64,000 nucleotides of DNA from Pseudobutyrivibrio sp. (GTDB taxonomy: Bacteria > Bacillota > Clostridia > Lachnospirales > Lachnospiraceae): NCBI GenBank assembly GCA_024697025.1, contig JAILGH010000092.1, positions 1-64,000 of the forward strand, written 5' to 3'. The translations under genes were made by a program, and so were the position numbers. The notes below the pieces were generated by a model. That model was not told where the DNA came from and searched no databases. It worked only from the letters and a program-made list of their open reading frames with translations. Below, in pieces: positions 1 through 64,000 of this stretch (positions are counted from its first letter, which is position 1; each line of letters starts with the position of its first letter).

Positions 1-984
1 TCTTCTAACGGCTTTACCACACAACAGAACGAAGCTTTAAATGAGATTATCAATCAATATCTAACTAGCTCAACAATCTATTCTGATGTTACTCAAAATT
101 CAAAGGATATCAAAACCCTCAGCAATTTAATCGAATCAAAATATCAAGAAAACACCCAGTACATTAATGAATTAAAAACTCTTCTAGAAAATGAATTGGC
201 AAGTAACAGCGCCTTGGACGAAAGTAATAAAAAGGATTTGCAAAAAGCCATAGACGACTTGCGAATATATCTGGATAATCAAAATGCTGATTCTGTAGGC
301 AATCTCAATTCTATTATTAACGAGTTACGTCGAACCTATGAGAAATCCTTGGGAGCCCAGGAATATGTTCCTGGTGCCACCTATAAAAAGGGCGATTACG
401 TTATTTACAATGAGCACCTTTATGTTTCAAAGGCCGATGACAATTCATCTTCACCCGAAAATGGAGAAAAATGGGAGCTTACAAACTTAGAAACCATCTT
501 AAGCAATTTGGAAAAAACAATGCTTGAAGAGTTATCTTCTACTGAGGTAAAACTTGTGGAGTCTATTAACACTGTGAACCAAGATCTAAGCCAAAATCTC
601 GATTCTGTAAATAAGAATCTTTCTGACAGCATAGACTCCGTAAATTCAAATTTATCTAATAATATCGACTCCGTAAATGCGAATCTCACAGATAATATTA
701 ACGAAGTGAATACAAGTCTAACCGACAATATTAATGAGGTAAACCAAAATCTCTCAAATGACATTAATAACGTAAATACGAATTTGTCTAACAACATTGA
801 TTCTGTTACAAACAATCTAAATTCTGTTAACCAAACCCTAACAACCGAAGATGAGAACTTAAGACAGATGATTAACCAAATCAACGATAGAATCTCTGAC
901 AATAATTTGTATTTTGAATTCGGCTACGACACCAGAACTGGCAGCTACGGTTACTATGTCGGCAAGGAATTTAAGCCATGGTAA
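1..984 (+). CDS. Fragment of a coiled-coil/fibre-like protein with a carbohydrate-binding-like segment; 5' end outside window
   Basis: Frame 1 is open from base 1 (the listed ORF begins at an internal TTG). Contains YVPGATYKKGDYVIYNEHLYVSKADDNSSSPENGEKWEL, which resembles the CBM5/12 style, followed by 11-residue repeats. Stops at 984. Confidence 0.75.
   Translation, partial: SSNGFTTQQNEALNEIINQYLTSSTIYSDVTQNSKDIKTLSNLIESKYQENTQYINELKTLLENELASNSALDESNKKDLQKAIDDLRIYLDNQNADSVGNLNSIINELRRTYEKSLGAQEYVPGATYKKGDYVIYNEHLYVSKADDNSSSPENGEKWELTNLETILSNLEKTMLEELSSTEVKLVESINTVNQDLSQNLDSVNKNLSDSIDSVNSNLSNNIDSVNANLTDNINEVNTSLTDNINEVNQNLSNDINNVNTNLSNNIDSVTNNLNSVNQTLTTEDENLRQMINQINDRISDNNLYFEFGYDTRTGSYGYYVGKEFKPW
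565..795 (+). repeat. Seven tandem 33-bp units encoding 11-residue (hendecad) repeats, consensus (I/L)(D/N)xVNxxL(S/T)xx
   Basis: INTVNQDLSQN/LDSVNKNLSDS/IDSVNSNLSNN/IDSVNANLTDN/INEVNTSLTDN/INEVNQNLSND/INNVNTNLSNN read directly from the translation. Confidence 0.9.
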
Positions 985-996
985 TTAGGAGGCAGT

Positions 997-3360
997 ATGA
1001 AAAAATATATTAAAAAATTATCCACCACGTTAATTTCGATTGTTGTGGTAATCTTTACTATTTCCACTAACACGATAGTTGCTAAAGCAGCAGACAATAC
1101 CTCTAACAGCCCCTCGACTGGCAATAGCCCAAACGCGGCCAAGGAGCTGTCCTTTCTTCCCTTCAGGGCCGATTACGTCAATTATATTTCACAAAATGCA
1201 TCTGCAAAAAGCGATATTGTTCAAAAGATTTGGTTGAAATTATTTTACGAAGAAACTCACTGGAACAAGGGCCAATCCTACTACACTGCCGGCAATGCCA
1301 AATGGTCAAATAAGTACTATGGAAATTACATTGGCGCAGATGGCAAAACCAGAAGTTCCAAAGGGGTTCAGACAACTTATAATCCCGCTTTCGATGGATT
1401 TTTATATTCCACGTTAACTGCTAATGAAGATTTCGTAATCAATTGGATTAATGAAAATCCTGATGTGTTCGCCAAGTACTGCAAAGATGCCAAATCCCAT
1501 CCATTTCTAGCTGATGCTATTATAAAAATCACTTCCTCTACCAATACTTCGCAGAACTATCTCGGAAGCGGAAAGGACTCAAAAAATAATTTATTTGAAT
1601 ACGGAAAGAATGTCACTGGCGCTAACAAGCATGGCGGCAAGGGGCCCGGCCCTAAATGGACTAATTCTGGGGCAAGGGAGTCATGGCACGATATCGATGT
1701 CCTTAGAATTCTAGGAAGCAAGTGGAGCAAGCTGAGTCAGACTCAAAAAAATTGGGTAATTACTTACCTGCCTTGGCTTGTTGATAATTACATTTCAAAT
1801 AAAAATAATGGTATAGCAAGCCCAAGCAATTCCAACGACCTTTATAAACTAATGGCTGAATCCGGATATGGTATGACCAAACCTCAAGTCAACCAGGAAT
1901 TTTTCAATTACTGCATTAGCAATGGCGATGCATTTGTGGGAAATCTAATTGTCAATGGTGCCACAACTTATGGTTGTAGCGGAACCCTCCGAACCAATGA
2001 CGTAAATACGAATTCTGATATGAATGCCATTTGGGCGGCGGACGCTGACTGTGATTATAATTCAGCATGGGCCGGGGGCTCTGGAAAAGGTCTTGGTGAT
2101 AATGATTATGACTGGCTTGCCTATCAGATTTGTTTTGGCACTAATTCTTTTTATTCTACATTAAGAAATCTTGTAGCAGGAAGCAGCGACACGAATCCAC
2201 TTATGCAGGATTGGCTAATGCGTTATTATGTGAAGCATCCCACCTCTGGTTCAGGTGAAATGGCAAATGCTGTTGCAAAAGCCGGCACCACCGAGGGAAT
2301 CACTCTTGGAAAATTCGTTGTTGGCAGCTGCGGAAGGCTTTCTACTACTGATGGAAAAGCCTGGGACTGCCAAGGACATATCGACAACTCGCCACTGATG
2401 ACTTACAACAAGCCACTCGGTGTCAAATCCGTTGTTCTTAGAGTTCATTCTGATTCTCCTCAATTCACCTATTCAAAATCTTTAGGTTATAAAATTTATG
2501 ACTCCGCCAATGGAAATGTCATTGCACAGGGAGGTGGCGTGGAGGTTGCAACAGTAGAAATCCCTGCTGCCTACATATGGTCTTCCACAATTGTAATTGA
2601 AGTTTCCGGAACGGTTTATCAGGGACACATTGGCCACAACAGTGGCGGCGGATGTTGGGGAACAACTAAGGGTGCTGAAGAAGTTGCCCGCGGAAACACC
2701 AACATCAGAATCCCCTATCATGCAATCACCGCTGATTACACTTATACAGATTTTGATCACTGCACAAAGCACGGCCACAACTTTACAGTATCTGGCTACA
2801 ATTGGGCTTCAGATTACTCAAAATGTACAGCCACAATCACCTGTCCTAACTGCGGCAAATCATATCAGGTTACCGATTCAAATATCGTAGTAAACAACTA
2901 TTCTGACAAAATCACCTACACCGCAAATTTCCCTCACACTTCTGAGGTTGCTCCTAAGACAGCCACCACCTTAAAGGGCTCCAAAACCAAAACGTATACA
3001 ACTTATAATTTGGATGGCAAACCACAGGGTACCGGTAAGGGAACATGTTCACTCCCAAACAGTAAAATTGGCATTGGTGCTAAAAAAATGACGGTCTCGG
3101 TTACTGCCAGCGAAGCCACTATTAAGGTTATGAACAAATATGGCCAGGAGATTTCTAGCCGGACGCTTTCAACAGGTGCACCAACATCTGAGGAATTAAT
3201 CGCTATATTTGATTTTTCCGGATTATCAGATGAAAAATGTGATGGCATGTATGTAATCGTAAATATGAGCGCCACCGTCCGCTACTATTCGCGAATTGGA
3301 TATTATCTTGGCACAAGGGATGGTAACTACAGCTTAAACCGCATCGTAATTGAATACTAA
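997..3360 (+). CDS. Large secreted protein of unknown function with an internal CPxCG-type zinc-ribbon-like segment
   Basis: RBS aggagg before ATG; N-terminal signal peptide (KKYIKKLSTTLISIVVVIFTISTNTIVAKAAD); internal CTKHGHNF...CTATITCPNCGKSY. Confidence 0.85.
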   Translation: MKKYIKKLSTTLISIVVVIFTISTNTIVAKAADNTSNSPSTGNSPNAAKELSFLPFRADYVNYISQNASAKSDIVQKIWLKLFYEETHWNKGQSYYTAGNAKWSNKYYGNYIGADGKTRSSKGVQTTYNPAFDGFLYSTLTANEDFVINWINENPDVFAKYCKDAKSHPFLADAIIKITSSTNTSQNYLGSGKDSKNNLFEYGKNVTGANKHGGKGPGPKWTNSGARESWHDIDVLRILGSKWSKLSQTQKNWVITYLPWLVDNYISNKNNGIASPSNSNDLYKLMAESGYGMTKPQVNQEFFNYCISNGDAFVGNLIVNGATTYGCSGTLRTNDVNTNSDMNAIWAADADCDYNSAWAGGSGKGLGDNDYDWLAYQICFGTNSFYSTLRNLVAGSSDTNPLMQDWLMRYYVKHPTSGSGEMANAVAKAGTTEGITLGKFVVGSCGRLSTTDGKAWDCQGHIDNSPLMTYNKPLGVKSVVLRVHSDSPQFTYSKSLGYKIYDSANGNVIAQGGGVEVATVEIPAAYIWSSTIVIEVSGTVYQGHIGHNSGGGCWGTTKGAEEVARGNTNIRIPYHAITADYTYTDFDHCTKHGHNFTVSGYNWASDYSKCTATITCPNCGKSYQVTDSNIVVNNYSDKITYTANFPHTSEVAPKTATTLKGSKTKTYTTYNLDGKPQGTGKGTCSLPNSKIGIGAKKMTVSVTASEATIKVMNKYGQEISSRTLSTGAPTSEELIAIFDFSGLSDEKCDGMYVIVNMSATVRYYSRIGYYLGTRDGNYSLNRIVIEY

Positions 3361-3375
3361 AAGGAGGATAAAACT

Positions 3376-4248
3376 TTGAAGAAAAGAATTATTATATCTA
3401 TCATTGCCGCAAGCTTATGCGCATTTAATATAAATTCTGTTTGCCTAGCAAAAGAACCTAATGAAGAGACTGAAGAAACTCATGCAGAAATAGATTCAAA
3501 GATAACCAATGAATTTTTAGAATTTGAAACTGAAAAAATTGTTTCAAATGATGAAAGTTTATCTGGTGAAACAAGGCAGTTAGAAAAAGAAGTTGTAATT
3601 AAAAATAAAGAATACTTCTACGACATCAATATAACTTATTCAAAAGAAGTGTATGAAAATCCTATCACCATGACAGGAGTTACTTCAGTGAATTTGGATT
3701 GTTCTTTTGAAATTCCAGAACATGGCCAACTAGATGAAAAACTAATTTCAGATGATTCTGATGTAACCAAAATCATTGATGCAATAGACTTTCCTGAGAC
3801 TTTGCAAAACGGTTATAACATCATCGCCTCAATTAATTTAGATGGCCAAGTTTCCATTGAATCCATTAAAGAAACTAACGCAATCGAGAAAGAGACTGAA
3901 GTAGTAATCTATGAAGAAGTTGAGGAAGATGATGAGGAAGAAATTGAAGATGAAGACTTAGCGGAGGATAATGCTGAAAATCAAATCATCGAAGACGAAA
4001 ATTTCACGTTGGGTGATGCCTCTGAAGTTCAAGACGTTGAAAGCATCGCTACCAAGGACGATACATTCTCTACCGATAAAGAATATAATAGTTCTGAAGA
4101 GTTGTCTGAAGATAAATATAAAACAAATGAAAAAAATAAAGCAGAAATCGCTGTAAACAGTGATTCTGATTCTCTCAACTCAAAAAACAAATCGGAAGAA
4201 ACTTTAGATATTAAATCTGAGAATCCTTCCGAAGAAAATATCGATTAG
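3376..4248 (+). CDS. Secreted, highly acidic Glu/Asp/Ser-rich protein
   Basis: aaggagg RBS with TTG start; signal peptide-like N-terminus; acidic low-complexity C-terminal half; 15 bp downstream of the previous CDS. Confidence 0.8.
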   Translation: MKKRIIISIIAASLCAFNINSVCLAKEPNEETEETHAEIDSKITNEFLEFETEKIVSNDESLSGETRQLEKEVVIKNKEYFYDINITYSKEVYENPITMTGVTSVNLDCSFEIPEHGQLDEKLISDDSDVTKIIDAIDFPETLQNGYNIIASINLDGQVSIESIKETNAIEKETEVVIYEEVEEDDEEEIEDEDLAEDNAENQIIEDENFTLGDASEVQDVESIATKDDTFSTDKEYNSSEELSEDKYKTNEKNKAEIAVNSDSDSLNSKNKSEETLDIKSENPSEENID

Positions 4249-4270
4249 AATAGCATTGTGAATTAAACGA

Positions 4271-4306
4271 AAAAACTCAGAACCAATCCGGTTCTGAGTT
4301 TTTTCT
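4271..4306. terminator. Intrinsic terminator between convergent genes
   Basis: ACTCAGAACC-aatcc-GGTTCTGAGT followed by TTTTTCT, with an A-tract on the other side. Confidence 0.9.
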
Positions 4307-5102
4307 AAATCAAATTAAAATGCTTCAGCGCATTATAAATACCATCATCATCAAAGGCTGTAGTAACATAGTCTGCGGCAGCCTTAGCATTGTCGGTGCC
4401 ATTGCCCATTGCAATACCCACAGCTGCAGCCTCAAGCATATCCAAATCATTTTCGCTGTCGCCAAGGGCAAAGGTATTCTTTGGATCGATGCCGATTAGC
4501 TCGCAGGCCTTAAGCATTCCTGTGGCCTTGTTGTGACCTACTGGAACAAGCTCGCAAACACCCTCATTGTGAGTAATGATTTCGTAATCATCGGACAAAC
4601 GCTCAAAACACTCGATTCGTTTATCGGCCTCAACATCTGTAGCACAAGACATCTTGTTGATTACCCAATTGCCATAGTAATCGCCTCCGATTGTAACCAA
4701 GTCCTTTCCTATATCACGTCTAATGATATTTCCAAACATGTCATCCAACCCAAACTCGCTTTCATCTAAATACATGTGCTTTGGCCCCTCGAGAATAGGT
4801 CTAAATCCGTAGCTTCGAATAAGCTCGATTGTATCCTTTGCAAAAGCCTTATCAATAAGCTTTTCATACAAAATCTTGCCGTCTATCTCAATGTGGCATC
4901 CACAGGAGCAAACTATCCCGTCGAAGCCCATACCTAATAAATTCGGATCCTGAATAAACGCTCTAGCGCGCCCGCTGCAAATAAAAGCCATATGGCCATT
5001 TTCTCTAAGCTTTTTAATAGCAAGCTTGGTGCTTTCTGGAATATACTTATCGTAATTCCAAAGTGTTCCGTCGATGTCAAAAAAAACTGCTGCCTTTTTC
5101 AT
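4305..5102 (-). CDS. HAD-superfamily phosphatase (Cof/sucrose-phosphatase type)
   Basis: MKKAAVFFDIDGTLWNYDK (motif I) and ALGDSENDLDMLEAA; start moved to the internal Met at 5102 to remove overlap with the upstream gene. Confidence 0.9.
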   Translation of the reverse strand: MKKAAVFFDIDGTLWNYDKYIPESTKLAIKKLRENGHMAFICSGRARAFIQDPNLLGMGFDGIVCSCGCHIEIDGKILYEKLIDKAFAKDTIELIRSYGFRPILEGPKHMYLDESEFGLDDMFGNIIRRDIGKDLVTIGGDYYGNWVINKMSCATDVEADKRIECFERLSDDYEIITHNEGVCELVPVGHNKATGMLKACELIGIDPKNTFALGDSENDLDMLEAAAVGIAMGNGTDNAKAAADYVTTAFDDDGIYNALKHFNLI

Positions 5103-5136
5103 TAAAAATATATCTCCAAAATCTAAAACTTCTTGT

Positions 5137-6075
5137 CTAAACCCAAAGGCGCATCCAAAGATTGTGATGTGCACGGGTAAAATTATTTTCTCTGTAAAAT
5201 CTCATTCTAGATAGCTTAGGCTTGGACCCTATGTGAATAAAATTGGTTAAAGTCACAAGCTTGTCCTCTGGAATATCTTTCAATCTTACAACCTCTCTGG
5301 CAAAAAGTCTAGCCTCGTTAATAAAGGCTTTCTTCTTGGCAAAAAATCCAGCTGTTGTTTCATGAAGATTTCGATTTACCTTTTCTGCAATAGTCTCAGT
5401 CTGGGCTCCCATTGTGTTGGAACCAGTCTGGCGATAATAAACCAATGGCTCATCTATACAGCCCACCTTTCCAAAGATAGCCGCAAGCTCAAGTAGCCAT
5501 GAATCATGCATAGGCACATTTTCCCACTGTATGCTATCGCAAGAAAGAGCCAAATCTCTAAGAGCCCTATCAAAACACATAGTAGTCCCTGCTGCAGGAT
5601 TATCAATCAAAATCTGAGTATAAGCTATGTTTCCAGGGTCTCTGCCAATATATCGTATAAACGAATCAGACAGAGTATTCATCTCTGCGTCAACCACATA
5701 CATATCTGTAAAAATTGCAGTTGGCTCCTTGCCGCCCTCCTTCAACTCTCTAAGGGCATCCAAGCTCTTTTGAATCTTGTCCTCAAGCCAAACATCGTCC
5801 TGGTCACACAAGAAATAATAGTCCGCTTCAATTTCCGAGAGAAGATAAATAAAATTGGCCTTTGGTCCTCCGCATGGATTGCCATATATTATCTCTACAC
5901 GCTCTGGATATTTATCGTGATACTCTTGCAAAATCTCTATTGTATTGTCTGTTGAGCCATCGTCATGGACCACAAGTCTAAAGTCCTGATTAGTCTGATT
6001 AAACAAACTATCAAGCTGCTGCTTTAGATACTTATCCCCATTATACGTGGCAAGCAAAATTACAACATTCTCCAT
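5137..6075 (-). CDS. GT2 family glycosyltransferase (rhamnosyltransferase-like)
   Basis: VVILLATYNGDKYLKQQLDSL, DDGSTDNT, DQDDVW. Confidence 0.9.
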   Translation of the reverse strand: MENVVILLATYNGDKYLKQQLDSLFNQTNQDFRLVVHDDGSTDNTIEILQEYHDKYPERVEIIYGNPCGGPKANFIYLLSEIEADYYFLCDQDDVWLEDKIQKSLDALRELKEGGKEPTAIFTDMYVVDAEMNTLSDSFIRYIGRDPGNIAYTQILIDNPAAGTTMCFDRALRDLALSCDSIQWENVPMHDSWLLELAAIFGKVGCIDEPLVYYRQTGSNTMGAQTETIAEKVNRNLHETTAGFFAKKKAFINEARLFAREVVRLKDIPEDKLVTLTNFIHIGSKPKLSRMRFYRENNFTRAHHNLWMRLWV

Positions 6076-6089
6076 AATAATTCTCCCAA

Positions 6090-6974
6090 TTATCTGTTGA
6101 AACCGTAACCTGTGTCGGTTATTTTTTTGAATTTTAAATTTGCCATGAATAAGTTAAGATTGGCCAACGAGGCAGTGATTTTTCCAAACAAGCCACTTTC
6201 TCTAAATTGCGCCTTGTAAGTAATCATCTCGTGTAGCAAAAATAAGTTTTCTTGGCTGAAATAATCGCAGTCATTTAACAAATCCAAGAAATCGTAAATC
6301 GAAGCATCGGTAGCTTTGGTGTCTGCTGACAAATTGTCCCCAGTATATTTGTGGGTGTACTCCGCTTCCTCGCAAACATAAGCCTTAGCCTTTGAAGCCA
6401 TCATAAGAAGCCAAAGATAATAATCATCAGCTCCGTTTACTCGCACAAGATTCTCTTTCCAAAAATCAGGAATCGCCCCCCGCTTAATAAGGCACTGGCC
6501 AGGTGAAATTATCTGAATACCTACCTTTAAATATGTAGGCAAATCCCAAACTAGCCCCAAATGAGCCTTGGTGCGATACCATTTAAGGAATGAACCATCC
6601 TTCTGCTGCAAATTCGCATTTGCGATAATAATGTCTACTGATTTCTCTTCTAATAATCTGCCAAGCTTAACTAAGGTATCTCCATTAATCAAATCATCCT
6701 GGTCCAAAAACATAACGTAATCACCAGTGGACTGATTTAGGCCAAACACGCGACTGTAATGGATTCCTTTGTTTTCCTCGTTGGTAAAAACCTTTATAAA
6801 TTGTCCTTCATTTGTAGGTGCTTCAAGCTTTTTCCATGGACTGTCGTTTACAAGAACAACCTCCAACTCGTGACCCTGCTCCTTAAGTGAAACACGGTTA
6901 GACTCCATGCACTTTACATAGTCGGACATGTATTTATCTCCTTCGTAAAAAGGAGTAATTACTGAAATTTTCAT
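6090..6974 (-). CDS. GT2 family glycosyltransferase
   Basis: ISVITPFYEGDKYM, FLDQDDLI. Confidence 0.88.
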   Translation of the reverse strand: MKISVITPFYEGDKYMSDYVKCMESNRVSLKEQGHELEVVLVNDSPWKKLEAPTNEGQFIKVFTNEENKGIHYSRVFGLNQSTGDYVMFLDQDDLINGDTLVKLGRLLEEKSVDIIIANANLQQKDGSFLKWYRTKAHLGLVWDLPTYLKVGIQIISPGQCLIKRGAIPDFWKENLVRVNGADDYYLWLLMMASKAKAYVCEEAEYTHKYTGDNLSADTKATDASIYDFLDLLNDCDYFSQENLFLLHEMITYKAQFRESGLFGKITASLANLNLFMANLKFKKITDTGYGFNR

Positions 6975-6982
6975 AACATTAC

Positions 6983-7831
6983 CTACATGCTTTTCGAATA
7001 TTTTTTACCCATAAATTTGGCCTGCAAAAATCCAATAATCTTCTTGGGCCAATTGATAGGTTCCATATCAATCACGGTGCACTCTGCAATTGACATGCCC
7101 TCTGCCTGCATTTTTTCAACCCAGACATTAAATAATATTTCGCTGACTCTTCCAAATAATCTAGCAGAAAATGCATCCAACTGAGACACATCAATCTGCT
7201 CTTCTAATTTTTCTAAAATATCAAATATCCAGGTGCAATACTTGTCTAGATATTTCTTTGGTATAATAGCCATATTAAACATGTATCCCCAGGTGCGTGT
7301 ATATACCTGATTTAAAAATGGTATGTACTCAGGGTAATCCTTGGCGATAATAGCCTTTGCCAAATCAAGATGAGTTGCATCCAATGTATGGCTATAGTGG
7401 GAATACAATGTCTCTATAAAATATCTGCGTTTTTTAGGGACTACAATATCCGCTCTCTTAAGAAGGGCTGTAGCCTCATCATAAGTAAGCACTGAGGCAA
7501 ATGCATCATGGCGCTTTCTGTATGCTCTGGATTTCATAGAAAAATATCTGCGGTAATGCACTAGCCCGATAGCATCGGCCTTTATATTTTTCCATCCAAA
7601 GTACAAGCCTGTCAGCTCGCAATAATATGGATTTTTCTTGGAAATATTGTCGCCATCATCATCTCTAACAATGGCTCCAGTTTCCTGATGTTTGTGGGGA
7701 AGCTTTGCTCCCAAACATTCCTTTACTCTTATCCCCTTTTTGCCATAAGCTCCTACCTGGAGAGGAAGATACATATCCTCAGAAGGTACCTGATATGGCT
7801 TGTGGCAAGCAATCAAAATTTTAATGTCCAA
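6983..7831 (-). CDS. DUF4422 domain glycosyltransferase-like protein
   Basis: MDIKILIACHKPYQVPSEDMYLPLQVG and LTGLYFGWKNIKADAIGLVHYRRYF are typical of DUF4422. Confidence 0.88.
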   Translation of the reverse strand: MDIKILIACHKPYQVPSEDMYLPLQVGAYGKKGIRVKECLGAKLPHKHQETGAIVRDDDGDNISKKNPYYCELTGLYFGWKNIKADAIGLVHYRRYFSMKSRAYRKRHDAFASVLTYDEATALLKRADIVVPKKRRYFIETLYSHYSHTLDATHLDLAKAIIAKDYPEYIPFLNQVYTRTWGYMFNMAIIPKKYLDKYCTWIFDILEKLEEQIDVSQLDAFSARLFGRVSEILFNVWVEKMQAEGMSIAECTVIDMEPINWPKKIIGFLQAKFMGKKYSKSM

Positions 7832-7855
7832 ATTTTTCTCCTGTTAAGAAAATAC

Positions 7856-7880
7856 TAGAGCGCCCGTGATAGGCGCTCTA
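7856..7880. other. Perfect 9-bp stem hairpin without a good T-tract
   Basis: TAGAGCGCC-cgtgata-GGCGCTCTA between a small ORF and the DUF4422 gene. Confidence 0.7.
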
Positions 7881-7902
7881 AAAAATTAGTCTTCAATGAT
7901 TA

Positions 7903-8037
7903 TTACTCTTCGGCATCTTCCTCATCGGCAATTGCTGCCGCGGCACCCGAGACTGCCGATACTACTGCAATAACTGCAACGATAACCACTAATAAAATTA
8001 ATGCAAAAAAGAAAATCAAAAACCCTGATCCTACCAT
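7903..8037 (-). CDS. 44-aa single-TM small protein (not in the supplied ORF list)
   Basis: Reverse strand GGGAGGttaagaATG; MVGSGFLIFFFALILLVVIVAVIAVVSAVSGAAAAIADEEDAEE*. Confidence 0.65.
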   Translation of the reverse strand: MVGSGFLIFFFALILLVVIVAVIAVVSAVSGAAAAIADEEDAEE

Positions 8038-8104
8038 TCTTAACCTCCCTAACTAAACCTACGCCCATTATACCCTTTGAACTCTCCAAAAGCAAATTGA
8101 GCAA

Positions 8105-9193
8105 TTAGCGTAGCTGCTTTGCCCTATTGAAAACTCCTGGGAAATAATGTCTTGTGTATCTCATAAGCCTTGCACGCTTTAAGGCTGTGCCAAACATTTT
8201 CTCAGTCAAAGGCTTGTACAAAAGCTTTATGGTCATAGAACTATCTGGAAGATACTTTCTAAGCTCCTCGAATAGCTCAGACTCAGCCTCTTTGTTGCAC
8301 CATTTTAATATATCATCTGACTTGATTCCAGCCTCCAATTGACGAACCATAGCTGACTGGAAGCTTCTAAAATACTCCTTAGCCAAAATTCCAAGGGCAT
8401 CAAAATCGCAAGTGCGCCACTTCTGTTGCTGTTCGTATATACGAATTATCCTCTTCTTCTGAAGCTCAAAATAATTCTCAATTGAGCCACCTGTCAGTCG
8501 AACCTGGCCTTGGTTGCGGTAATGATATAACACATCATTTATAATAGTAAGGCTTCCTGTGTAGTCCAAAAAATCACAGTTAAAAAGTATATCCTCTACA
8601 TGCTTAATCTTTTGAAATTGTAGGTTGTTATCCTTGATTACGCTGGCCTTATAGCACTTATTCCATGGATAGCCAAGCATGGTAATCTCTTCCATCTGCA
8701 TCACCATCTTGTGGATAGTGGCCGGGTCATTGGTGGTAACTGTGTCATCATCGTAATCCATATTTTCCAATGTGACACCCTTCATATATTCAATCTTTCC
8801 CGAAGATGTGTTGCGGTAATCCTCTGTAAAACTGTATACCAAAAGGTCAACAGGATTGCGCTCTAAAGCTGCCGCACATACCCTAAGAAGATTTCTCTCG
8901 TACAAATCATCTGGATCCAAAAATAAAATATAGTCTCCGGTCGCCCTGCTAATACCGGTATTTCTGGCCGCAGAAACCCCTTGGTTTTCCTCATGTCTAA
9001 CGTAGAAAAACCTATCATCTCTCTCCAAAAATCCCCGGGCGATATCCCCTGACTTATCCTTGGAACAATCGTCTACAATAATCACTTCGAAGTTATCGTA
9101 AGTCTGCATCATGAGACATCCAAGAGAATCCCCTATATAATCTCCAACCCCATAAGTCGGAACAATAACTGAAAACTTAATATCCTCACTCAT
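8105..9193 (-). CDS. GT2 family glycosyltransferase
   Basis: FSVIVPTYGVGDYIGDSL, DDCSKDKSG, FLDPDDLY. Confidence 0.9.
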   Translation of the reverse strand: MSEDIKFSVIVPTYGVGDYIGDSLGCLMMQTYDNFEVIIVDDCSKDKSGDIARGFLERDDRFFYVRHEENQGVSAARNTGISRATGDYILFLDPDDLYERNLLRVCAAALERNPVDLLVYSFTEDYRNTSSGKIEYMKGVTLENMDYDDDTVTTNDPATIHKMVMQMEEITMLGYPWNKCYKASVIKDNNLQFQKIKHVEDILFNCDFLDYTGSLTIINDVLYHYRNQGQVRLTGGSIENYFELQKKRIIRIYEQQQKWRTCDFDALGILAKEYFRSFQSAMVRQLEAGIKSDDILKWCNKEAESELFEELRKYLPDSSMTIKLLYKPLTEKMFGTALKRARLMRYTRHYFPGVFNRAKQLR

Positions 9194-9246
9194 ACTTCAA
9201 ATAATAACAAAGTTACGCATTTAGTACAACCTGTATACGTTATTAC

Positions 9247-9282
9247 CAAAAGCACCACCAAATTATATTGGTAGTGCTTTTG
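9247..9282 (-). terminator. Probable intrinsic terminator after htrA
   Basis: CAAAAGCACCACCAA-attata-TTGGTAGTGCTTTTG, one mismatch. Confidence 0.65.
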
Positions 9283-9287
9283 ATTAA

Positions 9288-10658
9288 CTATTGAACGTTT
9301 TCAATTCTATGTGTGAGTGTTACCTTTACGGTTTCCTCTTTGTAATCATTCTTTGCCTTTGCCACAGTAACATCGACTGTAGTTCCAGCTGGAATGTATT
9401 TCATAATGTTATTTAAAGTATTGTAAGATGTAACCTTACGTCCATTAAATGAAGTGATAACATCCTCTTCTTCAATACCTGCCTTATCAGCACCTGAACC
9501 AGGAACAACCTTCGCAACATAGGCACCAACCGGCTTATCAAACTGCTCAGACATCTGGCTTGTAATATCTTGACCGCCAACACCTAAATATGAAGCATCC
9601 AAATCTGATACCACATCATTATCAATCATGTGCTGAATTATATCACGAGCATAAGAAATAGGAATTGCATATCCCATACCCTCAGTTCTCTCATCAACAA
9701 GCTTTGCTGACACAATACCAATGACCTCGCCCTTGGCATTTAAAAGAGCACCACCTGAGTTACCAGGATTAACTGCTGCATTGGTCTGGATAAGTGAATT
9801 TGAAACCACGTTGCCCTGCTCATCCTCATTGTCCATCTCGCGATTAACTGCTGAGACAATACCATTGGTAACAGATGTACCAAATCCCATTGCATTACCA
9901 ATAACAATTGCAGCCTCACCAACTACTGTCTGGTCTGAATCACCACAGGTTGCAACCTTGATTGATGATAACGTCTCATCTTTGATGTCCTTAACTGCAA
10001 CTGAAACTACCGCCAAGTCGCAAGAAGAATCTGTGCCCTTGATAGTTCCCTTAACAGCCTCACCATCATTGAATGTTATTGTAAGTTCCTTGGAACCTGC
10101 AACAACATGATTGTTGGTTGCAATATAAATATTGGAATCATCCTGGTCGATGATAATACCTGAACCTGCAGATGTGCTTTCCTGCTGCACCGGTCCAAAG
10201 AATGTATAGTACTCTTGAAGTCCAACATTAGTAACCTGTACTATTGCTGGAAGCACACTTTCAGCAATCTCAGAAACATCTGTAGAAATCTGAGTGGATA
10301 CTTTGTTTGAAGTGGTTGTGCCACTTACAATAGACCCCTGTGTGCTACCAGAACCATTATCTTCGATTCTGCTAGTCTTCGCATTTGGTATTCCCATATA
10401 TCTGCCAGCTACAAAACCAACCGACTGGAAAGTTATACCAGCCACAAGACCAAATACTGCAGCAACTGCTGCCGCCTTGCCAAGCTTAGCCCAAAAGCTG
10501 CAATGCTTCTTTGCTCTCTTGGCTCTAAGGCCGTCATCATAAGGAGTCCATTGATAATATGATTCCCCTTGATTTATTTCATCCTTCTTGTAGGAATAAG
10601 CTCCTGCATTCTTAGGCTCATCAGAGCCATTATTACTGTTGTTATAAATGTCACTCAT
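9288..10658 (-). CDS. htrA: HtrA/DegP-family S1C serine protease with TM anchor and PDZ domain
   Basis: TNNHVVAG, CDLAVVSV, NPGNSGGALLN catalytic motifs; C-terminal PDZ (GAYVAKVVPGSGADKAGI). Confidence 0.95.
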   Translation of the reverse strand: MSDIYNNSNNGSDEPKNAGAYSYKKDEINQGESYYQWTPYDDGLRAKRAKKHCSFWAKLGKAAAVAAVFGLVAGITFQSVGFVAGRYMGIPNAKTSRIEDNGSGSTQGSIVSGTTTSNKVSTQISTDVSEIAESVLPAIVQVTNVGLQEYYTFFGPVQQESTSAGSGIIIDQDDSNIYIATNNHVVAGSKELTITFNDGEAVKGTIKGTDSSCDLAVVSVAVKDIKDETLSSIKVATCGDSDQTVVGEAAIVIGNAMGFGTSVTNGIVSAVNREMDNEDEQGNVVSNSLIQTNAAVNPGNSGGALLNAKGEVIGIVSAKLVDERTEGMGYAIPISYARDIIQHMIDNDVVSDLDASYLGVGGQDITSQMSEQFDKPVGAYVAKVVPGSGADKAGIEEEDVITSFNGRKVTSYNTLNNIMKYIPAGTTVDVTVAKAKNDYKEETVKVTLTHRIENVQ

Positions 10659-10763
10659 AAACTCGCCTCCATTCGCATCTATGACCGTAGTGTACGGCGA
10701 CTATGTGACGATTAAGTGATGATTTATTCAAGAGTTATTGATTTATTTATATATTTCTGTCAA

Positions 10764-12596
10764 TTATTCTACAGTTACAGACTTTGCGAGGTTTCTTGGA
10801 TGATCTACATCAATACCCTTGCCAACTGATACATAGTATCCAAACAACTGCAATGGAATGATTGCAAGTGAGTTAGCAAAGTATCTGTTAGTCTGTGGAA
10901 TGTACATTACATAATCAGCCACCTTTTCTATATCCTCATTACCCACTGTTGTAACTGCAAGGATAAATGCTCCACGAGTTTTACACTCTACAATGTTAGA
11001 AACAGTCTTTGCATATACATTGTCCTGTGAAGCAACTGCGCCTACAAGTGTGCCCTCTTCAATAAGGGAAATTGTACCGTGCTTTAACTCACCAGCTGCG
11101 TATGCCTCTGAATGAATGTATGAAATCTCCTTAAGCTTAAGAGAACCTTCAAGTGCGATGGCATAATCGATACCACGTCCAATGAAGAATACATCCTTTG
11201 CAGCAACAAATCTGTTGGCAAATCTCTGGATGCGTTCTTTGTTACCAAGAAGCATCTCAATCTGCTCTGGAAGCTTTTTCAAATCACAAATAAGTGACTT
11301 CATCTCATCATCAGAAAGATGACCTCTTACCTCTGCAAACTTCATAGCAAGAAGGTAGAATGCAATAAGCTGAGCAGAGTAAGCCTTAGTTGTGGCGACG
11401 GAAATCTCTGGACCTGCCCATGTATACATAACCTTTTCTGCTTCACGAGCAATTGATGAACCAACTACGTTTACGATAGCAAGTGTCATGTTGCCCATCT
11501 CACGAGCCATGCGCACAGCTTCCTTTGTGTCTGCTGTCTCACCTGACTGGCTAACTGCAATTACAAGCTCGTTATCCTGAAGAATAGGATTGCGATATCT
11601 AAACTCTGAAGCAATATCCACCTCTACTGGGATACGGGCCATCTCTTCAAATACATACTTGGCAGTAACACCTGTATGGTAAGCACTACCACAAGCTACG
11701 ATACGAATACGAGAAATTGCTTTGATTTCCTCGTCGCTCATACCAAGCTCCTCGATGTCTACCTTGTCATCCTTGATACGTGGACTAAGAGTATCGCGAA
11801 CAGTCTTTGGCTCCTCGTGAATCTCCTTAATCATGAAGTGGTCGTAACCACCCTTTTCTGCTGCATCAACATCCCAATCGATAGTCTTAGATTCCTTCTC
11901 GATTGTCTGTCCATCAACATCATAAAACTCAATTGAGTTATTAGTAAGCTTTGCAATTTCCTCGTTCTCAATGAAGTAAACCTGACGAGTATACTTTAAT
12001 ACCGCAGGCACGTCAGAAGCGATAAGATTTCCATCCTTACCCATACCAACGATGAGCGGACTATCCTTTCTAACTGAATAAATCTCATCTGGAAAATCTG
12101 CAAAAATAATACCAAGGGCATAAGCACCCTCTACACGGTGCATAACCTTTGTTACACAAGTAAGAGGATCGTTACCCTGCTTGTAATAATAATCAAGAAG
12201 GTGTGCTACAACCTCTGTATCTGTCTCTGACTTAAAATCATATCCTCTCTTGATGAGCTTATCCTTAAGCTTTGCATAGTTTTCAATGATACCATTGTGT
12301 ACTACTGCAATTGTCTCCTCTGTGTTGAGGTGAGGATGTGCATTTGCCTCGCTAGGCTCACCGTGTGTAGCCCAACGTGTATGACCGATACCGATGGTAC
12401 CCTTCATAGTGTCACCATCGTGTGTCTTTTCGCTAAGGAGACGAAGACGTCCCTTTGCCTTTTCATATTCTATCTTTTGGCCATCGTAAACAGCCATTCC
12501 AGCTGAATCGTAACCTCTATACTCTAACTTACTAAGTCCATCAAGCAAAATAGGTGCTGCCTGTGACTTCCCTACATAACCTACTATTCCGCACAT
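10764..12596 (-). CDS. glmS: Glutamine--fructose-6-phosphate aminotransferase
   Basis: MCGIVGYVG N-terminus, GHTRWATHG, two SIS domains, C-terminal DHPRNLAKSVTVE. Confidence 0.98.
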   Translation of the reverse strand: MCGIVGYVGKSQAAPILLDGLSKLEYRGYDSAGMAVYDGQKIEYEKAKGRLRLLSEKTHDGDTMKGTIGIGHTRWATHGEPSEANAHPHLNTEETIAVVHNGIIENYAKLKDKLIKRGYDFKSETDTEVVAHLLDYYYKQGNDPLTCVTKVMHRVEGAYALGIIFADFPDEIYSVRKDSPLIVGMGKDGNLIASDVPAVLKYTRQVYFIENEEIAKLTNNSIEFYDVDGQTIEKESKTIDWDVDAAEKGGYDHFMIKEIHEEPKTVRDTLSPRIKDDKVDIEELGMSDEEIKAISRIRIVACGSAYHTGVTAKYVFEEMARIPVEVDIASEFRYRNPILQDNELVIAVSQSGETADTKEAVRMAREMGNMTLAIVNVVGSSIAREAEKVMYTWAGPEISVATTKAYSAQLIAFYLLAMKFAEVRGHLSDDEMKSLICDLKKLPEQIEMLLGNKERIQRFANRFVAAKDVFFIGRGIDYAIALEGSLKLKEISYIHSEAYAAGELKHGTISLIEEGTLVGAVASQDNVYAKTVSNIVECKTRGAFILAVTTVGNEDIEKVADYVMYIPQTNRYFANSLAIIPLQLFGYYVSVGKGIDVDHPRNLAKSVTVE

Positions 12597-12663
12597 AAAA
12601 TTTTAATCCTTTCCTAATGAGGTAAACTTATTAGATTTTACTACGAATCCCCTAAAAAGTAAA

Positions 12664-12692
12664 ATGAGGATTGATATAAAATCAATCCCCAT
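12664..12692 (-). terminator. Intrinsic terminator downstream of the LCP gene
   Basis: ATGAGGATTGAT-ataaa-ATCAATCCCCAT; minus strand continues CATTTTACTTTTT. Confidence 0.7.
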
Positions 12693-12747
12693 TGATAGTC
12701 TTATTTGATTGTACTTTAGGGAAAATCTAAAATCAATTAATCCCTAT

Positions 12748-14325
12748 TTAGTCTAGTTTATCTGGCTCCTGAGTTTTTACAGCGCTAGACTCACTACATC
12801 CTGTCTCAGACTGGATATGACTACTGATACCCTTAACCTCCTCGGTTGGGTTGTAATCATCCTGGTTGTACATCAACTTATGAAGCTTAACAACGTTTGA
12901 TTCCAAAGTACATGGAACGACGCAGCTTCCCTTCTTGCCAACAGTCATACTCTTAAGATCGAATGGGAATCCATTAGATTCCTGTATATTAAACTTGCTG
13001 GCTGATGTGGCCATACCTATGATTTCAGTCTTAGGAATGTTGGTAGAAATCTTTGGGAATACCTTATCTGCCATCTCGTTAAGCTGTGCAATGTTGGCCT
13101 TCTTTGCCTTTTCAAGTACAAGCTTAAGAACCTTACGCTGATTCTCAGCACGACCATAATCATCACCAACAGAATATCTAACTCGACAATAACCAACAAC
13201 CTGAGGACCATTTAAAGTATAAACACCAGGCTTTTCGAAAGTACAATCTGCTGGATCGAAATAATCCTTTTTATCTGGACAGTACTTAAGCACACGCTCA
13301 ACCTCAGCAATTTTACCGCCAAGGTCATTTAAACCATTCTCATCCTTGGTATCAATCATCTTTTGAGTGATTTCCAAATCCAAACCGCCAAGAGCATCAA
13401 CTATAGAAGCAAGTGCATCGAAGTCTACTGAAACGTAGCCATCAATCTGTAAATCCAGGTTGGTATTAAGCATCTCAAGAGCTGCCTTTCTACCCTTTGA
13501 ATATGCAGAGTTACACTTACCATAGCTATTATCATTAACTCGTAAAAGTGTATCACGCTGTACAGATATCATCTTTACATCATTTGTCTCTTTATTAATA
13601 GAAACAAGCATGATTGTATCAGATCTACCCTTGTCTAAATCGCCATTAGAACGGTTATCTACGCCAAAGAATGCATAGGTGGTATAGCCATCCAAGACTC
13701 CAAGTGTCTCCTCATCAAGCTTGTTAACCTCAACGTCTTCCATCTTAAGGTTGTCCCAATTAACTTTTCCAAACTTATTCCAGAAGAAGAATATAACAAC
13801 TAATACTAAAAGAAGTACAACCTCTACTACGATAACTGTTCTTCTCTTTTTGCGCTTGTCGCCACCATTTCCATTTCTTCCACCTGAACCTCTGCGGGCT
13901 GGTGCCGGGTGTCTGCTTGCAGTGCTTCGAGTTGCCTTTGCACGTGATGAATTAGAACGGCTTGAACTGCTGCGGCCCCCTCTACTAGCTGAGCTACGCG
14001 ATGCACTCTTTCTAGCACCTGAGTGACCTGAGGAATGATGTCCTGCTGAACGTCCTGATGATGAATGAGAAGCTGCTGGTCTGCGACCTGACGCGCTACT
14101 AGCTCTGCTCGCTCTTCTAGCTTCGTACTCATCATACTCACCGTATCCATCGTACATATCAACTTCGTCTTCTAAATCATAAGAAAAATCTGAACCTCTG
14201 CGATCATCATACTGTGATCGACCAGGTCTAACGTCATAATCTCTGTCCATGTTTCTACTTTGAGGTCTAGGTCTACCATTTGTTGCCGGACCCCTTCTTA
14301 AATCAAAATCTTCGAAATTGCTCAT
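12748..14325 (-). CDS. LytR-CpsA-Psr (LCP) family protein with long Arg/Ser-rich cytoplasmic N-terminus
   Basis: TYAFFGVDNRSNG, SDTIMLVSINKETNDVKMISVQRDT, RYSVGDDYGRAENQR; one TM after KRKKRR. Confidence 0.93.
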   Translation of the reverse strand: MSNFEDFDLRRGPATNGRPRPQSRNMDRDYDVRPGRSQYDDRRGSDFSYDLEDEVDMYDGYGEYDEYEARRASRASSASGRRPAASHSSSGRSAGHHSSGHSGARKSASRSSASRGGRSSSSRSNSSRAKATRSTASRHPAPARRGSGGRNGNGGDKRKKRRTVIVVEVVLLLVLVVIFFFWNKFGKVNWDNLKMEDVEVNKLDEETLGVLDGYTTYAFFGVDNRSNGDLDKGRSDTIMLVSINKETNDVKMISVQRDTLLRVNDNSYGKCNSAYSKGRKAALEMLNTNLDLQIDGYVSVDFDALASIVDALGGLDLEITQKMIDTKDENGLNDLGGKIAEVERVLKYCPDKKDYFDPADCTFEKPGVYTLNGPQVVGYCRVRYSVGDDYGRAENQRKVLKLVLEKAKKANIAQLNEMADKVFPKISTNIPKTEIIGMATSASKFNIQESNGFPFDLKSMTVGKKGSCVVPCTLESNVVKLHKLMYNQDDYNPTEEVKGISSHIQSETGCSESSAVKTQEPDKLD

Positions 14326-14429
14326 ATAACATTTTTCTCCAATCTCCGCGTAATAAATATACGTGCAATACTTAGGTAGTCTACTCTATGAAGTCACGTA
14401 TTGTCAAGGAATGTAATCTAAACTTTTTA

Positions 14430-15776
14430 TTAATTCACGCCTGGAAGTACGTAATTTTCCATGCCTACAGGGAGGTTTTTATTATAAAAACTATCGCCCT
14501 TATTAATTAATTCTCCATGCTTTTCCATGAGAAAATCATGGCTTGCTCCTTCGCTAATGTTGTCCCTATTTTTGTATCTGGCTATACATTTGGGGACAAC
14601 CACTGTTCTAAAGCCTTTTTTACGAGCCCTGATGCAAAAATCTAACATGGCGTCCTTGCCTGAAAGGCTAGTATCAAAACCATGAAGCATGCGATAAACC
14701 TTGGCATCAATCATGCAACATCCACTGTCTACCATAGCCACATCCCTTGGCATACTGGCCAATCCCTCGTAGCTATCTCTAAATATCTTTTGCCCGTGGA
14801 ATGCAGGATACCAGGCTCCATCAGAATCGTAAATGTAGCCCACGTTGTCTAGCGTAAAGCCTTTATCTATAAATCTCACCCCGACCACAGCCACGTCTGG
14901 TTGAGATAAATATGCATACATTTTTCTAACATTGTTTCTGGTAAATAGTCTTACATTGTCCTCCTTCAAGAACATGTAATCCTTGGAAAATCTCCTAAAA
15001 CCTGTCTCGTCATACTCGATATGCCATTTCTTTAAAGAGGCATCAACTCGGCCCCGTGCTATCACACCTGATTGCCGCAAATACTCTATTGCTAGAGCCA
15101 TGTGCTCCTTGCAGTAGAACTCAGCCTCCTTGCGCTGCTCTTTAGTGAGCATCTTGTCATCAGTTCTCTTATGATATAGAAGAGATGAAATATGCTCTAT
15201 TCCTTCATTTTTGAAGGCTGCCCTAAGTAAATATTCATATATGTAAGCAGTCTGCGCTTTTTCATTAAAAGGACCTAGCTTCCTATAGAGCGAAACTGGC
15301 AGGCAAATAAACTCACCAATATAGTTGGTCTGTAGAAGCAGTTCCTTATTGAAATCACTTTTAAAATGAGGATTTCGTCTATCTAGTCCAATTAGTTCAT
15401 CAGAATCTGAATATATAATAGAATTAAAATCCTCTCTTGAATTAATTAATTCATTAAAAGAGCTGAGGGTGCCTTGACTCAATCGGTCATGTTGGCCAAT
15501 GTAAACCAAATAATTTCCCTCAGCAAAATGAGCACCTATGTTGTAAGCATAGGCGCCTCCTGATTTTTTCTTGAGCCTTCTGTAGTGTACCTTGTCCACA
15601 ATATCAGGGAAGAACTCCTTGATTGTGATTTCGATGGCACTAGAAGGATTGTTGTCCAAAATATAAAGTTCGAATTCGCGATAATCCTGCTGATCAATGG
15701 ACTCTAGCATATCCTTGAACTGATCCATATCAGTATCTATCGTCCAGACGACCAGAGAAAAATAAGCATCCGACAT
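14430..15776 (-). CDS. GT2 family glycosyltransferase
   Basis: YFSLVVWTIDTDMDQFKDMLESIDQQDYREFELYILDNN plus later YSDSDELIG. Confidence 0.82.
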   Translation of the reverse strand: MSDAYFSLVVWTIDTDMDQFKDMLESIDQQDYREFELYILDNNPSSAIEITIKEFFPDIVDKVHYRRLKKKSGGAYAYNIGAHFAEGNYLVYIGQHDRLSQGTLSSFNELINSREDFNSIIYSDSDELIGLDRRNPHFKSDFNKELLLQTNYIGEFICLPVSLYRKLGPFNEKAQTAYIYEYLLRAAFKNEGIEHISSLLYHKRTDDKMLTKEQRKEAEFYCKEHMALAIEYLRQSGVIARGRVDASLKKWHIEYDETGFRRFSKDYMFLKEDNVRLFTRNNVRKMYAYLSQPDVAVVGVRFIDKGFTLDNVGYIYDSDGAWYPAFHGQKIFRDSYEGLASMPRDVAMVDSGCCMIDAKVYRMLHGFDTSLSGKDAMLDFCIRARKKGFRTVVVPKCIARYKNRDNISEGASHDFLMEKHGELINKGDSFYNKNLPVGMENYVLPGVN

Positions 15777-15779
15777 TCC

Positions 15780-17264
15780 TTATTCGCCCTTTCCGCCAAA
15801 AACAACTGCTAATGTTTTGAACAATATTTTGATGTCTAAGCCTAAAGAATAATTTGAAATATATTCTGTATCTAAGGCAACAACCTCTTCAAAATCTTTT
15901 ATGTCATTACGACCGTTAACCTGCCACATACCAGTAAGGCCTGGCTTGATGGAAAGTCTAGCCTTGTGATGTAATGCGTAGTTTTCATACTCATCCTCAA
16001 GAGGTGGACGTGTGCCCACAAGTGACATGTCACCAGTCAAAACATTCCAAAACTGTGGCAGCTCATCAATAGAATACTTTCTAAGGAAGCGGCCGATTGG
16101 AATGATTCTAGGGTCATTTTCCATCTTGAACATATGACCGTCAATCTCGTTCTTATCAAGGAGCTCCTTTTTGCGCTCCTCTGCATCAACGTACATGGTA
16201 CGGAACTTGTAGAATCTAAATCTACGACCGTTTTTACCAATTCGAATCTGTTCAAAGAACACTGGCCCCGGTGATTGGAACTTGATAATTGGAGCAAAAA
16301 TGATAAATGCCACAGCTGTTATAATCAAGCCGACTATGGCTCCAACTATATCCATAAGCCTTTTAAAGAATGCTTGTCTGTTTCCAATAATATACATGCT
16401 TGTAGTAAGCACAACATAATCGCCGTAAGTTTCCATTATGCGATTAGACATAATATTTCTAGTATGAATCAAAGCCATGTGAACAATTATGCCCTGCTCA
16501 ACCAATCGCTCAGCTAAGTTCTCCTCAGAGGCTCTAGTATTGCCATCCAAGAACACTTCGTCTACAACATTGGTTCTAAGATATTCAAACATGGTGTCTG
16601 CAGATGCAATAATCGGAACACCTTGAATCTCTTGACCTGTCAAATCTTTATCAACAACAACTGCTCCAATTACCGCAAACTCGTTATAAGGGCTATGAGC
16701 TATCTCTGACAGGCAATGCTCAATTGTACTTGACTCTGCCACAACTATAAGTGATGATTTGTTCAAATCCCTAAGCTTACGACGGCGAATAATTCGTTTC
16801 CATGTCACACGAAACAGATAGGTCGCTATGAACATAGCAACTGGCATATATATGAACAACCAATTTCGTGATACGTAGAAGGTATACTGAAAGCGAGCTA
16901 GGATTAAAAACAAAGCCAGATAATCGATGATACATTGCTTAATTGTGGGAATTATCTCTTGATACTTTGTCCTGCGAAGTATGCCATCATAATTATCCGT
17001 GAATAATAATCCATAGACTAAAGCAACCAGCGGCAGCAAAAGCGCCAACCTATGCATGATTTCCATGCTATAATTCTGTGCTTCGCCAAATGGAGAAATT
17101 ATTCCTATCAACAATCCCTGCTGACCGCTCATCAATTGTTCGCAGAAGATGATAAGTCCATACCAAAGGTAAACGGAAAGAAATAGCGCAAATTCCAATG
17201 CTATTACATCAATTATTATAAAATCTAAGTGCTTAACCCAAGAGCGTTTTTTCTTTTTATACAA
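15780..17264 (-). CDS. Polyprenyl-phosphate sugar-1-phosphate transferase (WbaP/CpsE-like)
   Basis: Multiple N-terminal TMs; KRLMDIVGAIVGLIITAVAFIIFAPIIKFQSPGPVFFEQIRIGKNGRRFRFYKFRTM; GDMSLVGTRPPL. Confidence 0.95.
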   Translation of the reverse strand: MYKKKKRSWVKHLDFIIIDVIALEFALFLSVYLWYGLIIFCEQLMSGQQGLLIGIISPFGEAQNYSMEIMHRLALLLPLVALVYGLLFTDNYDGILRRTKYQEIIPTIKQCIIDYLALFLILARFQYTFYVSRNWLFIYMPVAMFIATYLFRVTWKRIIRRRKLRDLNKSSLIVVAESSTIEHCLSEIAHSPYNEFAVIGAVVVDKDLTGQEIQGVPIIASADTMFEYLRTNVVDEVFLDGNTRASEENLAERLVEQGIIVHMALIHTRNIMSNRIMETYGDYVVLTTSMYIIGNRQAFFKRLMDIVGAIVGLIITAVAFIIFAPIIKFQSPGPVFFEQIRIGKNGRRFRFYKFRTMYVDAEERKKELLDKNEIDGHMFKMENDPRIIPIGRFLRKYSIDELPQFWNVLTGDMSLVGTRPPLEDEYENYALHHKARLSIKPGLTGMWQVNGRNDIKDFEEVVALDTEYISNYSLGLDIKILFKTLAVVFGGKGE

Positions 17265-17307
17265 GTCTCTCCTCCTTAACCCTATGGGACTTCAAGTGCT
17301 TTAAAGA

Positions 17308-18534
17308 TTAGAGTACAACTCCGTTTTTCTTAAGCAATTCTTTGGCACTGTCAACAGAATCAACGCCGTGAAGATTCTTGATAGGCGCAAATTCTTTTAC
17401 ACGGTCTACCTCGAAAGCCAAGTTGCTATCCATCATATGAACCATATCAAGCACTAAAAGCTCGAACTTGTAGCCGTTTGGTGTCTCAGGTGACACCTGA
17501 TTTCCATCACTGTCGATGTGTGGAATCTTTTTCTCAACAACGTGTACAAACATGCTATTGTTAACAATATCATCAAGCTTCTCAAGCGAGAAGAGATAAT
17601 TTAAGATGACGCCATACTTGTAAAGAAGGCTACCGTCCTCGGCCTTTGCCTCGGCCATCTCGTCAGACATCTCGTAGTACTCTACGATTGAAGGCTTGCC
17701 ATCCTCAAGGCAAAGTAAGCCCATCTTTTCCTGTGGCTCAACCTTGCGAACCACCTTTGAACCTGCCTGGAACCCACCAGATATTGTAGCACCTACAAAT
17801 ACTGGGTCTGCGATTCTCTGGCAAACATTATCTACAGCAAAGATGTTAATCCACTTAACACCTTTTGCCTTTAAGTCCTTATCTAGACCAGCCTTAACCA
17901 TTGACGCATACCAACCGCCATTACCGTTTGGTGATGTTGCAAGACGACCCTTGTCCTCCAAGAGAAGCTTGCCATCATAGTCAACAGCGCAAGCCATATC
18001 CTGAATGAAGTACTTGATGTACTCTGGATTGTAACCAAAATAATCATGCTCTGCGAAGAAATCCCTAGTTGCCTTGTCGTTCTTCTCGCTTGTCATGATG
18101 TAAAGAGGCACAAAACAACCAGCCTTATTAACTACATCCATAAGGTTGTTGATAAGACACTGGAAAATAAATAAATCGTGTGTCTCGCCTACATTGAAGC
18201 ATCCCTTTGGCAAATCAAATCCAAGGCGTGTACCCATGCCACCAGCAAGAAGAACGGCCGCTACTTCGCCCTTCTTAAGTGCCTCGATACCGATTGCCTC
18301 AAACTCGTCATGTCTCTTTTCAATTTCTGAGATTTCTACAGCAGGTGGAACAGAGAACTGTCCTCTAGCAGCCGACTCATCGCCACCGATAAGCTTGAAA
18401 TCAGACCAGTTGATATTCTCAATCTGATTAAGAAATTCTGTCTGCTTTTCTGCAGGAAGCTCGTCGAAGAATTTCATGACGTGCTCTTGCTTGTTCTCCC
18501 TCAATAACTCTACTGCTTGTTCCTTAGTAATCAT
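17308..18534 (-). CDS. UDPGP type 1-family nucleotidyltransferase (UDP-sugar/UDP-HexNAc pyrophosphorylase-like)
   Basis: AAVLLAGGMGTRLGFDLPKGCFNVG, followed by PNGNGG. Confidence 0.9.
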   Translation of the reverse strand: MITKEQAVELLRENKQEHVMKFFDELPAEKQTEFLNQIENINWSDFKLIGGDESAARGQFSVPPAVEISEIEKRHDEFEAIGIEALKKGEVAAVLLAGGMGTRLGFDLPKGCFNVGETHDLFIFQCLINNLMDVVNKAGCFVPLYIMTSEKNDKATRDFFAEHDYFGYNPEYIKYFIQDMACAVDYDGKLLLEDKGRLATSPNGNGGWYASMVKAGLDKDLKAKGVKWINIFAVDNVCQRIADPVFVGATISGGFQAGSKVVRKVEPQEKMGLLCLEDGKPSIVEYYEMSDEMAEAKAEDGSLLYKYGVILNYLFSLEKLDDIVNNSMFVHVVEKKIPHIDSDGNQVSPETPNGYKFELLVLDMVHMMDSNLAFEVDRVKEFAPIKNLHGVDSVDSAKELLKKNGVVL

Positions 18535-18553
18535 TATAAAATATTCTCCTTTA

Positions 18554-19525
18554 CTAATCCATGGTATTCTCTTCTTTATTTTTGACGCCGTCGTAGTCCA
18601 TCTTTCTCGTGTGATACTCTATATCCTCCAACAGCTTACGGTTCTTAGCGATTAAGTCGCCAATCAAACCTGTCGTAAGTGCCATGAATCCCATTATAAT
18701 AAGTGTGCAGCCTAATATTAGTGACTGGATATGACCTGCACTATTGCCCATAACTACATAAGCCAGATACCTAATTATTACTATCAAACCAACTATCGTT
18801 GGTGGAATTGCTATAATGGTAAAGGTCTTGAGTGGCTCGTACATCATGTACGCCCTCAAAATTGTAATCATGGACTTTTTAACATATCCCATCATGCTAT
18901 TAAAAAGGCGTGATGGTCTAAGTTCTCCATTGGTGCGAATCGGCACAGAAGTCTGCGCGATTCTATTACGCCCTGCCTGAACTATTGTCTCCAAGGTATA
19001 AGTATAATCGTTGGTAACATTTATCCTCATAGCCGCTTCCCTAGAGTATGCTCTAAATCCACTTGGGGCGTCAGGTATATCTGAATTGCTGGCTTTTTGA
19101 ACTACCCAGCTTCCAAAATGTTGAAGTAACTTTTTGGTGGCAGAAAAATGTGCCGTCTCGTCAATTGGTCTTGCACCAATAACAATATCCGACTTACCCT
19201 CGATAATCGGTCTAACTATAAGCTCGATATCCTCAGCAACATACTGATTGTCAGCATCCGTATTTACGATAATATCAGCACCATTTCTAAGACATGCATC
19301 AAGGCCAGCCATAAATCCATAGGCCAAGCCCTTGTTGCGGCGCAGGTTGACAACATAGTTGACACCCCAGCGCTTTGCCACCTCTACGGTATCATCGCTA
19401 CTGCCATCGTTAATAATCAAATATTCTATCTCATCAATCCCGTCAATGTGCTTGGGCAAATCGTTTAACGCTATCTCCAAGGTCTGAGCCTCATTATAGC
19501 AAGGGATTTGAATGATAAGCTTCAT
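18554..19525 (-). CDS. GT2 glycosyltransferase, dolichyl-phosphate-mannose synthase-like with C-terminal TMs
   Basis: LIIQIPCYNEAQTLEIAL, INDGSSDDT, NTDADNQY, two C-terminal hydrophobic segments. Confidence 0.9.
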   Translation of the reverse strand: MKLIIQIPCYNEAQTLEIALNDLPKHIDGIDEIEYLIINDGSSDDTVEVAKRWGVNYVVNLRRNKGLAYGFMAGLDACLRNGADIIVNTDADNQYVAEDIELIVRPIIEGKSDIVIGARPIDETAHFSATKKLLQHFGSWVVQKASNSDIPDAPSGFRAYSREAAMRINVTNDYTYTLETIVQAGRNRIAQTSVPIRTNGELRPSRLFNSMMGYVKKSMITILRAYMMYEPLKTFTIIAIPPTIVGLIVIIRYLAYVVMGNSAGHIQSLILGCTLIIMGFMALTTGLIGDLIAKNRKLLEDIEYHTRKMDYDGVKNKEENTMD

Positions 19526-19543
19526 AATAATTCCTCTCTATCT

Positions 19544-21391
19544 CTAATCCATATTGAAAGAATAATCAAAGGCTTTCAGTGAAAGATTTGGGTTGTAATA
19601 AGGATCGCCCTTTTCGTATATCTCTTTCCACTTAGACATGAAGTACTCTGTCTCAGCGTCCATGCGACGCTTTTTCTCTGGGTCTAGATGGTCAAGACCA
19701 CGGCTCACCGACTCAAGATGATACCACTCAGAAAATGGTGTGTAAACAACTAACAGATTGTTGGCCCTAAGCTTGAGACAGTAATCTACGTCATTAAAGG
19801 CCACAGCCAAATCCTCATCGAAGCCTGACACCTTTTCAAAATCGGCCTTTGAGGTAAGAAGGCAGGCCCCTGTAACAGCCGATACATCCTGCACACAGGT
19901 GCTGCGATAAAAATATCCCACCTGCTCGCGACCACTTCCTAAGAACTGTGAGTTGGCAACACCTCCAAGACCTAAGATAAGTCCGGCATGCTGAACTGTG
20001 TTATTTCCATAATATAGTCTGGCACCAACTGCGCCAACATCCTGACGGCGAATAAATCCCATCATCTCAAAGATTGCATCCTCGTTAATCATGCGGGTGT
20101 CGTTGTTGAGAAGTAGCAGGTACTCACCCTCCGCCTGACCAGCGCCATAGTTGATAAGTGCAGAGTAATTAAAGACACCCGCGGTTTCAGGATGGGCTGC
20201 AGTGTAATCAAGCACCCTGACAGTTATATCCGTTCGCTCCTGAAGCTTCTTATAATAATCTCTAATATTATCTTCATCAGAATTATTCTCAATAATGACA
20301 AATTCCAGATTGGAATAAGTACTTTTGCCTGCGATGCTATCGATACAAGCCTCCAAATCATCCTTGTGATTCATGTTTGGAATAAGGATGGAAAGCAGTG
20401 GTGCATCCGGCCAATTGTATTTGGTGCGATAATACCCAAGGTGAGTATCCAGCTCTACTGTAGCCGGAATCCCCAGGCGCTTGTAGTGCTCCTCCACCGC
20501 TCTGCGGCCGTTGTCGTAGGCATACATCTTGGCCTCCGGATGGTCTGCCGTAGAAGCAGGGTGAGTACGCCAATGATAAAGCACCCTTGGAATATGATAA
20601 ATGTTGGAGCATTTTTCCAACACTCTAAGGTCGAAGTCATGATCCTGGGCCCCGTCGAACTCGGATTTGATGCCTCCGCTGGCCTTTACAATATCAGCCT
20701 TCACCACAAAAAGATGAGTGATATAGTTGTGGCTGCAAAGCAAATCTATATTAAAGTCAGACTTGAAATGAGGCAGGAAATATTCCTTGGAATCCATGTC
20801 GATTTTGTCCTCATCAGAATAGATTGCCTCTATGGTAGGGTCGTCATTTAAAGCCTTTGCAATATAATACATTGCATCTGCAGTAATCAAATCATCGTGA
20901 TCCGTAAATCCGATAAAGTCTCCTGTTGCAAGCTCTAGCGCCGCATTGGTATTGCCTGCGATACCTGTGTTGTCTGTAAGCTTCTTGTAGACAATTCTCT
21001 CGTCCCACTGTCCACCTGTGGCCGCTAGGATAATATCCTTTAGCCCCTCATTTGGGCTGCCATCTCCAAGGCAAAGTTGCCAACCTTCATATGTCTGAGC
21101 CTCAAAGGACTGAATAAGCTCAGTCAAAAAACGCTCTGGTGTGTTGTATAACGGAATTACGATACTGATAATTGGGTTGTATTTAAAAATAGTGTGTCGC
21201 TGCTTTTCTAGCTCCTTCTCAGTAATCGGATGAGCCTTTAAAAACTGCCTGTAACTGTAGTGCTCCTGGTCGTGTCCCATAGCCTTGCGAATAGTTTTTA
21301 CTATGGTCCTTTTCAACCCATAGTGCTGCAGATAAAGCAAGCCCTTTTCTATTATGTTGTTAGGTTGTCTGTATTCTTTTATTTTACTCAT
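19544..21391 (-). CDS. Two-domain GT2-GT2 glycosyltransferase
   Basis: ISIVIPLYNTPERFL...YSDEDKID and LLSILIPNMNHKDDL...LLLLNNDTRMI. Confidence 0.9.
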   Translation of the reverse strand: MSKIKEYRQPNNIIEKGLLYLQHYGLKRTIVKTIRKAMGHDQEHYSYRQFLKAHPITEKELEKQRHTIFKYNPIISIVIPLYNTPERFLTELIQSFEAQTYEGWQLCLGDGSPNEGLKDIILAATGGQWDERIVYKKLTDNTGIAGNTNAALELATGDFIGFTDHDDLITADAMYYIAKALNDDPTIEAIYSDEDKIDMDSKEYFLPHFKSDFNIDLLCSHNYITHLFVVKADIVKASGGIKSEFDGAQDHDFDLRVLEKCSNIYHIPRVLYHWRTHPASTADHPEAKMYAYDNGRRAVEEHYKRLGIPATVELDTHLGYYRTKYNWPDAPLLSILIPNMNHKDDLEACIDSIAGKSTYSNLEFVIIENNSDEDNIRDYYKKLQERTDITVRVLDYTAAHPETAGVFNYSALINYGAGQAEGEYLLLLNNDTRMINEDAIFEMMGFIRRQDVGAVGARLYYGNNTVQHAGLILGLGGVANSQFLGSGREQVGYFYRSTCVQDVSAVTGACLLTSKADFEKVSGFDEDLAVAFNDVDYCLKLRANNLLVVYTPFSEWYHLESVSRGLDHLDPEKKRRMDAETEYFMSKWKEIYEKGDPYYNPNLSLKAFDYSFNMD

Positions 21392-21414
21392 GTTAATTTA
21401 CGTAACTCTTGTAT

Positions 21415-22395
21415 TTATTCTCCAAAAAATTTAAATATAGCCTGAGCCAAAGCCTCTGGATTGCCCATCTCTACGAAAAGATGCTTGTCATCCTCGGAAA
21501 AAAGCTCGTGGTTTGCCGGGCCATCCCCAAAAATCATAGGACGCTCCATAGCCTCATATATATAAGCCTTGCCAGGAATAGTTCTCTTGGCTTTTGAAAT
21601 ATCCCCGGAAAAATGCCCTGCCAAACAAAGGTCTGCATTTGCGATATAATCTGCCAGCTCCTGCTGAGTAAGCCAGTTGATGTATTGGATATTTGAAAAT
21701 TCTGGCTTAACCATATTTTTAGGAATGGGTCCAATAATGTAAAACTGATAGTCCTCCCTGCCTTGGAAAGCTTTAAGGGCCTCCAATATTACGTCCACTC
21801 CCTGAAGGTTTAGTATGGAACCAAAATAGAGAACCTTGTGCTTATCATCCTCTGCCGCAGCATTTCTAGGATAGTAAATAGACTTGTCAGCCTCTAGATA
21901 AAGCACTCGCATTTTTTCAGGATTGGCATTAAATTCCTGCTCAAAAAAATGGCCATGAGCCATTGTATCGCAGACTACATAATCGACTCTCTTAAGAGTC
22001 CATGTATCTAGACTGTGACAAAACCTAGCCATGATACTTCCTGACTTAAATTCTTGCCTGTCCAAAACCATAGTGTCATAAACAGAGAGAAAACAATCTA
22101 TCACCATTGGCTTCCTCTTTAGCTTGCCGTAGAAAAATGGCAACACCAGCTGAGGGGAGAACCCTACAAACACCACATCGATGTCCTTAAGGCTTTGTGT
22201 AATCAGGCACCTAAATACATGGGCCACCCTCTTGAGATAGTTGGAAGAAGGACTGCCGATAACCTGTAGCTCTAATACCACTGACTTTAGATAATTAATC
22301 TCCTGTGTGACTCTGATATAGTCTAAATTTTTAGTTGTAATATATAGTACTCTCTTCCCCGAGAATAGTTCTCTTAAAGTATCAAATTCTTTCAT
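21415..22395 (-). CDS. GT1/GT4-like glycosyltransferase
   Basis: KHKVLYFGSILNLQGVDVILEAL, FYIIGPIPK, YEAMERPMIFGDG; start set at second Met. Confidence 0.85.
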   Translation of the reverse strand: MKEFDTLRELFSGKRVLYITTKNLDYIRVTQEINYLKSVVLELQVIGSPSSNYLKRVAHVFRCLITQSLKDIDVVFVGFSPQLVLPFFYGKLKRKPMVIDCFLSVYDTMVLDRQEFKSGSIMARFCHSLDTWTLKRVDYVVCDTMAHGHFFEQEFNANPEKMRVLYLEADKSIYYPRNAAAEDDKHKVLYFGSILNLQGVDVILEALKAFQGREDYQFYIIGPIPKNMVKPEFSNIQYINWLTQQELADYIANADLCLAGHFSGDISKAKRTIPGKAYIYEAMERPMIFGDGPANHELFSEDDKHLFVEMGNPEALAQAIFKFFGE

Positions 22396-22514
22396 TGCTT
22401 TAACCTTAAAACACAATCTGATTAATTATATCATAAACCACCCTTCCTTGCATTGACTTTGGTATTGATTTAAAATACATGAATATACAAGTAATATGTA
22501 GAAAGGTCTCGTTA

Positions 22515-23441
22515 ATGAGCACATTCGCAATTATTATGTCCACCTACAATGGGCATCAATATATAACTCAACAGATACAAAGTATTCTAGCTCAAACCTA
22601 TAGGGATTTCACATTGTTTGTCAGGGACGACGGCTCCTCCGATGACACTTTTCAAATCCTTAAGGATTTTGCTTCAAATGACAGTAGAATTCATCTTGTT
22701 AAGGACAACCCATCATCTCCAAATCCTAATTTGGGGTTCGGTGAAAGTTTCTCAAGGGCTTCTAAGTACGCCCTGAGTCAAGGTGAGTTTTCTTTTTTTG
22801 CTTTTTGTGACCAGGATGATTATTGGGAGCCTGAAAAGCTTCAGGTTACTTTTGAAAATATTAGCGGCATGACTGAACCAGCATTGTTTTCTTCTAATTT
22901 TTATGTGTGTGACAGTGCTTTAAATATCCTGCATACTTTTTCAAAGACAACTCCACTTACTGGCGTCACCTTTGAAAACCTGATATTTGAAGGCGCCTTG
23001 CCAGGATTTTCTATAACAATTAATAGACCGTTGGCAGTTCTTGCTTTTGACAATGAAAAGGCCTCTAAAATATATTATCACGACAAATGGGTTCATCTGA
23101 TTCAGCTGGGCTTAGGCGGTTCTGTAATCTATAGCGATAAGCCTCTTGCCAAATATCGCAGACATTCAGATGCTATCTCTTCTACCAATCGAGGCCCTTT
23201 AGCAAAGCTAAAATGGCGGGTTGATAACGTTTTAAACGGAGACTATTGCCCTAGAACTAGGGACATGATTTATAGTTATAAAGAATTGTTTTTTGATAAG
23301 CTGCCTGAGGAGGGGCAGAGGTTCTTGAGAGTTTTTACTTCAGGCTCACGTCTTAGGAAAGTTTTTTATCCTCACAGGCTCCGTAGGAGTATTTCTGGAG
23401 AAATATTGTTGAGGCTAATATTTATTTTAGGGAAATTATGA
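22515..23441 (+). CDS. GT2 family glycosyltransferase (rhamnosyltransferase-like)
   Basis: FAIIMSTYNGHQYITQQIQSIL, DDGSSDDT, FCDQDDYW; start at internal ATG with upstream gaaagg. Confidence 0.88.
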   Translation: MSTFAIIMSTYNGHQYITQQIQSILAQTYRDFTLFVRDDGSSDDTFQILKDFASNDSRIHLVKDNPSSPNPNLGFGESFSRASKYALSQGEFSFFAFCDQDDYWEPEKLQVTFENISGMTEPALFSSNFYVCDSALNILHTFSKTTPLTGVTFENLIFEGALPGFSITINRPLAVLAFDNEKASKIYYHDKWVHLIQLGLGGSVIYSDKPLAKYRRHSDAISSTNRGPLAKLKWRVDNVLNGDYCPRTRDMIYSYKELFFDKLPEEGQRFLRVFTSGSRLRKVFYPHRLRRSISGEILLRLIFILGKL

Positions 23442-24889
23442 AAGAAAAAAATGTAAAACTTAACTACATATATAATGTAGCCTATCAGATACTGGTTATC
23501 CTTACACCACTTTTGACAGCCCCTTATATCGCAAGAGTTCTCAAATCCAAGGGAATCGGTGTTTTAGGTTATGTCACTGCTATAGCTGCATTTTTTATTA
23601 TTTTTGCATCACTTGGCACATCTACTTACGGTCAGCGTGAGGTATCTTACGTGCAGAACGATATATTCAAGAGGTCCGTTGTTTTTTTCAACACCCTTAT
23701 TTTCCGTTGCACTACAACTTTCATTTTTCTAGTAATTTACGGAATAATGATTTTTACATACCATCCTGATTGGATGATTATTTATGTAATACAGTTAATT
23801 GAGATTTTAAATGTGGCCTTTGATACCTCTTGGTTCTTGCAGGGACTTGAGGAGTTCGGCAAGGTAGTTGGCCGCAATGCTATCTTTAGAATAATAAATC
23901 TTATAATGGTTTTTACCTTGATAAAAAAGCCAGAGGATTTGGCGCTTTATGCTGCTGCTCAGGCACTTATTACAATGGCTGGTCATGTTTCACTTTGGCC
24001 TTACCTTCCTAAGTATTTGTGTAAGGTTCCAAAGGAGGCGCTATCACCTTTTAAGGACACTAGAATAATTCTTGGCTTGTTTTTGCCTACCTTTGCTGTT
24101 CAGTTCTATCAGTATCTAGACAAAATCATGCTTAAGCTTATCACCCACAATCTTGATGAAAGCGGTTACTATGAGCAAACCATGCGAATCGTTAGATTGG
24201 TCCTTGCGCTTGTTACCGCCATGGCTACCGTTATGGTACCTCGAATCGGTCATTATTTTAAGCAAGGGGATAAGGATGCAATTAAGCGAGCCATGTACAA
24301 GGTTTACCAGTTTTCTTGGTTCTTAGGCCTCCCACTGATGTTTGGCGTGTTTGGAATCGCAGGCAACTTTATCCCATGGTTCTACGGAGAGGGCTATGAC
24401 AAGGTAATCATTCTTCTTAGAATTTGTTCTGGCCTAACAGTTGCCATGTCAATTGCAAATGTAACCGGCATCCAATATCTGGTACCAACCAAACGTGAGA
24501 GGCTTTACACTCGCACTGTTCTCTTTGGAGCTGCTGTAAACATAGTGTTGAATTTTGTTTTTATACCAAAGCTTCAATCAGCCGGCGCTGCTTTGGCCTC
24601 AGTTATTGCCGAGTCAGCAATCGCCATCTTGCAGTTGATCTACATTCGTGGGGAGCTTGATATCAAACGGATTTTACAATCGTCTGTAAAATATTTAATT
24701 GCTTCTACTCTTATGCTAATGCTACTTTTGATGGTAGGCAGATATTTACCTGCCACTATACTTTCAACTTTTGTGATGATTATCACTGGAGCTTTAGTTT
24801 ACTTTGGATTATTGGTGCTTTTTGCAGATGAATTTTTTATAGATAATGCGAAGCATTTAATAAAGAAGGTTTTAAAGAAATTTAGATAG
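23438..24889 (+). CDS. MOP-superfamily oligosaccharide flippase (Wzx-like)
   Basis: Polytopic; NYIYNVAYQILVILTPLLTAPYIARVLKSKGIGVLGY; 4-bp ATGA overlap with previous gene. Confidence 0.92.
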   Translation: MKEKNVKLNYIYNVAYQILVILTPLLTAPYIARVLKSKGIGVLGYVTAIAAFFIIFASLGTSTYGQREVSYVQNDIFKRSVVFFNTLIFRCTTTFIFLVIYGIMIFTYHPDWMIIYVIQLIEILNVAFDTSWFLQGLEEFGKVVGRNAIFRIINLIMVFTLIKKPEDLALYAAAQALITMAGHVSLWPYLPKYLCKVPKEALSPFKDTRIILGLFLPTFAVQFYQYLDKIMLKLITHNLDESGYYEQTMRIVRLVLALVTAMATVMVPRIGHYFKQGDKDAIKRAMYKVYQFSWFLGLPLMFGVFGIAGNFIPWFYGEGYDKVIILLRICSGLTVAMSIANVTGIQYLVPTKRERLYTRTVLFGAAVNIVLNFVFIPKLQSAGAALASVIAESAIAILQLIYIRGELDIKRILQSSVKYLIASTLMLMLLLMVGRYLPATILSTFVMIITGALVYFGLLVLFADEFFIDNAKHLIKKVLKKFR

Positions 24890-24897
24890 AGGTGTTT

Positions 24898-26403
24898 ATG
24901 AAAATATTTGCTATAGTTTGCTGTATAGGTTTTCTAGTTATTTGGTTTTTATCATTTTTAACAGGGATAAACCGCAAGGGGCGCCGTCCATTCATTGCGG
25001 CACTTTATATTTTATCCATTGTGTATGTTAGCTACACCGGCGTTTATTATGCTACCAATTTTCCAGATTCTTCCCCAGATGAATCAGCTCACATTGCATA
25101 CATCCACTATTTGGATAGAACCGGTGAGGTAATTCCAAAGTTTGAGGATATGCATATCTTTAGCAACCAGGTGATGAAGTGGTCTGAAGAGCCAAACTTT
25201 GAATATCAGACTTCGTTGGTAAATTATCTCTGCCATCCACCTCTTTACTATCACATTATGAGACTGGCTGGAGGATTTGCTCCTACCGACTCAGACGTGG
25301 TTATGACAATTGACAAGATGAGACTACGGTATTTTTCCATGGGAATTTATATACTAGGCCTTGCATTGTGCTGTTACATAGGTTGGTCTCGAATCGACAG
25401 GACCAAGCCTTGGCTGCATTTACTTTACGTCACAATAATTACAAGCGTTCCTATGCTAGGTTTTGAATTTTGCTCTGTCAGCAATGACGCTCTTACCATG
25501 TTGACTTGCGGAATTTGCATCTTGGGATTAATCCGATTCTCAGAGAAAAATAGAAATATCTTGACTTATGGACTGATTGCACTGGGACTTACAGGTTCCC
25601 TTTTGACAAAGCTTACAGCGGCAATGTTGTGCGTTATTATGGCAGTTTTGGTACTTTCCTTTACAATGATTAAGGAACGCAGCGTAAAGGATTCACTGAG
25701 GGCAGGGTTCTTTATTACCTTCCCAATTTATTTACTTGCCATCGCTTATTATGCGATTGTAATAAGCCGCTACGGCACCATTCCTTCTCTGGCAGTTATC
25801 AGCTCAAAGGAATATTTCGAAAACACTATTTACTATGTGGCACAGTCTGATAGAGTTCATTATACCTTAGGACAGTACATCTGGTTTTACATTGAGAGAT
25901 TTTTCCTGTCATGGTCAGGAATCGAAACAGCTCAGCGATTTATCAAAGAATATATTTTCAGTCCAACATCCCTTGCCTTTGAGTTGTTGTGGTTGTTCCC
26001 GGTACTTTTGTTCATCCCTCGCGTCCACTCCTTCGGAAAGAGATTTGCTCTTCCTCTTGGAGCTGGTTGGGCATCCATGGTCATAACCTTTATTTACCAG
26101 TTTAAAAGCGCCTATGGAGCATACCTTACCAGAGGATACTTAGGAGGATTTGCATCCCGCTATTACATACCTTTCGTAATGATATTTGGATTGTCTGCTG
26201 TATTCATAGCCCAGAGCCTTCTTATAGACAATGGCTTTGACAGCGACACTACAATCACAACCATCAAGGGTGATTTAAAGACCTTTAGCAAGAATCTTAT
26301 CTACAATCAGTTAATATATGCACTTACACTTGGGTTCTCATTCGTACTATTCTATGGGAACTTCCCATTCTTCTTACTGCACTTTGGAAAAGGGCTGCAA
26401 TAG
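24898..26403 (+). CDS. Polytopic membrane protein, DUF2142/GT-C-like
   Basis: NFPDSSPDESAHIAYIHYLDRTGEVIP and multiple TMs. Confidence 0.78.
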   Translation: MKIFAIVCCIGFLVIWFLSFLTGINRKGRRPFIAALYILSIVYVSYTGVYYATNFPDSSPDESAHIAYIHYLDRTGEVIPKFEDMHIFSNQVMKWSEEPNFEYQTSLVNYLCHPPLYYHIMRLAGGFAPTDSDVVMTIDKMRLRYFSMGIYILGLALCCYIGWSRIDRTKPWLHLLYVTIITSVPMLGFEFCSVSNDALTMLTCGICILGLIRFSEKNRNILTYGLIALGLTGSLLTKLTAAMLCVIMAVLVLSFTMIKERSVKDSLRAGFFITFPIYLLAIAYYAIVISRYGTIPSLAVISSKEYFENTIYYVAQSDRVHYTLGQYIWFYIERFFLSWSGIETAQRFIKEYIFSPTSLAFELLWLFPVLLFIPRVHSFGKRFALPLGAGWASMVITFIYQFKSAYGAYLTRGYLGGFASRYYIPFVMIFGLSAVFIAQSLLIDNGFDSDTTITTIKGDLKTFSKNLIYNQLIYALTLGFSFVLFYGNFPFFLLHFGKGLQ

Positions 26404-26420
26404 CGCAGCCCTTTTATTTT
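26388..26420 (+). terminator. Intrinsic terminator overlapping the stop codon
   Basis: AAAAGGGCTGC-aatagc-GCAGCCCTTTT then ATTTTTC. Confidence 0.88.
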
Positions 26421-26435
26421 TCTTATTTAATTTAT

Positions 26436-27647
26436 CTACTTCTCATCCACAACTTGGAAAATCAGGAACTTAAGATAGTAGCTCTCATCTGCCGCCCAGA
26501 GGATTGGATGGTCAGGTGCCTGCGTTCTGAACTCCACTTGGCGCAACCTTTTGTGGGCAGCCTGTGCAGCTTGACCGATTACTTTTACAAACAAATCCTG
26601 AGTCATGAAATGCGAGCAGGAGCAAGTTGCAAGGTAGCCTCCATCCTTTACAAGCTTCATGCCCTTCATGTTTATTTCCCGGTATCCCTTCATGGCATTT
26701 TTGGTGGCTTCTCGAGACTTAGTAAAAGCCGGAGGATCAAGGATTACAACGTCGTACTTTTCTCCTGCTTCGTTAAGCTTTGGAAGCTCATCCAGTACAT
26801 TTGCCTGACGGAATTTTACCGTATTTTCCAAACCATTGAGCTTAGAATTGGCTGTAGCCTGAGCCACGGCAAAATCCGAGATATCAAGACCTGTAACCTC
26901 TGCCGCACCTCCAATGCCAGCATTAAGGGCAAAGGTGCCCATGTGTGTAAAACAATCCAATACTCGCTTTCCTTTGCAAAGACGCTGAATAGCTAGACGG
27001 TTATATTTTTGATCAAGGAAAAATCCTGTCTTTTGCCCATTTACCACATCCACCATGTAGTGGACTCCATTTTCTATGATTTCTACATTGGTATCAAACT
27101 CATCGCCGATAAATCCCTTGTAAGGCGCCAAGCCTTCCTTTTTGCGAACTGCTGCATCGCTTCTCTCATAGACGCCCCGGATATTGAACCCATCTGCAGC
27201 CATGATTTCCTTTAAATAATCAATAATCTGAATCTTTAACTTATCGATTCCAAGAGCCAAAGACTCTACAACAAGTACATCGTCATACTTATCTATCACA
27301 AGTCCTGGCAGAAAATCTGCCTCCCCAAATATTACTCTGCAACAATTCAAATCCTGCTGAAGCAATACGGATTTACGATATTCCCACGCATTCTTAACCC
27401 TCATCTTGATGAAATCGTCATCTATAAGCTGGTCCTTTTTGCGAGTAAGCATGCGAACTCTAATCTTTGAATTGGTATTGATAAATCCACGCCCCATCAT
27501 GTATCCATCAAAGTCGTGGACTATCACTATGTCTCCATTTTCAAAGGAGCCCATAACGCTATCTATTTCGTTATCAAATATCCAAGCGCCGCCTGCCTTA
27601 ATTGTGCGTCCCTCGCCTTTTCTTAAAGTTACAATTGCTTCACTCAT
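26436..27647 (-). CDS. rlmI: Class I SAM-dependent 23S rRNA methyltransferase (RlmI-like)
   Basis: N-terminal PUA-like segment; GQKTGFFLDQKYNR, VLDCFTHMGTFAL, DVVILDPPAFTKS. Confidence 0.9.
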   Translation of the reverse strand: MSEAIVTLRKGEGRTIKAGGAWIFDNEIDSVMGSFENGDIVIVHDFDGYMMGRGFINTNSKIRVRMLTRKKDQLIDDDFIKMRVKNAWEYRKSVLLQQDLNCCRVIFGEADFLPGLVIDKYDDVLVVESLALGIDKLKIQIIDYLKEIMAADGFNIRGVYERSDAAVRKKEGLAPYKGFIGDEFDTNVEIIENGVHYMVDVVNGQKTGFFLDQKYNRLAIQRLCKGKRVLDCFTHMGTFALNAGIGGAAEVTGLDISDFAVAQATANSKLNGLENTVKFRQANVLDELPKLNEAGEKYDVVILDPPAFTKSREATKNAMKGYREINMKGMKLVKDGGYLATCSCSHFMTQDLFVKVIGQAAQAAHKRLRQVEFRTQAPDHPILWAADESYYLKFLIFQVVDEK

Positions 27648-27665
27648 TTTATCTCCTTTTTGAGT

Positions 27666-28655
27666 TTATATATTACATCCTACATCCTTATGATTTAAGG
27701 AACCATAAATAGCATAGGTAAGACATTTCAAGCCACCCTTGCAATAATTGCTGTGCTCACACTTTTCGCAATCATTAGGAATATTATCTTGCCGCAAAGT
27801 TTTTAAAGTCTCATTGTTCATATAAAGCTCATACATATTTTCAGTCAAAAGATTTCCAACAACGATAGGCATTCTCCTGCATGGAACCAAGTCACCATTC
27901 TCCATTACCGTCAAAAGACTGTCGCCAGCGGTACAGCTATAGGCATAGTCATTGGTCTTTAAGAATTGCAGTGCCCTGTACATTGCCACATTGGTACTAG
28001 AATGTTTTTCCTTTAGCCAGCGTCTCGAATCTGCCATCAATTGAAGATATTCTGATGTTTCTTCCCTGGTCATCTGTAAATCCAATTCTTTATCATCCCC
28101 CAAAGGAATGAATCTATCAGACCAGACATTATCCACTTTATGGCGCCTAGCAAACCTTACCACCTTAGGAAATTCTTTGTAATTTAACTTCGTAGCTGTA
28201 AAAGAAACTGATACGTATATACCATATTTTTTAAGACTCTTTATTGCTTTTGCCACCTTCGAATACACGCCCTTGCCACGGATATAATCATTGGTTCGTC
28301 TACCACCCTCTAGGCTAACCTGAACGTACTCTGGATTATAGCTACTAATTTTTTGGGCCACTTCCTCTGTAACAAGAGTCCCATTTGTAAGAATGGAAAA
28401 ACTATATAAATCGCCGTCCTTCTTAAACTCATCTAATAGCTTATAAAAATGTGGAGAGCACAGTGGCTCTCCTCCAGTTAAATTTATATGTCCTCGCACA
28501 TTTAATTTCTCTAACAGCTGCCTGTACTGCTCTAAAATATCATAAAGCTGCGAATAGGAAAGCTGTATCGGTGTGTGGCAATCCTGATAACAGTGAAGGC
28601 ATTTAAGATTGCATTGCTCTCCTATATGCCACTGCAAAATGAATCGGCCTACCAT
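27666..28655 (-). CDS. Radical SAM/SPASM domain protein, candidate modifier of the adjacent Cys-rich tail
   Basis: CNLKCLHC (CxxxCxxC); SPASM-like C-terminus CTAGDSLLTVMENGDLVPC...CEKCEHSNYCKGGLKC; start at ATG overlapping the upstream stop. Confidence 0.92.
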   Translation of the reverse strand: MVGRFILQWHIGEQCNLKCLHCYQDCHTPIQLSYSQLYDILEQYRQLLEKLNVRGHINLTGGEPLCSPHFYKLLDEFKKDGDLYSFSILTNGTLVTEEVAQKISSYNPEYVQVSLEGGRRTNDYIRGKGVYSKVAKAIKSLKKYGIYVSVSFTATKLNYKEFPKVVRFARRHKVDNVWSDRFIPLGDDKELDLQMTREETSEYLQLMADSRRWLKEKHSSTNVAMYRALQFLKTNDYAYSCTAGDSLLTVMENGDLVPCRRMPIVVGNLLTENMYELYMNNETLKTLRQDNIPNDCEKCEHSNYCKGGLKCLTYAIYGSLNHKDVGCNI

Positions 28656-30379
28656 GAGCCACCACCTCCGCAAGATGAGCAGCCACCACCACATGAAGAA
28701 CAACCGCCACCGCAAGATGAACAGCCGCTACTACTGCCGGAAGAACGGGTAGCAGTTCCATCTGTATATGCCAACGCATCATAAATCTTATCTATCTTTT
28801 CAACGTATGCATATTCCTCACCCTCAGGGATTGGGAATTTTTCAATCCATTTTTTAGAAACACCAAGCACATAAGCATAAGGCAGTATGTTGAAGAAATA
28901 ATTCGGATTTTCCTCCACCAACATATCTATCCTATCCTTCTCAGCCACCTCCAAATAATTTCTGAAACCATTAATTTTGGCTGCTACAACCTCTCCATAT
29001 GTACTCTTTCTGTGCATCTGATAAATGCATACTAAAGAAACAACAATTGCTGCATATGACAGAACATAAAATATTGAAAATGCCGGATTAAGCATTTCTC
29101 TCTTGTATGTTATAAACCAGATAAGAATAATCCAAAATGGTGTTGCGCTAGTCAAGAATTTAACCCTATAGGATGCTATATCGTTAATCTTATCCTGAAA
29201 TTCTTCTCTGACGCTCTCTGCAATTTGCGAATACACCTTGTGAAAGTTCTTATGGTCTTTAAGTACTATTTCGTCGCCATCCTCAAAAAGCTTGTTATAG
29301 ACAAGCAATTCATTTTTCGTCAAATCATCAACTGCTTTTTCAGTTTTCTTGACTTTAAGCTTATCTTTTCTGCTGGTATTTAAAATCTCCAAATATCCTT
29401 TTGAAGCCAACTCAACAATCAATGAAATGGCCAGTTTCTTACCTGCATCCTTTACATAAAGATAGCCAATTTGAGCTGCATCAAGATTGTATGGAGGATA
29501 AAACTCCACAGTCTCTGGCTCTTTAGGCAAATCCTTGCCAAAGCGATACCAAAGCAGATATATTATCCCTGCATAAGCGATGCATATCAAAAGACTCAAC
29601 AGAGCGCTGCTATCGTAGTTGTCGGCTCCGCCAACAAAATATCCCTCTGGCAACTCTATGTCTACCGTCAAAGATTTAGTCAAATCATAGTCTGAATTGA
29701 CCCTAGCATACAAAGTGCTACCGTCTACCACATATTTTACATGGGATGTTATATCATCTTTTCTTTTTTTATCAGCAAAAAAATATACTGTATCTTTAGG
29801 GTCAAAGTTCTTTGGAAGATTGACTGTAACAGAAGCAGCCTTTATAGGAGTACCCCAATAATCTCCAAATGCATGGAAGATGAATTCATCAAAACCATTG
29901 TATGGGTCCTTACCCATATCATATGTGTAAGAAATATCGTAGCGATAGGTACCTTCGGATAAGGTGTGATAAGATTTACCAATTTTAATACGCTTCTTGC
30001 GTTTTACAGTATCCACCGTATATGTCTCATTCTCGCATCGTAAATTGGTTATTACACCTTTTCTTGAACTAGTCTTTCCATCCTTGCTAGTGTACTTTAA
30101 CCACTCCGGAATAAAACGATATATTCCATGATGACCACCCTCATAGAAATCTATATATACAGTTTCATCGACATCAATCTTGCCATCTTCTTTCACATCA
30201 AGATCTACGTGGTATGCACCAATTGTAAATCCATCAGCCTTAGAGCTTGGTCCCGCTGTAGCTTGGCTTATAGTATTTCCTATGGCAATATAAGAAACAA
30301 TTCCAAAAAATACAATGGCAACACCAAGAAAAAATCCACTCCAGCCAGATAGAATTTTAATTTTCTTTCCCCTAAACAT
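28649..30379 (-). CDS. DUF2207 membrane protein with Cys/Gly/Ser repeat C-terminus
   Basis: DLDVKEDGKIDVDETVYIDFYEGGHHGIYRFIPEW typical of DUF2207; TMs; C-terminus GSSSGCSSCGGGCSSCGGGCSSCGGGGSW. Confidence 0.9.
   Translation of the reverse strand: MFRGKKIKILSGWSGFFLGVAIVFFGIVSYIAIGNTISQATAGPSSKADGFTIGAYHVDLDVKEDGKIDVDETVYIDFYEGGHHGIYRFIPEWLKYTSKDGKTSSRKGVITNLRCENETYTVDTVKRKKRIKIGKSYHTLSEGTYRYDISYTYDMGKDPYNGFDEFIFHAFGDYWGTPIKAASVTVNLPKNFDPKDTVYFFADKKRKDDITSHVKYVVDGSTLYARVNSDYDLTKSLTVDIELPEGYFVGGADNYDSSALLSLLICIAYAGIIYLLWYRFGKDLPKEPETVEFYPPYNLDAAQIGYLYVKDAGKKLAISLIVELASKGYLEILNTSRKDKLKVKKTEKAVDDLTKNELLVYNKLFEDGDEIVLKDHKNFHKVYSQIAESVREEFQDKINDIASYRVKFLTSATPFWIILIWFITYKREMLNPAFSIFYVLSYAAIVVSLVCIYQMHRKSTYGEVVAAKINGFRNYLEVAEKDRIDMLVEENPNYFFNILPYAYVLGVSKKWIEKFPIPEGEEYAYVEKIDKIYDALAYTDGTATRSSGSSSGCSSCGGGCSSCGGGCSSCGGGGSW
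28652..28738 (-). repeat. Three 21-bp repeats encoding CSSCGGG within the DUF2207 tail
   Basis: Direct translation; forward strand shows recurring ccaccaccncangaagancag-like units. Confidence 0.9.
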
Positions 30380-30404
30380 TACTTATTCTCCCTTTTATTA
30401 TTAA

Positions 30405-31649
30405 CTAATCTCTCTTAAATACATCACGTGTATATACCTTATCCCTAACATCATCAAGGCATGAGTCGTAACGGTTTGCTATGATTGCATCACATGATGT
30501 CTTGAATTTATCCAAGTCATTAACAACCTTTGAGCCAAAGAATGTTGTGCCATCCTCAAGTGTTGGCTCGTAGATGACTACAGTTGCACCCTTGGCCTTA
30601 ACTCGCTTCATTACACCCTGGATAGATGACTGACGGAAGTTGTCAGAGTTGGACTTCATAGTGAGTCGGTACACTCCGATGGTAACATCCTTTTCAGAAT
30701 CCTTGTCGTACTGGTTGGCCTCCTCGTAGCTGTAGTAGCCCGCCTTTTTAAGCACCTGATCTGCGATAAAATCCTTACGTGTGCGGTTAGATTCTACAAT
30801 AGCTCGAATCAAATCCTGTGGCACATCAGCATAGTTTGCTAGAAGCTGCTTGGTATCCTTTGGAAGACAGTAGCCACCGTATCCAAAAGATGGATTGTTG
30901 TACTGATCTGTAATACGTGGATCAAGGCAAACACCCTTGATAATAGCCTGGGTATCAAGGCCCTTTGTCTCTGCATATGTATCCAGCTCGTTGAAGTAGC
31001 TGACACGAAGTGCCAAATACGTATTTGCGAATAATTTTACAGCCTCAGCCTCTGTAAATCCCATTACAAGAGTCTCGATATCTTTCTTGATTGCACCTTC
31101 TGCAAGAAGAGCAGCAAAATCTTTAGCAGCCTGTGTAAGCTTTGCATCGCTTTCATCTGTACCAACGATGATGCGGCTTGGATAAAGATTATCGTAAAGA
31201 GCTCTTGATTCCCTAAGAAACTCAGGGCTGAAAAGAATCTTGTCAGAGCCCATCTTCTCTCTGATATTCTTGGTGTAGCCTACAGGAATTGTAGACTTGA
31301 TTACCATATATGCATTTGGATTAACCTTTTTCACAAGCTCAATAACTGCCTCAACAGCTGATGTATCAAAGAAATTCTTTGCACTGTCGTAGTTGGTTGG
31401 TGTAGCGATAACTACAAACTCAGCATCCTTATATGCACTTTCTCCGTCGAGAGTTGCAACCAAATCCAAGTCCTTATTTGCAAGATAATCTTCAATCTCA
31501 GGGTCCACGATTGGAGACTTTTTGTTGTTGATTAGATCTACCTTTTCCGGAATTACATCTACGGCTACCACATGGTTGTGTTGTGCCAAAAGTGTAGCTA
31601 TTGAAAGTCCTACGTAGCCGGTGCCGGCCACAGCAATTCGTCTATTCAT
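30405..31649 (-). CDS. ugd: UDP-glucose 6-dehydrogenase/nucleotide-sugar dehydrogenase
   Basis: [48 protein letters not shown]. Confidence 0.94.
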
Positions 31650-31666
31650 AAAATAAAACCTTCCTT

Positions 31667-34132
31667 TTATTCTTCCTTCAATCTATACCATCCATCTAGA
31701 ATCGACAGGTTGGGATTATAGTAAGGGTCACCTTTTTCCAAAATATCCGGCCAGAGCTTTTCCAGCTTTTCTACCTCAGAATTGAAGCGGGCAACCTTTT
31801 CTCCTGTATCCTCATAGCCACGGGATTTGGATTCGTAGTGATAGAGCTCTGCGTGTGGGTTGTAAACTACAAGGTAGCCCTTATCACGAACCTTCATACA
31901 GAAATCTACGTCGTTGAAGGCAACAGCCAAATCCTCAGTAAGACCTCCCACCTCTTCGAATACGTCTTTACGAATCATAAGGCAGGCTGCTGTAACAGCA
32001 GAAAGGTCCTGGGTAGTTACCGCCCTAAACATGTAGCCTGGCTCACTGCGCTCTAATCCTACAAATGTATGGCCGGCGATACCACCAATACCCATAACAA
32101 CGCCTGCGTGCTGCACAGTATTGTCTGGATAATATAACAACGCACCGCAGATACCTACGTCTGGACGAAGGCACACATCAACAAGCTCCTTGATACAGGT
32201 TTCGTTGATGATTTCGGTGTCATTGTTTAAGAGCAAGTACATATCTCCGCTTGCATGCTTAGCACCAAGATTGTTGATTGCAGAGAAGTTAAATCCTGGT
32301 GTCTCGTAGCGAATAATCTTAACATCCGGTCTGTCTTCAATCGACTTGTAATACTCAAAAGTCTCAGGCTCAGTTGAATTGTTCTCAACGATTACGTACT
32401 CAATATTTTTGTAAACGCTCTTGGCGTCAATTGACTTAATACATTTATCAAGGTCATCTGTGTGATCCTTGTTTGGAATAATGATAGAAACAAGTGGCTC
32501 TTTATCCCAATTATAAATGGTGCGGTAGCATCCGTAGAAGGTATCCTGCTCAACAGTAGCTGGTATGCCAAGTCTGTCGTAGTGAGCCTGAACCGCTTTG
32601 GCGCCTGCATCAAAGGCGTAAAGCTTTGACTCTGCAGACATTGCTGTTGATGCAGCATGGCTGCGCCAGTGATAGAGAGCCTTTGGAACGTGGTAAACAT
32701 TTTTTGCAACTTCACAGTAACGCAAAATCAAATCATGGTCCTGAGCACCATCGTACTCCTTATTGAAACCGCCTGCCTTCTCATAGATGTCTCTTCTAAA
32801 AATGAAAAGATGGCAAATATAATTGACTGAACAAAGTAAATCCAGATTGAAATCCGGCTTGAACACAGGCTCAAAATATTCCTTGGAATCCATGGAAATC
32901 TTGTCCTCATCGGTGTAAATTACATCGATGCTGCGATCCTTGTTGATGGCTGCCACACACTCATACATTGCATTTGGTGCAAGTGTATCATCGTGATCCG
33001 AAAGAACAATGAAATCACCTGTGGCCAGTGCGATTGCAGCATTGGTGTTGTCTGAAATACCAAGGTTAGCCTCTAAGTGAGTGTATTTAATCCTTGAATC
33101 AGAGCCATACTTCCTGGCGATAATTGAACCCAGGCTATCATCCGGACTACCATCTGCCAGACAAAGCTCCCAGTTGCCATAAGTCTGCGCCACAATGGAA
33201 TCAATAAGCTCCACTAAAAACTTTTCTGGAGTCTGATACATAGGAATAACAATACTCATCAAAGGATTGTATTCAAACTTCTCATCTCGCTGGCGCTGCA
33301 GCTCAACCTCTGTTGGACCAAAGCTTGTAAGGAAATCCATATAGGTATACTTTGGCGCATCTGCATTCTTTAGCTTATCTATAGCGTGCTTAATAGTTGC
33401 ACCGATACCATTATCCTGACGGTAAAGCTCGATTCGCTCCCATAGGCTCTTCTTTGGAAGAAGATTGCCACCTGTCAGCACATGCTCTGTATCAACCTTG
33501 CATTCATAAACCTGATTATTTGCTGTAATTGTAAGGCGAAGCTTCTTGTAGTTGCCCTTGTCAAAAACAATTTCAAGGCCAGAGTCACACTTTTCTGTAA
33601 GCTCTGGATAAACACCGTAAACATCCTTACGGAACATTCTCTTTACAGTAATAGGAATCTCAGTGTTGCCATCATAAAGGTGAAACTCCTCTGGAACATT
33701 TCCAATAGCCCAGCCAAGAATCTGAATCTTGTCATCTGTAACAGCTGCACGCTCAAGGTTGTACTCGTATTCCTTTTTCAGCTTTTGCAAATCCCAGCCA
33801 GTGGCCTTGTAAACCACGGAGCGAACCTGATTGCTTGTGCCATCCTCTCCGAGCACGCAAATGAGCTTAAGACTCTTAACTGTGCTTAAATCCTCTGGCA
33901 ACCCAATCTCGCCAACATATTCCTTTGAAACACTTTTGTGGGCTGCTATATAGCGACGTCGAACTTCGTTGCCCTCGTTGATTGTAATATCCATCTCATA
34001 AGGAGTACCATTTAACTCTGCCACAAGGTTATAACCCTTTGGATTGTCAAATGGATAAAATCCTTGGAACAAAAGTGTATTTTTCTTGGTTAAGTGATAT
34101 CTGATAAATACCACATTGAAAGTATCTCTCAA
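31667..34132 (-). CDS. Two-domain GT2-GT2 glycosyltransferase with an extra N-terminal region
   Basis: [68 protein letters not shown]. Confidence 0.92.
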
Positions 34133-34167
34133 AACATTCTTCCTTCTTTATATCTGGCAAAGGTGAT

Positions 34168-37100
34168 TTAATCCACCAACCATTTGCCTGTTTTAACATC
34201 AAATCTCTGGACTCCACCACGACTATAGCTATCCTCAACAGTAAGGCTGTCCGCTATTTCTTTGGTAAGAGTACCAGCAGCAATTATATCATAGAATAAA
34301 TCTTCTACAAGAGTGGTGTCTGCCAGCAATCCCTTTGGGGTATTCTTGGTTGAAAGGGCATACTGAAGAATAAAATCCAATATACCATACTGAAGTCGCT
34401 TGACCTCATCGCTGACATTCTTGTCATCCTTAAAATGAGGCTCAGGCACACCATTTTCCATGGTGAAATTAATGAGCTGTCCATAAGGAGCACTCAGAGC
34501 GTTTTCAAGGAAAAGCTGATATCTAAGGAGCTTGCTGTCCTCGATGAGTCGAGGGTCAGTAATCTCGTACACAGCATTTGCCCTTCCGCCAATTCTCTCC
34601 GGCTTGTTAGAGTGCAGGGCAAGGTAATGACCTGCAATATCCCGCCCCGTAAGCTTCATGAGGAAATACTGGATTGTTCCTGAAAATCCCACATCTACCA
34701 CCGCCAAATCATTGGCCTCAGCTAAATATTTGCTGGCATAGTTCAGATAAGCATTTTTCTCCACCTTTGCCTTTGCAAATATCTCCGCCTCGTAAGGCGC
34801 TAGAAGCTCCATAAGCTCCTCAGTAGTGGTGCTGTAGTCAAGGTCTCTGTCCGCCTCGTTCTCGTGAAGCTCCACGCCAAATCGCTCATTTAACAAATTG
34901 CTAAATGTGCCCTGATATTTCTGAAGCAGAAGCTCTCTGATATCCTCATCATTTTCAAGAGCCGCCACCGCACATGCTCTGCGTGACGTCAAGAAGTAGT
35001 GTTGGTCAGGCAAATTCAAACCTCTGACACCGCAATATCCCTCAATCATATGCTGAAGCATATATCCTTCACGGGCCAATAGGAGCAAGCGCTCATTACT
35101 GTCTTGATTGCCTTCCACAACCCACTGAATAAAGCGTGCCATCAGAGGCCCCATTGTTGTATAGCCAAAATCGTAAATATCTTTAAAGGCAACTGTGCCA
35201 TCTTCGTTAAATGCAAATGGTGAATTAAAAATACCGCCATTTATAGCATTGCCAACCATAATGGAATTAGCCACGCTTGCTTTTGCAAATTCTGAAAGGT
35301 AACTAAACTCAGAAAGCTCAAGCATTGCCTTTGGATTTAAAACAATCTGACTTGCGATACCTCTGTCCATAAGAATCTGAGAATCGCTTCGGAAATTGTC
35401 ACCAACATGGATGAATCTCTCTGGATTGAGTCCCGAAAGAACATAATCCCACATGCTGCCATTATCCTTGCGAGCACCTACCTCGCAGGAAATCAAAAGC
35501 TCGTCGTAGCCTCCGATGCCGCACTTGTGCAACAGGCCAACAACCTCCACTCTGTTAAGGTACATATCGCTGACGAGAATGACATGCTTGCCCATGGACT
35601 TAAGGGAATTAAAGACCTCAACCATATCCTTTCTAGGCATGCAAAGTCTGGTCTCAGTGTCTATCTCCATCTTTTTAATATCCATGGCTATATCGCCGAT
35701 GGTCTTGTCGCTTGAAACCTCAACGTAAATCTTGTCGATAGTTGTCATTGGGCCGTACTTTTCAGTGGCAACCCTCTCAGCCTCTTTTCGAATCCCTAGG
35801 AAATCTACAGTCTTGCCGTAGCTTTCGTATATTTCTTTTTCAATTAACTTAAATACATCGTCTGGCTCAGCGATTGAACGGGTGATAAGTGTATCAAATA
35901 TATCAAATGAAATTACGTCGTATGTGCCAAGCTTCATGGTCAAAAGCTCTTTGTCCATCTTAAAGAAATCATAGAATGGTCTAAGGCTCTTGTTTACCGC
36001 CGTGTCCTCGTCTGAAAGATAGAGGATGTAATCATCATAGCCCTGCTTTCTTGATACAAATGGAACAATTCGCTCAAGGGCGTGTGCCAAGGTGCCATCT
36101 GTCTGCCCCTCTTCCCTAGGGAAATCCTCGTAGGTGTAGCCCTTTTCCAAAAGAGGACGAAGCGCATCAACCCTGGCCCAGAAAAATGAGCCTGCAGGAT
36201 AGTTAAATACCGATGGCATTTCGCCCAAATCGTATTCCGCAAAAAGCTGTCTTCCAAGGCCCTCATTGGCAAGCCACGAATAAGCTATGGTAGGCACTTC
36301 CTGCTGGATATCTGGATATATAAGTCCTGCATTTTTATTTTTAAACATTTCAAAAATGCTGTTAATCTTTTCTGTAGAACCCAGAAGTGTTTCAAGAGAA
36401 TACTGTCTCCAGCCTCCCTTCTCCACACCGGAATACAAAGACTTCTTGCTGTGCACATGAAGAATGTAATCGTGGTTCAAAATTTCTTTTGCAAACTTCA
36501 CATACATTGGTGCCAAATCTCTGCCTCGATTTGGAAGAGCACGAATATCCAAGTTGCCAATCTGCTTGACCTCTTTAAGGCCAGCCTTGATAGCGTTAAC
36601 ATCTGCCCCCTCCTGACAGGAAATATAAAGGTCAAATTTGAAAGGAATGTTTGCAAAATAACCGGCAAACTCTGGCAATAAATCCACGTAGAAAAGATGT
36701 AGATGCACTGCCACCGATGGTGCTGCTTCCCCCTTAGAGGCAGCCTTTTTTGCCTGCTTTGCAGCAACCTTTGCAGCCTTAGCCTCGGCCTTTTGCTGCT
36801 TTTGGGCCTCTCGTGCCGGGGTAGACTTGCCAGTAAGGAAAGCCTTAAATGCTCGTATACTCTCCAAGGCCTGATAACCCTTGGTATTTACCGTATTGTC
36901 ATAAATTGTGCGAAGCTCCTGATTGACTGCCTCGATATTGCGAATGTGCACATCCTTAGCCGCAATCAACTCCTGAAGCTGCTTTATCTGATAGTCCCGG
37001 GATGCAATTGCAAAATCAGCCGATGTCTTGCTGTGACTATCTGCATGCTCTCTGAGCTCATGAAGATTCTTGACGTCCTTGAAGCAATACTTTGACTGGA

Positions 37101-37698
37101 AATGCTCCTCCATCTGCTGATAAGCCGCCTTTTCCTGATCAGAAATATCAACAAGATTTCCAGGAAGCAGACTAAACTTAGAGGCACGATAGAAAACATA
37201 ATTGATAGGTACCAGAAAATCAAAGGTCCACTCGTAGTCGATAATCTCCCAGCCCTTTTCTGTCTTGATTATATTTTCAAAAATCAAATCTATATCAAGG
37301 TACTCTGACGCAAGTACGCCTCGTGGCAAATCCACCTGTCCAAAGACCTGTTCAAACTCTGGTGATATGGCAAATTCCTTGGCACTTTTCATGTAGGCAT
37401 TCTTAACTGCCTGGATATAGGCCGGTGCATCATCCGATGAAAGATGCTGCCCCTCTAAGAATTCGCTTTCAATGGAATCCCCCACCATTCTACTTTCATT
37501 TACGCAAAAATCAGAGCCCTGCAAAATATTTTGCAAGCCTCTGTAACTTTCGAAGACTCTTTGAATGTGGTCAATGGCCTTTGAATCATAAGGCCTTTTA
37601 ATGACTACCTTTTGGCCATCACGCTCAACAATGTCCGTTATGATATTGTATTTTGGATTGCGCTCATTAGAGAGCTTTTCGTAAAGTAATCGTTCCAT
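34168..37698 (-). CDS. Multidomain protein: kinase-fold-like N-terminus, RgpF (rhamnan synthesis F) domain, HAD-like (COG5610-type) C-terminus
   Basis: DLIFENIIKTEKGWEIIDYEW; VAVHLHLFYVDLLPEFAGYFANIPFKFDLYISC; VISFDIFDTLITRSIAEPDDVF. Confidence 0.82.
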   Translation of the reverse strand: MERLLYEKLSNERNPKYNIITDIVERDGQKVVIKRPYDSKAIDHIQRVFESYRGLQNILQGSDFCVNESRMVGDSIESEFLEGQHLSSDDAPAYIQAVKNAYMKSAKEFAISPEFEQVFGQVDLPRGVLASEYLDIDLIFENIIKTEKGWEIIDYEWTFDFLVPINYVFYRASKFSLLPGNLVDISDQEKAAYQQMEEHFQSKYCFKDVKNLHELREHADSHSKTSADFAIASRDYQIKQLQELIAAKDVHIRNIEAVNQELRTIYDNTVNTKGYQALESIRAFKAFLTGKSTPAREAQKQQKAEAKAAKVAAKQAKKAASKGEAAPSVAVHLHLFYVDLLPEFAGYFANIPFKFDLYISCQEGADVNAIKAGLKEVKQIGNLDIRALPNRGRDLAPMYVKFAKEILNHDYILHVHSKKSLYSGVEKGGWRQYSLETLLGSTEKINSIFEMFKNKNAGLIYPDIQQEVPTIAYSWLANEGLGRQLFAEYDLGEMPSVFNYPAGSFFWARVDALRPLLEKGYTYEDFPREEGQTDGTLAHALERIVPFVSRKQGYDDYILYLSDEDTAVNKSLRPFYDFFKMDKELLTMKLGTYDVISFDIFDTLITRSIAEPDDVFKLIEKEIYESYGKTVDFLGIRKEAERVATEKYGPMTTIDKIYVEVSSDKTIGDIAMDIKKMEIDTETRLCMPRKDMVEVFNSLKSMGKHVILVSDMYLNRVEVVGLLHKCGIGGYDELLISCEVGARKDNGSMWDYVLSGLNPERFIHVGDNFRSDSQILMDRGIASQIVLNPKAMLELSEFSYLSEFAKASVANSIMVGNAINGGIFNSPFAFNEDGTVAFKDIYDFGYTTMGPLMARFIQWVVEGNQDSNERLLLLAREGYMLQHMIEGYCGVRGLNLPDQHYFLTSRRACAVAALENDEDIRELLLQKYQGTFSNLLNERFGVELHENEADRDLDYSTTTEELMELLAPYEAEIFAKAKVEKNAYLNYASKYLAEANDLAVVDVGFSGTIQYFLMKLTGRDIAGHYLALHSNKPERIGGRANAVYEITDPRLIEDSKLLRYQLFLENALSAPYGQLINFTMENGVPEPHFKDDKNVSDEVKRLQYGILDFILQYALSTKNTPKGLLADTTLVEDLFYDIIAAGTLTKEIADSLTVEDSYSRGGVQRFDVKTGKWLVD

Positions 37699-38249
37699 TA
37701 TCTAGCAATTAGCAGATAGTCTCCTGCTCCTCCCCCTATGTAATCCTCTGCATAAATCTCCGTGGTATATAAATAATCGGGGCTGACTCTGTATGTGGTA
37801 ATGTCCTTGAATCCAGCCTCCGCAAGAAGCTTTTTAGCAAAGCTGCCAAGCCTGTCCTTTTCAGAAAGGGCGTAAACCAGCCTTCCCTCCGCAGCAAGGT
37901 GTTTCTTGAGAACCGATGGTGTTTCCACCAGCTTGCCAATACTTATGATGATGCTAAATGTACTGTTGATGTCATCTATCAATTGCTTTTTAAGAGCTGG
38001 CAAATGTGACATAACAGAATCGTTATCCTTGGAATAATCCTGGCTCATACCTATTGTTACGTCGGCAGCCTGCTCCTGTAGCCACTCGATTATCGAAGCA
38101 CTATCAGGATCAAGTATCAGTACATTGTCGCCTTTTTCAATTCCAACTGGAGAAAGTACATTGCTCCTAAGATGAGAAAACATCTGAATCGCTTCTTCTG
38201 TACCCTCGTCAAAAATGCGTCTATTATACTTTTCTTGAATCATAGACAA
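37698..38249 (-). CDS. Short methyltransferase-like protein
   Basis: Weak Rossmann methyltransferase pattern (NVLILDPDSASIIEWL...GRLVYALSEKD); TAATG overlap with the downstream gene. Confidence 0.55.
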   Translation of the reverse strand: MSMIQEKYNRRIFDEGTEEAIQMFSHLRSNVLSPVGIEKGDNVLILDPDSASIIEWLQEQAADVTIGMSQDYSKDNDSVMSHLPALKKQLIDDINSTFSIIISIGKLVETPSVLKKHLAAEGRLVYALSEKDRLGSFAKKLLAEAGFKDITTYRVSPDYLYTTEIYAEDYIGGGAGDYLLIAR

Positions 38250-38286
38250 TCGCTCCTTCTAATTTTTCAAACTCATCCCCGGTCAA

Positions 38287-39576
38287 CTAGTTGACCTTAT
38301 CTACTCTAACCTTTGAATTCATGTCATAGAATCCAACTGTGTTCTTGGTGCTTACAACTGTAATATTCATCACATCGTAAAGACGATGATATGCAACAAA
38401 ATCCACTCCATCATAGCCGGTGCAGCTAATAGACATGAGATATTCACCACCTTGCATGTCCATCTTTTGAGTGAAGGTGGCAACGTACTCGTCCCCCTCT
38501 TTGCACAGGCCCACATCGCACTTTTCATACATAGTGTTGGTGCCGGTGACATCAATACCCTTTAGAGTCTTGAATGTGAGAGTAAAAATAGGATTCTCAA
38601 TATCTGTATTGAAATGCACCTTGGATTTAACTGTAAAGGTGCTGCCCTTCATAATAGCGTTGGTGTAGGTGCCGTTGTCGTCAATTACTGCAAAATCAAC
38701 AATGCTCGCCCTGCCATCACCATACTCGTTGAGATTTGGATTGAGCTGATAGTTAGACTTCCAGGTGACACCCTCTGCCAGCTCCTGTCCGTTATCTGCA
38801 AAATCATCCAGGCTATCAACCTTGCTGTTAAGCACTGGCTCCTGGCCCACAAGAATCTTTTTGTAAATGTCTATCATATCCTTTGGAGTGCCCTCAGCCA
38901 CCTTGTCACCCTTGTTAATAAGCACCGCCCTGTCGCAATACTTGCTGATAGCACCCAAATCGTGGGAAACAAAAAGTATAGTCTTGCCTGCAGCCTTGAA
39001 CTCCTCAAACTTCTTGTAGCACTTGGCCTGGAAGAAAACATCACCTACGGAAAGCGCCTCATCTACAATCAAAATTTCTGGATCGATGTTGATTGCCACT
39101 GCAAATGCAAGTCTGACAAACATACCGCTTGAATATGTCTTTACTGGCTGAAAAACAAAATCACCTATATCCGCAAATGCCAGAATGTCATCCAGCTTTG
39201 CATCTATCTCTTCGTTGGTGTAGCCAAGCATTGTACCGTTTAGGTAAATATTTTCAATACCTGTGTACTCCTGGTTAAAGCCTGCGCCAAGCTCCAGCAA
39301 TGCAGAAATACGACCATCTACATTAACCTCTCCCCTGGTTGCTGAAAGTACACCTGTAATAATCTTTAAAATTGTGGACTTGCCGGAACCATTGGTACCA
39401 ATCAAGCCAACACACTCGCCCTTCTTAACCTCAAAGGACATATCTTTAAGAGCGTAATGCTCCTTGTAATTCTTTTTCCTGGTAAGGCCCAAAGTATCTG
39501 CCACCCTGGCCTTGTTGCTATCGTAAAGCTTGTACACCTTATCTACGTGCTTTACCTCAATTACGTTATCCTTCAT
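38287..39576 (-). CDS. Polysaccharide ABC exporter ATPase (Wzt/TagH/RgpD type) with C-terminal Wzt-like domain
   Basis: GLIGTNGSGKSTILKIITG, YSSGMFVRLAFAVA, ILIVDEALSVGD; extra C-terminal beta-rich region. Confidence 0.94.
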   Translation of the reverse strand: MKDNVIEVKHVDKVYKLYDSNKARVADTLGLTRKKNYKEHYALKDMSFEVKKGECVGLIGTNGSGKSTILKIITGVLSATRGEVNVDGRISALLELGAGFNQEYTGIENIYLNGTMLGYTNEEIDAKLDDILAFADIGDFVFQPVKTYSSGMFVRLAFAVAINIDPEILIVDEALSVGDVFFQAKCYKKFEEFKAAGKTILFVSHDLGAISKYCDRAVLINKGDKVAEGTPKDMIDIYKKILVGQEPVLNSKVDSLDDFADNGQELAEGVTWKSNYQLNPNLNEYGDGRASIVDFAVIDDNGTYTNAIMKGSTFTVKSKVHFNTDIENPIFTLTFKTLKGIDVTGTNTMYEKCDVGLCKEGDEYVATFTQKMDMQGGEYLMSISCTGYDGVDFVAYHRLYDVMNITVVSTKNTVGFYDMNSKVRVDKVN

Positions 39577-39682
39577 AATGCCTCCAAATATAACACAATT
39601 TTACCACAAAACCCCGCTATCGCAAAGTTTTAGCCCTAAATCCGATTCCGGTTGCCTGGTCTTATTTCGAACCAAATTGTGA

Positions 39683-39735
39683 ATTTTAAAAAAATTTTTC
39701 CAAAAATGAAAAATAAAACAATTTTTTTTGATATG
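39683..39735 (+). promoter_or_regulatory. AT-rich upstream element, divergent copy C
   Basis: TTTTAAAAAAATTTTTCCAAAAATGAAAAATAAAACAATTTTTTTTGATATG resembles the elements at 49609 and 51348. Confidence 0.4.
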
Positions 39736-39795
39736 TAATTGAAGGGCCCTTTAATAACTATATATAAATTATGTTTTGAAAAAGGAGGTATTACC

Positions 39796-40467
39796 ATGGG
39801 AGTAATAAAAAAAGTCAAAGTATTAGTAAAAGGTGCCATAATGGCAAAAAAGGCTAAAACTAACCTGAATAAATTTATTAAACAGGCTGAAAATTATAAA
39901 AATAGCTCAGAAAAAAGGCATACTGATGAAACAATTGACAAATGCATAAATGACGCAAGGGCATACAAAACTTATTGCAATAAATGTATGAACCTTCCGG
40001 CTTTGCTATTTAAAAATACAGAAACTATACAACAACTTATAGGAGAGATGGCTTTAGGTGACACTATGGTTCAAGCTTCGAAATCTGGCACACCTATAGA
40101 GCAAATAATCGATGCTATAGACCTAGCATCTGTGATAAGTAATCCAGAAGACAACAAATCATTTGTGTCATTAGAACATTTAAATAGTATACACAGCCAA
40201 ACTAGTAACAACTCCACAATTGGTAGCCCTATGAGCGTATACTCCCCAAGCCGTTCTTCAAATAATCCAGCTAATAATGTATCCCCTATACCTAATGGAC
40301 ATACTAGAGGTTTTAGCTTTAGTAATAGTAGATTCTCAATAAACAGCGCAGGAATGCCCCTCATCGATTATACTAGTTCACAAAATTCAACTACCAACCC
40401 TCCTATCAATCCTGCCACCCCACCCCCCCTTGCCAACTATTCATCCATAACTCAAAGTAAAAATTAA
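39796..40467 (+). CDS. Uncharacterised Asn/Ser-rich protein, member of putative cassette family
   Basis: aaaggaggtattaccATG; helical N-terminal half, disordered Ser/Asn/Pro tail with HTRGFSFSNSRF; own terminator. Confidence 0.7.
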   Translation: MGVIKKVKVLVKGAIMAKKAKTNLNKFIKQAENYKNSSEKRHTDETIDKCINDARAYKTYCNKCMNLPALLFKNTETIQQLIGEMALGDTMVQASKSGTPIEQIIDAIDLASVISNPEDNKSFVSLEHLNSIHSQTSNNSTIGSPMSVYSPSRSSNNPANNVSPIPNGHTRGFSFSNSRFSINSAGMPLIDYTSSQNSTTNPPINPATPPPLANYSSITQSKN

Positions 40468-40473
40468 GTCGAA

Positions 40474-40505
40474 AAAAGGGTGACACCCAACGGTGCCACC
40501 CTTTT
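40474..40505 (+). terminator. Intrinsic terminator T3
   Basis: AAAAGGGTGaCACC-caac... GGTGcCACCCTTTT then ATT. Confidence 0.85.
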
Positions 40506-40545
40506 ATTGACTTTAGGCAACCCCATACCTAAAGTCGGAGGATTA

Positions 40546-41373
40546 TTATAACGCCCCTACATCGGCGTAGTCAGTGATCACCCCATCCACGCCCAGTCGC
40601 TGAAGGGATAACATCTGTCCCTTGCTCTCTGGTGCATAAGAGTACACCTTGCTGCCGGCCTCGTGAATAGCCCTGACAGTCTTTGGTGTAAGAGTCTTCA
40701 TGTTGACTCCGTAGTACTCTGCTGGATACTGTGCTGGTAAAGTGGACTTACCAAATGATGCCAACATCATGATTGGCTGCTCTGGATTAATCCCCTTGAT
40801 GGTTGAAAGATAATCATAATTAAATGATAGAAATACAACCTTGTCCAGCAAACCGTACTGAGCACATTTCTCGTAAACCTCTGTAGCAAAATCAGGATCA
40901 TCCCCTATGTCCTTCAACTCACAGAAGATACGCATATTGGTAGCTTGAAGCAAGCTAAGTGTCTGGTCCAAAGTTGGTATGCGCTCACTTATAAAGTCCA
41001 TGTCATACCATGCACCAGCATCGATGTTTAGCAGCTCATCATAGGTGTAATCTGCTATTCCGCACTCTTCCCCGTTTACCTTTTCCAAGGTCTCATCATG
41101 ATAGATTACCAGCTGACCATCCTTGGTCTTTCTAACATCAAACTCTACAGTTTTAGCTCCACAGGCATAAGCACCTGCGAATGCGCTAAGGGTGTTTTCC
41201 GGATAGGCCCCAGAATAACCTCTGTGAGCCACGATTTGTACAACAATATCTTCATCAGCATTTGCTGGCACAAAACTAATCAGATTGAAGTACCAAAAAG
41301 AACAAAGTAAAGCAACTATGCTGACAGCAATAGTTCTCTTTCCTTTAGAAAATAAAAACCTCCTCATACGCAA
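40546..41373 (-). CDS. Glycerophosphodiester phosphodiesterase family protein
   Basis: IVAHRGYSGAYPENTLSAFAGAYACGAKTVEFDVRKTKDGQLVIYHDETLEK; N-terminal TM/signal. Confidence 0.95.
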   Translation of the reverse strand: MRMRRFLFSKGKRTIAVSIVALLCSFWYFNLISFVPANADEDIVVQIVAHRGYSGAYPENTLSAFAGAYACGAKTVEFDVRKTKDGQLVIYHDETLEKVNGEECGIADYTYDELLNIDAGAWYDMDFISERIPTLDQTLSLLQATNMRIFCELKDIGDDPDFATEVYEKCAQYGLLDKVVFLSFNYDYLSTIKGINPEQPIMMLASFGKSTLPAQYPAEYYGVNMKTLTPKTVRAIHEAGSKVYSYAPESKGQMLSLQRLGVDGVITDYADVGAL

Positions 41374-41440
41374 GCCCCCTCTCTCTAGCTATGTTTTATT
41401 ATATCACTACACTTGTTATCAGACCGTGAACAAAGACAAA

Positions 41441-41471
41441 AAAAATTGCCCGAAAATCACGGGCAATTTTT
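41441..41471. terminator. Intrinsic terminator
   Basis: AAAAATTGCCCG-aaaatca-CGGGCAATTTTT. Confidence 0.85.
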
Positions 41472-41553
41472 AGATACTTTTTGCATGTATTTTACACTTT
41501 AAACAATTAGTAGAAAAAGTCTACAAACGCTGTATTTTCAACATTCTTTTTCC

Positions 41554-42384
41554 CTAAAGAACATCTGCAAAATGAGGCTGTAATTTTTTGAAAACATGGG
41601 TGCCAATTATAAACATAAGGATTGTCACACCCCAAAAATAAGCAGTAAGCCCCGGGCTCAACCAAAAGCCAGAATAATCAGGCACAAGGCTCTCTCGATA
41701 GCCATTTGTGATGTAGTACATAGGGTTGAGATACAGGATATAAACTGCTATATCAGGGCACTTGCCCTCAGCTATCTTATTAAGCAACATGGTTTTTGGC
41801 CACATGATTGGAGTTGCCCAAATGGCAACCTGCAGGAAGATATTAATCAGCTGAGCCATATCTTTAAAGAATACACAAAGTGCACTTGTCAAATATATCA
41901 AGGCTATTACAAAGACCATCATTGCAAAAGAATAATACAACAGCTGCAAGCAATACAGCGGAATAGGCTGACCCAACAGCAAAAATAGAATCATTGTAAA
42001 CAGCACAAAAAAGCCATGGACAAAAAGTGCCGAAACCGCCTTTACAACCGGCAATACATTGATTGGAAACACCACCTTCTTGACCAGATAATTGTACTCC
42101 TGAAGCACAACTGTTCCAGAAGAAAGCACCTCGCTAAAGTAAAACCAAGGAATAATACCTGTAGAAAGCCAAAGCACATATGGAAAATCTCCTGTTTCCT
42201 TACCTATAATCTCTGCTTTGGCGCCCATAACCTTGTCAAACACTATCCAATAAACAAGCACGGTAACAACCGGCTGGACAAAGGCCCAGATAATGCCTAA
42301 AGTCGAGCCTGCAAACTTTTGTTTAAAATCGTTTTTGGCTAGCTTTGCTATTAACTTCCTGTTTTTAATAATATCTCTTATCAT
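41554..42384 (-). CDS. Polysaccharide ABC exporter permease (Wzm/TagG/RgpC type)
   Basis: NDFKQKFAGSTLGIIWAFVQPVVTVLVYWIVF; six TMs. Confidence 0.93.
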   Translation of the reverse strand: MIRDIIKNRKLIAKLAKNDFKQKFAGSTLGIIWAFVQPVVTVLVYWIVFDKVMGAKAEIIGKETGDFPYVLWLSTGIIPWFYFSEVLSSGTVVLQEYNYLVKKVVFPINVLPVVKAVSALFVHGFFVLFTMILFLLLGQPIPLYCLQLLYYSFAMMVFVIALIYLTSALCVFFKDMAQLINIFLQVAIWATPIMWPKTMLLNKIAEGKCPDIAVYILYLNPMYYITNGYRESLVPDYSGFWLSPGLTAYFWGVTILMFIIGTHVFKKLQPHFADVL

Positions 42385-42418
42385 AAATCTCTTTTCTGAA
42401 CATAGACATTTGAAACGC

Positions 42419-44194
42419 CTATAGTTTAGTTATGTGTATATTCTTGTCCTCATATTCTTCCAGTGAAAGCTCCCAGTCAGAAGCCCCATCATCCGCCTGA
42501 TAAATAAGCTTAAAGCCCATGTCGCCGTAGAAGTCTTTTACCATTTTATTTTTGGCTGTTGGAAGATAGTGGCCTCTAAGTGTTGTCACTCCTCTTTCCC
42601 GGCAACGCTTTACAAGCTCATCTAACATAGCATATTCCATGTCGCGCTTCAAAACTCGACAGCTCATAAGCCATAAATCCACATCACATTCATGGCCGTC
42701 AATGTGACCGATGACAACACTTACCACTCCGTTGTCACCAAACTTATCCATCAGCTTGCCATATAAAGTGATGTACTCCTGATTTGCAGCTGTCTGCTCT
42801 ATTTCAGTCTGAGTAAAACGCTTTGTTGTTAGATTGAACTGGTTAGACTTATTGGTAAGCTGAGCGATGCGTGCCATGTAAACTGGCGCAAAACTATCAA
42901 TCTCTGCTGTCATTTCTAAAGAATCAAGGTACTGACCATAATCAGTAAAGCTGCTTTGAAGCTTGGCTCTTGCAGCATTCTCCTTGTACATTTCGTTGCG
43001 CTTTAAATCATCCGCAGAAATATTGGTTGTCTCAAAGAATCCTCCGCGGTCGATTGTCTGAATATAATGAACCACATTATCAAGCTCTGGCGCGCACACG
43101 CCCTGTAGCTGCTCAGTAACAATGTGTCGCTCTGCCGGGTTGTCATCCACAAAAACAAGACTTTCTGGAAGTAATGTGAGTTCAGACGCAATATCTGCAA
43201 AATTCTTGTCCTTTGGATCCCAGTTAGCCTTTATAGATATAAAGTCTGATTCCTTGAACTCACTGTCAGGATGATTGATACCTGCAATGGCATTCTCAAA
43301 ATCATTTTTTGAATCGATGTTGAGTATCACGCCAAGCTGCTGATGCGCCTTAAGGTACTGCTGGAACTCAGTATACGCCTGTCCCTCTGCCTCCTCTGGG
43401 CCAAGTACGATTCCGTCCACTCCATCGTCACCGATTACGCCGCCCCAAAGTGTGTTGTCCAAATCAAGAACAAAGCCCTTTTTGTTCTTGCCAAGCAATG
43501 ACTTGATGATGTTGGCAACGTTGAATGATAGATATGGAATTGCTGGCACACACATAGCATACTTGTACATATACCAATAGAATGGATCTGCCCATTCCTT
43601 TAATCCATAATCTGCAGAAATATAGTTGAGGTCACACACATAGAAATTGTCTGTAGCCTCAGCATAATCATAAAGCTTTTGATTCAATCGGCTGATGAAA
43701 TTCATGGCGCCATGATAATCGTAGGCATCACGATTGCCCATCAGTCTGAATAATGGCATCTCAAAATTGTTTTGGATGATTGGGCAGTTGTACTTTTCTG
43801 CCAAAGTCTTCCAAATAGTCTCAAACTTCTGATATTGGTTGTCAAGGAGCTCATCCACAGTTGCTCTGTCCATAGATAAATCCGGATAGGTGGTGATGTT
43901 TCTGTTGCTGGTGCAAACATAGATAATATCCGGTGCAAACTCCTCTAACTCAGGATTTGGAAAAACTGCATCCTCGTAGTATTTGTTGTATTCGCTTTCG
44001 TAAAAAGTCGGACGGATACCATTATTAAGCAAGAAAAGCTCCATGATTAACATGATGTTGGCTGTGGTACTGCCTCCGAGAATTGCAACCTTTTTATCGA
44101 TAAACTTGGTATCTGAAGCAAGCAGCTCTTTCTTTATTCTCTTTTTCTTGGATAACAGATAATCTGCGTCAAATGGATACTCTAATTCCTTCAT
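42419..44194 (-). CDS. HAD-IIIC family FkbH-like protein
   Basis: KGFVLDLDNTLWGGVIGDDG; VFVDDNPAERHIV; C-terminal GNAT-like region. Confidence 0.92.
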   Translation of the reverse strand: MKELEYPFDADYLLSKKKRIKKELLASDTKFIDKKVAILGGSTTANIMLIMELFLLNNGIRPTFYESEYNKYYEDAVFPNPELEEFAPDIIYVCTSNRNITTYPDLSMDRATVDELLDNQYQKFETIWKTLAEKYNCPIIQNNFEMPLFRLMGNRDAYDYHGAMNFISRLNQKLYDYAEATDNFYVCDLNYISADYGLKEWADPFYWYMYKYAMCVPAIPYLSFNVANIIKSLLGKNKKGFVLDLDNTLWGGVIGDDGVDGIVLGPEEAEGQAYTEFQQYLKAHQQLGVILNIDSKNDFENAIAGINHPDSEFKESDFISIKANWDPKDKNFADIASELTLLPESLVFVDDNPAERHIVTEQLQGVCAPELDNVVHYIQTIDRGGFFETTNISADDLKRNEMYKENAARAKLQSSFTDYGQYLDSLEMTAEIDSFAPVYMARIAQLTNKSNQFNLTTKRFTQTEIEQTAANQEYITLYGKLMDKFGDNGVVSVVIGHIDGHECDVDLWLMSCRVLKRDMEYAMLDELVKRCRERGVTTLRGHYLPTAKNKMVKDFYGDMGFKLIYQADDGASDWELSLEEYEDKNIHITKL

Positions 44195-44211
44195 CCCATA
44201 CCTCGTAAAAA

Positions 44212-46233
44212 TTATTCGTAAGAATTAATGTCTGAATCGTCGGCCACGTACTCGTATACGATTACAGCCTTGTTGTTAAATACAGGCTTTAAATGCCAGT
44301 TATTGTTGGCATAATCTGGATGCCCAACATCAGTTACAACTATATAGTCAATATCATTCATAGTTATTGCGGCATCTGCCTCTTCCCAATTGTAGCTATA
44401 GAACTTTTCGTTAATCGAAAGCTGGGCCATAGCCTGCTTTTCAGAAATGTTTGAATAGTCGTAGCCCTCTATAAATACCTGTCTCTCAGTGAAAGCGCTA
44501 GCATAGAAGAAAAGGCTTCTATCGTCCTTGTATCTATTGTTCTTGTTGTCGCTATCAATATCTTCTGAAAATCTATCTACTGCAATTTTGGCTGTCTCTG
44601 GTGTATTGTCTCTAATCCAAAGGTACGCCTCCATTGTCTCCTTCGAAACTCTATCGTGCTTATCCTCTGCTGGAGCCTTATACTCCTTGTTCCACTGAAT
44701 ATCTGTATAGGTATATTTGCCCAAATCAAACACAAGGAAAAGTATTCCAAGACAGAAGAATACTCGCATAATCTTTGAAACCCAGTTCTTGTAATTTTCG
44801 ATGCAATATTTCATTGCACCATAGAAAATAAATCCCGCATTAGTGATTACAAAATATACCTGCGATGTGCCTGGAATTTCTATAAAAAGGAAAGCAATAA
44901 GTCCCATCAACACTGAGCCTATTACAAACCAGTCAAAGATGTCGCCGATAACCTTTTCTTTAATTAAGGTCTTGAACTTTCCAATTGTAAAACATGCAAA
45001 AGGAAGAATACATGGGCCTATGATACATATAGCCGATACTATAACACCAATGGCAACCCAAGGGAACTGCATGTAGTCCAAACCAAGCTTTTCAAAAATC
45101 TGGCCTATACGGCTAGCCATAAGCGTGCCATGTGGACTAAGGGTGCGAGCCCTGTTGTTAACGGCAACTGTAGATGGGCCATTTACTACTAGCAAGTAGC
45201 AGAAGAAGAATCCCATTGTAATTGCTATGATATAAAAAATCCTGTTGAACTTAATTTTCTTGGTGATGATTGACTCTATTATGTACACCGACCAGGCAAT
45301 AGCCACCAAAAGTACACCTGATGAGCCTTTGTATCCCGTAATACCTACCGTAAAGAAAAAGAATACAAATATTAATCTAAGGTCGAATTTCTCATACCAA
45401 ACCTCAACCAGTGCATCCACAATAAGTATGGAAAATGACATGGCAACGCCCATAGCATTTCCGTTAGTAAAGATGTGATAGTTGAGCCATGAAATATACT
45501 GAGTTCCGCCAACTATGTTAAGCGGCAAAATACAAATGCAAGAAACTAACAGGCCGCCACAATAAAAGAGGTAGTTATACTTGCTACAAACCTTTTTAGC
45601 GCGGATACGCTCTCCGACAATCATAAGAGCCAATGAAAGTGGCCATGCGCTTGCCAAAGAATTGCCGTTGACGTAAAGATGGAATGCATCTACAGGGATA
45701 ATTCTCTTGCACATACCAAACATCAACTCATGGAAATAATGATAATAAAATCTTATTCCATCCACGTGAATATCCCCAGGAATCAAGTTGCGACTAAGGG
45801 CAACAATGTTACCTGTGTGAAACAAATGGTCATGATAAACCTTAGTAGTCTCACCGCCGAGTGCCCCTAAGTACTGAAACTGGAAACCTAATGTGGAAGC
45901 CACATAGATAAAGATAAAAAGGACAATAAAAACAGGGCTGAATTTCTCATCAGCATTGAGTAAAGAAGGTCTGCCATTTTTGAAATACTTGATTATGTAC
46001 AAAAGAGATAATATCGGTCCAATGATTACGATAAATCTGTCGTACAGATAAAGTGACTGGGTATAATAGCAAACTGATAAAAATGCCGAACCCAGCAGGT
46101 ACGCCCCAAGAAGTCTTGTCCATATCTTGAATCTGCGTGGAATGATATAATCTGCAATAAACATACCTGGAAGTTGAATCCAAAAAACGCTGTATATTAA
46201 GAATATGAGCGTTGTTCCTATGCTAAAAGTCAT
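44212..46233 (-). CDS. Large polytopic membrane protein, GT-C-like
   Basis: About 12-14 hydrophobic segments plus a soluble C-terminal domain. Confidence 0.65.
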   Translation of the reverse strand: MTFSIGTTLIFLIYSVFWIQLPGMFIADYIIPRRFKIWTRLLGAYLLGSAFLSVCYYTQSLYLYDRFIVIIGPILSLLYIIKYFKNGRPSLLNADEKFSPVFIVLFIFIYVASTLGFQFQYLGALGGETTKVYHDHLFHTGNIVALSRNLIPGDIHVDGIRFYYHYFHELMFGMCKRIIPVDAFHLYVNGNSLASAWPLSLALMIVGERIRAKKVCSKYNYLFYCGGLLVSCICILPLNIVGGTQYISWLNYHIFTNGNAMGVAMSFSILIVDALVEVWYEKFDLRLIFVFFFFTVGITGYKGSSGVLLVAIAWSVYIIESIITKKIKFNRIFYIIAITMGFFFCYLLVVNGPSTVAVNNRARTLSPHGTLMASRIGQIFEKLGLDYMQFPWVAIGVIVSAICIIGPCILPFACFTIGKFKTLIKEKVIGDIFDWFVIGSVLMGLIAFLFIEIPGTSQVYFVITNAGFIFYGAMKYCIENYKNWVSKIMRVFFCLGILFLVFDLGKYTYTDIQWNKEYKAPAEDKHDRVSKETMEAYLWIRDNTPETAKIAVDRFSEDIDSDNKNNRYKDDRSLFFYASAFTERQVFIEGYDYSNISEKQAMAQLSINEKFYSYNWEEADAAITMNDIDYIVVTDVGHPDYANNNWHLKPVFNNKAVIVYEYVADDSDINSYE

Positions 46234-46247
46234 ACCAAAAAGCCTTT

Positions 46248-46823
46248 CTATTTTTCATCCTCTGGGGACAACTGTCCCAACTTAAAATGCTTGCGGCAAA
46301 GAGCCACATACGAATCGTTAGCACCCAACATAACCTGCGGGCCTGAACGAACCACTCCCTTTTCATTATATCTAGTGTTGCAGGTGGCCTTGCGTCCACA
46401 CCAGCAAACTGTCTTAACCTCGTGTATAACATCTGCGATGGCAATCAAACGCTCTGAGCCAGGAAACAGCTTGTTCTTAAAATCGGCCCGAAGACCATAA
46501 GCCACCACTGGTACATCCATAAAATCTACTATATCAGATAGAAAATCCACCTGTGCAGGGGTTGCAAACTGTACCTCATCTACGATGATACAATCGTATT
46601 TCTTGATGTCTTCCTCGGCCATCTCTACCAAGTTCTCTAAAAAGACACACTCATGTTCCAAACCTATTCTTGAGCGAACTACTCGCTCTCCAAACCTATT
46701 GTCAACAGCCGGCTTGACAAGCAACGCATTCTGGCCCACTTCCTCGTAGTTAAAATGCGTCATCAGTGCGTTGGCAGTCTTGGATGAACCCATCGCACCG
46801 TAATAATAATACAACTTTGCCAT
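46248..46823 (-). CDS. tdk: Thymidine kinase
   Basis: KLYYYYGAMGSSKTANAL P-loop, DCIIVDEVQF, C-terminal zinc-type CWCGRKA. Confidence 0.95.
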   Translation of the reverse strand: MAKLYYYYGAMGSSKTANALMTHFNYEEVGQNALLVKPAVDNRFGERVVRSRIGLEHECVFLENLVEMAEEDIKKYDCIIVDEVQFATPAQVDFLSDIVDFMDVPVVAYGLRADFKNKLFPGSERLIAIADVIHEVKTVCWCGRKATCNTRYNEKGVVRSGPQVMLGANDSYVALCRKHFKLGQLSPEDEK

Positions 46824-46843
46824 AAATAAACCCCTTTACATAA

Positions 46844-46873
46844 ATTGACAGAAGACTCTTGTCTTCTGTCAAT
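46844..46873. other. Perfect 13-bp stem hairpin lacking a T-tract
   Basis: ATTGACAGAAGAC-tctt-GTCTTCTGTCAAT. Confidence 0.85.
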
Positions 46874-46913
46874 AATAAGTCTTAATTCATTTTACATTTT
46901 AATAGAGTAAGTG

Positions 46914-48521
46914 TCAAAACACTTTCTTCCACTCCTCTGTCTGCAAATCCGTTGCTCTATGAATCAGACGGGCATTTGCCTTGCCGTGATTCTTGACAAA
47001 GTACAATGCCAAATCAGCAGCATTCAGATAATCCCATGTACGATTCATGTGACGTGGCACGTGATTGACGATACCCTGAGATACTGTAATCTCGCCCATA
47101 TCAAGCTCCTTGCCGATAGCCTCCATGGAATCCTTGATGTATCTTGCCTTCTCTATTATTTCCTCATCGGTCATATCGTAATAGTATACGATGAACTCGT
47201 CGCCACCATATCTGGCAACAAAAATCTTTTCATCCTCGAGGGCATGAAGTATCCTACCTGTCTTGCGAAGCAACTCGTCTCCGCTGGTATGACCGTATGT
47301 GTCGTTAACCTGCTTGAAACAATCTATATCAAGCATCTCTACGCCAAGACTCTTGGCCTCAACATTGGCCCAAGTAAACAGCTCGTCAATTACTGTGTTG
47401 AGCTTGAACCTATTGGCAATGCCAGTAAGTGGGTCAGTCTCTGCCGCAGCAGATAAAAACATATTGCGAGTCTTTTGCTGAGCAAGCTCAGATCTAAGAC
47501 GAAGTGTTGTGGTAAATGACTTCTTGCTATCCTCAGACTGACGTGAATGCAACTGGAAATAGTGATAAGCACTTTCCATCATGTGTTCCTTGTCGCCGCG
47601 CTTTTCATACATAGCAAGCTTAAATCGCTCCAAATGTAAGCGCAGATTAAGCAACTCTTCATCCACTTCCTTGGAGTCGATATACTCAAAAATCTTCTCC
47701 AACTCCTGATAGTCACCATCCTCGAGAAGCTTGGCAGCCAAGGCCTGAATCTCATCAAAGTAGGTAACAAAGTCCTCGCATTTATATATAGCGCATATAC
47801 TTTTCTTTTTGTATTTGTCGGCAAGCTCAGTGTTGCCGCAAGCTGCATTGTAATACAGCCTAGTGACATTTACATCGAAGTAATCCTCATAGCTAACGTC
47901 ATCACCTATAAGTCTATCCATCTCCTCGATAGTATACTTTGCCTCCTCAAGCTTTTTCATCCTAACGTAAAGCTTAGTAATGAGGGCGTATTCGCCTATA
48001 AGTAACTCTCTCTTGATATGTGGAACCTCAATGAATCCACAGCACTCAATGCTGCGATAATGATACTCGATAGAATCCTGATAAGCGTCCATTCCCTCGC
48101 ATAGAGTCGCAAAATTGGAACAGGCTACCGCCTCCTGAATGGCCAAACGATTAGCCCTTGCTATATCAATGCTGTTAAGGAAGTTCTCCTCGCTAGGAAT
48201 AAAATGCCCCTGACTGCGATAGATAACACCAAGCTCATTGTAGCATTGGCAAATGAGCATATACTCATCGGTGCTAGCCACGCCTTGGATTCCTGAAGAA
48301 AGATAGTAGAAAGCCTGAGAAAAATCGTTGTTAAGACAGCATGCATCACCCAAAACACAGCTTGCGTAATCCTTTAAATCCTGGTTGCCATTCTCATGAG
48401 CCAAGTCAAACAAATCGCAAGCCAAGTCAAGGTGTTTTGCATTATCCACCTGTCTAACTTCCGCTATTCTATTTATTAAATCAATCACCACCGGTGATTG
48501 TTTGCTAAATATTTCGTCCAC
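46914..48521 (-). CDS. Diguanylate cyclase: TPR-like repeats plus GGDEF domain
   Basis: DPLTGIANRFKLN and ARYGGDEFIVYY; N-terminal helical repeats; no TM. Confidence 0.93.
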   Translation of the reverse strand: MDEIFSKQSPVVIDLINRIAEVRQVDNAKHLDLACDLFDLAHENGNQDLKDYASCVLGDACCLNNDFSQAFYYLSSGIQGVASTDEYMLICQCYNELGVIYRSQGHFIPSEENFLNSIDIARANRLAIQEAVACSNFATLCEGMDAYQDSIEYHYRSIECCGFIEVPHIKRELLIGEYALITKLYVRMKKLEEAKYTIEEMDRLIGDDVSYEDYFDVNVTRLYYNAACGNTELADKYKKKSICAIYKCEDFVTYFDEIQALAAKLLEDGDYQELEKIFEYIDSKEVDEELLNLRLHLERFKLAMYEKRGDKEHMMESAYHYFQLHSRQSEDSKKSFTTTLRLRSELAQQKTRNMFLSAAAETDPLTGIANRFKLNTVIDELFTWANVEAKSLGVEMLDIDCFKQVNDTYGHTSGDELLRKTGRILHALEDEKIFVARYGGDEFIVYYYDMTDEEIIEKARYIKDSMEAIGKELDMGEITVSQGIVNHVPRHMNRTWDYLNAADLALYFVKNHGKANARLIHRATDLQTEEWKKVF

Positions 48522-48533
48522 TACTCTTTCCCT

Positions 48534-48570
48534 CTATAATTTTTAAGATGTTTCTTTTTAAAAATTATAG
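48534..48570. other. AT-rich perfect 13-bp inverted repeat
   Basis: CTATAATTTTTAA-gatgtttcttt-TTAAAAATTATAG. Confidence 0.8.
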
Positions 48571-48605
48571 CACCACTTTTGTTATAAAACCATACTAATT
48601 AGAAT

Positions 48606-49460
48606 TTAATTTTCCAAATATAACGCAGCGGTTAATATTCCATTATTAGGAGTAATATATACAACTATATTTTTGTCATAAGGATTTGTAAACTTCATAT
48701 CCAAAGCATTGCCAGAAATTGTTGCGTCCCATCCAGCTGGCAAATAGTTAACTGGTAAAGAATGTGGATGTCTCTCTTTAGCCTTGATTCCTGCCATCTT
48801 AGTAGAAGCATAGATTGTTGAAGACACCTGGCAAACGCCGCCGCCAATGCCCATTGCATGCTCCTTATTGATAAATACTGGCGCATTAACAAAACCGTTG
48901 CCTGTAGTACGTGGTCCGATTGCTCTATTTGCAGAGAATGTTGCTCCTGGTGCAACGACTGTACCATTTACATGTCCTGCTGCAATAGCAATGTTAGTAG
49001 CTCTTGCTGCAGATGCATCGTACTCTGTAGCGTAGGTTCCAAGTAAAGTGTAGCTCTGTGGCACCGCAATCTCTGCTCCAATTGATGGTGTGGCTACTCT
49101 GCCCTCGGCCTTTCCGGCACCAACATAGTGATGCACATACGCCATTAAATTATCACCTAAAACTGCCTTCAAATCAGGATTAAGATTCATATAATCTGTA
49201 GCGTTAAAAGTTGCACTAGCGTTTCTGCCCTCGTAAATTCCAATATAGACATAATGGTTCAAAAGACTCAATTGGTTGCCATTAACTGATGCTGCTACAT
49301 CTGGATACATAGCTGCATAGTAACTGCCATCAAATACCTTTGAGCATACCTGCAAATCGTCGTTAGCAGCTGCCTGAGCCTTTAATGGTGTCAAAAAATT
49401 TAAAGCTAATACAAGGCATACAATCGTAACTACTCCCCGTTTGATGTGTAATTTACTCAT
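48606..49460 (-). CDS. Secreted VanW-family protein
   Basis: Signal peptide; TFSANRAIGPRTTGNGFVNAPVFINKEHAMGIGGGVCQVSSTIY. Confidence 0.92.
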   Translation of the reverse strand: MSKLHIKRGVVTIVCLVLALNFLTPLKAQAAANDDLQVCSKVFDGSYYAAMYPDVAASVNGNQLSLLNHYVYIGIYEGRNASATFNATDYMNLNPDLKAVLGDNLMAYVHHYVGAGKAEGRVATPSIGAEIAVPQSYTLLGTYATEYDASAARATNIAIAAGHVNGTVVAPGATFSANRAIGPRTTGNGFVNAPVFINKEHAMGIGGGVCQVSSTIYASTKMAGIKAKERHPHSLPVNYLPAGWDATISGNALDMKFTNPYDKNIVVYITPNNGILTAALYLEN

Positions 49461-49608
49461 AATACCCTCCATACGCGCATTTAGTCTACTATATTCTAGC
49501 ACTTTGGCCGTGAAATTAAAATAATTATTAATTATACTACATTGCCCCTAAAGAAATATAAGCGGCTTTCAACCCCACCTCTCGAACAGATGCGTATCTT
49601 CTCAAAGA

Positions 49609-49632
49609 TTTTTTGCCAAAACGGAAAAAAAT
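49609..49632 (+). promoter_or_regulatory. 24-nt element A, identical to element B at 51348
   Basis: TTTTTTGCCAAAACGGAAAAAAAT, followed by A-tract/T-tract and TATA. Confidence 0.7.
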
Positions 49633-49768
49633 AAAAAATTTTTTTAAATATAGAGAAGAGGGGAGTAATTAATTCCAAAAAAAGTTTGCGCAAGTCATGA
49701 CAAAACTTTTGATGGAGAGATTACTAAAAAATAAAAAGAGTTACTTTTAGAAAATGGAGGATATTTAA

Positions 49769-50768
49769 ATGATAAACACTAACGAAGAATTATTTGACGT
49801 ATACCACCATAATAATCCATCTACCGACAGTGGATATGCCGCTGATAGAGACGTAGGAAATAGTTTTTTATCTAATCATATAGTCAATAATAACTATTCA
49901 TCCTATCTCGATGAATCAACATATTTACTCAATAATAATGTGGGAGTTCTCTATGGGGGTATTCCTATTAATCACGCCGCTATGAAGGACAGAATACGTG
50001 AATATGCTGCTATATTTGAAAAGTATAAGAAAAAACTTCCACATCGCAAGAACCATGTTAGATATTTCGCTGAAGAAATTATTAGCAAATATGGAAACAC
50101 TGCGTCTCATGCAACAGCTAATAGAATTGCCGATGAATACAACAACCTTGCAAATATCATAGACGTTAAAATCAATGACTTAAATTCAATAATAAATAGA
50201 GTAAAAAATTGCACTGACGTTCACTTAGAGATTTCTAAAAGGGATTATAGTAGCTTTAATTATCTTTTGAACAAGGAGAAAACACGAGCTAGCAAAGCAT
50301 ACAATATAACTGAAACTCAAATCAATAATGCCTATTATTTAGATTGTAAGCGTTTGGATGCCATAAATTTGTGTATTGCTAACAAAAGATTAATTAATAA
50401 TATTATTGCTGCCTCGCATCGTTCCTTTAATTATCATGGTTTAACTGACTCTCTACGAGCACATAATGAAATAGAAAGCTCTCTCAGAGATTCAAAAAGA
50501 CCAAAGTTTGAATATATCAATGAAATATTACCAAAATTGCAAAGCGCATACGAAAAATTGCGCAAAGATTTATATCTTTTTAATCCCGAGCTAGTTGTTT
50601 CCGACTTTCCAACTACTTATACAAATCGAAACAGCTTATCCCAAAGGCAACTTGTCGCATTAAATAATCGCGCTAACGTCAACCAGCATTTTTTTTGCTC
50701 AAGGAAATAATAATTTGGCGAATTCTAATGGCCGCAATATTGTAAGTAGAGGTTTTAGCTTTAATTAA
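49769..50768 (+). pseudogene. Uncharacterised Asn-rich helical protein; apparent frameshift at a T8 tract (listed ORF ends at 50710, restored frame ends at 50768)
   Basis: atggaggatatttaaATG; after caTTTTTTTTgc the -1 frame continues FFAQGNNNLANSNGRNIVSRGFSFN*, sharing RGFSF with the 39796 protein. Confidence 0.6.
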
Positions 50769-50827
50769 ACACACTAAAAACTATATAATATGAAAATCAG
50801 CGAACACCTATAGATGATTGTAACTCT

Positions 50828-51310
50828 ATGATTAGCACTATTGAATCAAAACTTAAGCAAATAAATGAAGCTATAAACGAATTAAAACAGGATAACCATA
50901 CCAAAATAAATGCAAAATCTGCAATAAATAATACAATCAAAAGCTACACAGGTTTATCCAAAACTATTGATAATAAAATACTTGCTCTCACCAATAACTT
51001 AAATTCACTCTATGGAGAATATAAAAATGAAGTATTTAATATGAACAACGAAATAACAAATAAAAGTCGATTAATACAGATTACCATCGATGAAGTATTG
51101 TCACAAACTCCTGACAATATCTATTACACAAATAGTCAAACAAATTTGTGTAATGCCTTACAACTTTGGAGTGAAAATTTTAATACAAAAGCTGTAGCGC
51201 CCATCAACGCCATCATTACAGATGACATTGGTGGATGTTACAGCTTTTGTTTTTATACCTCTTATTTCTCATCGTTTTTTCTACTCCTACTATCATATCA
51301 TCATACATAG
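50828..51310 (+). CDS. Dubious ORF: helical N-terminal part plausible, but the 3' part runs through a terminator hairpin
   Basis: Listed 160-aa ORF; residues about 120 onward are encoded by hairpin 51187-51248 and its T-tract. Confidence 0.35.
   Translation: MISTIESKLKQINEAINELKQDNHTKINAKSAINNTIKSYTGLSKTIDNKILALTNNLNSLYGEYKNEVFNMNNEITNKSRLIQITIDEVLSQTPDNIYYTNSQTNLCNALQLWSENFNTKAVAPINAIITDDIGGCYSFCFYTSYFSSFFLLLLSYHHT
51187..51248 (+). terminator. Long imperfect hairpin terminator T1 (about 28 paired positions)
   Basis: AAAAGCTGTAGCGCCCATCAACGCCATC-attaca-GATGACATTGGTGGATGTTACAGCTTTT then GTTTTTA. Confidence 0.8.
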
Positions 51311-51347
51311 AACACTCTTTTAAATAAAATCTTAAAATTTTCCAACT

Positions 51348-51371
51348 TTTTTTGCCAAAACGGAAAAAAAT
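51348..51371 (+). promoter_or_regulatory. 24-nt element B, identical to element A at 49609
   Basis: TTTTTTGCCAAAACGGAAAAAAAT then TAAATATTTTTTTAATATA. Confidence 0.7.
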
Positions 51372-51400
51372 TAAATATTTTTTTAATATATAAATATAGG

Positions 51401-51470
51401 AAGTAATATAAACCGAAAAGCACTATTACTCGGTTAGATTTTTGCACAAGGATTTTCGGGCTGATTACTT
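51401..51470 (+). other. Potentially structured 5' leader with alternative pairings
   Basis: AAGTAAT(51401)/ATTACTT(51464); AACCGA(51411)/TCGGTT(51430) is mutually exclusive with CCGAAAA(51413)/TTTTCGG(51453). Confidence 0.5.
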
Positions 51471-51514
51471 AATTGTTACTATACGTATTTTAATTATGAA
51501 AGGAGAGTATAAAT

Positions 51515-51604
51515 ATGCCACAGAAAACTACAATATGTTTTGTAATCTCTAAACCTACTACCGAGAACGATAATGACATAAACCAATACAAGCTTATTCA
51601 ATAG
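51515..51604 (+). CDS. 29-aa leader-like small ORF upstream of the 51662 gene
   Basis: aaaggagagtataaatATG; MPQKTTICFVISKPTTENDNDINQYKLIQ*. Confidence 0.5.
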   Translation: MPQKTTICFVISKPTTENDNDINQYKLIQ

Positions 51605-51661
51605 CCAACAAAATTATATTATGAACAGACACAAACTATTTTAGTTAAGGAGGATATATAA

Positions 51662-52741
51662 ATGAGTGATTTTAATAATATCGAAAATTATGATTATAAT
51701 GCCAATGCTAATCAAAGTTTTATAACTGAATACGATTCCCGACTAGACGAAAGTATAGATTATAGTTTTGAATTTTATAACATGTACTATGAACTCAATT
51801 CTGAACCAACTGATTCTAAGAAAATAACAGATTATATAGAAGCTTGTGAAGATCGCGTGGAATCGCTTAACAAAAGCATTTCTATAATAACAAATGCGAT
51901 TAATGTTCTCACAGAGCACGAGAATAAATATAATCAAAATATGGGGGATCGACTTTGGGATAAATATACCAAAAAACAAAGAGAAAAAAATAGCCAACTC
52001 AATGAAGCCAATCGTTATCTCAACTTGGCACGTACTGACAATAATTATAGAGAACGAGTATTACGCACTACAGATGAAGAATATAGTACATCTATAAATG
52101 ATATACGAATGCTCACTAATAACGAGAACACATCTAATAACCAACTTGACGCGGAAATCATTGCAGATTGTAATCGTCTAGATGTAATTTATTTTTATGA
52201 AGGTAACAAAATTTTACTTAATCGTCTCATAGAAAAAAACGAGAAGAGTTCTAATCCTTTTAAATATATAACTAAGCGGAAGTTATTAAAAGAATCTAAA
52301 AGATATGACGAAACTAAATCCACCCTCAGAAATAATATTTATAATGATGCGTGGGTAACTGGTATTTTAACCAAGTTACATGATGAAAATAAAAAACTTT
52401 CAGACAAACTCAATAAGAAACAAGGAAGTCGTGTAGAACTAACAAATAATGTTGCTTCAGCTAGCACCTCAATAAATCCAAATGAAAGGCCGTATAGAAA
52501 TCAAGGTGAAACTCATCGAGGCATATTTAATCGTTCCCAACAGTCAACACCTAGATTTCAGACAAATAACCCACAACTTAGACGACAAACCTATCAAATT
52601 AGTGAATTGACAAATATGAGACCAACTTATCAACAAAATGTACTATCATCTGATGGAAGAGCTACAAGAACGCTAGGTAGTACTAGAAATACGGATCTAA
52701 GCTCAACACTACATAATATACATAATACTATGAACGGTTAA
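51662..52741 (+). CDS. Uncharacterised Asn-rich helical protein, paralogue of the 49769 product
   Basis: aaggaggatatataaATG; DCNRLDVIYFYEGNKILLNRLI aligns with DCKRLDAINLCIANKRLINNII; disordered Asn/Gln/Arg tail. Confidence 0.75.
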   Translation: MSDFNNIENYDYNANANQSFITEYDSRLDESIDYSFEFYNMYYELNSEPTDSKKITDYIEACEDRVESLNKSISIITNAINVLTEHENKYNQNMGDRLWDKYTKKQREKNSQLNEANRYLNLARTDNNYRERVLRTTDEEYSTSINDIRMLTNNENTSNNQLDAEIIADCNRLDVIYFYEGNKILLNRLIEKNEKSSNPFKYITKRKLLKESKRYDETKSTLRNNIYNDAWVTGILTKLHDENKKLSDKLNKKQGSRVELTNNVASASTSINPNERPYRNQGETHRGIFNRSQQSTPRFQTNNPQLRRQTYQISELTNMRPTYQQNVLSSDGRATRTLGSTRNTDLSSTLHNIHNTMNG

Positions 52742-52805
52742 TCATGCTTTTAAAAATATAGCTATTCTTCCAACAAGAATTCTTATTGCCATGAATAACA
52801 TATGA

Positions 52806-52863
52806 AAAGGCTATGACACCACCAAGTCATCACCAGATGACATTGGCAGGTGCCACAGCCTTT
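52806..52863. terminator. Long hairpin terminator T2, related to T1
   Basis: AAAGGCTATGACACCACCAAGTCATC-acca-GATGACATTGGCAGGTGCCACAGCCTTT then ATTTTATT; shares AGATGACATTGG with T1. Confidence 0.85.
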
Positions 52864-52874
52864 ATTTTATTATT

Positions 52875-53348
52875 TTATTTTCCTTGCTCCATAAGTTCTT
52901 TGCGCTTACGAAGTGCCCAAGCTCTAAGACCCTTTTTCTTTTTGGTCTCCTGCTGTGCGTTTGCGCCGTGAAGCCCCTTAACCTTTGTGATGTAAAGACC
53001 AGAAACTGTAGCCTTAACCTCTTTCTTTACTGGAATCTCCTCGAAGATTTCCTCTTTGCAAAGAAGAGTCATCATCTGTGGACCAACCTTGGCCTTAACT
53101 ACAGGCACCTTAAGGCCCTTCTGATACCAAGGTACTGCGCTGATTACAGACTCTGGAAGGCCTGCTTCCTTGAACTTTAAACGCTTCTTGTCGATGATGA
53201 GCATAGAAACCTGCTGAGCAACTGCAGCCATCTGCTCTTCCTGCTTTGCCATCTCATCCTGTGCCTTCTTAACTCTTCTAGACATGAAGAATAAAAGCAC
53301 AGCCATAATTACTATAACTATAAGCAAAACTATAACCCATGTAGGCAT
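52875..53348 (-). CDS. Small membrane-anchored basic protein of unknown function
   Basis: MPTWVIVLLIVIVIMAVLLFFMSRRVKKAQ TM followed by soluble domain. Confidence 0.75.
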   Translation of the reverse strand: MPTWVIVLLIVIVIMAVLLFFMSRRVKKAQDEMAKQEEQMAAVAQQVSMLIIDKKRLKFKEAGLPESVISAVPWYQKGLKVPVVKAKVGPQMMTLLCKEEIFEEIPVKKEVKATVSGLYITKVKGLHGANAQQETKKKKGLRAWALRKRKELMEQGK

Positions 53349-53473
53349 AAACAATCCTCCTAATCTATGGCCCACCTGGGCCGCAACTAGTTGATATTTT
53401 ATCATGTGGAAATGCTAAAATCAATATCCAACCCTAGGGCTTTACAACCATATTTTCCTAGTCTCGCAGCTAA

Positions 53474-55729
53474 TTAGCTAAGCTTCCAAATATCATTGTT
53501 ATACTGCTCAATTGTACGATCACTTGAGAAGAATCCCGCATTAGCAATATTTTTTACCATCTTTCGGCCCCACTCCATTCTATTTTCAAATGCAGCGTAG
53601 GCTCTTTCCTTAGTCTTGCAGTAATCTTCAAAATCAGGGAATGTCATAAACCAGTCCTTATTTAAAAGCTCATTGTAGAGTCTCTTTAGATTTTCTTCCT
53701 GGCCCACTTTCAACATTTTTCCAGAAATAATGAAGTCCACACATCTTTTTAGATTAGCATCCTTCAGATAATAATCCTTTGAGACATAACTAGCATCCTC
53801 ATAGCGTTTGATTACTGTATCCGAATCGTCGCCAAATATAAAGATATTGTCATCTCCCACGAACTGGTGCATTTCCACGTTGGCACCATCCATTGTACCG
53901 ATTGCAATAGCTCCGTTTAGCATAAACTTCATGTTGGATGTTCCGGATGCCTCCTTGGATGCAAGAGAAATCTGCTCGTGAATATCGCAGGCGGGAATAA
54001 GCTTCTCAGCCAGAGTCACGTTGTAATTTTCTACCATTACCACTTTAAGGTATGGGCTTACGTCAGGATCATTTGCAATAATCTCTGACAAGCAGAGAAT
54101 CAGGTGGATAATGTCCTTAGCAATTACGTAAGCTGGCGCTGCCTTTGCACCAAAAATCACTGTAATTAGGCGCACTGGCTTTTTGCCCTCTTTAATCTCA
54201 AAATACTTGTTTATTACGTAAAGAGCATTCATCTGCTGACGCTTGTACTCATGCAGACGCTTAACTTGAATATCATAAATGCTATTTTCGTCTAGCTCAA
54301 TGCCTTGGGTTTCAGCAAGATAGTCTTTCAGCACATTCTTTCTAGTTTTTTTAACATTGATAAATCTTTGAACCACAGCATCATCATTTATATACTGCTC
54401 TAGTTTCTTAAGCTCTGTGGCATCCTTTTTAAAGCCAGGTCCAATCAGCTCTTCAATCAGCTTTGAAAGCTCTGGATTACAGTATAGCAACCAACGGCGG
54501 AATGTGATTCCATTGGTCTTGTTGTTGAATCTATCTGGATATAACTTGTAAAACTTATTTAGCTCTGTTTCCTTGAGAATCTCTGTGTGCAAAGCAGCTA
54601 CACCATTGATGGAAATTCCGTAGTGAATATCCATGTGAGCCATGTGCACCAAGCCATCGCTAATAATCGCCACATCTTCATCGGACGACACCTTCTTTAC
54701 CACTCTATTGTGGAGCTCTCTGATTATTGGCATCAACTGTGGAACTGCCTTCATCATAAATTTGATTGGCCATTTTTCAAGTGCCTCTGCAAGAATAGTA
54801 TGATTGGTGTATGCGCAGCACTTTGAAACAACAGAAATGGCTTCATCCATTGTCAGTCCATGAATTTGCAATAATCGCACCAACTCGGGGATAACCATGG
54901 ATGGATGGGTATCGTTGATTTGAATCACAGCATAGTCTGGCAAATCGTATAGAGTTGAACCCTTCTCCAAGGCTTCGTCTATCACAAGCTGTGCCGCGTT
55001 GCTGACCATAAAATACTGCTGGTATACACGCAGCAACCTACCGTTATCGTCCGAGTCATCTGGATAAAGGAAAAGAGTTAGGTTCTTTTCAAACTCACTT
55101 TTATCGAAATCAATTCCCTCTCCGATTATGGACTCGTCCACTGTTTCCACATCAAACAAATGCAGCTTGGTTGTAACAGAATCGTAGCCCGTCACCCCTA
55201 TGTCATACATTCTAGACTGAACGTTAAATCCGCCAAAATCAACCTGGTAAGTCTTGTCTGTTTTGGTCATCCAGCTGTGCTCTGACATCCATGGGTTTGG
55301 CTCTTCGGTCTGTAGGTTGTTGTTAAACACCTGCTTAAAAAGGCCCATGTGATAAGCAAGTCCCACGCCATCTCCGTTTAGGCCAAGAGTCGCGATGGAA
55401 TCCAAAAAGCAGGCAGCCAGTCTACCAAGTCCACCATTACCAAGTGATGGCTCCACTTCTATCTCCTCGATTTCTGCAAGAGATTTCCCGCAAGCCTCAA
55501 GCTCAGCCTTAACCTGGTCGTACAAGCCAAGGTTGATCAAGTTGTTGGACAGCAATTTTCCAATAAGAAATTCTGCCGAGATATAGTAAAGCTTCTTTTT
55601 GCCGCCCACAATCTCCTTGTCCAAAGCCTTATCCTTTATATATTCTAAAAGTCCAATATAAATTTCTTCGTTTGTGCACTGGTCCAGATGTCTACCGAAT
55701 CTAATCTTGATATATTCATTAACTGTCAT
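53474..55729 (-). CDS. glgP: Glycogen/alpha-glucan phosphorylase
   Basis: [59 protein letters not shown] (PLP site). Confidence 0.97.
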
Positions 55730-55843
55730 AGTTCCCCTCCTGACTTTTGATTAATTTTATAACAGCCATCATTAATTGCATTATAATGCTAAAATACTTT
55801 CAATCTCTTGCACAATCTCACCATAAAGTGATACTATTCTATC

Positions 55844-56707
55844 ATGATAAACATAGATGAATACCAATCAATACACGAAATAACAAGTCACTTTGACTAC
55901 AATATCCCCTACAACACCTACCCTTGCAGCATTCCTTTAGATTTTGAATCCGTGCCGCTGCACTGGCATGAGGATGTGGAATTTATCTATATCAAAAAGG
56001 GAAAGGGGCTTCTTGTTATAGATGGCAAGGAGCAGGCAGTCTCTGCCGGTGATATAGCACTTATTATTCCCGGGCTTGTTCATGGAATTTATCAGTATAG
56101 GGATGAGTCCATGGAATATGAGAACATCATCTTTGATGGAAAAATGTTTTCCTCTGCCACAGATGATTTCTACGACCAGTTTCTGCTGCCTTTCTTTGAT
56201 AACACTGTTTTTGTTCCGCGGATTTTCCGCCAGGGTGTAACTGGATATGAGAGCATTCGCAGATATTTAGATGCCAACGACAACATCAGTCGCCACAGAG
56301 AAGGCGCTTGGGGGCTGGCCATCAAGGGGAATCTCTATCTGCTCCTTTTTGATTTGGTGACTTTATATGAAATGCCTGCCAGTGCCGACAGCATACGTCG
56401 CATCGATAGGCTAAAGCCTGTGATTAAATACGTGGAAAACAATTACGGTAGCCACATAGCAATTGCAGACATGGCAGATTTGGCTGGATTCTCCGAGTCA
56501 CATTTTATGCGTTTTTTTAAGGAGTCCTTTGGAGTTAGCTTTGTAACTTATCTAAACGATTACCGGCTTTCCATGGCCGCAAGGCTCCTTTTATCCACCG
56601 AAGATAATGTACTAAACATCGCTCAGCTTGTGGGTTTTGAAAATTTATCGCATTTTAATCGCAGTTTTAAACGTAAATACGGTAAGACCCCAAGAGAATA
56701 TAGGTGA
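55844..56707 (+). CDS. AraC-family regulator with N-terminal cupin sensor
   Basis: LHWHEDVEFIYIKKGKGLLVIDGKE; AraC helix-turn-helix IADMADLAGFSESHFMRFFKESFG...FKRKYGKTPREYR. Confidence 0.95.
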   Translation: MINIDEYQSIHEITSHFDYNIPYNTYPCSIPLDFESVPLHWHEDVEFIYIKKGKGLLVIDGKEQAVSAGDIALIIPGLVHGIYQYRDESMEYENIIFDGKMFSSATDDFYDQFLLPFFDNTVFVPRIFRQGVTGYESIRRYLDANDNISRHREGAWGLAIKGNLYLLLFDLVTLYEMPASADSIRRIDRLKPVIKYVENNYGSHIAIADMADLAGFSESHFMRFFKESFGVSFVTYLNDYRLSMAARLLLSTEDNVLNIAQLVGFENLSHFNRSFKRKYGKTPREYR

Positions 56708-56754
56708 TTCTATAGGGGGTGTTGATTGAAAAAAAATTTCTTATGCATGCAAAA

Positions 56755-56797
56755 AGGCTTCTTACACCATAAAGTGTAAGAAGCCTATATTTTTTAT
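56755..56797. terminator. Intrinsic terminator, probably bidirectional
   Basis: AGGCTTCTTACAC-cataaa-GTGTAAGAAGCCT then ATATTTTTTATT. Confidence 0.9.
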
Positions 56798-56844
56798 TCT
56801 TAAGAAAAATTCATCTTTCTTCAACCAAAGTTCGTCAAAACTTG

Positions 56845-58926
56845 CTACTCAAGATTCTGTAAAAACTCGTATGCCTTTCTAACTTCTTCGTCGCTAGCAT
56901 TTTCCTTGCCTTCGCCCATGCGATACATTTCTGCAAAATCATCATATGGCATCTTAGCAAAAGCCTTTAAGCGCTCTTTTGCAACGTCCTCTGAAACCTC
57001 AGAACCCTCTAAGCTGTCATCCTCGTAGCCTTCAACGCTACCGCTTCCTCCCAATGCTATCAAGGCTCTAGCCAATTCCATGTCGTCGCCTGATGCAATA
57101 GCATCTTTCAAATCAGTGATTGGCTGATAGTACTCAGCTGGTACCTTAGCCTTTCCAAGGTTATCTACAAAGTTGTTGAGATTTAATGACTTGATAAATG
57201 CAACCTTCTCTTCATCTGATAGTCTCTCTAGCTGAAGCTTGTTAGCTGGAATTGTCATATCATCAACGTTTTCCATTGCATAAGTCATGTTTAACTTGAG
57301 CAATGAATCTTCACCTGAAAGTATGTCAAAATCAATTTGGCCATTAAGTCCCTGATTATCAAATGTGATTGCGTAATCAGCTAATGCAAACATCTGCATA
57401 GTTGGGTCAGACATATCGTTTGCAACCGAGCTGTCTAAGTTGATGATAACCTTGCCCTTGCTGTGACGCTTCTCAAACTCCTTAGTATCAAAATCCTCTA
57501 CTGTCAACTTGAGAATATCTTTATCGTCAGATGTCAACTGGTACTCACCGTTAAACTTAGCCTTCTTTTCCTGGCCCTGTCCTTCGAAGCAGAATACCAT
57601 CTTGTCCTCATCGTGCATAGCAATGCGAAGTCCTCTTTCATCTCCATCCTCTGGAGTAAAGAACTCAAAATATCCCTCTTCCTCGATAGGCTCTACTCTA
57701 ACACCCTTAACTTCGCACGAATTGTTGATATATACATTAACTGTAGCCACGTCCTCGTTAGCTTCTGGATTTTTCTTGATTTCATCAAGCTTATCCTGGG
57801 CCTCTTTCTTTGCATCTTCTAGACTATCTGTAACGTAATCCCAGAATGTATCAAAATCTTTAAATGTTGATGCGTAAGCTCCTGTAGCGAACTGAGAGCT
57901 AGTCATCTTTTTGTAAACTGCCTTGGTATCCTCGTCCTTCTGGAGCTCATTAATCATATCTACAGTAAGCTGAGCTGCTGTCTTTTTGTCTACTGTAATC
58001 TCAACTACATGATACTTAGAAGCTACCTCACCAGCAGTTATCTCGTCTCTACCCTTCTTCATCTTGCAATCCTGTAAATCCTTTACAAGAATGTCAGAAT
58101 ACTTAGTGATGATTTTATCCATCTCCTCAGGAGTAGGAAGTGAGTCTGCTGAATTTTCAAGTGTATCTACATAGTTTGAAAGTGCGTCAGTTAACGCCTT
58201 GCTGTTTAAATCTACATCTGTAACAATAGCTCTATCTTGAAGGATGTCGGAATCCATCACATAAGCCTGTTCAGAATTGGCATCAAAAATTACACCAACT
58301 GTTGTGATGTCAGTGTCATTGATGTTGCCTGTCATCTCAACGCCAACCTGCTCCTTTTGAACATCAAGGTTAGCATTTAAATTGGCACTATCAAGCCAAG
58401 AGCAATCAACGCCTACTGCCGATCTAAGAAGTGCCTTAGTCTGGTCTCCAAGAGTAACCTTCATGGACATCTTCATATCGCCATTGATATCCTTGTATGC
58501 CTCCTGAGTTGCGTCATACCCCTTCTTGTATTCCTGAATGAAATTGTCCTTGCCGTTGCCTACCGCACGACCAACCATCATCTTGGCTGGCATCAAATAT
58601 CCTGTAAAGAAAAGTGCAAGGCAAACGCCAATTACTGCAACTAAAAATACAATAAGACCAATAATAAGTCCCTTGTGAGACTTCTTTGGCTCCTCAATCA
58701 TTGCTGCATCAGTAATAATTGGTGCCTCCTCTTCTGATGGTATAAAGTTTAATACTGGAGCCTCCTGCTCATCTGGTGTCTCCTGAACTGTTGGAGCTTC
58801 AACTTCTGACTGACTTACCTCAACGTTCTCTGAATTATCTGAATTAAAGTTTGGTGTTGGTTCGCCACATTTTGGGCAAAACTTTATCCCCTCTTTAATC
58901 TCTGCTCCACATTTTGAACAAAACAT
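56845..58926 (-). CDS. Zinc-ribbon-containing single-TM protein with large extracytoplasmic domain
   Basis: MFCSKCGAEIKEGIKFCPKCGEPT; TM GLIIGLIVFLVAVIGVCLALFFTGYL. Confidence 0.85.
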   Translation of the reverse strand: MFCSKCGAEIKEGIKFCPKCGEPTPNFNSDNSENVEVSQSEVEAPTVQETPDEQEAPVLNFIPSEEEAPIITDAAMIEEPKKSHKGLIIGLIVFLVAVIGVCLALFFTGYLMPAKMMVGRAVGNGKDNFIQEYKKGYDATQEAYKDINGDMKMSMKVTLGDQTKALLRSAVGVDCSWLDSANLNANLDVQKEQVGVEMTGNINDTDITTVGVIFDANSEQAYVMDSDILQDRAIVTDVDLNSKALTDALSNYVDTLENSADSLPTPEEMDKIITKYSDILVKDLQDCKMKKGRDEITAGEVASKYHVVEITVDKKTAAQLTVDMINELQKDEDTKAVYKKMTSSQFATGAYASTFKDFDTFWDYVTDSLEDAKKEAQDKLDEIKKNPEANEDVATVNVYINNSCEVKGVRVEPIEEEGYFEFFTPEDGDERGLRIAMHDEDKMVFCFEGQGQEKKAKFNGEYQLTSDDKDILKLTVEDFDTKEFEKRHSKGKVIINLDSSVANDMSDPTMQMFALADYAITFDNQGLNGQIDFDILSGEDSLLKLNMTYAMENVDDMTIPANKLQLERLSDEEKVAFIKSLNLNNFVDNLGKAKVPAEYYQPITDLKDAIASGDDMELARALIALGGSGSVEGYEDDSLEGSEVSEDVAKERLKAFAKMPYDDFAEMYRMGEGKENASDEEVRKAYEFLQNLE

Positions 58927-58938
58927 ATTCTTTCCTCC

Positions 58939-60063
58939 CTATTTTATCCGTTGCGTTATGGTATTAATTAAATACCATATAATTAATAAAATAATACTAT
59001 ATAACAATAATGATTGTACATAATATTCATCATGAATGCAATACAAATAATGAAAAGTCGGACTAAATTTTTGAATAGTGCGCCCTTCTTTAAAATCAAT
59101 GAACACTGGTGCAAATATTGCTGAGGCCATAATAAGAATAGGGGTAATAATACCTAGTCCCTTTATGCTTCGAATTAAAAGCCGCAAAATATTTGCTAGG
59201 AAAATAATTGCCAAATCATAGAGAACAATCGCTATCAATTCTCTTTTTATATTTGTAAATACGCCTCCGTATATCAGTCCAACTAGAACCATCACCGATG
59301 GTATAGCAATTATCACTACATAATATAAGAAATCCCTGATTATTGGTGCCTTAACCTTCCACCAGATAAACAGTCCGGTTTTATCATCCTCAAGATAATA
59401 CATGGATGCTGCTATAGCACATAGCAAAAGCCACAAAGCAAGGATTCCTCTAAGGGGCATCAAAAGATAGCTGACCTCCTCTTCGACTGGCGCGGCGTCC
59501 TCGTCCACATAGCCCATTTCAAATAGATTGCCGTTGATGCCATAGTTGTCATAGGTCTGTAGTATGTGATTTACCTCATCTGCAGATGGCTCATCGTTAT
59601 AGACAAATTTTGAAACGTATTTAACCGCCATGTCTCTAGCAATTCTTGGAAATACACGACTGCTTATCACTTCCTTGCCAAGCATGTGGGTCAACCCTTG
59701 CTCACGAATTATGATTTGGATTTTCTCTTTTGAGTTGCCACTACCTGCCATGTTAGCAACAACTTCATCCAAGTTGTTTGGAACAATCCACCCTTCCACA
59801 ACCTCCTGAGACGTCACCGCTGAGACCACATCATCCTCAGTATCATAAAATACAAACTGCAATGAACCTGGATTTTCACTTAAATCCTGTCTGAGAAAGC
59901 TTGAGCTTTCGTCAATTCCAGGAATATATACGCCTATTGTCATCAGCCCTGCATCCGCCGAGCCCATAGCATTTAACATCATTACCATGAACGGCACTAT
60001 TAGCAGCATAAATATATAGCTCTTTTTCTTGAGCAAGCGTTTTAATAGTAAAATGTATTTCAT
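58939..60063 (-). CDS. ABC-2 type permease
   Basis: N-terminal TM, large extracytoplasmic loop, C-terminal TM cluster; 12 bp before the next gene. Confidence 0.82.
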   Translation of the reverse strand: MKYILLLKRLLKKKSYIFMLLIVPFMVMMLNAMGSADAGLMTIGVYIPGIDESSSFLRQDLSENPGSLQFVFYDTEDDVVSAVTSQEVVEGWIVPNNLDEVVANMAGSGNSKEKIQIIIREQGLTHMLGKEVISSRVFPRIARDMAVKYVSKFVYNDEPSADEVNHILQTYDNYGINGNLFEMGYVDEDAAPVEEEVSYLLMPLRGILALWLLLCAIAASMYYLEDDKTGLFIWWKVKAPIIRDFLYYVVIIAIPSVMVLVGLIYGGVFTNIKRELIAIVLYDLAIIFLANILRLLIRSIKGLGIITPILIMASAIFAPVFIDFKEGRTIQKFSPTFHYLYCIHDEYYVQSLLLYSIILLIIWYLINTITQRIK

Positions 60064-60088
60064 TATCTTCCCTCTTTTTGCCGCAAAT

Positions 60089-61330
60089 TTATCTAATCTT
60101 TTGCTGTCGCACTAATGTGGCCACTGCCAAAAAAATCACTGTGTAGCCTGCCATGATAAGTAAGTGCATTCCAATATCTTCTCTTGTTAAAACATCTGCC
60201 ATGTATGAAAAGGCTACGCCTGAAGGCAAATGCGCACCAACTGCTTGCACAACCGCAGGAAAAAATGTCTTTGGATAAAAATATCCTGACACGTATCCCA
60301 TACCAATGTATAGCATAAACGCCACAAGAATTTTGTTTATAACTCCAATTAAGATTTCAAAAATCATAAAGCCTAGAGCCGAAAACATGATGCACACAGG
60401 AATCAAATGCAACGAGACATTTAATATACCAAAACTAGGGGCGCTTGAGATCTCATCCATGGTAAACAATTCCATTTTTGTCACTGCAAAAATCAACCCC
60501 ATTGTCACAGCTGTGCATATAGCATTGATAGTTAAAAATGGAATGTACTCCGCCATAACTTGATATGGAGATGTGATTCCCTTTGAACTCATAAATTTGT
60601 ACTGAGCATTTTTCTGGCCAAGGAAAAATGATATAGCACAGAAAGAGAGCAACAACATGAAAAACAAAAGTATTCCTGCAAAATAATAGGCTGGTGTCGA
60701 AAGTCCATCTGACAACCCAAGCTCTGTTATCTCCGTAATATTGGTACGAAGAACAAGAGCTGAAATATAAAGCATGAATAAATCATTTATTTTTTCATGG
60801 CGAATCTCTTTGCTAAAGCCTTGCTCCTTCATGATTTGGCGAAGGGTACAAATACCTGTCTCGGAATAGACAATGATGTTGGTAGCAATGCTTGCAATCT
60901 CATCCATCATTACGTTTGATATGCCCTTCTGACCAGAGGTGGCATAGTATTTCACCTTGGAGTCGTTGGTCATAGCATTTAAGGCATCGGTAAACTCATC
61001 TGTAATCACCACAAATGCTGACACATCGGCGTTTCTCATAGCAGTCTTGGCGGATTCTACATCATCGTACTCAATCAGCTCTATCATAAATCGACTATCA
61101 TCCATTGAGCCAATCATGTTTACTCCAAGAGAAATCATTTCATTGTCAGTCTCCCCTACTACGCCCAGCTTGTACCTTTGCTTCTCCGCCTTGTAGGCGT
61201 CGCTATTGATGACAACAAACCCCGCAGCCCCAAGAAGAGTGGCCACCACAATAATCATGGCCAAAATTCCCGGCAACAACTTGAATATTCGTTTATATTG
61301 AATTAATAAATAATCTCTAAATTTAACCAT
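60089..61330 (-). CDS. ABC-2 type permease
   Basis: Same topology as the neighbouring permease. Confidence 0.82.
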   Translation of the reverse strand: MVKFRDYLLIQYKRIFKLLPGILAMIIVVATLLGAAGFVVINSDAYKAEKQRYKLGVVGETDNEMISLGVNMIGSMDDSRFMIELIEYDDVESAKTAMRNADVSAFVVITDEFTDALNAMTNDSKVKYYATSGQKGISNVMMDEIASIATNIIVYSETGICTLRQIMKEQGFSKEIRHEKINDLFMLYISALVLRTNITEITELGLSDGLSTPAYYFAGILLFFMLLLSFCAISFFLGQKNAQYKFMSSKGITSPYQVMAEYIPFLTINAICTAVTMGLIFAVTKMELFTMDEISSAPSFGILNVSLHLIPVCIMFSALGFMIFEILIGVINKILVAFMLYIGMGYVSGYFYPKTFFPAVVQAVGAHLPSGVAFSYMADVLTREDIGMHLLIMAGYTVIFLAVATLVRQQKIR

Positions 61331-61366
61331 ATATTCTCCCGAATTAAGCCTTTTATTGGGTCGCTT

Positions 61367-62032
61367 TTATAATCTACCGATAAGGTGCGGAATGTCCCCG
61401 TCGTATTTGTAAGGGCTGAGAACTCCGTCCTTTAAAATGTAGCACTGATCGCAAAGTTCAATTTCCTGAACCTCGTGAGTGGCTATAACAAGGGAGCCTC
61501 CCTGGCGTTTAAACTGCTCAAAGTAGGTGTAAATTCGCTCTTTGCAAACCAAATCAAGGGCAGCTGTCGGCTCATCCAAAAGCAAAAGCTTTGGGTTGGA
61601 GTTGATTGCACAACCGATGGTAAGTCTCTTTTTCATTCCACCAGACATCTGATTTACTGGCACCTTAACAAACTGGTCTATGCCAAGCATAGCCAGAAAT
61701 CCATCCTTCAATTCTTTTTTAAGTTTGTTAGTTGGATACCACATTCTAAGATTATCCCAAGCCGTAAGCTCGGTAATAAGAGGTGTCTCCTGAGGCACGT
61801 ATGCCACCAGGTCATTTCGAAGTTTAGTGTTTTTCAAGAGATTCTTTCCATCCATGTTGAAAAAACCTGCCTCTGGCTTTTGTAAGCCCGCAAGAATAGT
61901 GAGCAGCGTAGATTTACCACTGCCGTTTTCTCCTAGGATGCCAACAATCTGACCAGGCTCCACGGCAAAGTCGACTCCGTGCAAAACCTGGTGCTTCCCG
62001 TATTTTTTATTGATGTTTTTGATTTCTATCAT
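61367..62032 (-). CDS. ABC transporter ATP-binding protein
   Basis: GILGENGSGKSTLLTILAG; QMSGGMKKRLTIGCA; LLLLDEPTAALD. Confidence 0.96.
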   Translation of the reverse strand: MIEIKNINKKYGKHQVLHGVDFAVEPGQIVGILGENGSGKSTLLTILAGLQKPEAGFFNMDGKNLLKNTKLRNDLVAYVPQETPLITELTAWDNLRMWYPTNKLKKELKDGFLAMLGIDQFVKVPVNQMSGGMKKRLTIGCAINSNPKLLLLDEPTAALDLVCKERIYTYFEQFKRQGGSLVIATHEVQEIELCDQCYILKDGVLSPYKYDGDIPHLIGRL

Positions 62033-62064
62033 TTTTTCTCCCTATATGTTTTCCTCATCCGTTT

Positions 62065-63135
62065 TTAGAACAAAGAATTATAGTCATAGTTTCTGTAAAA
62101 TTCCGCTTCTATATTCAGGTAATTCTTGTAATTTTCCTTGGTAAGCAAATCTGTTCCAGAATAAAGCCATCCCAAAATCTGGGAATTCACCCAATCACCG
62201 TGGTGACATTCATCGCTATAGTTCTCCAAGTCTGCTGTTAAATCAAACTCATTGTTGAAGGAATAGAGATGAATATTGTCGCACTCCAGCATCAGCTCGA
62301 TGGCGTATTGCTCCGCTGCAAGCCACCTGTCAACTGTACCAAGCTCCATTTGAGAGCCCCACCAGGCAACTGAATAAGGTGTGAGATAATAATAGAACTG
62401 TACGTCAGGATTGGCTTTCGCCAGTTCAATAACATTCTTGGTGATGTTTTCCTTTACCTGATTTTTAACCTTGTCAACAAATGGCTGCTTCTCTGCAGGT
62501 GGATTAAACTGAGTTCTGTCGCCAAGTACCGCCTTTGGCCCAAACTCTGCTGTGTCCATCCAAGCTGCATATTCGTCAAAGCTTGTAATCCCTGCCGGCA
62601 CACCAGCTGCCTTTTGCTCAATCATCGGAAGACATATGCCAAATAATATTTCTTTATTGAAAATGTAATTAACATCGTTAAATGGATTGTTGTCATACAA
62701 ATAATCCGGGTAAGAGCCTAAATCGTCTCGAAGCCTGTTGGCATCATCCAGGATATACGCATAGTCCAAAGGTCGAATGACCGTCTTTAGTTTTGGATTA
62801 TATTTAATCGCATTTGCGATATTTTCATTTTGCTCGCGATAGGTTCCTCCTGCAAAAGGAACCTTGATAAACCTGCCTCCAAACAATTCCTCTGCCTCAC
62901 TGGTTTTGAAATTCTCCGCCATGGAGGTGCCGATAATCATTCCATCATATTTAAAATGCTTTATAATTCCATCATTCTGACTGCGCTCATTGTCCAGGGT
63001 ATAAAACATGTCGTCCCTAGGTCCGTGATAATGGAAATATGGATCTATCACGATAATGACACTTGCCATGATGATACATAGGGCAAGAAACAGGGCAAAT
63101 AATGCAATTATCCATTGTTTAGTGTTTTTGAACAT
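62065..63135 (-). CDS. Membrane-anchored SGNH/DltD-like protein associated with MBOAT acyltransferase
   Basis: N-terminal TM; YDGMIIGTSMAENFKTSEAEELFGGRFIKVPFAGGTYREQ, resembling the GxS motif of such partner proteins; next to MBOAT gene. Confidence 0.65.
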   Translation of the reverse strand: MFKNTKQWIIALFALFLALCIIMASVIIVIDPYFHYHGPRDDMFYTLDNERSQNDGIIKHFKYDGMIIGTSMAENFKTSEAEELFGGRFIKVPFAGGTYREQNENIANAIKYNPKLKTVIRPLDYAYILDDANRLRDDLGSYPDYLYDNNPFNDVNYIFNKEILFGICLPMIEQKAAGVPAGITSFDEYAAWMDTAEFGPKAVLGDRTQFNPPAEKQPFVDKVKNQVKENITKNVIELAKANPDVQFYYYLTPYSVAWWGSQMELGTVDRWLAAEQYAIELMLECDNIHLYSFNNEFDLTADLENYSDECHHGDWVNSQILGWLYSGTDLLTKENYKNYLNIEAEFYRNYDYNSLF

Positions 63136-63223
63136 TAATAATCTCCAGTGTAATCTATCAATTTAATATCCGGCCGTGATATAAAAAAACATTTTGAAAA
63201 ATCTTATGCCACTAACCATCATT

Positions 63224-64000
63224 CTAGAAATTAAAATATAAAAATGTGCTGATTCCGCTAAATGAAAAGATGCTTAAAACCAAAAGCACCGCAGTCCAGG
63301 CCATGGACTTTACAGTTGGCTTGAAGGCTAACATTCTCTCGTGGGAATTAGTTGTGCCAAGGACAATAAAAAGCGCCATGAAATAATACAAGCCAACATA
63401 AATAAATGGCAGTGAATGTGTAACTGCTGTGCCATCAAAGATAAACTTTAGTATAGGCGTCTGGCAGGCATAAAGAATGTGCACATCTATATTAGTAAAA
63501 TCAACATACAGTATCTGCTTGATAATACTGATGGCATCCCCTATGGTTTCCGCCCTAAAAAATACCAGTGAAAGGGCAAAGAATCCCTGAGTGATTATCC
63601 AACCAAGGGCCGGGTGCATCTTTTTGAACCTATCGTTAAACATGCGTGTGATAATGCAAAACAGTCCGTTTAAAAGAGACCAGATTACAAAGGTCCACGC
63701 TGCACCATGCCAAAAGCCACTGAGCAAAAATACTATAAATAAATTAACGTATGTACGTAATTCGCCTTTACGATTTCCACCTAATGGAATGTATACATAT
63801 CTAGTGAAAAATCTATTTAAGGTCTTGTGCCAACGAGTCCAGAATTCGTTGATATTAAGAGCCTTGTATGGACTGTCAAAGTTCACCGGCAAATATATGT
63901 TGAGCATCTGGCCCAAACCTATGGCCATATCGCAGTATCCGCTAAAGTCAAAATATATCTGGAAGCAATACCCAAGCACCACCATAATTGCATTGGTTGC
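63224..64000 (-). CDS. MBOAT-family O-acyltransferase (AlgI/DltB-like), truncated by window edge
   Basis: IYFDFSGYCDMAIGLGQMLNIYLPVNFDSPYKALNINEFWTRWHKTLNRFFTRYVYIPLGGNRKG; frame open to the last base. Confidence 0.95.
   Translation of the reverse strand, partial: ATNAIMVVLGYCFQIYFDFSGYCDMAIGLGQMLNIYLPVNFDSPYKALNINEFWTRWHKTLNRFFTRYVYIPLGGNRKGELRTYVNLFIVFLLSGFWHGAAWTFVIWSLLNGLFCIITRMFNDRFKKMHPALGWIITQGFFALSLVFFRAETIGDAISIIKQILYVDFTNIDVHILYACQTPILKFIFDGTAVTHSLPFIYVGLYYFMALFIVLGTTNSHERMLAFKPTVKSMAWTAVLLVLSIFSFSGISTFLYFNF

Follow-up and report, generated by a model that had tools for sequence, protein, structure and literature searches.

Architecture of the DUF2207–radical SAM gene pair

The analysed window (the whole stretch of DNA, 64,000 nucleotides) carries on its minus strand a gene for a DUF2207 protein, one of the large membrane proteins of unknown function that are widespread in bacteria, and an overlapping gene for a radical SAM (rSAM)/SPASM enzyme. 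The features of the pair are as follows.

28649..30379, minus strand: gene for the DUF2207 membrane protein, the presumed substrate (576 aa; PF09972 and PF20990)
29021..30337, minus strand: span of four predicted membrane helices, residues ~15-33, 258-276, 405-427 and 434-453 (hydropathy and AF2 model)
28652..28723, minus strand: Cys tail CSSCGGG-CSSCGGG-CSSCGGG-GSW, residues 553-576 (sequence)
28703-28723, 28682-28702 and 28661-28681, minus strand: the three CSSCGGG units, followed by GSW
28649..28655, minus strand: 7-nt overlap of the rSAM start (ATGG) with the DUF2207 stop (TAG), (A/T)TGGTAR at 28 loci
27666..28655, minus strand: gene for the rSAM/SPASM enzyme, presumed to modify the tail (329 aa; PF04055 and PF13186)
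28590..28613, minus strand: CNLKCLHC at residues 15-22, a CxxxCxxC motif that holds the SAM-binding [4Fe-4S] cluster (alignment)
27675..27935, minus strand: SPASM region, with C241, C259, C296, C299, C305, C311 and C327 invariant in 21 orthologues

The initial annotation had described a DUF2207 protein with a (CSSCGGG)x3 tail and an overlapping rSAM/SPASM enzyme, and this arrangement is real. In profile searches the DUF2207 protein matched PF09972 (83.9 bits; cut-off 24.4) and PF20990 (104.5 bits; cut-off 33), and the enzyme matched PF04055 (84.6 bits) and PF13186 (30.4 bits), both over the gathering scores. The enzyme gene starts inside the last two DUF2207 codons (TCATGG-TAG end), at a conserved ATG at 28655; the open reading frame list gives an upstream TTG start. 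The 7-nt overlap is identical at all 28 loci checked, and translational coupling of the two genes is probable.

The C-terminus of the DUF2207 protein is GCSSCGGGCSSCGGGCSSCGGGGSW. A long, flexible, Ser-rich linker precedes the repeats; a two-unit pattern matched the window at 28662-28702 and 28683-28723. The repeats are composed of Cys, Ser and Gly only, with no acidic acceptor residues, and the tail Cys codons are all TGY, with no selenocysteine codon. Across the phylum, the motif CxxCGGGCxxCGGG occurred in one of 379 genomes, the window's own, and the reversed pattern gave zero matches in the same set. The terminal ten residues (CSSCGGGGSW) are invariant among homologues while the identity of the DUF2207 body is 33-81%, and an identical 17-residue ending, CSSCGGGCSSCGGGGSW, is encoded by 23 distinct DNA versions. 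A low-complexity or assembly artefact is ruled out by this constant protein sequence with its varied synonymous codons. The number of Cys per tail is 2, 4, 5 or 6, the two-Cys tail being that of genome G175. GGG(S/A)W ends are common to Cys-tailed and Gly-tailed DUF2207 proteins; because the latter share it, this end is a feature of the DUF2207 family and not the end of a product. Comparison of the isolated tail with HMM profiles gave noise only, and the Foldseek matches of the DUF2207 protein (M1 aminopeptidases and others), with whole-chain TM-scores <0.3, were uninformative as to its function.

Hydropathy and the positive-inside rule, applied to 33 homologues, predict that the N-terminal domain lies outside and the C-terminus inside. 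The AF2 model of the DUF2207 protein (pTM 0.72) contains the membrane helices and has residues 539-576 disordered (pLDDT <50). As predicted by these models, the Cys tail would be cytosolic and flexible, and so placed would be reachable by a cytosolic enzyme. A study of S. mutans SMU.243, deletion of which causes acid, peroxide and biofilm defects, predicts the same topology for DUF2207 proteins generally (PMC10457818).

The enzyme combines the CxxxCxxC core (C15, C19 and C22) with a seven-Cys SPASM region, as befits an rSAM/SPASM enzyme, and these ten Cys are invariant in the 21 aligned orthologues; the seven SPASM Cys presumably bind two auxiliary clusters. An eleventh invariant Cys, C66 (28458-28460, minus strand), immediately follows the GGEP motif (GGEPLC). 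It is invariant in the DUF2207-linked clade, is missing from the more distant relatives treated below (G317, G001:C29 and the ACGX enzymes), and is a possible catalytic residue. The AF2 model of the enzyme (pTM 0.82) resembles SkfB, SuiB, anSMEcpe and PqqE, with SkfB as the best Foldseek match.

Co-occurrence of the Cys tail and the enzyme

A close orthologue of the enzyme was found in 9 of 29 Pseudobutyrivibrio genomes, each time behind a DUF2207 gene with the same kind of tail (on the G004 contig the DUF2207 gene is present only in part). Six further readable DUF2207 tails of the genus have neither the CSSC repeat nor an adjoining orthologue; one of these proteins (L043) has two isolated Cys. 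Among 35 readable DUF2207 tails from 397 genomes of the family, the CSSC tail and the enzyme were present in G175 only. For genus and family together, the enzyme lies beside 10 of 10 Cys-tailed and 0 of 40 Gly-tailed DUF2207 proteins (Fisher p ~1e-10, uncorrected for relatedness), and some of the Gly-tailed proteins without it share genomes with Cys-tailed pairs.

A scan of one genome per species (85,462 species) located the enzyme at 13 loci with 63-83% identity, in Pseudobutyrivibrio sp. RUI542 and in 12 genomes titled Bacilli, Tenericutes, Erysipelotrichaceae or Bacillales, with isolate names (RUG, Lapin) that presumably point to rumen and rabbit gut. Every one of these loci has an overlapping DUF2207 gene that encodes a Cys tail, and the pair frequently follows a lemA-like gene. 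Twelve further readable DUF2207-type proteins, from 11 of the Bacilli-type pair genomes, have Cys-free tails and no rSAM gene behind them. When the tail was searched for without considering the enzyme, using the pattern CxxCGGGG-x-W-stop in 214 genomes of the Bacilli-type order, seven genomes matched, five of them new, and the enzyme was encoded downstream of the tail in all seven. The pair loci number 28, from nine Pseudobutyrivibrio genomes, two other genomes of the family (one of them G714, with its broken DUF2207 gene) and 17 Bacilli-type genomes.

The pairing of tail and enzyme is not due to chance. The compared genus, family and Bacilli-type tails bear out the earlier statement that the usual DUF2207 tail is rich in Gly/Ser and lacks regular Cys, and a search for Cys-tailed DUF2207 proteins lacking the enzyme returned none (10/10 and 7/7 with it). 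Because the Cys tail always comes with the enzyme and the Gly tail never does, it is most likely, as had been proposed, that the enzyme acts on the C-terminal end of a large membrane protein. The data strongly support a dedicated system acting on the tail, and we consider it very probable that the tail is modified; the co-occurrence would fit equally well a tail that serves the enzyme in some other way.

Phylogeny and spread of the pair

In a tree that included DUF2207-linked and ACGX enzymes, the 26 DUF2207-linked enzymes tested formed one clade (support 100/99), separate from the ACGX enzymes (100/100). An association of this rSAM clade with another substrate had been named as a possible objection, and the single DUF2207-linked clade gives it no ground. 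Within the clade, the Pseudobutyrivibrio enzymes and the G175/G714 pair sit apart from each other among Bacilli-type sequences, which suggests transfer of the pair between classes, several of the deep branches being weak. Distances between the enzymes and between the DUF2207 bodies correlate with r = 0.87, a value reached by none of 5000 permutations, as would be expected of two genes travelling together. In G714 (L144, G714:C38:71000-79406), frameshifts have broken the DUF2207 gene, and a tail remnant and an intact overlapping rSAM gene are kept.

Carriage of the pair by a phage or plasmid was rejected, as no phage or plasmid match was obtained at the thresholds used; a viral contig gave a single weak, partial match (34%, residues 14-94).

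Enzyme families and predicted chemistry

rSAM/SPASM enzymes at ~30% identity can differ in chemistry. The best curated families for all 21 orthologues are TIGR04340 (ACGX) and TIGR04082 (SbtM), both far below the cut-offs. The window enzyme scores 155.5 bits against SbtM (cut-off 350), over profile positions 199-497 of 516, with ~195 N-terminal positions of the model missing from it, and 155.1 bits against ACGX (cut-off 400), a model that all 21 orthologues match over nearly their whole length and on which a true ACGX enzyme scores 562. For that true ACGX enzyme, the next-best family is also SbtM. The score against PapB (NF047865) is 93.1 bits (cut-off 340), and the StsB model also matches. 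Membership of SbtM or ACGX was rejected on score and on partner, and membership of PapB on its score and on the absence of a CX3D motif from the repeats. The ACGX-repeat peptide model (TIGR04341) matched neither the tail nor the whole DUF2207 protein.

SbtM acts on Cys or Sec to give a (seleno)thiooxazole, and has been shown to take four hydrogens from Cys in forming the thiooxazole (PMC11002830). Copper is bound by the thiooxazole peptides that MNIO enzymes produce; these peptides have an absorbance at ~305 nm, which is noted for the SbtM product too (PMC12668002). By kinship to SbtM, thiooxazole formation by the tail enzyme is put at slightly less than an even chance, and the varying number of Cys per tail (2, 4, 5 or 6) fits Cys that would be modified singly.

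The initial annotation had instead favoured thioethers, of the sactionine or ranthionine type, from tail Cys to neighbouring Ser or Gly. Many SPASM maturases of Cys-rich peptides do form such links; among the likenesses of the present enzyme are its best Foldseek match, SkfB, its matches to the PapB and StsB models and its seven SPASM Cys, as in maturases with two auxiliary clusters. However, its PapB score is 93 bits where SbtM and ACGX each reach 155, and PapB joins Cys to Asp within CX3D (PMC10470005), whereas the repeats consist of Cys, Ser and Gly alone. Nor do odd counts of Cys and a variable number of units suggest fixed rings. Thiooxazole is ranked before thioether because the enzyme comes closest to ACGX and SbtM, the latter a thiooxazole-forming family; thioether chemistry is no longer favoured and is regarded as unlikely.

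More distant relatives of the enzyme were seen beside other Cys-containing sequences. In G317 (39% identity; L083, G317:C55:13000-23000, 3006-5527), an overlapping pair comprises a different DUF2207 protein, with PF09972 only, whose tail, SSCSSCSSCSSCSSCGGGGAD, is a (CSS)n variant. In G001:C29 (L061, G001:C29:1-3513), a second rSAM enzyme that shares 39% identity with the window enzyme has upstream of it an unrelated protein, rich in Ser and Asn, that ends in GNGGSSGNDFGGCITWR, with one Cys near the end (DFGGCITWR); this locus may represent a related system of that kind with a single Cys. ACGX enzymes (~30% identity) accompany free peptides with SACGSACGAADPKPEEKP-like repeats. As read from these sequences, most of the wider enzyme group adjoins Cys-Gly or Cys-Ser repeats, and the clade of the window enzyme is the branch in which the repeat is fused to a membrane protein.

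Gene neighbourhood

The neighbours of the pair differ between lineages, and no other target is conserved beside it. Neither a conserved protease or exporter nor a small free repeat peptide was seen at the inspected pair loci, and reading the window neighbours by eye gave no evident MNIO (DUF692) gene. A lemA-like gene often adjoins the pair in both Bacilli-type and Lachnospiraceae genomes (L147-L149, L152, L154-L156, L082, L065 and L069), and LemA may be functionally connected with DUF2207.

In G014 (L063, G014:C16:829000-841000, ~3380-3950), the pair is divergent from csoR-like and copA-like genes, and two perfect TACCCCC-N2-AGGGTA palindromes resembling CsoR operators lie between them. A general copper link through such palindromes was discarded, G014 being the only pair locus with them.

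Proposed function of the pair

On balance, the probable explanation is that the pair is a system dedicated to modifying the tail, with Cys oxidation of the SbtM kind as the foremost candidate chemistry. Compared with the initial reading, the pairing of tail and enzyme and the membrane-protein tail as likely substrate have stood, the thioether chemistry has not, and the side of the membrane on which the tail lies has been refined to the (predicted) cytosolic one. The DUF2207 and rSAM genes would together form a self-contained protein-tail modification system, in which coupled translation would yield enzyme and substrate together. The tail, (CSSCGGG)n-GSW, disordered and anchored to the membrane on its cytosolic side, would act like the core peptide of a RiPP, its CSSCGGGGSW unit being recognised by the enzyme, perhaps without a leader peptide. 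The enzyme would then oxidise the tail Cys, each Cys with its preceding residue becoming a 5-thiooxazole (-4 H, ~-4.03 Da per Cys).

A soft metal, perhaps copper, may be bound by the modified tail on the inside of the membrane, and the metal-loaded tail could then buffer the metal or sense it and act through DUF2207. A metal role is considered doubtful, and copper as the metal a shade more so; the thiooxazole precedent and the single G014 locus lend the copper role weak support. More tentatively than the modification system itself, and as a proposal more likely wrong than right, an rSAM enzyme that needs no leader peptide may introduce multiple thiooxazoles into the cytosolic C-terminal tail of a membrane protein that stays intact, to give a membrane-tethered metal (copper) site, as an independently evolved counterpart of the MNIO/TIGR04222 systems.

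Alternatively, the tail may not be a substrate at all: as an unmodified metal, Fe-S or redox tail with CxxC pairs, it could tether the enzyme or donate electrons to it. The CSSC pairs could hold Zn or Fe-S, the enzyme requires an electron source, and the co-occurrence, as stated above, is equally well accounted for. However, the lineage-dependent neighbours offer the enzyme no other conserved target, the related ACGX enzymes pair with free Cys-repeat peptides of their own, and the five-Cys tails and the two-Cys tail of G175 make no fixed four-Cys site; an unmodified tail is judged improbable. Modification followed by cleavage and export of the tail, as a RiPP carried on a membrane protein, has RiPP-like logic and the long, flexible Ser-rich linker on its side, but is very improbable given that no conserved protease or exporter adjoins the pair, that the GGG(S/A)W end belongs to Gly-tailed DUF2207 proteins as well and that the tail is predicted to be cytosolic.

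Comparison with known systems

The rSAM/SPASM maturases of peptides have mostly been met with free precursors as substrates; in the present case the evidence suggests an enzyme devoted to the C-terminal tail of a large membrane protein. A RiPP in the usual sense has a free precursor from which a core is released after a leader; here the only Cys repeat is the tail of a 576-aa protein. What would be new is the move of rSAM maturation from a free peptide to a membrane-protein tail, with CSSCGGGGSW as a short tag that would mark a target for a radical enzyme, possibly with no need of a leader. The open literature, outside which most subscription journals lie, yielded no published description of a DUF2207 tail–rSAM system and no paper naming the ACGX system.

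The ACGX system resembles the present one in having a related rSAM/SPASM enzyme of the same length beside a Cys-Gly repeat, and occurs in the same bacterial family. In contrast to the membrane-protein tail of the window, its repeats (SACGSACGAADPKPEEKP) are found on a free small peptide, and its enzymes form the separate clade noted above, with sirtuin-like, nitroreductase and HxlR-type neighbours; such free Cys-repeat peptides with these conserved neighbours were observed at ACGX loci of the family including L084, L085, L087 and L089. SbtM is the joint best-scoring family and, of the two nearest, the only one with known chemistry. The window enzyme differs from it in scoring below the cut-off, in lacking the SbtM N-terminal part and in having a membrane protein without a Sec codon as its presumed substrate. 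PapB and the other ranthipeptide and sactipeptide maturases likewise combine rSAM and SPASM domains, two presumed auxiliary clusters and a Cys sequence encoded next door, whereas the window system has neither the CX3D motif nor a free leader peptide.

Ordinary DUF2207 proteins, such as S. mutans SMU.243, share the domains, the predicted topology and the C-terminal glycine-rich stretch, but the 52 compared have no repeated tail Cys and no adjoining rSAM gene. We know of no tail modification in DUF2207 proteins of the SMU.243 type, and thiooxazoles, if present in the Cys tail, would provide a first biochemical handle on DUF2207.

A further close parallel is found in the MNIO (DUF692)/TIGR04222 systems, where membrane proteins with C-terminal Ser/Gly-rich Cys tails adjoin a presumed Cys-modifying enzyme and have been proposed to be modified as proteins and not as peptides (PMC12452194). 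The DUF2207 protein itself gave no match to TIGR04222 at E 10. The MNIO enzyme is a multinuclear iron enzyme unrelated to radical SAM, its link to the tail is looser (MNIO is absent in a third of genomes), and the TIGR04222 tails are predicted to be periplasmic (PMC12452194), unlike the predicted cytosolic Cys tail of DUF2207. If thiooxazoles are present in the latter, the unrelated rSAM and MNIO enzymes would have arrived at membrane-protein tails modified in a like manner.
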